In this document: positions 1 through 36,363 of the stretch, one piece after another
Layout: each line of letters begins with the position of its first letter
Numbering within the stretch: position 1 is the first letter of the stretch
Virus record (IMG/VR): IMGVR_UViG_3300021130_000008
Location: 1 to 36,363 of that record
DNA length: 36,363 nt
Reading direction: 5' to 3' (one strand)
DNA from: a virus
The notes under the pieces: generated by a model
Seen by the model: only the letters and a program-made list of their open reading frames with translations
The model's database searches: none
Told to the model about the DNA's origin: nothing
Position numbers and translations under genes: made by a program

Positions 1-1824
1 TGACGTAATCAACTCAACAATACACTGAGCATCGGCTGATAGATACATCTTCTTTGGTAGTAGCTGACCACGATTGATTAAACCAATCTGGAAAGGAGTA
101 CCAGTCATGGATGCAGTATTTGCAATAGGTGCACCAGTGATAATATTGCCATATGTAATGACTGTTGAGTTACTTGAAGTGATACGTCCAGTTAACCCTG
201 TGTTACTTGTTCCTTGTGCAGGGAAGTAAATGTGACGACCAGTAAGTGTATTATTAGTATACGTATTGACCTGAGCGCCAGTCTGTGTTACTGTAGCAGG
301 AGCAGACATTGTATATGCTGTTGTGTTCACAAAAGATGTTACTGTAGTAGCAGGAATGCCCGTTAAGTTTGATGTAACAGTTTGCCCAACATAAACGTTT
401 GCTGTACTACCAGAAGTGATAACAACAATATTATTACCAGAAGTATAGTTACCAATCAATGATGATGTTTGAACACCATCAAATGAGGTATTTGCTGTTG
501 TAAAATAAAGTGTTGAGTTTGTGCTTGTTGAGTTGATGGCATTGTATGTTCCGTTGCCGCTCATTTCAATAGTTGCCATAGGGCGACTGGCCATAGTAAG
601 AACAGGATAACGAGCAGTAGATCCAGAAACCGTTCTCTTAGGTGCAGTGTTTGACATACCATACGGATAAGTAAATCCGCGTTGGTCATCTTGACCACCT
701 TCAATAACAACAGAAACACCATAGTGGAACATATCATTCTGTGAAGCAGTTACGCCAAGATTGCGCTGTTCATAACGAACTGGAAGGTTACCAGTACGTG
801 ACCATGGGCTTTCTTGTGCTGGAATAACAATGTTTCCAGTTTGTGGATTTGTCGTATTGATCGGACCTTTATTGCCGAAACCGATGTAATGCAGAACAAC
901 CCATTCACCATTGATGACTACACCCCAGCGTACCATACCAGCCCCGTACCAAGTATATTCTTGCCAGACCATCTGAATGCGCGACCAATCAAGAGAGTTG
1001 ATTGTAGCCTGATCACCATTCCATGCTGGAAGAGGAACGCGATAGTCTGTTGGAACACCTGAGTTGGTGCCGTGATTTACTACACCTGCTTGATTGACAT
1101 CTGATCTGACAACACAAAACATACCAAATGGATTGGCTTGTGTTGTGAACTGATAGCTGGTACCAGTTGTCGTTGAAGTTGTTGGTGAACTGATAGCAAC
1201 TGCGGTACTATTGATGATATTTTGCACAACTGTTGTATATGGAATGTTTAATGTTCCATTAGTATCTTTAACAGTAACACTTGGATTGATGTTTGGTCCA
1301 GTTACTGGCATACCAATGTACATAGTAGCAGTGCTTGACAAACCAGTAATAAGATTTGAGTTTGCTGTACTGTTACCGGTAAATGCCGTAATAGAGTTTG
1401 CATACACAGGATCACCTTGTTCCAGGAATACACCATTGCCATCATCGAAGAAACCTACGCGCTGACGCTGATTTGTTTGTGCTGTACCAAAGTTCAAAGC
1501 AGTTGACATGATCATAGTCTTGCCTGGCTGATAACGGTGATATGGGCGTGTCTGGCGAATAGTTACATCACCACCTGCTGTACCAAGGCGCATACGAACA
1601 CCACCAGAGCCTGGTAGTTGCTGAATAGAAGAGTTGCTAGATGGACTAATAACATAGTTTTCCCAGCGCATTGGCTGCGCGCCATATTCAAAGTCTGCTT
1701 CGTAAATATTCTGGTGACGCGAAGTGCGAACGCGCCCTAGATTGTCCATCGAACCAAAAGTTGGTTTAGATGAGATACCTACTGGCTGAATTACAGAATT
1801 GTTTGCTGGTGTTTTAAATGTCAT
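1..1824 (-). CDS. Large virion structural protein, 3' end outside window
   Basis: The reading frame is open from an ATG at 1824 to base 1 with no stop, so 608 residues are visible and the C-terminus lies outside. The start follows AGGAGA and a late promoter. The N-terminus (MTFKTPANNSVIQPVG) leads into a region with YQPGKTM, a VGFFDDGNGVF motif and a WYGAGMVRWGVVING motif. From memory, these match a beta-rich family common in marine phage virions (YQPGKS / FDDxNG / WLGVGRVRxG pattern). Two copies of the window's recurrent GIPAxTTVxxVxNTT module occur at about bases 1147-1380 and 257-450. It lies downstream of gp23, where T4 has gp24, but it does not look like a gp23/gp24 paralogue. A head- or tail-associated structural role is inferred; the precise role is unknown. 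Confidence 0.7.
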   Translation of the reverse strand, partial: MTFKTPANNSVIQPVGISSKPTFGSMDNLGRVRTSRHQNIYEADFEYGAQPMRWENYVISPSSNSSIQQLPGSGGVRMRLGTAGGDVTIRQTRPYHRYQPGKTMIMSTALNFGTAQTNQRQRVGFFDDGNGVFLEQGDPVYANSITAFTGNSTANSNLITGLSSTATMYIGMPVTGPNINPSVTVKDTNGTLNIPYTTVVQNIINSTAVAISSPTTSTTTGTSYQFTTQANPFGMFCVVRSDVNQAGVVNHGTNSGVPTDYRVPLPAWNGDQATINSLDWSRIQMVWQEYTWYGAGMVRWGVVINGEWVVLHYIGFGNKGPINTTNPQTGNIVIPAQESPWSRTGNLPVRYEQRNLGVTASQNDMFHYGVSVVIEGGQDDQRGFTYPYGMSNTAPKRTVSGSTARYPVLTMASRPMATIEMSGNGTYNAINSTSTNSTLYFTTANTSFDGVQTSSLIGNYTSGNNIVVITSGSTANVYVGQTVTSNLTGIPATTVTSFVNTTAYTMSAPATVTQTGAQVNTYTNNTLTGRHIYFPAQGTSNTGLTGRITSSNSTVITYGNIITGAPIANTASMTGTPFQIGLINRGQLLPKKMYLSADAQCIVELITS

Positions 1825-1862
1825 GAAAATCTCCTAATACACGCATAAGTCATTTGATACTG

Positions 1863-1870
1863 TATTTATA
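1863..1870 (-). promoter_or_regulatory. T4-type late promoter
   Basis: The minus strand reads TATAAATA, the exact T4 late -10 consensus, 39 nt upstream of the virion gene start at 1824 and just after a terminator-like hairpin. Confidence 0.8.
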
Positions 1871-1890
1871 TCAACAGATCATTAGACATA

Positions 1891-1921
1891 AAGAAAGGGG
1901 GGGAACCTTTCGATTCCCCCC
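1891..1921 (-). terminator. Rho-independent-like terminator after GIY-YIG gene
   Basis: On the minus strand GGGGGGAA pairs with TTCCCCCC (bases 1914-1921 and 1898-1905) around an 8-nt loop, followed by the T-rich CTTTCTTT. It lies 35 nt after the endonuclease stop and just before the next late promoter, so it separates the two transcription units. Confidence 0.65.
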
Positions 1922-1955
1922 GAAGGTTTGTAATATATTTTATGTTATAGATTAC

Positions 1956-2549
1956 TTATGTAGATTCGACTTTTGATTTTCTAATCTGTTTGTATCCTGG
2001 TGTATTGCCACGTTGCTTTCTGCCTTCAGCGTATGCAAGTTTCAAAGATTCAGATTTCTTTCTCTTGGTTTCTTCTGATTGCTTTTTGCCTTTTTGTGCA
2101 TTGCTCATATTAACAAGCATCTCTGGTGTTTTGATGTATGATCGAGAACGTTTAGTTTCTTTGATTTTATCTTTTACTTCCTGTGATCTAGGTCCGTTTG
2201 ATTTGCCTCTTTTGGCTTCTGATATCTTTTGACCTACTGTTTTTATTTTATCTTCCTCTGTTGTCCAATGTCCGTTTAAATGTTTTGTTAAGTTGTAATA
2301 CTTTTTGCCAAGTTGATCGTCTGGTATCATCGTTAGATATTCATGTTCTATGTTTAACAAATCTTGACGATTTGTATATACTCTGATGATGATTCTGCGT
2401 TTGAAGTCCCTCTTTCTTCTATTATAGGAGTTTCTCATCCACGTAGAACTACAGATGTAGCTGTCATCTTCTTTGCCCCAATGAGAACCAATGTAATATC
2501 TTTTGTGCTTACGATCAAACCAAATGTAAACGAAACCATATTTCTGCAT
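1956..2549 (-). CDS. GIY-YIG homing endonuclease
   Basis: The 197-aa protein has an N-terminal GIY-YIG nuclease core: GFVY at residues 5-8, YYIG at 18-21, the conserved helix Glu in IEHEYL, and the YYNL asparagine. The C-terminal half holds two NUMOD3-like DNA-binding repeats (ISEAKRGK... and MSNAQKGKKQSEETKRKKSE). It is a free-standing gene in the gap between gp23 and the next virion gene, as expected for T4 Seg-type endonucleases that cut intron-less sites in related phages. It has its own late promoter at 2615-2622. Its Shine-Dalgarno GGGAG (2559-2563) is the 3' arm of the gp23 terminator hairpin, which should depress translation. The cleavage target is unknown. Confidence 0.9.
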   Translation of the reverse strand: MQKYGFVYIWFDRKHKRYYIGSHWGKEDDSYICSSTWMRNSYNRRKRDFKRRIIIRVYTNRQDLLNIEHEYLTMIPDDQLGKKYYNLTKHLNGHWTTEEDKIKTVGQKISEAKRGKSNGPRSQEVKDKIKETKRSRSYIKTPEMLVNMSNAQKGKKQSEETKRKKSESLKLAYAEGRKQRGNTPGYKQIRKSKVEST

Positions 2550-2554
2550 ACAAA

Positions 2555-2585
2555 AATGCTCCCTTGATGTTATCGCGGGAGCATT
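2555..2585 (-). terminator. gp23 terminator that also contains the endonuclease RBS
   Basis: AATGCTCCC and GGGAGCATT form a perfect 9-bp stem with a 13-nt loop, followed on the minus strand by TTTG. It lies 50 nt beyond the gp23 stop. The 3' arm supplies the GGGAG Shine-Dalgarno of the following endonuclease gene, 9 nt before its ATG. Confidence 0.75.
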
Positions 2586-2599
2586 AGTGCTACTTTAGA

Positions 2600-2617
2600 A
2601 TACTCTCGCAAGAGTAT
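2600..2617 (-). repeat. Hairpin overlapping a late promoter
   Basis: ATACTCT and AGAGTAT form a perfect 7-bp stem with the loop CGCA. On the minus strand the first arm overlaps the TATAAATA box, and the predicted late start (about 2609) falls in the loop. Only read-through mRNA from gp23 would therefore carry the whole hairpin. Confidence 0.6.
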
Positions 2618-2622
2618 TTATA
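2615..2622 (-). promoter_or_regulatory. T4-type late promoter for GIY-YIG gene
   Basis: The minus strand reads TATAAATA, in the gp23-endonuclease gap. Transcription is predicted to start near 2609. Confidence 0.75.
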
Positions 2623-2634
2623 TAAAGTGTATTT

Positions 2635-4023
2635 TTAAATGATATTCGCAACAACGAAACGACGGTAGAAAACGTTCTGATTTTGAACGAGCGCACCAGT
2701 TGTAGTTGAAGCAGCACCGTTGATTGCACCAGCAGCGAATGGGTTAGCGACCATGCCGTAGCGTGTCTTGAACCCGATCTTTGGCTGGAAGGTATCCTGA
2801 CCAACTGCACGAACCATCTGTAGTGGAACGTATGGGCAGTAGAACACACCAGCATCAAATGCTGATGAACCCTTGTAACCGACAACGGCGTAGTTACCAC
2901 CAGCATATGGATCGATATAGACGCGAATGCGACCATTTAGGACACCAGCAAAGGTGTTGCCTGTATCGTCAACCTGGAGGTTGTTGCTGTTTAGAGCAGG
3001 AGCGTAGTCAAGAACACCGGCCATCTGTAGAGCAGAAGCAACGTCTGATGAACAGATTAGGATGTTACCTTTACCACGACGAGTTGCCTTGGCAATAGCG
3101 TTAGCTTCACGTTCGATCTGGAACATTAGGCCCTTGAACTTTTCAACTGACCAACGGCCGTTTGAGTCAACGTCAAGGTCGAATACGCCTGGGTTAGTAG
3201 TATCAACAGCACCTGGGGCTGAAGTTAGAACAACTGTACGAACGACTTCACGGTTGATTTCAGCAAGGATTTCAGCAGAAAGAATGGTTGAAAGTTCTGT
3301 TTCTGCATCTAGACCATGGATTGCTTTTAGATCCTGGGCTAGTTCGATTGAATATTCAGCCTTTAGAGCGCGTGAGTTTGCAGTAACAGTAACCTTATCG
3401 ATTGAGAAGGCCATCTGAGCAAAATCGTTGCCTAGTGTGGTTGAACCTAGCTGTTCAGCATATGAGGTCTGCATACCACCTTCAAAGTTGTAGGTCTGTG
3501 AGTTACCTGAAACAATGACAGTGTTTGAAACGCCATAGACGCCACCAAGATCGCTTGAAGCACCACCGACAACCTGTGTGTTACCAACAGTTGTATTAGC
3601 AGTGATAGAAGCGTTTGAGCCGTAGTATGATGACTGGGCAGTGTTTGGTTCGTAGTAGAACGCATCGTTGCCAGCCTGGTTTGAATACTGTGGACGTAGA
3701 GCGAAGATTAGCCCAGTTGGACCAGTCATTGGCTGAACACCGCAGATGTCATAAGCGATTAGGTTAGGCATCGCACGACGAACTAGTGAGATAAGCACTG
3801 GATCGTAGTTTAGTGAACCACCTGAAACGTTAGTTGGGGCTGAGTCTGAAGTTTCTAGAAGTGACTGCATTGAGCCTTGGGCACCAGCTTCGCGTAGAGC
3901 GGTTTCGGTGTTTTCAAGTAGCTGTGCAACAACCGAACGCTTGTGTGCATCTTGGATCTTTGGAAGATCAGGATGTTCAAGCACTGGGCCCCACTTTGAT
4001 TGGATCTGTTCGTTGAGTAACAT
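2635..4023 (-). CDS. 23: Major capsid protein gp23
   Basis: The 462-aa protein matches the T4 gp23 family throughout: an N-terminal propeptide (MLLNEQIQSKWGPVLEHP), then the mature region with LVRRAMPNLIAYDICGVQP, MTGPTGLIFALR, and a C-terminus with KIGFKTRYGMVANPF. A likely gp21 protease site of the (L/I)xE type is SLLE ending at residue 57, which would release the propeptide. T4 gp23 is 521 aa, so this is a slightly shorter version. The start follows GGGAG and an exact late promoter. It is last in the gp20-gp23 head block and is followed by a strong hairpin terminator, as expected for the most abundant virion protein. Confidence 0.97.
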   Translation of the reverse strand: MLLNEQIQSKWGPVLEHPDLPKIQDAHKRSVVAQLLENTETALREAGAQGSMQSLLETSDSAPTNVSGGSLNYDPVLISLVRRAMPNLIAYDICGVQPMTGPTGLIFALRPQYSNQAGNDAFYYEPNTAQSSYYGSNASITANTTVGNTQVVGGASSDLGGVYGVSNTVIVSGNSQTYNFEGGMQTSYAEQLGSTTLGNDFAQMAFSIDKVTVTANSRALKAEYSIELAQDLKAIHGLDAETELSTILSAEILAEINREVVRTVVLTSAPGAVDTTNPGVFDLDVDSNGRWSVEKFKGLMFQIEREANAIAKATRRGKGNILICSSDVASALQMAGVLDYAPALNSNNLQVDDTGNTFAGVLNGRIRVYIDPYAGGNYAVVGYKGSSAFDAGVFYCPYVPLQMVRAVGQDTFQPKIGFKTRYGMVANPFAAGAINGAASTTTGALVQNQNVFYRRFVVANII

Positions 4024-4059
4024 TGTGTTCTCCCTTTTTCTTTCTATTTGGGTTACAGT

Positions 4060-4067
4060 TATTTATA
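4060..4067 (-). promoter_or_regulatory. T4-type late promoter for gp23
   Basis: The minus strand reads TATAAATA, 37 nt before the gp23 ATG, in the gp22-gp23 gap. Confidence 0.85.
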
Positions 4068-4070
4068 TTT

Positions 4071-5366
4071 TTACTTTTTTGCAGATTGCGAAATTGCTCT
4101 CATGTATACTGACATTGGTCCAGATACGTCTGAATGATCATCGTCATCAGTTTCATAGTCTGTTGCTTCGGTCAAAGCGACTGTTTTCTTTCCACCTTCA
4201 GTTGGGAAGTAGGTCTCTTTGATTACACCAAGCTTCTTAGTGAACTCAGTCACGTCTGAATATTCGATGCCTTCAACAAGTGAACGAAGCTTTTCTTGTT
4301 GTGTTAGAGGAAGTGTATCAACTGCTTCTGCGAATACTCTATCAACTTCTAGAGAATCGACATAATCCTTCAACTCAACATTTTCTTTAACAACTGAGTT
4401 GACGCGGCTTTCAAGATCAATCACTTGCTGTGATAGTTCTTCGATAACATCAACTTTGTCTTCTGGAATATCAACATAGTTTTGTTCAAATAGATCCTTA
4501 AGACCATGAATGAAGCCTTCAACGACTTCAGCCTTTAGACCTGATTCAATAGCAATCTCATTATCTGCAACCCATTGTTCGACGGCATATGAGAGATACT
4601 TGTCAACGTTCTCTGATAGTTGTTCAATCTTGTCTGCTAGGGCTTCAACTAGATTTGATTCAAACTCTTCTTCGATGCGGGCAACTTCAGCGTATAGACG
4701 CGCATTAACAGCCGCTTCAAAAATGGTACGTGCTTTTTCACGTACTTCTTCTGATAGTTCTTCACCACCAAACATGATGTCTAGGTCTTCAGCAGCGATA
4801 GTAGCGGCCGATGAACCCTTAGCTGATGTTGGTGAGAGATGCATTTGTGCGATAGTTTCGCCGTCTGACATATCGTCCTTGGCCATTGCACCAGGATTAC
4901 GGCGAGTAGCTTTGGCTTTTGATGCATCGTGCTTGAAGTTGTCGTCGGTTAGACCCTTGAAGATATCACCGATCTTCTGTGTTGGCATACCTGAAACGTG
5001 TGCCATAAGAGCATTGATAGCTTCTGCTTTAGTAGCAAACTGTGGCATTGCTTCTTGACCACCTGATAGCTTATCAGCATCACGACCTTTATGACCATCC
5101 TTACCTAGTGGATCGGCTGTGTGGCTGATACCATCGGAAGCGGCGAACTCTTGTAGATTTTCTTCTTTCATTGAACATACCTTTGCGTAGTGGCGTTTTC
5201 CGTGAGCAACAGCAGCAGCGTGTGGATGACCTTCATTAGCATCTTCTACTTCATCATAGATATGCTGATGGGCTTCTTCTTTTGACATGCCAGATTTATG
5301 TGCATGTCGGGCTGCCTTCTCTGCGATATCGCGAAGATCCTTATCTTGAATGGTCTTTTCTTCCAT
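4071..5366 (-). CDS. 22: Prohead core scaffold gp22 with long N-terminal extension
   Basis: The C-terminal ~240 residues carry the gp22 signature: a helical region containing YLSYAVEQWVADNEIAIE, then GFIHGLKDLFEQNYVDIPED, a coiled coil with VIDLESRVNSVVKENVELKD, and an acidic tail. gp22 is the main internal scaffold of the T4 prohead and is degraded by gp21 during maturation. The protein has 431 residues against about 270 in T4. The extra ~190 N-terminal residues include a His/Ala-rich segment (HPHAAAVAHGKRHYAKV) and are not recognised. The gene lies between protease gp21 and capsid gp23, with its own late promoter. The identity is secure from the C-terminal half and from position. Confidence 0.92.
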   Translation of the reverse strand: MEEKTIQDKDLRDIAEKAARHAHKSGMSKEEAHQHIYDEVEDANEGHPHAAAVAHGKRHYAKVCSMKEENLQEFAASDGISHTADPLGKDGHKGRDADKLSGGQEAMPQFATKAEAINALMAHVSGMPTQKIGDIFKGLTDDNFKHDASKAKATRRNPGAMAKDDMSDGETIAQMHLSPTSAKGSSAATIAAEDLDIMFGGEELSEEVREKARTIFEAAVNARLYAEVARIEEEFESNLVEALADKIEQLSENVDKYLSYAVEQWVADNEIAIESGLKAEVVEGFIHGLKDLFEQNYVDIPEDKVDVIEELSQQVIDLESRVNSVVKENVELKDYVDSLEVDRVFAEAVDTLPLTQQEKLRSLVEGIEYSDVTEFTKKLGVIKETYFPTEGGKKTVALTEATDYETDDDDHSDVSGPMSVYMRAISQSAKK

Positions 5367-5396
5367 GACTATTGCTTCCTTTTATTTACTATATGC

Positions 5397-5404
5397 TATT
5401 TATA
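5397..5404 (-). promoter_or_regulatory. T4-type late promoter for gp22
   Basis: The minus strand reads TATAAATA, overlapping the gp21 stop codon and 31 nt before the gp22 ATG. Confidence 0.8.
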
Positions 5405-6077
5405 AAAATGTTTTCGTCGCGAGAGAACTTAGATAGTTTTCGAAAAGACGCATTTGATTATTAGAAATCTCCGTCATCGACATCTTCTTTAGTTCTTTTT
5501 TGGTTTCTTCTAGTTTCTCTGCGGCTCTCCAAGAACCAGCAGCAACGTCATAAACCCATTCAACGTTTTCCATTACGCCACGAACGAATGCATTGTGTGC
5601 GGAAGGATCAGCAACAATATCAGCAGCAGTGGCAAGCATAAAGTCATCTTGAACGCGCATGATGCCATCGACTGATTTTAGTGTTCCCATGCCACGCGAT
5701 GAAACGCCTAAGTTTGCGCCTTCATCTAAAAGATTCTTTACAATCAATCCCATTGGTGTTTCTGTGATCTTTGCTTTACCAATGAAGTCTGACCCTTCTT
5801 GGCGAAGCGACTTGATCATCATGCAAACACGATCTAGATTGATTGATGGACCAGCAGGATGACCTAGTTCACCGTATGCGCGATTTGTTTCAATAAGTTC
5901 TTTTGTGTAACGAGCGACTTCTTTAGCAAGAACTTTTGACTCATAGATACGACCGTTCTTGTTAGGGCGATCACCCATGAGAAAAACACCTTCAACATGA
6001 TATTGCTTCTTGCCACCTTCAGTGGCTTCTTTTAGAACATCAAGTTTGCTGTCTAGCATTTCGCAAATGAGTTTCAT
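5400..6077 (-). CDS. 21: Prohead core protease gp21
   Basis: The 225-aa protein is a T4 gp21-type serine protease (herpesvirus assemblin-like fold). The candidate catalytic residues are His73 in GELGHPAG and a serine in GVSSRGMG (126/127), followed by the TAADIVADPSAH stretch. It cleaves scaffold and capsid propeptides during head maturation. T4 gp21 is 212 aa, so the length is normal. The ATG at 6077 follows GGAG, which lies in the end of the upstream gene (the stop is at 6079-6081), so the two are almost overlapping and probably translationally coupled. Confidence 0.96.
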   Translation of the reverse strand: MKLICEMLDSKLDVLKEATEGGKKQYHVEGVFLMGDRPNKNGRIYESKVLAKEVARYTKELIETNRAYGELGHPAGPSINLDRVCMMIKSLRQEGSDFIGKAKITETPMGLIVKNLLDEGANLGVSSRGMGTLKSVDGIMRVQDDFMLATAADIVADPSAHNAFVRGVMENVEWVYDVAAGSWRAAEKLEETKKELKKMSMTEISNNQMRLFENYLSSLATKTFL

Positions 6078-6078
6078 C

Positions 6079-7215
6079 TTACTTTACTCCGTGTGCTTTG
6101 CGAATCTTAGCGAGTATTGCACCAGCAACCTTTTCGCCGCTCTCTTTTGAACCGTATTTCTTACCAGCTTTAGCAGCAATCATAGCAAAGCTTTTGCCTG
6201 GTTTGCCCAAGTCTTTGCCTGCGCGACCAGCTTTAGCTGATAGGACTTCTTCTTTAGCTAGTGCTTGCTCACCGTTGTTTTTGAAAGCAGTTGGCTTTGC
6301 TGTATCGGTGTTGTCTTTGTTTTCTGAACCGTCATCGTCTTCATCGTCACTATCTTCGTCCTTAGTGTCCGAGATATGCTTTGCGACTGAGTTGACAAAG
6401 TTCTTGGCTAGTTCTAGTTTTTCTAGAACCCAATCAGGAAGCTTTGCGTTGTCTTCAATGTTTTCGTATAGTTCGGCGGCTTGTGTAGCAATCACTTCAA
6501 GATTGTCACGAGCGGCAGTTACAGTTTCGTCTGCACCTTCGTCGCTGTCATCGTCGCCAGCATCTGAATCTGTGTTCTTGTTGCTGCCGTCTTTGCCCAT
6601 TCCTGGCTGATCTGATGAAGATGATTGACCTGACCAACCTGGGATGTCTGAAGTTGCTGGAGCAGGAGCCATTGGCTCACCTAGTTCTGATAGATACGCT
6701 TCGCTGGTAACAACCTGTGGTGGAATCTTTACATGATGCTTCTTTTGTTGCGGTTCTGATGTATCATCACCAGCAACTTCTGAGGTTTCATGCTCTGAAC
6801 CATGCGTAGACATTGCACCTTTCTTTTGTGCATTGACTGGTTCTACCTTTACCTTACGTGCAGCCATAGCAACTACAGATTCGGCAACTTTCTTTTTGAT
6901 TTTTTCTTTGTTTGTTTCGCCATGTCCGTTACGATATGCAGCTTCGTCTTGGCCAGTTTCATAGTCGGCGCGGCGAGTTGTATCATCTTTTACGCTACCA
7001 CCATCAAAAGTGTCTTCATTTTCTTTTGGAGACATATTTGGCTGATTGCATCTAAGTGTTGGATGTGCTGCACCAAACTTCTTAATGCCAGCTTTAGCTG
7101 CATCACCAAGAACGTAGTTGGCAATGTCTTCAGCAGGAGCCTTGACTAGTTTACGAGCCAAGTCCTTAGGCTGATTTGGAATCGCCATCTTTGATTTGTT
7201 GTCTTGGTCAGCCAT
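6079..7215 (-). CDS. Acidic prohead/virion protein in the gp68 position
   Basis: The 378-aa hydrophilic protein lies between the gp67-like gene and gp21, the place of T4 gp68 (a 141-aa prohead core protein). No direct similarity to gp68 can be seen. A long disordered, Asp/Glu/Ser-rich centre (SDAGDDDSDEGADE, DEDSDDEDDDGSENKD) brackets a helical domain (ETVTAARDNLEVIATQAAEL, then LPDWVLEKLELAKNFVNSV). From memory this recalls a small helical domain common in marine phage structural proteins. The C-terminus is basic, with KKYGSKESGEKVAGAILAKI. It starts 1 nt after the preceding stop. A prohead-core role is inferred from position and composition only. Confidence 0.6.
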   Translation of the reverse strand: MADQDNKSKMAIPNQPKDLARKLVKAPAEDIANYVLGDAAKAGIKKFGAAHPTLRCNQPNMSPKENEDTFDGGSVKDDTTRRADYETGQDEAAYRNGHGETNKEKIKKKVAESVVAMAARKVKVEPVNAQKKGAMSTHGSEHETSEVAGDDTSEPQQKKHHVKIPPQVVTSEAYLSELGEPMAPAPATSDIPGWSGQSSSSDQPGMGKDGSNKNTDSDAGDDDSDEGADETVTAARDNLEVIATQAAELYENIEDNAKLPDWVLEKLELAKNFVNSVAKHISDTKDEDSDDEDDDGSENKDNTDTAKPTAFKNNGEQALAKEEVLSAKAGRAGKDLGKPGKSFAMIAAKAGKKYGSKESGEKVAGAILAKIRKAHGVK

Positions 7216-7216
7216 A

Positions 7217-7378
7217 TTAGTCCTCTGTGTTAAAAAACTTCTTTGCTACTTCAATCTTCTTATCGTCTAGGATTTCTGCAACGCGATCCTTTAGAATAGA
7301 ATCAACGGCTGCTTGAACTCCGACGATATTACCGTCAATAGCAAAGTTAACGATATCTGATGAATCATAGTCTGACAT
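7217..7378 (-). CDS. 67: Small prohead core protein, gp67-like
   Basis: A 53-aa ORF starts at ATG 7378 and ends at TAA 7217-7219. The protein starts MSDYDSSDIVNFAIDG and continues with VQAAVDSILKDRVAEILDDK, then KIEVAKKFFN. The helical pattern of DRVxEhhDxKKhEVAKxhF and the location directly after portal gp20 match gp67, the T4 prohead core protein needed for head shape. T4 gp67 is about 80 aa. GGAG lies 8 nt before the ATG, and two overlapping late promoters precede it. The stop is followed 1 nt later by the next ATG, so coupling is likely. Confidence 0.75.
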   Translation of the reverse strand: MSDYDSSDIVNFAIDGNIVGVQAAVDSILKDRVAEILDDKKIEVAKKFFNTED

Positions 7379-7404
7379 AATATTCTCCACTTTTTGATTA
7401 TTCT

Positions 7405-7418
7405 TATTTATATTTATA
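7405..7418 (-). promoter_or_regulatory. Two overlapping T4-type late promoters
   Basis: The minus strand contains TATAAATA twice, at 7411-7418 and 7405-7412, sharing two bases. They lie between gp20 and the gp67-like gene and serve the gp67-68-21 block. Confidence 0.8.
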
Positions 7419-7421
7419 GTA

Positions 7422-9023
7422 TTACTGACTTAGCTGAGGTTCTTCTGGCCCACTTTGTTGTTGTCCAGGAGGTCCAGCTGGTGCACCAGATCCGTCATCA
7501 GGCATTTGTGGCTGAGGAAGTTGTGCTTGAAGTTCCATTTGTTGTTTCTGCAACTCAAAGTTCTTCTCTACATCTTCTTGCATTTCAATCTGCATCTGTG
7601 CAATATCATCATCTGATAGCTGTAGGATCTGCTTCTGTACCCACTCTTCTGAGTAATACTTACCAACATATGGATCAACTAGAGCAAGTGTATTGATTCT
7701 GTTTGTAATGATTTCAGCTTGCTTCAACTCTGCGAAGTAGTTGTCAACCTGAAAGTCAAAGTGAATCTTATTGTGAATGTCTTTCCAGTCTACGTCTGAA
7801 ATAACACCAGTTAGAATAAGCTGCTTTTCAAGTGTCTTGTAGAATAGTTCTGCAAACTTGGTACGAAGGCGAAGAATGAACTTCTGAAACTTCAACTCAT
7901 CGCGGCTGATTTCAGATGAACGCCCTAGATTGAATCCAGAGTCGCTGATCATGCGAGACACAGGAACGTTTAGCGACTGATAAAGTTTCTTTTCAAAATA
8001 TTCAACGTCGGCTAGTTCGCCTAGGTTCTGACCTGAAGGCAATGTAGTAACCTGAGTACCACCACCATCAGCACGGCGAGGGAACCAGAAGTCTTCTAGC
8101 ATCGTCATAAACTTACGATCATCACGAATGTTGCCTGTCGTGGCATCGTAGATCAAGCGGTTTTTGTGCTTGACCATGATGTCGCGAACATACTGCTCGG
8201 CTTTCATTTTTGGTAGATTGCCAACATCGATTGAGAAGATACGACGCTCTGGCGCACGAGAGATACGGTAGATGACCGTAGCGTCTTCTAGAATACGAAG
8301 CTGGTTAAGTGGCTTGATTGCTTTGTGTAGATAGCCAAGGACGATTTTATTATCTTTATCGACCACACCAGATGTGACGTGGACGATTGAGTCCTTGGCG
8401 ATCTGTAGCCCCTGATTGTCCATACCGGTAGCAGAAGCGCCTTTGAAGCCGCGTTCATTATACATGTAGAACTCTGAGTCTGTTACGTTAGTGTAAATCT
8501 GACCTTTACGAACACGCTTGACTGGACGGATCTTTCTGATCTTACGTGGGTCAATATAGCGTAGTTCTTTGATGCCTGAACGAGGATCATTGATGTCGAT
8601 CATCACGTGGTAGTATAGACGACCATCAACGTACCAACGCTTGAAGATTTCGTAGCCGTAGTTATTAAAATCAAATAACTCTGAAACTTTTTCCCATTCT
8701 TGAGAAATGCGTTCTTTGATATTGTCGGCATATTCTAGATCGTCTAGATTGATTTCGACAATCTTTTTATTGTCTTCTTTAACAATCGCTTCCGAAACGA
8801 TATCATTAACCGCCAGTTCTACTTCTGGCTGAATAGACATTTCGCGATACTTGGCAACGATTTCGGCTTCAGTTCTAGCAGAACCTTCTAAGTCGAGATA
8901 CGTACCGTAAGTACCACCAGCAGAAACAACTAGAGCCCCATCATCTGTCTCTCTAGGAGCAAATGATGGGATGTCTAGTTGTTCTTCTTCTCTCTTGAAT
9001 TCCCAACCAAATAACTTTACCAT
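7422..9023 (-). CDS. 20: Portal vertex protein gp20
   Basis: The 533-aa protein matches T4 gp20 (524 aa) along its length: FKRWYVDGRLYYHVMIDIND, LRYIDPRKIRKIRPV, YRISRAPERRIFSIDVGNLP, an EDFWFPRRADGGGT segment, and NVPVSRMISDSGFNLGRSSE. The C-terminus is Gln/Pro/Gly-rich and probably flexible. As a dodecamer the portal starts head assembly, docks the terminase motor (gp17, same window) and later the neck proteins gp13 and gp14. The ATG is preceded by AAGGAATTGTA and by a TATAAGTA late-promoter variant. Confidence 0.97.
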   Translation of the reverse strand: MVKLFGWEFKREEEQLDIPSFAPRETDDGALVVSAGGTYGTYLDLEGSARTEAEIVAKYREMSIQPEVELAVNDIVSEAIVKEDNKKIVEINLDDLEYADNIKERISQEWEKVSELFDFNNYGYEIFKRWYVDGRLYYHVMIDINDPRSGIKELRYIDPRKIRKIRPVKRVRKGQIYTNVTDSEFYMYNERGFKGASATGMDNQGLQIAKDSIVHVTSGVVDKDNKIVLGYLHKAIKPLNQLRILEDATVIYRISRAPERRIFSIDVGNLPKMKAEQYVRDIMVKHKNRLIYDATTGNIRDDRKFMTMLEDFWFPRRADGGGTQVTTLPSGQNLGELADVEYFEKKLYQSLNVPVSRMISDSGFNLGRSSEISRDELKFQKFILRLRTKFAELFYKTLEKQLILTGVISDVDWKDIHNKIHFDFQVDNYFAELKQAEIITNRINTLALVDPYVGKYYSEEWVQKQILQLSDDDIAQMQIEMQEDVEKNFELQKQQMELQAQLPQPQMPDDGSGAPAGPPGQQQSGPEEPQLSQ

Positions 9024-9052
9024 TACAATTCCTTAGTAGACGTTTTATAATC

Positions 9053-9060
9053 TACTTATA
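9053..9060 (-). promoter_or_regulatory. Probable late promoter variant for gp20
   Basis: The minus strand reads TATAAGTA, one base from the late consensus, in the 42-nt gp19-gp20 gap and 30 nt before the gp20 ATG. The same variant occurs at 18504-18511. Confidence 0.6.
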
Positions 9061-9065
9061 TGTCA

Positions 9066-9620
9066 TTATTGTGTAGATAGTGTTGATGTTGTACCAGAAA
9101 CATTGTAGTAATCATATTGGAATGTAACATTGAACTCTTCAATCTGATCAGTTGCATTCCAATCTAGACCAATAGCAGTGATATCTTGTGGATAAATGCC
9201 ATCGAATGTATAGGTACGAATTGTATTACCTTGACGGTCATACTGGTTTACAATAGCAGTAGATTTGTATGCTAATGTATCATTAAATCCAGCAGATCGA
9301 ATGTTGGTCTGTAGAGAGTTGATCGCATTTGACCAATTCTCCAAGGCGTCACGAATTAGAAAGTCTTCATCGTTGACTACAGTTACTTGCCATGGCTGAA
9401 ACTGACGGTCGCCCGCTAGATTGATTTTACGACCAAAATAAGGAACTTGATAGTTTCCGAGTGAAACTTCTGGAATAGAAGATGCCTTTACAAGGAAAGG
9501 CACCTTAATGTCGGCAACTGTAGTTGCTGGATTAGTAAACTGTACGCTGAATAGCGACTGTCTAGCGCCTCCATATGTAAGTTGCGATTTGAAGTTATTG
9601 ATATCAAAACTCTGAGCCAT
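9066..9620 (-). CDS. 19: Tail tube protein gp19
   Basis: The 184-aa protein resembles T4 gp19 (163 aa). The N-terminal half has SLFSVQFTNP, FLVKASSIPEVSLGNYQVPY and FGRKINLAGDRQFQPW, and the C-terminal half has YTFDGIYPQDITAIGLDWNA and IEEFNVTFQYDYY. It polymerises to form the inner tail tube surrounded by gp18. The gene begins 24 nt after gp18 with GGAG before its ATG and has no late box of its own, so it is probably cotranscribed with gp18. Confidence 0.95.
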   Translation of the reverse strand: MAQSFDINNFKSQLTYGGARQSLFSVQFTNPATTVADIKVPFLVKASSIPEVSLGNYQVPYFGRKINLAGDRQFQPWQVTVVNDEDFLIRDALENWSNAINSLQTNIRSAGFNDTLAYKSTAIVNQYDRQGNTIRTYTFDGIYPQDITAIGLDWNATDQIEEFNVTFQYDYYNVSGTTSTLSTQ

Positions 9621-9644
9621 TGTTTATTCTCCTATTTCTTTCTA

Positions 9645-11951
9645 TTAAAACTGTCCAACGATTTCAGAGAAATCAACACCTGACCTTACGGCGACGAAGT
9701 TCAACTGGATATAGTTGATTGATCGTGCTGGTTTAATATAAATGTCGCCAACGAACTGATTTGCATTGATGACAGCAGGAGTATTGTTCGTAGAATCGCA
9801 TACTACCTTAAAGTCTTGAATGCCTTGTAGCCCTTGAACTTGCTTCAAGAAAGGAGTGACAAGCGAAACAAACTGTGCTTGCGTGAATGAGTTGTTGAAC
9901 TCAAATAGCAAGTTCTGTGCGGCTTGTGATATTGTCTTTTCAAGAATAATGAATAGACGACGGACGTTGATACGATCAAAGGCAGATGGATTTGATAGTG
10001 TTTTATCACCATTCAAGATTGTGCCCTGACCTGGGAATGTCACAACTGGATTGACGCCTAGTGGATATAGAATATCGCGATCTGCTTTAGTTGGATTATA
10101 AGAAAGTTTAACGATATTCTTGATCTGGCCACGATTGAAACCAGCAGGTGACCACCATGGATCGCGAACATTATCGGTAAATACGCATAGACCAGCGATG
10201 TCTCCATTTAGTGGAACATAACGATATACGTCATTGTACTTGTCGTACTGATATTTGTAGCCAGAATCCATGACACCATATGAAGATGCTGTTAAGCCAG
10301 CACGGAAGTTTTGAACAGAAGCAAGTTCATTACCTACGTTGTTGACAACTGATGAAGCATTTGGTGAAATGAACACAACGCAGTCCATACGTGGCTGAGC
10401 AATGTTCTGGATTAGATAGTTGCCAAGTAGCGTTCTATTTGTTTCGTCTGATTTCCCGGTCATTAGAAGAGAAATCGAAGCGCGTTCGGTTGACTTATAA
10501 AGATCATAAGCGGCAGTGATTGCACCGATGTTTGATCCAACATTGCTTTCTGAGAAGCCATCTTGACCGCCAGCAAAAGCGATAGTTGTAGGAACAACAT
10601 CAGTTAGTGTTGTCATATTGGCTGAAGTATTGGCATATGAAGCAGTTGGCAGGTTTGTTACCCAAACATAGTTTGAGTTTTGATTTAAAACATTTAGATA
10701 GTAGCTAGTTGCGCCGTCAACGGTTTTCGCATCAGTTGCGCGTGATAGCCCCTGAAATACTTCTAGGATTTGCCCTGGAACACCAGTAAACTTGCCTAGT
10801 GTATCTGCGACAACAACGTGAATGCTATCGACAGCAGCACTATTGCCATAGTTCTGACCGTAGTAAGAAACCGCTGGTGCGCCAGTTACAGAACTGTAAT
10901 ACTGCCATAGACGACCAACATTGCCTGATGCAACATATGGAGTTGATAGTGTGTATGGAGTATAGAATGAAACGTTTAGGAACTCTTGTGCAGCCTTGAA
11001 TGTTGCTGAACCGGTTGATCCTGTGAATGCGCTTGATAGAACAACTGATGTTGAACTTGGAACTGAAACAATAGTTGTGTTGTTAGCAAGACCAGCAATA
11101 GAAGCACTTACAGAGAAACCAATGAGAGCATTTGACATTCCACTTAGGCCAGTAACAGTATTTGACGAAGCGGTAAAAGTTGCGCCAGCATTGATGACTA
11201 ATGAAGGAGCAGTGCCTTTTGATGCAACTTGTAGTGTCTGTGTACCAATTGATGAGTTGCCAGCAGTAATCCAATCGCCAACAGTCAATGCTTGATATGC
11301 GGCATATGATGCTAGGTTAGCAGCAACAGTAGCAGCATTGATGATTACTGAAGTATCGTTGAATGATAATACAGCAGTATTTGAGTTGAAAGCGAATGTG
11401 GTATTTGAGATATTCACCAAGTTTGATGAATATGCGTTAGCAGTATCAACCGTTGAGATTGTAAGGCTGCTACCGATTGCACCTGGATACTTTGCAGTAT
11501 AGAGATATGTTGGATTTGAAGAAAACTGACCATTGTTTGCAGCAGTATTATATGCTGTCTGGTTTGTGATATTGAAGTTTGCGTTAACGTTCGAACCCCA
11601 ATACGTATTACCAGCAACGTTAGCAACAATAGCGCCACTTGTATCAGCGATAGCACTAAATGTACCATAGCCGTCAGTTGTAGTATCTGTTGTGTTAGCA
11701 GCGCGACTTACGTATAGTGAGTTACCATAAGCAAGGAAGTTTGCGGCTGTGAAAAATGTTTCGGCGTTTAGATTGGTTGGCTTACCAAAACGCTTCCATA
11801 GAGTTACTTCTGAAACAACTAGAACTAGCTGACCGATTGGTCCCCAGCGGAATACACCAGCAATAGCGCCAGTTGTAGTCGAAACGGTAGGTACTGTTGT
11901 GGTTGCATCGTATTCGGTTACGCTTACACCTGGACTGACTTGAATTGCCAT
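9645..11951 (-). CDS. 18: Contractile tail sheath protein gp18
   Basis: The 768-aa protein has the T4 gp18 plan. The N-terminus (VSPGVSVTEYD, AGVFRWGPIGQ, FGKPTNLNAETFFTAANFL, YGNSLYVSRAAN) and the C-terminal polymerisation domain (MDCVVFISPNAS, GFNRGQIKNIVKLSYNPTKA, DRDILYPLGVNPVVTFPGQG, AVRSGVDFSEIVGQF) are both conserved. T4 gp18 is 659 aa. The extra length lies in the middle, where one copy of the window's recurrent module is inserted (about bases 10993-11190: GLANNTTIVSVPSSTSVVLS). Such insertions in sheath proteins are expected to point outward from the tail. GGGAG precedes the start and a late promoter lies 51 nt upstream. Confidence 0.96.
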   Translation of the reverse strand: MAIQVSPGVSVTEYDATTTVPTVSTTTGAIAGVFRWGPIGQLVLVVSEVTLWKRFGKPTNLNAETFFTAANFLAYGNSLYVSRAANTTDTTTDGYGTFSAIADTSGAIVANVAGNTYWGSNVNANFNITNQTAYNTAANNGQFSSNPTYLYTAKYPGAIGSSLTISTVDTANAYSSNLVNISNTTFAFNSNTAVLSFNDTSVIINAATVAANLASYAAYQALTVGDWITAGNSSIGTQTLQVASKGTAPSLVINAGATFTASSNTVTGLSGMSNALIGFSVSASIAGLANNTTIVSVPSSTSVVLSSAFTGSTGSATFKAAQEFLNVSFYTPYTLSTPYVASGNVGRLWQYYSSVTGAPAVSYYGQNYGNSAAVDSIHVVVADTLGKFTGVPGQILEVFQGLSRATDAKTVDGATSYYLNVLNQNSNYVWVTNLPTASYANTSANMTTLTDVVPTTIAFAGGQDGFSESNVGSNIGAITAAYDLYKSTERASISLLMTGKSDETNRTLLGNYLIQNIAQPRMDCVVFISPNASSVVNNVGNELASVQNFRAGLTASSYGVMDSGYKYQYDKYNDVYRYVPLNGDIAGLCVFTDNVRDPWWSPAGFNRGQIKNIVKLSYNPTKADRDILYPLGVNPVVTFPGQGTILNGDKTLSNPSAFDRINVRRLFIILEKTISQAAQNLLFEFNNSFTQAQFVSLVTPFLKQVQGLQGIQDFKVVCDSTNNTPAVINANQFVGDIYIKPARSINYIQLNFVAVRSGVDFSEIVGQF
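10993..11190 (-). repeat. Recurrent beta-module inside gp18
   Basis: It runs from FTASSNTVTGLSGMSN to GSTGSATF, with the core GLANNTTIVSVPSSTSVVLS. It is the same pattern as in gp15, two large virion proteins, a fibre and the truncated left-end protein. Confidence 0.6.
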
Positions 11952-12001
11952 TGTTATCTCCCTTACACTTATCTTGGATTATGAATATGCTTCCTTTGAT
12001 G

Positions 12002-12009
12002 TATTTATA
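12002..12009 (-). promoter_or_regulatory. T4-type late promoter for gp18-gp19
   Basis: The minus strand reads TATAAATA, in the gap after the terminase C-half stop and 51 nt before the gp18 ATG. Confidence 0.85.
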
Positions 12010-12027
12010 AAAACACAATACTAGATG

Positions 12028-13173
12028 CTACATCATCAACCACTGTCGGAAGGATGACTCGAAATCATCACCCGAATTGGGATCTTCCCATGCTTCATCA
12101 ACATAACCAAATGGCACAAGATTTTCTTCAATAAGTCTCTGATTGTTGGTCAAAACTTCAAGTCTTGCATCGTTGTTGCTTAGTTCTTTGAAATAGTCTT
12201 GATGTACTAACCAAGAGAACAGAACGCAGCACATAACAAGGTCATCATGACTTCCTTCTTCGGCTTGATACTTTGCATTGTGTTCAACAAAGCGATACAT
12301 TTCTTGAAGAAGATCATAGTCATTGATTATCAGTTTATCATTCTCAACCAAACTCTTAAAGTTTGCACAACCAATACGCTTGACTTGTGTTGTGGTACGA
12401 ACACCCATAGCAAAACGAACACCGCCCATAGTGCCGCCGATCTTCTGGCCAGCGCGGCCTTTAGTCTTTGTTGACAGTACGTTTTCATATTCTAGATCGT
12501 GCTGTAGAATGTCCACCACCTGTTGGCCAACGTCATTGATTTCAACTAGAACATATGCATCATTGTAATGTCGCGACACGTTGTAGATGATCGTAGGATA
12601 AACCAAAGATTCGATTTCATTATTACGATATTTTGCTACCACTCGATATGGTACGTCTGTGATGTCAAACACAATGAATGCAGAATAATCGATACCAGAA
12701 CCACGGGATGTATCAACCACAGTAGCATAGACGCGACTCTCATTAACGTCCTCATACATATCAACATCATTGTTTGTTAGAATAGGATCAATGTAGGTAA
12801 GCTGTGCTAGTTTGTTACCATCAATCAGTGTATTAGATGAACCAAGGAACTCTGTATTGTGTGACACAACATCATTAGAGTAGTATGTTTCAGATTCTTC
12901 AACGCCTACTGGATCATAAACTATATATGGTCCTTCTGTAAGTAGCGTAATCTTAGATATTTTTTTCCCAGTTATTGTTTGTCCTATTGACAAATCTTTT
13001 GCAAAAGAAAATCCACTATCTGTCAAAAAGACATGTTTAGGTGATACTCTAATAAACGTATCATCAAAATCAAAGCGAATCAAAGTATCTGTAGTTTTTG
13101 ACACCACACCAGAAAAATCTTTATATCCTAAAGGAGTTTTTATTCTGTATCTTGTGTTTTCTTTATACTGCAC
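12028..13173 (-). CDS. 17: Large terminase C-half: C-intein plus nuclease domain (gp17-C)
   Basis: The 381-aa product has two parts. Residues 1-106 are a C-terminal split intein ending VVSHN, with the +1 residue Thr107. Residues 107-381 are the remainder of gp17: TEFLGSSNTLIDG completes the ATPase domain edge, and the RNase H-like nuclease follows with VVDTSRGSGIDYSAF (Asp154), LVEINDVG (Glu211) and SHDDLVM (Asp310/311), the three acidic positions expected for metal binding. The start is probably a GTG at 13173 that overlaps the 3' end of the HNH gene by 11 nt, suggesting coupling. Trans-splicing with the product of 13765-14646 would give a 538-aa terminase, normal for the family (T4 gp17 is 610 aa). 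Confidence 0.93.
   Translation of the reverse strand: MQYKENTRYRIKTPLGYKDFSGVVSKTTDTLIRFDFDDTFIRVSPKHVFLTDSGFSFAKDLSIGQTITGKKISKITLLTEGPYIVYDPVGVEESETYYSNDVVSHNTEFLGSSNTLIDGNKLAQLTYIDPILTNNDVDMYEDVNESRVYATVVDTSRGSGIDYSAFIVFDITDVPYRVVAKYRNNEIESLVYPTIIYNVSRHYNDAYVLVEINDVGQQVVDILQHDLEYENVLSTKTKGRAGQKIGGTMGGVRFAMGVRTTTQVKRIGCANFKSLVENDKLIINDYDLLQEMYRFVEHNAKYQAEEGSHDDLVMCCVLFSWLVHQDYFKELSNNDARLEVLTNNQRLIEENLVPFGYVDEAWEDPNSGDDFESSFRQWLMM
12856..13173 (-). other. C-terminal half of split intein (IntC, 106 aa)
   Basis: The segment runs from the GTG start to the asparagine of VVSHN. It has the block B pattern VSPKHVF (His47) preceded by FDFDDTFIR, block F (VYDPVGVEESETYYSNDVV) and block G (SHN followed by Thr). 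No endonuclease domain is present. TPLGYKDFSGV near the start and YDPVGVEES recall the C part of the AceL-TerL intein, by memory. Confidence 0.9.
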
Positions 13174-13717
13174 TGAAACTTTTACCTGTTACTAGTTTTC
13201 TAATACATGCAGATGTTACGCCATATTCTTCTGCATACTTTTTACTAAATGCTTGTTCATATGATAAAACTTTACCATTCTTTTGAACTTTACCCACTCC
13301 ATCAATATATGGTCTAGTGTTGTATAGTTCAAGTATAGCGTCAACATTTTCACCAAGTTTGCTGTGATAAACTTTACCTCTCTTTGCTTCACTTGCTTTA
13401 GGTAAAGAATATCCACTGATGCCTTTATTCCAAGGTGTGGTTCCCTTTTTTACACCGCCAACACCAGGTCTTTTCTTACCTTTTTGTATATCACTAATAT
13501 ATGTCGGAGACATACCCATTCGTTTTGCTATCATTACACAAGCGCCATAGTCACCCTGCGAATAGTGTATATCATAGTGTTCTTGTATACTCACGCAAGT
13601 AAGATTCATGATATCATTATTGGCATGGTTACCATCAACATGATGTATTTCATATGATCTACCTTCTGTATCTCTCGGAATAGGACCATACTCTTTTTCA
13701 TATATTTTTCTATGCAT
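13163..13717 (-). CDS. HNH homing endonuclease between the split terminase halves
   Basis: The 184-aa protein has an N-terminal HNH motif: YEIHHVDGNHANNDIMNL (His25, His26, Asp28, Asn30, His31), then EHYDIH. The middle has SPTYISDIQKGKKRPGVGG and NUMOD3-like PWNKGISGYSLPKASEAKRG. The C-terminus has YAEEYGVTSACIRKLVTGKS, a helix-turn-helix-like element. AGGAG lies 7 nt before the ATG, with an exact late promoter just upstream. Its stop overlaps the start of the terminase C-half. By position it is probably the nuclease that spreads the fractured terminase arrangement, with a predicted target at the intein-less terminase junction. That target is inferred. Confidence 0.9.
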   Translation of the reverse strand: MHRKIYEKEYGPIPRDTEGRSYEIHHVDGNHANNDIMNLTCVSIQEHYDIHYSQGDYGACVMIAKRMGMSPTYISDIQKGKKRPGVGGVKKGTTPWNKGISGYSLPKASEAKRGKVYHSKLGENVDAILELYNTRPYIDGVGKVQKNGKVLSYEQAFSKKYAEEYGVTSACIRKLVTGKSFSAV

Positions 13718-13738
13718 AAAAATCTCCTAGTTCTATTG

Positions 13739-13746
13739 TATTTATA
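13739..13746 (-). promoter_or_regulatory. T4-type late promoter between the terminase halves
   Basis: The minus strand reads TATAAATA, in the 47-nt gap between the terminase N-half stop and the HNH ATG. It can drive both the HNH gene and the terminase C-half independently of the N-half. Confidence 0.85.
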
Positions 13747-13764
13747 AAACCAAGAAACTCTATC

Positions 13765-14646
13765 TCAAAGTGTATTATATAGTTGACTTATAGGAATGCA
13801 CATATATTCATTTGTTGTTGTATCGTAGACATCTATCATAGTTTCTTCTGCAACACATTCAAATTCCTGTCTCCACTGACGTTCACTGGTGTTTTTGATA
13901 TATTCATCTTTGAATGCTTCGTCGCGACCAGGAACGTCTCTCCAGTTGACAGAACAACGAACGTATGTATTACGCCCTTGCTCCGAATCCGACCACAACT
14001 TATAGAATAAGTTCATCCCATTCGGTGTTGAAGTGATGATAACTTTAGTTGTCTTACCTGAAGTGATCGTAGGATAAACTGAAGCGAAGAATGATTCTTG
14101 AATGTTGTTAGGAACGAACGCAAACTCATCAAGATATAGAAGTGAGAACGTCTTACCACGAACAGCAGAACCACCGGTGGCTGATGCAAGTGCCTTTGAT
14201 CCGTTCTCTAGTTCAATGTCGCCTTCATTCCAACGCTTCACGCCTTGCTGTAACCAGTTGGGAAGATGTTCAAACATCAACTTCACACGGTTAAGGATTT
14301 CTCGTGCCTGCATATCTTTGTTGGCAAGAATAGCAATAGCATAGTTTTTATTGAAAAGAAGTTTATGCAGCATGTAAGCGCAAACTGTAGTTGTCTTACC
14401 GCACTGACGAAGCAGTTTACAAATAGAGAAACGATTTGTCTCAAATGTATTGACCATATTCTCCTGAAATGGCCAAAGATTGAAGTTGATTAGACCGTCG
14501 TCAACACTAACAATCTTACAGTATGTTTTGATAAAGTAAATCTGATCTTCAGCACATCTTTTAAACTCTTTTACCTTATCTAAATCCCACTCAACAGGAA
14601 CGTTGACGGCTTTTAGATTTTGGTTATTATTATAGTATTCTGCCAT
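13765..14646 (-). CDS. 17: Large terminase N-half: ATPase domain plus N-intein (gp17-N)
   Basis: The 293-aa product carries the packaging ATPase: Walker A-like LLRQCGKTTT (Arg80-Thr86), Walker B LLYLDEF (169-175) and coupling motif TSTPNG (205-210). The terminase sequence stops at QEFE (residue 263), where intact homologues continue directly with the FLGSSNTL block. Instead, Cys264 opens a 30-aa N-intein and the gene ends at a TGA. The nuclease half is encoded separately at 12028-13173. The ATG overlaps the gp16 stop (TAATG), so both terminase subunits are coupled. The motor packages DNA through portal gp20 and should need trans-splicing to work. Confidence 0.94.
   Translation of the reverse strand: MAEYYNNNQNLKAVNVPVEWDLDKVKEFKRCAEDQIYFIKTYCKIVSVDDGLINFNLWPFQENMVNTFETNRFSICKLLRQCGKTTTVCAYMLHKLLFNKNYAIAILANKDMQAREILNRVKLMFEHLPNWLQQGVKRWNEGDIELENGSKALASATGGSAVRGKTFSLLYLDEFAFVPNNIQESFFASVYPTITSGKTTKVIITSTPNGMNLFYKLWSDSEQGRNTYVRCSVNWRDVPGRDEAFKDEYIKNTSERQWRQEFECVAEETMIDVYDTTTNEYMCIPISQLYNTL
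13768..13857 (-). other. N-terminal half of split intein (IntN, 30 aa)
   Basis: It starts with Cys (codon 13855-13857) in CVAEETMIDVYD, a block A pattern, and ends ISQLYNTL before TGA. Only block A is present; block B lies in the C part. Classical split inteins have N parts near 90-100 aa, so this is the rare early-split type known from AceL-TerL (25-aa N part, from memory). Confidence 0.9.
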
Positions 14647-15083
14647 TATTCACCTTTGAGCAGTTTGTGCAACTCAGCGGTTGTTCCCACAAATAGGTTG
14701 TTAGTTACATTACCAGTAGTCTTTTCTGCTTCTTCTGGTGTTTTGTCCATCTTCTGGATCTCTTTGACTTGCTTGCTTAAGTTCAATAGCTTCTGGTTAG
14801 CTGTCACCAAGCCATTCACCAGCGTGCCAACAACTTCGTATGCAGATGCCGACTGAGACTGCTTTGCGAACTCCAGCATGTCTGTGAGTGCTTCCTGACC
14901 AGCTTCGATGATGTCATAGAGATTCTTACGTGCAAAGTCGTAATCGTTCTCTGCATTGGTTTGCGATTCGTCTTGAACAAGAATAGCCTGTACAGGCAAC
15001 TTCTTTGTCGGAAACCCAACCGAGTCGTTCATTGGGCTAAGGCCTAGTTTTTGTGAAATGATTTGATTATTCGCTATGTTCAT
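14646..15083 (-). CDS. 16: Small terminase subunit gp16
   Basis: The 145-aa helical protein lies directly before the large terminase (stop and start overlap by one base), as in T4. The N-terminus (NNQIISQKLGLSPMND) is followed by a long helical centre (DFARKNLYDIIEAGQEAL, LEFAKQSQSASAYEVVGTL, NQKLLNLSKQVKEIQK) and a C-terminal tail with NVTNNLFVGTTAEL, typical of T4-type gp16 (164 aa in T4). It forms a ring that recognises DNA and stimulates gp17. It starts 3 nt after the gp15 stop. Confidence 0.93.
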   Translation of the reverse strand: MNIANNQIISQKLGLSPMNDSVGFPTKKLPVQAILVQDESQTNAENDYDFARKNLYDIIEAGQEALTDMLEFAKQSQSASAYEVVGTLVNGLVTANQKLLNLSKQVKEIQKMDKTPEEAEKTTGNVTNNLFVGTTAELHKLLKGE

Positions 15084-15086
15084 ATA

Positions 15087-16166
15087 TTACCCGATGTTTG
15101 TAAACCAATCTTTTATGTAACCATAGTTGCTGTTAGCTTCAATCTCTGATACAGGAATAGAAATGGAAGCATTGCTTGTTGGATTTCCATTCGCATCTAG
15201 ACCAGGAGTAATCTGTACATATTCTGCAATAGGAGAGTTGCCAGAAGTTGTAAAGGTTACGTTAGAGATTAAACCAGTATATATGTTGCTAAGTGAAACC
15301 GATGTCGTATTTACCGCGGTTACTGTTGTATTTGCTGGCAATCCTTGAACGTTTGCTGTAATCCTAGAACCAACATCGATAGAATCAATATCGGCATTTG
15401 TAAAGATTGTGTTACTGCCGTTACTGATTTTGCCAACAAAAGTATCGTTATCACCAGATACACGGAAGTTGATATCAACAGTATTGATGACGCCCTGTGT
15501 TGAGATTGGACCAAAGATATAGCCTTTGAGAACGAACTGAAGTTCCCAAATGATAGCATAGCGGTCATTGAAACTGGCTTCGTAAGTATCTTCATACTGA
15601 ATGTTTTTTAAAACAACAGGAATATCCATCACAATACCCATTTCTGGAATGAGATTGATCGCTGTTGTCCACTCTGGCTTGAAGAATGGCAAAATCTGTT
15701 CTACAATGCGACAAGCATCATCGGCGTTTCTAGCAAGAATCGATAGATCGATGTTGAAGTTATATGGAACAGGATTGTATTGATATCCAAGAATATTAGC
15801 ATTGTCTGTTAGATTTCTATTTTTACCGATGGTGTTTAGTTTACGACTCGAATCGTATTCAACACTTTTGATTTCAAAAGACATTCTAGGTAGAACCTGA
15901 TTGACCTGGCGTAGCAAGTCTGGGTTCTCTTGAAGTCGAACGAGATAACGATCTTTTGGACCATATGATAATGGCACTTTCAGAGTATCAACAGCATCTC
16001 CTGCCTCATTGACGCGATCAATGAGAATATCATTGAACAACGAACCAAACAGAACAATATACTTTCTGATACTGCCAAAATAAAAGTTGTTGCCAAAAAT
16101 AACACTTCTCCCGAATCGGTTTATATAAATATAGTTGTAGATCGCGGTGACTTGGCCGAAACCCAT
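15087..16166 (-). CDS. 15: Proximal tail sheath stabiliser / tail terminator gp15
   Basis: The protein matches T4 gp15 (272 aa): FYFGSIRKYIVLFGSLFND, VPLSYGPKDRYLVRL, VLPRMSFEIKSVEYD, YQYNPVPYNFNIDLSI and RIVEQILPFFKPEW. It caps the tail and contacts sheath and neck. From ATG 16166 it would be 359 aa, but homology begins only at IFGNNFYFGS (residue 23). There the DNA is ATT preceded by GGGAG at 7-nt spacing, so a 337-aa product from a non-canonical AUU start is a serious alternative. The first 22 codons overlap the leader of the antisense endonuclease gene. The C-terminal part contains a recurrent module (GLPANTTVTAVNTTSVSLS), which explains the extra length. Confidence 0.93.
   Translation of the reverse strand: MGFGQVTAIYNYIYINRFGRSVIFGNNFYFGSIRKYIVLFGSLFNDILIDRVNEAGDAVDTLKVPLSYGPKDRYLVRLQENPDLLRQVNQVLPRMSFEIKSVEYDSSRKLNTIGKNRNLTDNANILGYQYNPVPYNFNIDLSILARNADDACRIVEQILPFFKPEWTTAINLIPEMGIVMDIPVVLKNIQYEDTYEASFNDRYAIIWELQFVLKGYIFGPISTQGVINTVDINFRVSGDNDTFVGKISNGSNTIFTNADIDSIDVGSRITANVQGLPANTTVTAVNTTSVSLSNIYTGLISNVTFTTSGNSPIAEYVQITPGLDANGNPTSNASISIPVSEIEANSNYGYIKDWFTNIG
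15245..15434 (-). repeat. Recurrent beta-module inside gp15
   Basis: It runs from GKISNGSNTIF to NVTFTTSG, with the core GLPANTTVTAVNTTSVSLSN. It shares its pattern with modules in gp18 and four other virion proteins. Confidence 0.6.
16124..16131 (+). promoter_or_regulatory. Plus-strand late promoter for the antisense endonuclease gene
   Basis: The plus strand reads TATAAATA, 64 nt before the endonuclease ATG at 16196. It lies inside the 5' end of the gp15 reading frame and faces the gp15 promoter at 16216-16223. Confidence 0.75.
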
Positions 16167-16195
16167 CTACTCTAACGCTTTGAAGGAGCATCAGC

Positions 16196-16924
16196 ATGTA
16201 TTGTACATATATTACTATTTATATTGGCAACAAACTTCCTCCGTTCTATATCGGTTACAGCACGATATCCAAAATCAATAGTGGATATCATGGAACCGTT
16301 ACATCAAAAAAACACAAGAAAGTTTGGATTGAAGAGATGAAGCGAAATCCTTCATTTTTCAAAACCAAAATCATAAAAATATTTGATACAAGAGAATCTG
16401 CTATAAATCACGAATCTTATCTACACAAACACTTCAATGTAGATGTAAGTCCTATGTATATAAATGAAGCGATATCCAACATTCGTTGGAGAAATTCTGG
16501 TGGTTATAAACTTTCAGAAGAAACAAAACAAAAACAAAGAAATAGTTTTACTGTGGAAAGATTGTCTAAGATGTCAAGCGAAGCTTCAATCAGATGGTCT
16601 AATAAATCAGAAGAAGAAAAGGAAAATTGCAGAAAAAGATTTATGAAATATAGAGTAAATCCCAAATCACGAGAGGAAAACGATAGATATAAAGTTCCTA
16701 GAACAAATGACGAAAAGAATAGTATATCTATAGGAACAAAAGAAGCAATGAATAATCAAGAACTACGCGAACGTTTGTCAGAAAAAGCAAAGGCAAGATG
16801 CACAGACGAATGGAAAGCAGCTTCGGCAGATAGAAACAAACATAGAGTCTCTTGTGTTTTGTGTAGAAAAGAAATGGCCAGATGTGGCTTTCCTATGCAC
16901 TTTGCTAGAAAGCACAAAATCTAA
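16196..16924 (+). CDS. GIY-YIG homing endonuclease, only plus-strand gene
   Basis: The 242-aa protein has TIYIG and FYIGYS as GIY-YIG elements, the conserved Glu in INHESYL, and YINEA with the conserved Asn. NUMOD3-like helices follow (LSEETKQKQRNSFT). The C-terminus has a zinc finger: Cys220, Cys223, His235 and His240 (CVLC...HFARKH). AAGGAG lies 7 nt before the ATG. The gene is inserted antisense between gp14 and gp15: its TAA overlaps the gp14 TAG tail to tail by two bases, and its 5' end contains the gp15 late promoter. It is the only gene opposing the late transcription direction. Confidence 0.9.
   Translation: MYCTYITIYIGNKLPPFYIGYSTISKINSGYHGTVTSKKHKKVWIEEMKRNPSFFKTKIIKIFDTRESAINHESYLHKHFNVDVSPMYINEAISNIRWRNSGGYKLSEETKQKQRNSFTVERLSKMSSEASIRWSNKSEEEKENCRKRFMKYRVNPKSREENDRYKVPRTNDEKNSISIGTKEAMNNQELRERLSEKAKARCTDEWKAASADRNKHRVSCVLCRKEMARCGFPMHFARKHKI
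16216..16223 (-). promoter_or_regulatory. T4-type late promoter for gp15, inside the endonuclease ORF
   Basis: The minus strand reads TATAAATA, 50 nt upstream of gp15 ATG 16166. It is embedded in codons 7-10 of the plus-strand endonuclease gene. Confidence 0.75.
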
Positions 16925-17640
16925 ATGTCGTTCCCAAATGGATTAGTAACCGACCAGTCCACGAAGGTGTTTGCCAAAGCTACAAACTCTTCATTCTGTG
17001 TTGATGGATCGATTTCATCTAGAACAAAAGTTTCGTTGACAATATCATAACCAGCTTCGGTAATAAGATCGTAACTTGCTTCGGTGAGATACCAGAAGTT
17101 ACTGTCTGCCACTGAATAGTTCTGTTGGATCGAATCGATGTTTGCGATGCCAGTGTTGAACTGTTCCGAATCGTAGTTGAACTTCTCTAGCTGCAACTCA
17201 AAGTATTGTAGCGATCCAGTCTGGTAGAAGGATCTTTCATGTTCAACGAACTTGATTTCAAAAATACCAGTTGTGAATGGAAAGTAAACAAGATCACCTT
17301 CTTGTGGGCGAATCAAGTTGTATATGCTACCAATGTCTTGTGCGAACCTACGACGACTCACGGACAGCGTAAGTTTGTCTGCTACGTTTAGCCCGAACTT
17401 GCTGAGTAGATCGCCTTCACCTTGGAAACCTTCATAATCATTAATATACATTTCAAGTGGAATAGCCACGTTAAATGAAGACGTTGGTGCTTCATCAAAT
17501 AACTTATCAATATAGTTTGTTGTTCTCGGAAGATAATAGCAATCGATACCAAAAATCTGAATCATTTCGTCTGCTAGATTCTGTAGCAGATTCTGCTCAG
17601 GATTGTAATCAGAGTTTCGAAAGAAAAACGATGTCGGCAC
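16921..17640 (-). CDS. 14: Neck protein gp14
   Basis: The 239-aa protein resembles T4 gp14 (256 aa): IQIFGIDCYYLPRTTNYID, PLEMYINDYEGFQGEGDLLS, FGLNVADKLTLSVSRRRF, PQEGDLVYFPFTTGIFEIKF and FYQTGSLQYFELQLEKFNYD. With gp13 it forms the neck that closes the filled head and receives the tail. The start is a GTG at 17640 with AGGA (17650-17653) 9 nt upstream. This Shine-Dalgarno lies in one arm of a 16-bp inverted repeat, and the late promoter lies in the loop between the arms. Its stop overlaps that of the antisense endonuclease gene. Confidence 0.94.
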   Translation of the reverse strand: MPTSFFFRNSDYNPEQNLLQNLADEMIQIFGIDCYYLPRTTNYIDKLFDEAPTSSFNVAIPLEMYINDYEGFQGEGDLLSKFGLNVADKLTLSVSRRRFAQDIGSIYNLIRPQEGDLVYFPFTTGIFEIKFVEHERSFYQTGSLQYFELQLEKFNYDSEQFNTGIANIDSIQQNYSVADSNFWYLTEASYDLITEAGYDIVNETFVLDEIDPSTQNEEFVALANTFVDWSVTNPFGNDI

Positions 17641-17646
17641 TTTTGA

Positions 17647-17707
17647 TGATCCTAAAGATTGTTTTATGTTCTATTTATAGAATATCTATTGACAATCTTT
17701 AGGATCA
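17647..17707 (-). promoter_or_regulatory. 16-bp inverted repeat around gp14 late promoter and RBS
   Basis: TGATCCTAAAGATTGT (17647-17662) and its exact reverse complement (17692-17707) enclose a 29-nt loop. The loop holds TATAAATA, and the 3' arm of the minus transcript contains the gp14 Shine-Dalgarno AGGA. Read-through RNA would fold and hide the site. RNA started in the loop, near 17666, lacks the 5' arm. Confidence 0.85.
17672..17679 (-). promoter_or_regulatory. T4-type late promoter for gp14
   Basis: The minus strand reads TATAAATA, 32 nt before the gp14 GTG and within the loop of the inverted repeat. Confidence 0.85.
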
Positions 17708-17740
17708 GTGTATACTCAGTAATGTACTGTAAGATATAGG

Positions 17741-18445
17741 TTAGGTAGTATATCCAGCATCTATTAGTGTATTCCACTTTTCAGTGTTTGGTTTAGCCAT
17801 CTTTCTGATGCCATCTTTGTACAATGCTCGTCTGCCACTCATAGAATCTGATTGTTTCTTTTTTTGATCTTCACTCTTCGGAACATCTTTCATTCTATTA
17901 GAAACCGAAACTCTATGATTTTCAGATTTATTATACTCAATCATTCTTTCTCTGGATGCCTGTATATCCTCTTGTGTTTGAGGAGGAAGTATTCTTTTTG
18001 ACATCCCTATATTAAACTTTTCAATATATGAAGGATTGGATTTCTGTTCTAAAGCTTTTCTTCTTAGATTTTCTTTATGTTCTTTTGACTTAGCAATGCC
18101 TTTGCCCGTTGTGTTCTTTTGTATTTTGGTAAGAACTCCCTTTTCATAATCTATAAACTTTGCTGTGTTTCCACCATCTAATCCGTTCTCTTCTCTTAAG
18201 TTTGCCCATAGATCAGATTCAACTATATTATTTTCTTTTGAGAACTTTAAAGCAAACTCTGTCGCTTCATGTTGATTTGTGAAATGAAACGTTTCTAGCG
18301 TAATATGCTTTGCATTATGTTTGCTTAAGTGTGATTTCCAATAAACACCAGAACCGCCATATACATATGGATTATCTTGCTCTGTTTTGCCAAAATACTT
18401 TAAATCACAGTGGGAACATTGTTTGACGTATAGATAAATATTCAT
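17741..18445 (-). CDS. GIY-YIG homing endonuclease between gp13 and gp14
   Basis: The 234-aa protein starts at ATG 18445 (MNIYLYVKQ), chosen because GGAG lies 8 nt upstream and the GIY-YIG domain begins there. A longer frame from a TTG at 18502 has no such support. The core is IYLYVKQ and LKYFGKT, then PYVYGGSGVYWKSHLSKHN, a well-known phage GIY-YIG subfamily pattern, and WANLREENGLDGGN with the conserved Asn. The C-terminal half is basic, with NUMOD-like helices (GKGIAKSKEHKENLRRKALE). A structured leader and a TATAAGTA late-type box precede it. It lies upstream of the gp14 hairpin, so its mRNA would run into a masked gp14 RBS. Confidence 0.88.
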   Translation of the reverse strand: MNIYLYVKQCSHCDLKYFGKTEQDNPYVYGGSGVYWKSHLSKHNAKHITLETFHFTNQHEATEFALKFSKENNIVESDLWANLREENGLDGGNTAKFIDYEKGVLTKIQKNTTGKGIAKSKEHKENLRRKALEQKSNPSYIEKFNIGMSKRILPPQTQEDIQASRERMIEYNKSENHRVSVSNRMKDVPKSEDQKKKQSDSMSGRRALYKDGIRKMAKPNTEKWNTLIDAGYTT

Positions 18446-18469
18446 GCTGATTCTCCTGCATAGAGTTAG

Positions 18470-18501
18470 TGTGGGTGGATGCTCTAACATCGTGACCCAC
18501 A
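18470..18501 (-). repeat. Hairpin in the leader of the GIY-YIG gene
   Basis: TGTGGGT (18470-18476) pairs with ACCCACA (18495-18501), with an inner GATG/CATC pairing. The predicted late start (about 18498) falls in the first arm on the minus strand. Confidence 0.5.
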
Positions 18502-18503
18502 AC

Positions 18504-18511
18504 TACTTATA
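18504..18511 (-). promoter_or_regulatory. Probable late promoter variant for GIY-YIG gene
   Basis: The minus strand reads TATAAGTA, the same one-base variant as before gp20, in the 100-nt gap after gp13. Confidence 0.55.
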
Positions 18512-18545
18512 CAAATAGAAATCTTCAATCATATCACAGACGGGT

Positions 18546-19286
18546 TTATCCGATCATGTCCGCGCAAGGCAATGACCAAGTGGTATACATCTCTTGTTCT
18601 AGTCTATCAATCTCTTTTTGAGCATCATCTCTGATCTTATCACCGTTAAACTTGTTTCCACCTGGTAGATTGATACCTGTATACTTTGTTAAGTTGTCGC
18701 CCCATTGACGCTTGACTAGTGCAGCAGCATATTGTGTCAACCAACGATCTGACCATACTCCACCATATACGGTTGGATCAATGATCTGATATGCTTCAAC
18801 GATTAAGAAGCTTCCTGGTTGTACAATGTCCCAAGCCATATCTAGATATAGAATGTTGTTGTAACGATTGAAGCGAAGTGGCTGTTGACCGACTAGAAGC
18901 TGTTCAAGAAACTGAATATGCTGCATAGCAAGATAGTATGGTACCATCGTTGTAGCAGTCAAGTCATATAGATCGTTCAATGTGATCTGATAACGAATGT
19001 TGAACAGATTGTTTGATGATAATGATTCACCAACAGGGAATAGATTGACTGCACCAATGATGTTCGATGGTAGAGTGATATACTGATTTTCAATATCAGT
19101 TGGAGTTACCTGATACTTGTAATAGGTCTTTTCAGAACCTTCGAAGTGATAGTCCCAGAAGAATGTCAAAGCTTCATCAATACGATCAGAAACTTGATCG
19201 TCATCAACGTTGATATCAATAACAGGCGCACCTAGACGGCGAAGAATGTAATATTTAAATTCATCCCTATTAGTAGGTATTGACAT
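18546..19286 (-). CDS. 13: Neck protein gp13
   Basis: The 246-aa protein matches T4 gp13: EFKYYILRRLGAPVIDINVD, RIDEALTFFWDYHFEGSEKT, YITLPSNIIGAVNLFPV and TDRW-like WSDRWLTQYAAALVKRQWG. The C-terminus is helical (DAQKEIDRLEQEM). With gp14 it completes the head after packaging. The ATG at 19286 lies 17 nt inside the 3' end of the upstream endonuclease gene, with AGAGGA as RBS. Its first 23 codons are a recoded duplicate of a short ORF at 19884-19955, so the present start was created with the endonuclease insertion. Confidence 0.95.
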   Translation of the reverse strand: MSIPTNRDEFKYYILRRLGAPVIDINVDDDQVSDRIDEALTFFWDYHFEGSEKTYYKYQVTPTDIENQYITLPSNIIGAVNLFPVGESLSSNNLFNIRYQITLNDLYDLTATTMVPYYLAMQHIQFLEQLLVGQQPLRFNRYNNILYLDMAWDIVQPGSFLIVEAYQIIDPTVYGGVWSDRWLTQYAAALVKRQWGDNLTKYTGINLPGGNKFNGDKIRDDAQKEIDRLEQEMYTTWSLPCADMIG

Positions 19287-19887
19287 TTTCTATATTCCTC
19301 TTTGTCTTATACTTCTTGTTGTTTTCACCAACTTCTGGTCTAATCTTTCCGTGCATAGGATTATTAACGCCAGACATTCTTTCAGACATTTTACGTTTTC
19401 TTTCCTCTGACCATTTTGTTCCTTTCATAGGATTGTTGGTCAGTGCTTTTTGTCTTCTTTTTTCTATTATGTCCGGTCTTTTATTGAACTCTACAGTATC
19501 TGGTCTTTTTCTTCCATACATAGGATTCTTTTCACCTACGTGTTGTCCTGTTCTGGTTTTACTTATATTGCTTTTAACTTCTTCTGTAAATATGACAGCA
19601 CGACCGTCGTGTTTGTTTAACCACACATTATTGGTTTCTCTAATTTTCAATCTTCTTAAAACTTTATGTTCCCATTCTATAGAATCTTTAGCATCTTTGA
19701 ACGTTTTTCTTATCTCGAACTCAAAAGAATCGTCGCCATATTCTTTTCTTAGTGATTTAACGACATTAGAAGATGTGAAATACTTTGTCCAGAAATCGTC
19801 AGGATGACATCCTTCTTTATATCTTACACCATAATAGAACATATTTGTCGGTATATGATGTAGTAAGTAGGTATATGGTGTTGTCAT
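19270..19887 (-). CDS. GIY-YIG homing endonuclease inserted in the gp13 5' end
   Basis: The 205-aa protein has YTYLLHH and FYYGVRYKEGC as GIY-YIG elements, FTSSNVVKSLRKEYGDDSF, EIRKTFKDA, the conserved Glu in EWEHKVLRRL and the Asn in VWLNKHDG. At least three NUMOD3 repeats follow (NPMYGRKR, NPMKGTKWSEERKRKMSERM, NPMHGKIRPE). It is a close paralogue of the gene at 30403-31104. Its ATG overlaps the TGA of a 23-codon gp13-like leader (ATGA), and its last codons overlap the start of functional gp13. It therefore sits precisely within the gp13 gene after codon 23 of the leader copy. Confidence 0.92.
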   Translation of the reverse strand: MTTPYTYLLHHIPTNMFYYGVRYKEGCHPDDFWTKYFTSSNVVKSLRKEYGDDSFEFEIRKTFKDAKDSIEWEHKVLRRLKIRETNNVWLNKHDGRAVIFTEEVKSNISKTRTGQHVGEKNPMYGRKRPDTVEFNKRPDIIEKRRQKALTNNPMKGTKWSEERKRKMSERMSGVNNPMHGKIRPEVGENNKKYKTKRNIENVNTY

Positions 19888-19955
19888 ATAACAGGAGCGC
19901 CAAGTCTTCTGAGTAGATAGTATTTGAACTGTTCTCTTGAGTTTGGAACTGCCAT
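19884..19955 (-). pseudogene. Duplicated gp13 5' end (23-codon leader ORF)
   Basis: From ATG 19955 (RBS AGGAAG) it encodes MAVPNSREQFKYYLLRRLGA followed by PVI and a TGA at 19884-19886. It matches residues 1-23 of gp13 (MSIPTNRDEFKYYILRRLGAPVI) at 16 identical positions, yet 12 of those 16 use different codons. The TGA overlaps the endonuclease ATG. It is either the original gp13 start, cut off by the insertion, or a leader brought with it. It now probably serves to couple translation of the endonuclease. Confidence 0.85.
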
Positions 19956-19978
19956 TGCTTCTTCCTATTGTTTATTGT

Positions 19979-19986
19979 TATTTATG
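19979..19986 (-). promoter_or_regulatory. Probable late promoter for gp13 leader and endonuclease
   Basis: The minus strand reads CATAAATA, one base from consensus, directly after the stop of the cupin-like gene and 24 nt before the leader ATG. Confidence 0.55.
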
Positions 19987-20301
19987 TTATAACCATTGAC
20001 CAAGAAGATCATCAACATGTGGCATAGGATTACGATATAAGTTCAATATGACTGTATTGTCTTCTAGTGCTTTGATTTCGTGATGTTGTTTATCATCGGT
20101 GTAATATAAAAAATCTCCAGTATTGGCTTTATATAACCACTCTTTGTCTGGACCATATGCTTCTATACTGCCGTTGATAACAACTGTATCATGATAGTTC
20201 TTTGGTCCATGTTGATGCATCTCTAATACATCTTCAGCTTTTGCGAATACCATTTTTAGCCAATATACATTTTCATGTTTTTGGAATTGAGATTTGATCA
20301 T
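19987..20301 (-). CDS. Small cupin-like protein
   Basis: The 104-aa protein has a single cupin-like fold pattern: MHQHGPKNYHDTVVINGSIE (His29, His31, His37) as the first motif, and TGDFLYYTDDKQHHEIKAL (Gly62, Asp63, His73, His74) as the second. The histidines could bind a metal, but the classical GX5HXHX3-4EX6G motif is not perfect. It starts one base inside the stop of the glycine-rich gene (TAATG), so the two are coupled. It lies between the fibre genes and gp13, where no such gene exists in T4. A role in fibre assembly, host modification or small-molecule binding cannot be chosen from sequence. Confidence 0.6.
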   Translation of the reverse strand: MIKSQFQKHENVYWLKMVFAKAEDVLEMHQHGPKNYHDTVVINGSIEAYGPDKEWLYKANTGDFLYYTDDKQHHEIKALEDNTVILNLYRNPMPHVDDLLGQWL

Positions 20302-20939
20302 TATGAGTATGTAAAAGTAACTTGTCCAGCAGCACCAGCACCGCCTACGTTTCCGTTAGGATTACTAAAGTTACCGCCCGCACCACCACCACCTGGCGGA
20401 TTACCAGACGATCCTTTTGTAGTCTGAGTAGCGCCACCGTTAGGAGATGCCGCGCCATTTGATGTTTGTCCACCACCACCGCCGCCTGATGTATTAACGT
20501 CTCCTCCACTAGCTGTTCCTCCTGTGCCCTGAAATGCAGTACCAGATCCAGCAGCACCACCAGTGCCACCGTTTGCAGTCAGAGAGAAAGAAGTAGTAAA
20601 TGTATTCTGAGAAGATGTTGTCGTTCCTCCTGTGCCTCCAGCTGCGGAACTGCCGGCGCTACCAGCAGTTCCAACTGCATAGTTTAACGTTTGACCCCAG
20701 TTTGAAGAAGTTAGAGATATAGTTTTTTTTGAGTAAGCACCTGCTCCGCCGCCACCGCCAGGTTGAGTTATACAAATATTGCTACCATGACCACCACCAC
20801 CGCCAGCACCCCAAGTTTCAATAACTACTTGTGATGCTCCAGTAGGAATAGAATCAGTTCCACTGCCTGATGTGTATGTTCTTGTTACTGGCGGAAAGTA
20901 TTTCTTCGAACCAAGAAACGCCATCTGAATACCACTCAT
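20301..20939 (-). CDS. Glycine-rich tail-fibre adhesin-like protein, copy 1
   Basis: The 212-aa protein starts at ATG 20939 (MSGIQMAFLG), one base after the fibre stop and with GGAG in the end of the fibre gene. A short N-terminal part is followed by TYTSGSGTDSIPTGASQVVI and ETWGAGGGGG, then long Gly-rich runs (PGGGGGAGAY, SGGGGGGQTS, NPPGGGGAGGNF), ending QVTFTYS. The pattern resembles glycine-rich receptor-binding proteins at the tips of T-even fibres (gp38-like adhesins) and of many marine phages. It is paralogous to 24448-25098 and has the same position after a fibre gene. Tip binding to the host receptor is inferred. Confidence 0.7.
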   Translation of the reverse strand: MSGIQMAFLGSKKYFPPVTRTYTSGSGTDSIPTGASQVVIETWGAGGGGGHGSNICITQPGGGGGAGAYSKKTISLTSSNWGQTLNYAVGTAGSAGSSAAGGTGGTTTSSQNTFTTSFSLTANGGTGGAAGSGTAFQGTGGTASGGDVNTSGGGGGGQTSNGAASPNGGATQTTKGSSGNPPGGGGAGGNFSNPNGNVGGAGAAGQVTFTYS

Positions 20940-20940
20940 A

Positions 20941-23900
20941 TTATGATACTCCTGCTCCACCAACAAACCATCTATCAACAGCAACACGAATGCAAGTTGC
21001 AGTTGCACCAGCAACTAGAGTTCTGCTTCCTGTTGTTGTAGTTCCCGCTAACTGGATTGTAACGTTACCAGCACCAGCAATCGTAAGTGTGGCAGTATTG
21101 CCATTGATTATGCTGATAGCAGCACCATTCGCCCAAGCAACTGTGGCGTTATTGGCAATAGTGTATGTCAAAGTTCCTGTATTGGCTGCATTGAAGATAT
21201 GACCACCAGAATCTGATGCTGCTGTTGTATAGCTTGTATTCTGAATATTCTGTGGAATATCTCTGTAGCCAACTGCATATGCACCAGCACCATAGTTGAC
21301 TGTTGTGCCTCCACCAGTGAATGCTTGGTTACCAGAGATTGTGTAGTTGCCTGAAGTGTTGACATAGCTTGCAGCCGCAACACCACCGAGATTTGTTGCA
21401 TTGTTTGATGTCAACGTAGCTACATTCGCAGCAAGTGTTGAGTTTAGTTGATAAGAAGCTGCTGAGACACCACCGAGATTTGTTGCATTGTTTGCAGTGC
21501 CAGCAGTAAATGATAGTCCTGTACCAGTTAGACCTGAACCAGAACCAGTAAATGTAGTTGCCGTTACTGTGGTAAATGTAGCAGAGTTTGCGGTAGTACC
21601 ACCAATAGCAGCAGGAGAAGCCCAAGAATATCCTGCAAACAAAGTAGCATTCGCCGCTGTACCACTAATACCTAAGCCGTTTGTTGAGTTTGCATAAGCT
21701 TGGCTTGTATTCGCGACAGCATTAGCAACAGCATTTGTGAATGCGGTAGCTGCAATAGTTGCTGCATATGATGTTGCGTTTGTGTAAGCTGCCGAAGCAT
21801 TGCTTGTGATAGCTGTATTGACAGTTCCTAATGAAACACCACCAAGCTGTACTGCATTTACACTCGTTACACTAGCGCCATTACCAGAAATGTTATTAGC
21901 ATAAAGATTCCAGACAAAGCTTGTGTTGCCTAGATTTAGATTATTCGCAGCAGGAATAAACGCAACGTTTGATTGCCATGCAGGAATAGCTGAGTTGTAA
22001 ATCAAGTTAGCAAATGTGCCAACAACAATACCAGCATTGTTTGATGTAATGGCATTCGTTGCACTGTTCGCAAGTACAAGATTTAAATCATTTGTTGTGA
22101 TAACAGTTGAGTTGATGAATGTTGTAGTACCAGCAAGTGTTAGATTTCCAGTGACAGTCAAGTTACCAGAAACAGTAGCACCACCCGAGACGTTTAGACT
22201 TGCTGCATTTAGTGTGGTAAAGTTTGCTGTGTTTGCTGTAGTTGTACCAATAGAACCTGGAGCAGCCCAAGCAGCACTATTGAGCGTGAAACCATTGGTC
22301 GAGTTTGCCCATGAGCCAGGATTTGTTGTTGCAATATATGCTGTATTGACTGAAACACCAGTGGCTGATACTGCAATACTGTTATCCGCATTTGCAACAT
22401 AGACTGTGCCCGATGATGTGATAGTACCACCATTCAAGCCATTGGCAAAAGCAATAGATGTGACTGTTCCTGGATTTGTTGTTACTGTACCCCAATAAAC
22501 ACCACTGATCGAGTTCGACATTAGAACTTTGCCAGAAGCACCAGACAATGCACCGTTTGCTAGAACAATCGAGGTTGTGCTGAATACAAAACCATTTGCA
22601 ATAGTATTGCCTGTGAATGTTGTATTGCCTGCAATCGTGAAAGCGGCTGTTGTGTTTACGATGTTTGTTGGAAGCTGTGCATATGGCAAAGTACCAGATG
22701 ACATGTTTGATGCATTGGTATAATAACTAGCTGGCTGACCATTGAAGTTGGTTGAGTTATTTGCAGTAAGTGTTGCTACGTTTGTAGATAGACCAGCAGT
22801 TGTCTGATAGTTTCCTAGATTTGCTGATAGTTGTGCGTTAGATACAACATTAGCGGCTGATACAGAACCTACAAAGTTTGCGCTATTTGATGTGCCAGTA
22901 AATGTTGTTGAGTTGATCGTAGCATTGACAGATGCGTTGCCGATAACGATTGTGTTTGTGTTTACAGCAACACTATTCGCTGCTGTTCCAACATAAACAT
23001 TTGACGACGCATTAACAAAGCCAGCATTTAGATTGCCAGAGACAGTTGTTGCTATTACGTTTGTGACGTAAATATTTGACCAAACATAACCAGTATTACC
23101 GAGTGTGTATGTGACGTTTGCTCCAGGAATGAAACTACCATTAGCAACGACTGTGTTTGAGTAAGTAACTGCACCAGTAACGTATAGATTGCCTGATACT
23201 GTAACATTAGCAGAAAAGGTAGAGTTGCCTGTGACGTTCAATAGACCACCGACTGTGACATTAGCAGTAGCATTTACCTGAGCAGTATTGACTACTATAG
23301 CAGCAACGTTAGCTGTAACTGTTGTTGCCGAAACTGTTGTCGCAATAACATTCGCTGTGACTGTGGTACCAACCAAGTTAGCATTGACTGTTGTTGCATT
23401 CAACGTTGTGGCATTTACAGTTGTTGTATTGACGTTGCCTACGTTGGCGAGACCAGTTACTGTGATTGTCCCTGGAGTAAGAGTAGTAACGACAGATGTA
23501 TTGCCAAGAACAACTGATGTTGTATTTGCTGAGAAACCATTTGTAGTACCGATTGTGCCAATAAGCAATGCGCCTGTAGCATTTGCAACAGCTACACCAG
23601 AAGAGTTGATTACAACATTACCAGCAGCAACAACACTAGCATTTGACGCATAGACTGTTGTGGTAGAAACGTTTGCCGTTGCATTAACAATCGATGTGAC
23701 CACCGCTGTTGAGTTGATTACTGAGTTGGCAGTTGAGTTGCCAATAACAACGTTTGATGCGGTTAGAACACCACTTGTGTTTGTTGTTAGATTATAAAGT
23801 GCTTCTACAACTGAGTTGCCATATCCATAAACTGTGCTATTACCAACATTGGCAGAAGATGAGTTGATTAGATATACACTGGTGTTTACCCCACCAGCCG

Positions 23901-24396
23901 CAGTAACTAAAGCGTCATATGTAGAGTTGCCAAAGCCATATGCTGTGGAGTTACCTGTAAAGAAGTGTGTTGTATTGATCTGTGTGTTTACGGTACTGTT
24001 ACCTAAAGTAACTAGTGTTGCGTTTGCAGAGAAACCTTGAGTTGTTCCAATAGTTGAAACAAGAAGAGATCCAGTAGCATTTGCAACAGATACGCCAGAA
24101 GAGTTGATAACAACATTACCAGCAGCAACAACACTAGCATTTGTGGCATAGACTGTAACAGTGTTGACATTGATTGTAGAGGTAAGAGAACCAGTGACGT
24201 TTACGTTTGCACCAGCATTCACTGTACCAGTGATTACAACGTTGCCTTGAACGTTTGCTGTACCAGTAACAGTAAGAGCAGCATCGGGAGAAGTGTTATT
24301 GATACCTACGTTAGTCGTACCACCCACAGCATAGATTAGACTGCCATTAGCGATGATACCATTCTTTGCGATGAATGTTGAGTTAGTAGATGACAT
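20941..24396 (-). CDS. Long tail fibre protein, repeat-rich
   Basis: The 1151-aa protein is almost entirely Asn/Thr/Val/Ala/Ser/Gly beta-repeats, typical of trimeric phage fibres. The N-terminus has NGIIANGSLIYAVGGTTNVG, the middle has VTGNLTLAGTTTF-like strands, and ATLTSNNATNLGGVAAASYV repeats lie near the end. The C-terminus is a capping domain (TTAASDSGGHIFNAANTGTL ... TATCIRVAVDRWFVGG) of a type shared with the protein at 25107-26171. An internal duplication is visible (VVAAGNVVINSSGVSVANAT twice). A late promoter (24429-24436) lies 33 nt upstream. The glycine-rich adhesin-like gene follows immediately, so the two probably form one fibre. Confidence 0.8.
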   Translation of the reverse strand: MSSTNSTFIAKNGIIANGSLIYAVGGTTNVGINNTSPDAALTVTGTANVQGNVVITGTVNAGANVNVTGSLTSTINVNTVTVYATNASVVAAGNVVINSSGVSVANATGSLLVSTIGTTQGFSANATLVTLGNSTVNTQINTTHFFTGNSTAYGFGNSTYDALVTAAGGVNTSVYLINSSSANVGNSTVYGYGNSVVEALYNLTTNTSGVLTASNVVIGNSTANSVINSTAVVTSIVNATANVSTTTVYASNASVVAAGNVVINSSGVAVANATGALLIGTIGTTNGFSANTTSVVLGNTSVVTTLTPGTITVTGLANVGNVNTTTVNATTLNATTVNANLVGTTVTANVIATTVSATTVTANVAAIVVNTAQVNATANVTVGGLLNVTGNSTFSANVTVSGNLYVTGAVTYSNTVVANGSFIPGANVTYTLGNTGYVWSNIYVTNVIATTVSGNLNAGFVNASSNVYVGTAANSVAVNTNTIVIGNASVNATINSTTFTGTSNSANFVGSVSAANVVSNAQLSANLGNYQTTAGLSTNVATLTANNSTNFNGQPASYYTNASNMSSGTLPYAQLPTNIVNTTAAFTIAGNTTFTGNTIANGFVFSTTSIVLANGALSGASGKVLMSNSISGVYWGTVTTNPGTVTSIAFANGLNGGTITSSGTVYVANADNSIAVSATGVSVNTAYIATTNPGSWANSTNGFTLNSAAWAAPGSIGTTTANTANFTTLNAASLNVSGGATVSGNLTVTGNLTLAGTTTFINSTVITTNDLNLVLANSATNAITSNNAGIVVGTFANLIYNSAIPAWQSNVAFIPAANNLNLGNTSFVWNLYANNISGNGASVTSVNAVQLGGVSLGTVNTAITSNASAAYTNATSYAATIAATAFTNAVANAVANTSQAYANSTNGLGISGTAANATLFAGYSWASPAAIGGTTANSATFTTVTATTFTGSGSGLTGTGLSFTAGTANNATNLGGVSAASYQLNSTLAANVATLTSNNATNLGGVAAASYVNTSGNYTISGNQAFTGGGTTVNYGAGAYAVGYRDIPQNIQNTSYTTAASDSGGHIFNAANTGTLTYTIANNATVAWANGAAISIINGNTATLTIAGAGNVTIQLAGTTTTGSRTLVAGATATCIRVAVDRWFVGGAGVS
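23530..23662 (-). repeat. Internal fibre repeat, copy 1
   Basis: It encodes VYASNASVVAAGNVVINSSG and the following VAVANATGALLIGTIGTTNG. It pairs with 24010-24154. The part with AACATTACCAGCAGCAACAA is identical in both copies. Confidence 0.75.
24010..24154 (-). repeat. Internal fibre repeat, copy 2
   Basis: It encodes VYATNASVVAAGNVVINSSG, then VSVANATGSLLVSTIGTTQG. It is a near-identical direct repeat of 23530-23662 within the same gene. Confidence 0.75.
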
Positions 24397-24428
24397 TTCG
24401 GTTCCCTCTCCCCGATTGATATTCTACT

Positions 24429-24436
24429 TATTTATA
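24429..24436 (-). promoter_or_regulatory. T4-type late promoter for long fibre gene
   Basis: The minus strand reads TATAAATA, 33 nt before the fibre ATG, between copy 2 of the adhesin-like gene and the fibre. Confidence 0.85.
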
Positions 24437-24447
24437 ACAAACAAACA

Positions 24448-25098
24448 TTATGAATAAGTAAACTGAACTTGACCATTGGCACCAGCACCGCCAGGGCTAC
24501 CAGATGAACCACCAAAGTTCCCACCAGCACCACCACCACCTGGTGGATTACCAGCGCCCCCACTAGTAGTTTGCGCAGAGCCACCTGGTGTTGTGCCATT
24601 TGGTGCAGCAGCGCCCGTTAAAGTCTGTCCGCCACTACCATTACCTGATGTGTTTGTATCACCACCAGAAGCTGTACCGCCCGCACCCTGATTACCGGTA
24701 CTACTTCCTTGAATGCCTCCCGAACCTCCAGTTGTCAATAGCGAAAATGATGTTGTAAATGTGCCCTGTGCTGTATTAGATGATCCACCAATACTACCAG
24801 GGCTTGCTGTTCCAGATCCACCTGCGCCACCTGCGCCGACTGAATATGTGAAAGTTTTGCCCCAGCTGGTCGAAGTTAGTGCAAACGTTTTTTTCGAATA
24901 GCCACCAGATCCGCCACCACCACCAGCAGTAGTGATACATAAACTAGAACCATGCCCACCACCACCGCCAGCGCCCCACACTTCAATAATAACCTGTGAT
25001 GTGTTTGTGGGTATTGTTTCAGTTCCTGTGCCTGACGTGGTGTACTTGTGTACGGTTGTAGAGGTTCTTCTCTTTTCAAGCCCAATCATAGATGGCAT
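24448..25098 (-). CDS. Glycine-rich tail-fibre adhesin-like protein, copy 2
   Basis: The 216-aa protein from ATG 25098 (MPSMIGLEKRRTSTT) was chosen because the upstream frame overlaps the fibre gene and lacks family resemblance. The RBS is weak. It has the same plan as 20301-20939: TSGTGTETIPTNTSQVIIEV, WGAGGGGGHGS, CITTAGGGGGSGGYSKKT, Gly-rich runs, and ending QVQFTYS. It starts 8 nt after the stop of the fibre-like gene at 25107. The paired fibre-adhesin arrangement repeats that downstream, which suggests duplication followed by divergence, perhaps for two receptors. Confidence 0.7.
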   Translation of the reverse strand: MPSMIGLEKRRTSTTVHKYTTSGTGTETIPTNTSQVIIEVWGAGGGGGHGSSLCITTAGGGGGSGGYSKKTFALTSTSWGKTFTYSVGAGGAGGSGTASPGSIGGSSNTAQGTFTTSFSLLTTGGSGGIQGSSTGNQGAGGTASGGDTNTSGNGSGGQTLTGAAAPNGTTPGGSAQTTSGGAGNPPGGGGAGGNFGGSSGSPGGAGANGQVQFTYS

Positions 25099-25106
25099 AA
25101 TAAACA

Positions 25107-26171
25107 CTATGCAGTATCTCCACCGAGTACCCAAACAGCCGCGGCACCAGCATTTGATCTTACGTACACTGTTGCTAATGCCCATTGTCCACCAGTATTT
25201 GCACCAGTTGATCTATGAAAGAATGTTGTACCAGCAGCGTTAGCAAATGTAACGTTGCCTGTATTTACTTGAACGATTGTGCAAGTAAACCCAGCGGGCG
25301 CACTATTTGGAAGTGTTACGGTTGCAGCAGCAGTATTGTTTATTTCAAGTATTTTACCAGAATCCGTATTTGCAAGAGTATATGCTGTTACTGATTGTAA
25401 GTTTACGTTTGCAAGGAACCCTGTGATAATAGAGTTAGAGAACGTGGTCGCTGCGTTAGTGATAACCACGTTCTGTGTTGCATTTCCTACAGTAACGTTT
25501 GCTGTTGCGGTGTATATAGCAGCATTCACTACACCAGTTGTATTTGCTACGAATACACCAGATGTATTTGCGATTACGTTAGATGATGCTAGGTTAGCTG
25601 ATGTCGTTACAAATAACGTTGCTGTGTTTGTTTGACCAGTAATGTTGATTGCAGTAGTATTTACCAATGTAGAGTTAGCAGTAAATGTTGTGCTAACGTT
25701 GATAGAGCCTGTCGCGTATAACTTTGTAAGATTTAATGTACCAGATGAATCGTTTTGTGTACCATTGCCTAGAGACAATGATGCGGCGGCAGAACGAGAA
25801 ATACCCGAATCATTATTCCAAGATACTACTTGACCAGCAGCAACATTTACATAACCTGTTGTGGTTATACCTGTTGAGTTGGCAATAAATGAAGTACCGA
25901 CAGAGTGTACAGCAGCGTTTACTACACCAGTTGTATTGGATACAAAGACACCGGCTGAGTTGATCGATACGTTACCACCAGATACGCTATATGATGGAGC
26001 ATTTGCGCCGACCACGATTAATGTAGAGCCATTGCTCGTATAGAGAATCTGATCTGGCATATTCAACGCAAGACCGCCAGCATTGATATACTGACTGTTG
26101 GTTGAAACCGTAGTATTAGGTTGTCTACCAGCAACAGATGTGCGGAAGACTTGCAACACAGTATTGGCCAT
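25107..26171 (-). CDS. Tail fibre protein, short
   Basis: The 354-aa repeat-rich protein starts with VLQVFRTSVAGRQPNTTVST and IDAGG-like YINAGGLALNMPDQILY, a fibre N-terminal pattern. Beta-repeats follow, including NITGQTNTATLFVTTSANLA, shared almost identically with the fibre at 26425-29709. The capping domain is VTAYTLANTDSGKILEINNT to RSNAGAAAVWVLGG, the same type as at the end of 20941-24396. The RBS is AGAGG. No late box precedes it, so it is probably read from upstream. Confidence 0.75.
   Translation of the reverse strand: MANTVLQVFRTSVAGRQPNTTVSTNSQYINAGGLALNMPDQILYTSNGSTLIVVGANAPSYSVSGGNVSINSAGVFVSNTTGVVNAAVHSVGTSFIANSTGITTTGYVNVAAGQVVSWNNDSGISRSAAASLSLGNGTQNDSSGTLNLTKLYATGSINVSTTFTANSTLVNTTAINITGQTNTATLFVTTSANLASSNVIANTSGVFVANTTGVVNAAIYTATANVTVGNATQNVVITNAATTFSNSIITGFLANVNLQSVTAYTLANTDSGKILEINNTAAATVTLPNSAPAGFTCTIVQVNTGNVTFANAAGTTFFHRSTGANTGGQWALATVYVRSNAGAAAVWVLGGDTA
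25524..25689 (-). repeat. Fibre repeat shared between genes, copy A
   Basis: It encodes VNTTAINITGQTNTATLFVT, TSANLASSNVIANTSGVFVA and N. At roughly 80 percent DNA identity by eye it matches 28168-28334 and partly 27489-27604 in another fibre gene. Confidence 0.7.
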
Positions 26172-26205
26172 ATGGCACCTCTAAGTCAACTGGTATGTAC
26201 CAGTA

Positions 26206-26412
26206 TTAAAAATCTTCTTCAGTCTTCTTTGCTACTGACTTCTTTCCTGCTTTATCTAAAGCAATCCGAAGCTTTTCGTTCTCAATATTTAGTTCTTCAA
26301 TCGCCTTTGTTTTGAAATGAGAGTCCGTCTCTAGAAACAAGACTCTCGTTTGCAAGTCGATTAATGTTGCTTTCATCTTTTCAATATAAACAGTGATAAA
26401 CTCTTCAGTCAT
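26206..26412 (-). CDS. Small coiled-coil protein, unknown
   Basis: The 68-aa protein has heptad-like hydrophobics in YIEKMKATLIDLQTRVLFLE and AIEELNIENEKLRIALDKAG, and a charged C-terminus. The RBS AAGGAT precedes the ATG at 26412. It lies between two fibre genes and may be a fibre accessory or chaperone; nothing specific can be recognised. Confidence 0.65.
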   Translation of the reverse strand: MTEEFITVYIEKMKATLIDLQTRVLFLETDSHFKTKAIEELNIENEKLRIALDKAGKKSVAKKTEEDF

Positions 26413-26424
26413 AATATATCCTTA

Positions 26425-29400
26425 TTAGAATGTCCCGCCGTCGATACCTCCGAATGCTGGGATATTATTTAGAATCTGTAGAACAGTGCCGTTAGCACCA
26501 GCAGATGCTAGGCCAACTGGTCCAGAGCCGTTACCATAGAGAACAGCAGCAGAAGTTAGTGTCAGTAGACCAGTACCACCAGAACCTGCTCCAAGAGCAG
26601 TGGCAAGCGATAGTGTGTTAGCAGTGATGTTGACATTGACAGTCGAATTCGCTGTGATCGTAACACCAGACTGAGTTGATGTGACACCAAGGAATGACAA
26701 TGGCATTGGTGACTGAGTAGCACCAATCGTCGCACCAAATGGCGTTGTGTTCGCTGGATATGATGGATTAGCAATCTGATTGTTCGAAACAAATAGTGAG
26801 AAGCTATTTGAAGATGCAACACGAGCCAAGCCATAGAATGCTGTATAATAAGCATTCGCAGTACCAACAGAACTTGTACCAGAAGCAACCTGAGACATAA
26901 TCAAGTTGGTCGAGTTGACCACAGTGACAAATGTGTTCGCAGGAATGTTTGTACCAGTGATCAACTCACCGACATAGAAGCCAGCAGTTGTTGTCATCTG
27001 TACGTTAGCAGAGTTTAATGTTGTATTCGCTGTAATGTTGGTTGCAGACTGAATAGGCGCACTTGAAATGAATCCAGTGTCTATTACGTCGGATGTGGTA
27101 TTATACGCTGATCCCGATGGTGAAACATAGTTAGGGCTATTTTCATCAGCAAGACCAATGATATTATCATTAATATTTAGATTGGTTGTATTGATCGAAG
27201 CAAGTGTGCCTTGGACATATAAGTTGCCAGAAATGATGGCATTCTGTACGCTAAGATTTGCTGATGTTGCTGAAACGTTACCACCAGTAAACTGAAGAAC
27301 TGAACTATTAACGTTGAAACCGTATGATGTTGCAACTGATGTTGTATTGATTGTTGTATTGCCAAGAGTGTTAGCAATCGCAATGTTTGTTGGACCTGTG
27401 ACTGTTGAGTTACCAGAAACATAGCCAGCAGTAGATACGTTTGTCGTTGGAGTAACAGCAGAACCAACCGAAGAGTGTAAGTTAGCTTGGACAACACCAG
27501 AAGTGTTGGCAACGAACACACCAGAAGTATTAGCAATAACGTTAGATGATGCTATATTAGCTGATGTCGTAACGTATAGTGTTGCTGTATTGATTTGATT
27601 TGTGACGTTTAGATATGAACCAACAGTAAGTGATGATCCAAAGTTAACGGCACCAGAGATGTTTGCAGTACCAGTGACGGCAAGTGTAGCATTAGGTGCA
27701 GTATTGCCAATACCAACGTTGCCGCTGTTTGTGATACGCATTCTTTCATTGGAAGCCAACTGACCACCAGTAAAGAAGTTAACGTAGTTTGTGCCACCAC
27801 CTAGAGATGCAACACCGATCGACAAGTTTGTATTAGCAGAATATAGATAAGCATCTGATGGCTGGCTGATCGTCCAAGAAGAGTTCGACCAGTTGACACC
27901 GACCATACCAAAGTCAGCGAAGTTATTGCCAGAAGGTCCATTACTATCAAAGACAATAAAGTCTGTCGATGACTGTGTGCCTGTGTTGGCATTCCACATA
28001 ACCATTTCGACATAGTTGTTTTGATTACCAGCAAACTCTGCGATAGATGAATCACCAGCATTAAAGCCAATAACAACATTCATATAACTGTTGCCAGTAG
28101 CTAATACAGAAGTATTGGCGAGAGATCCACCACTTGATGTGCCGTATGAACCAGCTTTAAGTGCAAATGCGTTAACAACACCTGTAGCATTTGCGACAAA
28201 CACACCAGAGGTATTTGCGATTACGTTAGATGATGCGATATTGGCTGATGTAGTGACAAAAAGTGTTGCGGTATTTGTTTGACCAGTAATATTAACGGCA
28301 GTAGCATTAACTAGTGTAGAGTTAGCAGTAAATGTGGCACCAGTCTGTATTGTAGTCGCATTTACTGTGCCAGTGGTCCAAACGCCTGTTGCATTAAGCT
28401 GTACGGCTGATGCGATATTAGCTGATGTTGTTGCATAGATCGTAGCAGCATTCACCTGACCAGATACGTTGATGTATGGACCAGAGAAACCAGTAGTTGC
28501 ATAGATCGTACCAGCATTTACTGTAGCAGTATTGACTGATGAACCCTGAACAACAGTTGAGCCTATTGCCAATGTTGTCGATGATAGGTTAGCAATAGAT
28601 GCACCACCCGTACCACTGATTACCTGAACAAAAGTAGAACCAGTGTTTGATTGTACAACAATATTAGCACTTGATGTGATTGAACTGTTGCCGATTGCAA
28701 GACTTGCTGATGTTAAGTTTGCAACAGATGACGAGTTCTGAATGGTAAACTGTGGCGCACCAGAGATTGTGTTATTACCGTAAGAAACAGAAGTTGTACT
28801 GTTTGTTGTGATTGTAAAAGATGGTGCAGTTGATGTATTACCAGCAACAGAAATCGATGTTGTGTTGATCTGTACGTTACCAACGTTGGCATATACACCA
28901 ATAGAAACGTTAGAACTAAAAGTAATAGTGTTCTGGAATGTCTGAGTATTTGACCAGTTCCAGTTGTTTGCAGCGATCTGGGCACCAGTTAGACCAGCAG
29001 AAGCAGCAGCCCAGTAAGGAGCGCCTGTGGCACCATTTGTTGTTAGAACATAACCAGCAGTACCAGTTGAGCCGTTAGCATTTAATGGAATACCAGAAAT
29101 AGTTACCTGAGTTGTATTTGCAACAAAAGTCGCACCATTTGTGCTGAGTGAGTTTGCTTGGATTGTGTTGGCCGCAATCGCAGTTACAGAACTATTACCA
29201 CCAGAGAATGTGATGCTGTTTCCAGAGAACGTCTGATTATTTGTCCATGTATATGCAAAGCTAGTGTTAGCACCACCAGAAGCGATCTTACCAGAGACAT
29301 ATGTGATAATAGCTTGTGATGTTACAAGTTCTGAACCAGAACCGCCACCAGATGCATTTGCACCAAGTATTGATGATGATGTTGAGTTAGAAATAGAAGT

Positions 29401-29709
29401 GATTAGAACGTTTGATGGAGTCAAAGCTGATGTTGTGATCATCAACCCTGAAGTCAGTGTATTTGAAATGAATGAGTTGGCGTCAACGACTACCGTAGCA
29501 TTAGCGGCAAGAGTACCAGGCGTAACTACGTTATTGACATATCCGTATTTGGTACCACCAATGAGCAAAGCAGTTGTACCAACGCCAGTCTGAGCGCCGA
29601 TGAAGAATCCGTTTGATGAATACGAATAAGCAAGTTCACCGCCATTCAACGTAGTAGTTGGTGTAGCTGATGTGTTACTACGTCTGATTTGAACGATTGT
29701 ATTTGACAT
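26425..29709 (-). CDS. Long tail fibre protein
   Basis: The 1094-aa protein starts with VQIRRSNTSATPTTTLNGGE and LAYSYSSNGFFIGAQTG, a fibre N-terminus common in marine T4-like phages (RRS ... L..GELAYS ... FIG). Long Asn/Thr-rich beta-repeats follow. A more complex segment (WNANTGTQSSTDFIVFDSNG, GMVGVNWSNSSWTISQPSD, NERMRITNSGNVGIGNTAPN) resembles a domain often found before a chaperone-like region. A recurrent module is at about 26846-27022. The C-terminus ends ATVLQILNNIPAFGGIDGGTF-like, without the capping domain. ATG 29709 overlaps the previous stop (TAATG). Confidence 0.78.
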   Translation of the reverse strand: MSNTIVQIRRSNTSATPTTTLNGGELAYSYSSNGFFIGAQTGVGTTALLIGGTKYGYVNNVVTPGTLAANATVVVDANSFISNTLTSGLMITTSALTPSNVLITSISNSTSSSILGANASGGGSGSELVTSQAIITYVSGKIASGGANTSFAYTWTNNQTFSGNSITFSGGNSSVTAIAANTIQANSLSTNGATFVANTTQVTISGIPLNANGSTGTAGYVLTTNGATGAPYWAAASAGLTGAQIAANNWNWSNTQTFQNTITFSSNVSIGVYANVGNVQINTTSISVAGNTSTAPSFTITTNSTTSVSYGNNTISGAPQFTIQNSSSVANLTSASLAIGNSSITSSANIVVQSNTGSTFVQVISGTGGASIANLSSTTLAIGSTVVQGSSVNTATVNAGTIYATTGFSGPYINVSGQVNAATIYATTSANIASAVQLNATGVWTTGTVNATTIQTGATFTANSTLVNATAVNITGQTNTATLFVTTSANIASSNVIANTSGVFVANATGVVNAFALKAGSYGTSSGGSLANTSVLATGNSYMNVVIGFNAGDSSIAEFAGNQNNYVEMVMWNANTGTQSSTDFIVFDSNGPSGNNFADFGMVGVNWSNSSWTISQPSDAYLYSANTNLSIGVASLGGGTNYVNFFTGGQLASNERMRITNSGNVGIGNTAPNATLAVTGTANISGAVNFGSSLTVGSYLNVTNQINTATLYVTTSANIASSNVIANTSGVFVANTSGVVQANLHSSVGSAVTPTTNVSTAGYVSGNSTVTGPTNIAIANTLGNTTINTTSVATSYGFNVNSSVLQFTGGNVSATSANLSVQNAIISGNLYVQGTLASINTTNLNINDNIIGLADENSPNYVSPSGSAYNTTSDVIDTGFISSAPIQSATNITANTTLNSANVQMTTTAGFYVGELITGTNIPANTFVTVVNSTNLIMSQVASGTSSVGTANAYYTAFYGLARVASSNSFSLFVSNNQIANPSYPANTTPFGATIGATQSPMPLSFLGVTSTQSGVTITANSTVNVNITANTLSLATALGAGSGGTGLLTLTSAAVLYGNGSGPVGLASAGANGTVLQILNNIPAFGGIDGGTF
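26846..27022 (-). repeat. Recurrent beta-module inside long fibre
   Basis: It runs from LNSANVQMTTTAGFYVGELI to SSVGTANAY, with the core NIPANTFVTVVNSTNLIMSQ. It has the same pattern as in gp15 and gp18. Confidence 0.55.
27489..27604 (-). repeat. Fibre repeat shared between genes, copy C (partial)
   Basis: It encodes NQINTATLYVTTSANIASSN and VIANTSGVFVANTSGVV. It is related to 25524-25689 and 28168-28334. Confidence 0.65.
28168..28334 (-). repeat. Fibre repeat shared between genes, copy B
   Basis: It encodes VNATAVNITGQTNTATLFVT and TSANIASSNVIANTSGVFVA. It is the closest match to copy A in the neighbouring fibre gene. Confidence 0.7.
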
Positions 29710-30053
29710 TAGAAGTTCCCGCCATCGATGCTAGTTATGTTTAAGTTATTTGGAGATTCCAGAATAAACTTTTCTTCTTCAGCATTATATACGAGAGTAT
29801 TACCATCAGACTCGTCAAGTAGTTCAACGTCTAATAGACCACGTAACTCATTTGCGGCAATCAATGCATCATTTCTTATTACAATAGGTGTCGCGTTTGT
29901 TGAAAATCGAATAGGATTAGTTACTGGAGCAGATACTTCTGCTTCAATGTTTTCATGTTCTGCACCAACCTTAACCGATTTTGGTGCAAATGTATTTGTT
30001 CCGATTTTAATATTCGAATTGCCCGTAGGGCTAATTCTTACATTAATCGCCAT
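29709..30053 (-). CDS. Fibre-associated protein, unknown
   Basis: The 114-aa protein starts MAINVRISPTGNSNIKIGTN, continues with FAPKSVKVGAEHENIEAEVS and ends LESPNNLNITSIDGGNF. The end IDGGNF echoes the IDGGTF at the C-terminus of the downstream fibre (26425-29709). This may reflect shared ancestry or a copied tail. It overlaps the upstream gene by 11 nt and the downstream gene by 1 nt, so it belongs to one tight operon. A role as fibre attachment or collar piece is conceivable but not shown. Confidence 0.7.
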   Translation of the reverse strand: MAINVRISPTGNSNIKIGTNTFAPKSVKVGAEHENIEAEVSAPVTNPIRFSTNATPIVIRNDALIAANELRGLLDVELLDESDGNTLVYNAEEEKFILESPNNLNITSIDGGNF

Positions 30054-30399
30054 ATGTCACTCCAGAAAGATGAGTGACTTCAGGTGTAACTGTCAAGATG
30101 CCTTCAACAACTCGGACAATGTTATTGCTTGTGTCGATGGTGATTACGTCATAGACATACCTACCATACCACAAAGCCGCAGTTGTGTTTGCGTCTAGTG
30201 ATAACTCAATGATTCCATTTGTTGGTTGAGGTATCGAAACATTAAATGATACAGAGTTGGAAGACGTATACCACTTGCGAACTTGTGCCTGGGCAGTGTA
30301 GCCAGTCAAGTCTAATGGTTGACCACTATCGCCAGTCAAGTTCAATGTTGTATTGAACGTTGTGCCTTGATCTAAAATGATGTCTGCATGGGCCGCCAT
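30043..30399 (-). CDS. Small Ig-like virion protein, unknown
   Basis: The 118-aa protein starts MAAHADIILDQGTTFNTTLN, continues with LDLTGYTAQAQVRKWYTSSN and ISLSLDANTT-like strands, and has WYGRYVYDVITID and VVEGILTVTPEVTH near the end. The DQGTTF...LDLTGYTxxxQVRK...GRYVYDV...GxhTVxPxVT pattern is, from memory, a small beta-sandwich protein found beside fibre genes in marine T4-like phages. It starts 3 nt after the endonuclease stop with AGGA as RBS, so the insertion left its start intact. Confidence 0.7.
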   Translation of the reverse strand: MAAHADIILDQGTTFNTTLNLTGDSGQPLDLTGYTAQAQVRKWYTSSNSVSFNVSIPQPTNGIIELSLDANTTAALWYGRYVYDVITIDTSNNIVRVVEGILTVTPEVTHLSGVTYGD

Positions 30400-30402
30400 A
30401 TT

Positions 30403-31104
30403 TTATCCTTTTACCGATATTTTATTATAGTTGTGTTTGCATTTGTCACCGTGCCATCTAGTCATATTTGGCGCATCCACCATTACGTGACAATATACAC
30501 ATTCTTCTTTAGGACGAACGTAACCCATACTATATGCAGATTTTCTATTTTTCAATTTCAATTTTTGTTCTTCTGTTCTAGTTTTACCCAGATTTTTGCC
30601 AATCATAGAAATTGATCTTTTATGTTTATGCTCTTCTGATTGATTTTTGCCAAAATTAGGATTATTACTTCCTTTTAGAGATTCGCTTATTCTTTTTTTA
30701 GATTCGGATGTATGTAATTTGTCTAAACGAGGATGCTTTCTGCCGCCGGCGTCAACATTCCAATTTTGATTTCTCATCCAATTATCATCTCCGAAATGAC
30801 GACTACTCGATGGATCAATTGATATGTTGTCTGTTTTATTTAGAAAGTTGGCGCGATTGACAACATTCATTCTTTTCAATACTTTATTTTCCCATTTTCG
30901 AGCAGAATCAATATCATCGAATGTTTTTCTTATTTGTATCACATTTGGTGCACCATTTTCTTGACAAAATGATGATACGTGTTTTGATGATGTGAAATAT
31001 GTTTTCCACAATTCGCCAACGTTGCAACCTCTAGCATATCTTACACCATAATACCAGACATCAAGTTCTTTCCAACCTATCAGATATGTATACGCAACAA
31101 CCAT
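30403..31104 (-). CDS. GIY-YIG homing endonuclease with zinc finger
   Basis: The 233-aa protein has YTYLIGW and VWYYGVRYARGC as GIY-YIG elements, FTSSKHVSSFCQENG, IRKTFDDI, Glu in KWENKVLKRM and Asn in NFLNKTDN. This domain is clearly paralogous to 19270-19887. NUMOD3 repeats follow (NPNFGKNQSEEHKHKRSISM, IGKNLGKTRTEEQKLKLKN). The C-terminus has a finger with Cys202, Cys205, His218 and Cys222, like that of the gene at 16196. It has its own exact late promoter and an AGGAAAG RBS, and sits between two tail-protein genes. Confidence 0.92.
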   Translation of the reverse strand: MVVAYTYLIGWKELDVWYYGVRYARGCNVGELWKTYFTSSKHVSSFCQENGAPNVIQIRKTFDDIDSARKWENKVLKRMNVVNRANFLNKTDNISIDPSSSRHFGDDNWMRNQNWNVDAGGRKHPRLDKLHTSESKKRISESLKGSNNPNFGKNQSEEHKHKRSISMIGKNLGKTRTEEQKLKLKNRKSAYSMGYVRPKEECVYCHVMVDAPNMTRWHGDKCKHNYNKISVKG

Positions 31105-31126
31105 AACACTTTCCTATCTTTTCTTT

Positions 31127-31134
31127 TATTTATA
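31127..31134 (-). promoter_or_regulatory. T4-type late promoter for GIY-YIG gene and fibre operon
   Basis: The minus strand reads TATAAATA, just after the stop of the upstream tail gene and 23 nt before the endonuclease ATG. No other exact late box lies between here and 24436. Confidence 0.85.
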
Positions 31135-31707
31135 TTAGATAGACAGTGAAGTTCTTTCAAAGTTGACATTACCCGTAGTCTGTGTTGGCGATACTAGAAG
31201 ATTGACATAACCAGAAGAGATATTGGCTGAGAAAGTGCCCATAACGCCATTAGTTTGTAACGTTGCGTATTCTGTAATAAAAACATTTGCTCCACCATCC
31301 TGTAAAACCATGATTTCGGTGCATTGGTGTCCAATACCCGTATCAATCTGAAGTAGATACTTTGCGCTACGAAAAGAAGTAAGTGGAAACTTGTCAACAA
31401 TCTGATTTGCTGTGCCTGTCGTTAATACTGTTTGACCAGCAACATATGTGGCAGTGTTCATTGTGACATTGCTTGTGACAATAAGTGTGTTTGATACAGT
31501 ATTGTTTCCGCCTTGAATGCTACCAAGTGCAATCAAAGTGCTGGCTGAAAACTGTCCATTCACATAAGCATTACCTGAGGTGACACCAAGAGTTGAGTTT
31601 GCCGTTAAAATACTAAGTGACAAGTTCGCGCACAACTGATTCGTTGTCTGAATCCAGTTATAGAATGTGCCTGTTGTGGTACTAACGTTAGCTGTTGCTA
31701 TTGACAT
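31135..31707 (-). CDS. Tail-fibre-like virion protein
   Basis: The 190-aa protein has an Asn/Thr/Ser-rich N-terminal half (LSLSILTANSTLGVTSGNAY). The C-terminal domain contains FPLTSFRSAKYLLQIDTGIG, TEIMVLQDGGANVFITEYAT, GVMGTFSANISSGYVNLLVS and P. This FRSAKYxxQI...TEIxVxxDG...EY...LGxFxAxI..G.V.L pattern is, from memory, a beta-domain widespread in marine phage fibre and baseplate proteins. It overlaps the preceding small gene by 20 nt. Confidence 0.7.
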   Translation of the reverse strand: MSIATANVSTTTGTFYNWIQTTNQLCANLSLSILTANSTLGVTSGNAYVNGQFSASTLIALGSIQGGNNTVSNTLIVTSNVTMNTATYVAGQTVLTTGTANQIVDKFPLTSFRSAKYLLQIDTGIGHQCTEIMVLQDGGANVFITEYATLQTNGVMGTFSANISSGYVNLLVSPTQTTGNVNFERTSLSI

Positions 31708-31918
31708 CTTTATTTGCTACCAAAAGTTTGAGAAGATTTTTTATTTCATTAACATCATTTGAAAGATCATCGATACGCTTATTTGTTTTTTCATTTTCAA
31801 GTAAACGATTGCGTTCTGTCAAATGCTGATTTAACTCGCCAATGTTTTTATTTATGATAGCACCCGTTCGTGAATCTCTGCATAGTCCAGGCACATTGGT
31901 CTGAATAAGAGTTTGCAT
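31688..31918 (-). CDS. Small coiled-coil virion-associated protein
   Basis: The 76-aa protein has NVPGLCRDSRTGAIINKNIG at the start, then a coiled coil (HLTERNRLLENEKTNKRIDD, VNEIKNLLKLLVANKD). The short (V)xGLxRDxRTxAIxNxN...ELxx pattern is familiar from small proteins in marine T4-like phage baseplate regions, with unassigned function. It starts at the stop of the large upstream gene (TAATG) and overlaps the next gene by 20 nt. Confidence 0.7.
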   Translation of the reverse strand: MQTLIQTNVPGLCRDSRTGAIINKNIGELNQHLTERNRLLENEKTNKRIDDLSNDVNEIKNLLKLLVANKDVNSNS

Positions 31919-34212
31919 TATGAACTTGTACCGATAGCAGTTAGACTTGCAACACGAGGTGTTACCGAAGTGTTATTTGAAACCAATACAAGCTTGACTT
32001 GTAGAGTATCATAGCCATCAACAGGTGTTAACGAAGTATTGTAATATCTTGCAATATTCTGATTTTGTGGATTATTAAATGTCTGTGATGGATCATTGAT
32101 CAGATCAATATAATAACCAGGTTGACCGAGAATACTTGTGTTTGATACTGCGGTGTCAAGTGTTAGCACAGTATTACTGGTAACAGAAGTTACGGCAGCA
32201 ATAACATAGTTTGATGGAATAAGTGGATTCCAAATCTTGACAACACTATTGACTGGGATTTCAGTACCAAAGTTAGTATTAGCGCCAGTCACTACCGCGT
32301 TTGCTGTAGCTGAGAATGCAACACCAACAGTCACAGAACCATTTGCTGTGTATGCGCTTGGTGGAAATGCAGGAAGACCCCAACTCTGAGCAATATAGTT
32401 GTTGGTTACTGGTGAACTGACAGCATTAGATGATGCGTTTGCTGGATACAGAAGCGTCCATTCTTTTGCATTAAATCCATCTGAATCGTGTGAGTTGTAA
32501 ATCTTTGCATAAGGCTGAACATATGTGCCAGCGGGAATATAAGAAATCGTTTGTACAACAAGATCCTGTGCAGGATAAGTCGAATCAAAGTTGATCTTGG
32601 TTGTGATGTGTCTAGACGCGGCTAAGCCAGAAGCAGGAGCAGTTTCACCAACTAGTGTATTGTTGATTGTCACCGCGCTAGAATAAACGTCTAGACCCTC
32701 TGAGGTAACAACAGGGCTGCTATAGATAGAACCGCTAGTGTTTTGAGCGAGAGTGATGTTCAATACACCAGATTTATTTCTCACGCCGTAGAGCGTGTTA
32801 GTAGCTGCCACAACTTCATGTGATCTTGATGCCACAACAGCGTTATAACCAGAAACTGTATTGTTTGCGTAGTTTACGGCTGCTTGCACTGGAGTTAGTG
32901 CATATGTGTTCGAACTTGAATATGCAAACTGAGAACTTAATGCATATGTTGCGCTTTGTGGAGTATTGATAACGATTTCTGGCTGAAACGATCCAACAGG
33001 AAAGTTAACAATAGATGAAATGTATGCAGTAGATCCCGTGAACTCACCAACAACAGGCGTCAATGAATATACCTGAGCAGTACCAGTTGTGCCTGTAAAT
33101 GAAGTTGAGACATTGATCGCTGAAGTATTGATGATAGCCGAGATTGTTGTTCCCGTAGTAATACCAGCAACGTTTGCAGTGATTGGCTGACCAACAAATA
33201 GATTTGTCGTTGATGACAATCCAGTATATTGATTATTGCCATTTGTCAAAGTAGCAGTAAAGTATGTTCCTCTGTTAAAGAGGTAGTTTGAGTTTGATGC
33301 CGTCGAGTTGGACAGATACAAAACGTTAGCTGATTGGTTGTTATAATAAGACACACCAATAGGAGCAGTAAAGAAACTTGCTGAAGTGTTTGTGCTTGGA
33401 AAAGCCTGATCGACAGTCATTGTTGTATTATTGGCAATCGCAACAACATTACGGACTAGATAAGTGTTCGCGCTTGTATACACGATAAGCTGAGTATTAG
33501 TCGCGAATGTGCTTTGGAATGATGTTCCTGTTCCGATTACAGTATTGCTACCTGAACTGAATGCAACTGTACCAGTAAGATTTGCGACTAGAGGAAAAAC
33601 TCTTTCGCCACCCAAGAATGAACCTGTTTGATTTGTGATAACAAAAAACTCATAATCACCATTGACAAGTTGATATGTCGCGTTATTTGAACTAAACTGT
33701 GCAACACTAACACCATACTTCAACTGTGCATTATTGACAGGAGTAATGTTGCCACTATTGCCGTAATCAAATAGTTGCCCTGGTGTACCGCCAGCGAAGC
33801 CAGTAAACCCTGTGTTCTGTGCAGCGCCTACAATATCATTGCCTATTTGTGCAGTCCAAAGAATATATGCAGGGTCATCTGCTTGAACGTTGATAGCATA
33901 TGTTTTTCCAGTATTTAACTGGAGTGGAGCAGGAAATGTAAAAGTTGTTTTAGTTGCTGATGTTGCATCTACGTTAATAGATGCATATGGAAGATTTGCA
34001 ACCGAACCACTGAGAACAGAGTTGAATAGTGGAGCACCATTAGAATCTGTAGGCGAAACGCTGATCGTTACTGTTGGATTATTAATCCCAGATGCATTGT
34101 TTGTAGCACTAGGTTTTGCCTGAAAATACAAATCAACGCTTGTCAGAAATACCGTAGCACTCTGATTGACTGAGTTTGGATCCAAATAAAATGTTTGCGA
34201 GTTGATATACAT
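31918..34212 (-). CDS. Large tail/baseplate-periphery virion protein
   Basis: The 764-aa protein begins NSQTFYLDPNSVNQSATVFL, then TSVDLYFQAKPSATNNASGI, a region that in marine T4-like phages usually forms the C-terminal part of large virion proteins containing the YVDFRP domain. Here it starts a separate gene. FTFPAPLQLNTGKTYAINVQ and PAYILWTAQIG continue this block. Later segments include a recurrent module (about 33064-33262) and two related beta-modules with TGTGTSFQSTF and TGANTNFGTEIPVNSVVKIW. It lies 15 nt after the Ig-like protein. A tail-tip or fibre-network role is inferred. Confidence 0.7.
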   Translation of the reverse strand: MYINSQTFYLDPNSVNQSATVFLTSVDLYFQAKPSATNNASGINNPTVTISVSPTDSNGAPLFNSVLSGSVANLPYASINVDATSATKTTFTFPAPLQLNTGKTYAINVQADDPAYILWTAQIGNDIVGAAQNTGFTGFAGGTPGQLFDYGNSGNITPVNNAQLKYGVSVAQFSSNNATYQLVNGDYEFFVITNQTGSFLGGERVFPLVANLTGTVAFSSGSNTVIGTGTSFQSTFATNTQLIVYTSANTYLVRNVVAIANNTTMTVDQAFPSTNTSASFFTAPIGVSYYNNQSANVLYLSNSTASNSNYLFNRGTYFTATLTNGNNQYTGLSSTTNLFVGQPITANVAGITTGTTISAIINTSAINVSTSFTGTTGTAQVYSLTPVVGEFTGSTAYISSIVNFPVGSFQPEIVINTPQSATYALSSQFAYSSSNTYALTPVQAAVNYANNTVSGYNAVVASRSHEVVAATNTLYGVRNKSGVLNITLAQNTSGSIYSSPVVTSEGLDVYSSAVTINNTLVGETAPASGLAASRHITTKINFDSTYPAQDLVVQTISYIPAGTYVQPYAKIYNSHDSDGFNAKEWTLLYPANASSNAVSSPVTNNYIAQSWGLPAFPPSAYTANGSVTVGVAFSATANAVVTGANTNFGTEIPVNSVVKIWNPLIPSNYVIAAVTSVTSNTVLTLDTAVSNTSILGQPGYYIDLINDPSQTFNNPQNQNIARYYNTSLTPVDGYDTLQVKLVLVSNNTSVTPRVASLTAIGTSS
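33064..33262 (-). repeat. Recurrent beta-module in large virion protein
   Basis: It runs from FTATLTNGNNQYTGLSSTTN to TGTAQVYS, with the core GITTGTTISAIINTSAINVS. Confidence 0.6.
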
Positions 34213-34227
34213 TATAGCCCTATCAGA

Positions 34228-34782
34228 TTAAAAAAACGTTCCGTGTGGACCCAGATTCGGATCTCTTCTCAATGGCAGTGATTGTGGTGTTGGTTGTGCG
34301 ATAGTGATTGTCACCTGAGCAGTTGACGTGCCATCTGCGCTACTCAACAGCCCTATCTTATTACCAATCAGATTATTTATCAATGATTGTGTGGCGGTCA
34401 CGTTAGTCCCAGTTGAAATGCCTGAGTTGTAGAAATAAGTGAAAGAGATTGCACCATTAGCATCTGTGATTAACTGACCACCAAGAACACCACCTGTCGG
34501 CTGACACATAGAAGAAACGTTTGTTCCGTTGAATGTGAATGTATGAATAGTGTTTGGCTTCAATCCAGTAGCAGAAAGATTGAATGCTTGATTTGATGCG
34601 GTATAGTTGCTGGCACGAGCAAGTTGTTCTACAGCAACAGTTACACCGAGTGGTGTTGTGAGTGGTGTATCTGGACCAATAGTTGGTGGAGTTATAATAG
34701 AACCTTGAGGTACAGCCAAGTTTGTGTACCCGTTTGGTAATCCTACAACACCATTAGTTACTGAGTAAATAGAACCTGCCAT
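34228..34782 (-). CDS. Ig-like virion protein, unknown
   Basis: The 184-aa protein starts at ATG 34782 (MAGSIYSVTNGVVG), which has AGGAAC upstream. A longer frame to 34815 overlaps the previous gene. A central beta-sandwich-like region includes FNLSATGLKPNTIHTFTFNG, VLGGQLITDANGAISFTYFY and NSGI, the typical pattern of an Ig/fibronectin-like domain for a surface-exposed structural protein. The C-terminus is Pro/Arg-containing (PLRRDPNLGPHGTFF). It sits between two large tail-periphery genes that seem to be parts of one family architecture. Confidence 0.65.
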   Translation of the reverse strand: MAGSIYSVTNGVVGLPNGYTNLAVPQGSIITPPTIGPDTPLTTPLGVTVAVEQLARASNYTASNQAFNLSATGLKPNTIHTFTFNGTNVSSMCQPTGGVLGGQLITDANGAISFTYFYNSGISTGTNVTATQSLINNLIGNKIGLLSSADGTSTAQVTITIAQPTPQSLPLRRDPNLGPHGTFF

Positions 34783-34784
34783 TA

Positions 34785-36363
34785 TTATGTTCCTACTGCT
34801 TGTGCTGATGACCACAAGATTGTGCCGTTTGGATTATATATTACCAATGCACCACCAGCAGCAACTGGAATAGTATTTGTGATTGACATAATGATAGTAT
34901 GCTGACCAGCGGAAACTGAATGTGATGCGGTTTGTATAGTGTTATACGAAACGCCTGATATCAGAACAGTTGAGTCGAGTGTAACGCTGCCCGTATCATC
35001 TGCCGCAAACTGGAATGAATATGTACCAGTTGTCGGGAAGTTCACAACAGTTTGAAAAACATTTGTTATAATATCATAACCAGAACCGATCCAGATTGCA
35101 TATGAACGCAAGAATGAACTCCAGCCACCTAGATCCATACCACTTGCACTACACAAGTACCAACCAGTTGATGGATATCCTAGTGAAGAATATGTCGTGC
35201 CTAGTGTTGATTGTACGTTTGTTAGAATGGTAAATGTTGCTGGTGATACTGACATTGTACCTGTATATGTCACTGGTGGTGGAACATATGCAGTAGAGTT
35301 AGTTGCAACCAACTGTTGAAATAGTGGCACAGAACTATACGGAAGCGTCAATAGTGAACCAGTAACACCGGATTGTGTGTCATCGGCAGTATCAAAGTTA
35401 AAGCCTACATTGTAAGAAGATACAGTTGCAACTACTTCGTTGTTAACAATCATTGTTGTGTTCTGTGGATTGTTCACATCGGTGTAGTTGTTGCTCTGAA
35501 AAGTATCAGCGAAGAAGCCATACTTGAAGCGATTGATAGCACCATTGATTGATGATGGAATCGCTAGACCGCTTACGCTCTGTTCTAGTGCAGATAGACT
35601 TGCTTGCTGTTCTAGTGCAGCAATACGATTCGCAAGGCTATTGATATCAGACATAGTATAAACAAGTGGCTGACTGATTTGTGTATTTGTTGTAGAAGAT
35701 GTTGGCACAGAAATCGTGTGATTTGCAACACGAGCAAATGAATAGATTTCGTTAGCAACATGCTTATCAATAATATTTGTATAGTTCTGATCTAGCTTCT
35801 GTGGTACAGAAGGATATGGTGGAACGAATACCAGATTGATTGTCATCGTATTCGCTGGTTCAGCAGGTGGTACCAACTTAGTTGAACCAGGTGTGCCAGG
35901 AATAGAAACGATATTTGCATTTGTATCAACTACCAGACGATCAACGCGCCCCTGATAGTTCACAAGGTTTGCAGAGTGTGCGGTACCTGGTGTTGGGAAC
36001 TGATACGAAGTGCTAAGTGGTTCTGTACCGAACTTGACAACTTCACCACTGAAGATTAGATTTGCTGAACCACTTGAGGTAGCGGCTGAAGAAATATTAA
36101 TCGCAGTAGAGTTGACAATAGACACAACAGTTGCATCAACTGGAATGCCAAAGTTGGTTGCGAATACTGAAGTACCGACGGTGATTACAGATGTATTTGA
36201 GATAGCATTGACTGTTACGTTGCCGCTTGTCAATGTACCAGTTAGAATCTGTGTAGTCAATGCACCGTAGTCGATAGGATTGATTGTTGACTTGGCAGTA
36301 TTAGCTACTGTAATACTAGCAGTATTTGCAATACTTGGACGGAAGTCAACATAATCGATTAGA
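34785..36363 (-). CDS. Large virion protein with YVDFRP and PA14-like domains, 5' end outside window
   Basis: The reading frame is open to the right edge: upstream of base 36260 it reads IDYVDFRPSIAN, so the start lies outside. Then come a recurrent module (about 36046-36243), VYTMSDINSLANRIAALEQQ with a short coiled coil, and INRFKYGFFADTFQSNNYTD. These are features of a large virion-protein family (DUF4815-like, by memory) of marine T4-like phages. The C-terminus has a PA14/lectin-like beta-domain (TGTYSFQFAADDTGSVTLDS, VSAGQHTIIMSITN), suggesting carbohydrate contact. It lies 2 nt before the Ig-like gene. A host-contact role at baseplate or fibre base is inferred. Confidence 0.75.
   Translation of the reverse strand, partial: LIDYVDFRPSIANTASITVANTAKSTINPIDYGALTTQILTGTLTSGNVTVNAISNTSVITVGTSVFATNFGIPVDATVVSIVNSTAINISSAATSSGSANLIFSGEVVKFGTEPLSTSYQFPTPGTAHSANLVNYQGRVDRLVVDTNANIVSIPGTPGSTKLVPPAEPANTMTINLVFVPPYPSVPQKLDQNYTNIIDKHVANEIYSFARVANHTISVPTSSTTNTQISQPLVYTMSDINSLANRIAALEQQASLSALEQSVSGLAIPSSINGAINRFKYGFFADTFQSNNYTDVNNPQNTTMIVNNEVVATVSSYNVGFNFDTADDTQSGVTGSLLTLPYSSVPLFQQLVATNSTAYVPPPVTYTGTMSVSPATFTILTNVQSTLGTTYSSLGYPSTGWYLCSASGMDLGGWSSFLRSYAIWIGSGYDIITNVFQTVVNFPTTGTYSFQFAADDTGSVTLDSTVLISGVSYNTIQTASHSVSAGQHTIIMSITNTIPVAAGGALVIYNPNGTILWSSAQAVGT
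36046..36243 (-). repeat. Recurrent beta-module in right-edge virion protein
   Basis: It runs from LTGTLTSGNVTVNAISN to GSANLIFSG, with the core GIPVDATVVSIVNSTAINIS. Confidence 0.6.

Follow-up and report, generated by a model that had tools for sequence, protein, structure and literature searches.

The gp14 leader holds a perfect inverted repeat around a late promoter

The window analysed here, i.e. the whole stretch of 36,363 bases, is an IMG/VR record from an uncultured, T4-like phage and carries T4-like neck, tail and terminase genes. The gene for the neck protein gp14 (head closure Hc2; PF11649, 1.3e-36; phrog_460, 2.5e-66) lies on the minus strand at 16921..17640, with a GTG start codon read from the sequence at 17640-17638. 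Between it and the gene for the neck protein gp13 (18546..19286, minus strand; phrog_211, 3.8e-37) we found HEG A, a GIY-YIG-like homing endonuclease gene (17741..18445, minus strand). It was recognised by its motif and by a weak similarity to HEG C of the same window, and had no match in Pfam or PHROG.

Read 5' to 3' on the minus strand, the gp14 leader consists of TGATCCTAAAGATTGT, a 29-nt loop that includes TATAAATA, then ACAATCTTTAGGATCA, TCAAAA and the GTG at 17640. A previous sequence-only reading had proposed a 16-bp perfect inverted repeat around the gp14 promoter, with the AGGA used for the GTG start inside its 3' arm, and both statements were borne out. The inverted-repeat search returned a 5' arm at 17707-17692 and a 3' arm at 17662-17647, complementary at 16/16 positions, and the window has no other perfect inverted repeat of 11 or more bp whose loop measures 3-60 nt. 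The Shine-Dalgarno AGGA (17653-17650) lies within the 3' arm, 9 nt 5' of the GTG. The loop contains a T4-type late promoter, TATAAATA (17672..17679, minus strand); 13 copies of this sequence were observed in the window versus 2.1 expected, the majority of them 5' of genes. Judging from T4 late-promoter geometry, late gp14 RNA would start near 17666, and the 5' arm would be present only in RNA reading through from upstream.

Read-through RNA is predicted to hide the gp14 start site

The minus-strand fold of the gp14 leader has an energy of -23.2 kcal/mol (z = -6.4), equalled by 0/200 shuffles, and the duplex between the upstream arm and the gp14 start region has -25.5 kcal/mol, equalled by 0/2000. 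A chance origin of the hairpin is ruled out by these shuffles together with the uniqueness of the repeat in the window. The cost of opening the span from the Shine-Dalgarno sequence to the start codon was computed for 130 nt of leader plus 60 nt of gene. The predicted cost was 15.6 kcal/mol for the long gp14 RNA versus 4.7 kcal/mol for a short RNA starting at -26 from the GTG; the identical computation gave 15.8 (long) and 3.9 (short) kcal/mol for T4 gene e, and 7.0 and 5.0 kcal/mol, respectively, for T4 soc. As the predicted unpaired fraction of the Shine-Dalgarno sequence in the long RNA was 0.00, the prediction agrees with the earlier claim that read-through RNA carrying both arms hides the ribosome-binding site. 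Late gp14 RNA devoid of the 5' arm is in turn predicted to open the start site, with the Shine-Dalgarno sequence still locally paired in the model (mean unpaired 0.04-0.06), and thus the relief would be a difference in energy cost rather than full exposure.

Two unrelated helices surround the same promoter in relatives

In L185, a relative whose gp13 DNA is 84.5% identical to that of the window, the gp14 leader forms a 14-bp helix (14/16 pairs). Within the 75-nt leader the arms are changed at 0/28 positions, 14 nt of the 5' arm being intact, and the remainder at 10/47; by our arithmetic, such a pattern has a probability of about 0.006 if the ten differences fall at random across the 75 positions. 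The hairpin of the window (type 1) was also found in L156, where the upstream gene ends like HEG B, a gene of GIY-YIG type. L178-L184 possess a type 2 helix of 15 bp with one mismatch, in which AAGTTGGTGGACAAG is paired with CTTGCCCACCAACTT; it buries a TTG start codon and the first gp14 codons around the same late promoter as in the window. L178-L181 and L182-L184 alike have GTCAATAGATATTCT in the loop as well as the late promoter, as the window does, and their 5' arm AAGTTGGTGGACAAG is unrelated to that of the window. The promoter is kept in L156, L185, L178 and L182.

When arms and start regions were swapped, the window arm gave -25.5 with its own start region versus -8.1 with the type 2 region, and the L178 arm gave -24.4 with its own versus -10.7 with that of the window. 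Shuffles equalled the arm/start-region duplex in 0/2000 cases for the window, 0/2000 for L178 and 6/2000 for L185. A strong duplex thus forms only where a 5' arm meets the start region of its own type. Pairing is conserved in relatives, as the 14 bp of L185, the equivalent helix of L178-L184 and the swap test indicate; no compensatory changes were found within type 1 hairpins. The comparative support therefore consists in the exchange of whole helices. These sequence comparisons with relatives are the strongest support for a switch at gp14.

An exact search of viral contigs for the 3' arm found 79 stretches; the ones examined at gp14 proved to be close copies, plus L156. Searching with the conserved-loop pattern yielded no additional type of gp14 hairpin, only 7 new loci without a gp14 leader. 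Among annotated phages there was no near relative of the gp14 leader, and an Rfam scan of the window and of five relatives detected no family.

The hairpin stays with gp14 while junction genes change

The gp13 gene nearly abuts gp14 in insert-free relatives, and across most of the gp14 loci retrieved from IMG/VR the gap between them is 0-23 nt, without a late promoter. Where the junction has been opened, it holds HEG A (the window, L083-L085), HEG B (L003, L015, L031, L058, L178, L202), a 490-aa gene that is Vsr-like by motif (L185) or other inserts (L009, L013, L034). The gp14 hairpin stands behind HEG A, HEG B (L156, L178), the Vsr-like gene (L185), or no gene at all (L182-L184, and L221, which has the same leader as L182-L184 and no endonuclease gene at the junction). 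With three unrelated endonuclease genes as upstream neighbours, and none in other genomes, the hairpin is a property of the gp14 leader rather than of an intruder.

The sequence-only reading saw the purpose of the hairpin in shielding gp14 from the transcripts of the intruding endonuclease gene. In its favour, all hairpin leaders fall in one clade, in which gp13 and gp14 are no longer contiguous, in most cases owing to endonuclease genes, and the insert-free close outgroups L186 and L187 have neither promoter nor hairpin. Between the HEG A stop and the hairpin's 5' arm there are 33 nt, and hence terminating ribosomes would not open the hairpin. However, the hairpin is kept in L182-L184 without an endonuclease gene and is missing from L003, L202, L015, L031 and L058 in spite of one; a late promoter without a hairpin precedes gp14 in the insert-bearing phages L003, L202 and L207. 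Read-through from gp13 would, moreover, be silenced equally. The original claim is supported only in part, and we regard a purpose so specific as rather doubtful; insulation is one possible reason for the hairpin, not the demonstrated one. Upstream of gp14 the search turned up no strong early promoter in sense orientation, sense sigma70-like sites there being at chance level, so early read-through into gp14 is an assumption. The promoters recognised before HEG A and before a truncated gp13 copy are of late type.

Readings that do not involve translation were weighed as well. A 14-16 bp intergenic helix retained in relatives might be an RNA-processing or stability element, e.g. a site for a duplex-specific RNase, separating HEG/gp13 RNA from gp14 RNA. 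This seems improbable, since in either type the helix covers the start site, which processing does not need, and typical double-strand cutters act on longer helices. The position after a gene end would suit an intrinsic terminator of the upstream transcript, for which a GC-rich stem and a T run are expected. We rejected this as extremely improbable: the stem is AU-rich, the loop has 29 nt, no T run follows either arm, and the terminator scan found none here. Finally, the dyad brackets a promoter and could be bound as DNA by a protein such as an endonuclease autorepressor, for which I-TevI provides a precedent (PMC2988022). Both dyads surround the same promoter, yet the arms of type 1 and those of type 2 have unrelated sequences and the structure survives a change of endonuclease, which makes such binding very improbable.

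Other leaders and hairpins of the window

HEG A has a structured leader of its own, 61 nt long (18446..18506, minus strand; model R1, 79.4 bits, with covariation), and TATAAGTA lies before it at 18511-18504 (minus strand). A second leader of this type is located at 16131-16195 on the plus strand (model R1, alignment A2). The layout is a late-type promoter, a hairpin TGTNNNTCRCG...CCANNNAC, then CTCTAACGCTNNNNAGGAGCATCAGC and ATG, and it is followed by homing endonuclease genes that are unrelated to one another: several of GIY-YIG and HNH type and one that is Vsr-like. We counted 111 matches in 86 sources searched, and the leader stands before such genes in about 80 fetched viral contigs; part of these loci were fetched by the 3' motif, and thus the count is no census. 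Covariation is strong, with 97.6% of cells paired and compensatory changes at 10/10 pairs. The leader had no Rfam family at the gathering threshold and no match among annotated phages, and its 12-nt core was not found in the phage papers listed. It is possibly more novel than the gp14 hairpin.

An HNH gene starting at 13717 also has a late-promoter/RBS hairpin (13719-13761, minus strand; 18 bp, Shine-Dalgarno sequence buried), and L261 and L263/L264 have helices of other sequence at this position. Judging by translations, this HNH gene appears to lie between intein-like halves of a split gene for the terminase large subunit gp17 (12028-14646, minus strand), a layout which we take to resemble a fractured-gene arrangement with split inteins. 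The 5' end of gp13 is duplicated (19270-19955, minus strand): first comes a truncated copy of 23 codons (MAVPNSREQFKYYLLRRLGAPVI, stop), then HEG C, which overlaps the stop of this copy with its ATG and a recoded gp13 start with its end. The HEG C insertion seems to rebuild the N terminus of the host gene. Another homing endonuclease gene (16196-16924, plus strand; phrog_10820, phrog_314) is placed between gp14 and gp15 in antisense orientation and overlaps the gp14 end by 4 nt.

In five distant T4-like contigs (L065, L035, L033, L017, L078) inspection by eye revealed a late promoter within a start-site hairpin in the gp13 leader, with mostly unrelated arm sequences. Of 64 non-redundant gp13 leaders with a late-promoter motif, 7 reached p <= 0.01 versus 3/64 in a coding control, and no such hairpin was seen by eye in the gp13 leader of six annotated isolates. 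Recurrence of the hairpin switch at gp13 has moderate statistical backing and is only a suggestion.

A probable T4-type switch at a neck gene

We consider it probable that the gp14 leader owns a translational switch of the T4 type. In this scenario, transcripts that run on from gp13 or HEG A would carry both arms and hide the ribosome-binding site, and RNA from the internal late promoter, devoid of the 5' arm, would have a site about 11 kcal/mol cheaper to open. Upstream RNA, early or of another kind, is presumed to reach gp14. The protein would be made almost solely from its own late transcript, and its synthesis might thus be freed from read-through after the usual gp13-gp14 contiguity had been broken. 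The switch would persist while endonuclease genes at the junction are swapped or missing.

A broader reading, which we offer tentatively and hold to be possible rather than probable, is that the junction is a homing hot spot where a gp14-owned insulator, a start-site hairpin with a late promoter inside, is kept as endonuclease genes turn over, the hairpin arms being rewritten as a matched pair. The 5' arm would double as the 16-nt spacer of an opposite-strand host-type promoter that is directed away from gp14 and antisense to both gp13 and the endonuclease gene. This putative sigma70-like promoter (TTGACA-16-TATACT; 17689..17716, plus strand) matches at 11/12 positions in the window, 12/12 in L185 and 11/12 in L178/L182, with equal spacing; in L178/L182 the spacer sequence has turned over and its length has not changed. 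Such matches number 3 in the whole window versus 1-5 in shuffles, which is the chance level, and the promoter is a lead, not a result.

The hairpin switch at gp14 is a known T4 mechanism at a new gene, and extends it to a neck gene. It also offers natural comparative evidence of unusual quality, one promoter with two unrelated helices, each matched to its own start site. Here a structural gene retains a promoter and a probable translational lock of its own even as the unrelated homing endonuclease genes next to it are swapped, a case that bears on how phages tolerate insertions in late operons.

The logic by which long RNA is off and late RNA is on has been described for T4 e, soc, 49 and I-TevI and for Aeh1 mobE (PMC3014915, PMC2988022). 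The earlier suggestion that gp14 follows it is well supported by the gene e-like anatomy and energetics, the L185 arm and the equivalent L178-L184 helix. T4 gene e (lysozyme) likewise has TATAAATA between the arms, the RBS in the 3' arm and a blocked long early RNA (PMC3014915), and its computed opening costs nearly equal those of gp14. On the other hand, e is a lysis gene with two late promoters and no endonuclease gene directly upstream, and its long RNA, unlike that of gp14, is a known early transcript (PMC3014915). T4 soc resembles gp14 as a virion protein gene with a late promoter and a start-site hairpin (PMC3014915, PMC2988022), and its start codon is buried as in type 2 leaders; its computed helix is weaker, and it encodes a capsid accessory protein rather than a neck protein. 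It also adjoins the upstream GIY-YIG endonuclease gene segF, so the placement directly behind an endonuclease gene, to which the sequence-only reading pointed, is not unprecedented. I-TevI and Aeh1 mobE share with gp14 a late promoter within the hairpin and an RBS sequestered on read-through RNA (PMC2988022, PMC3014915). There, as at the HNH gene at 13717, the endonuclease is itself the controlled gene, whereas at gp14 a structural gene behind the endonuclease would be controlled.
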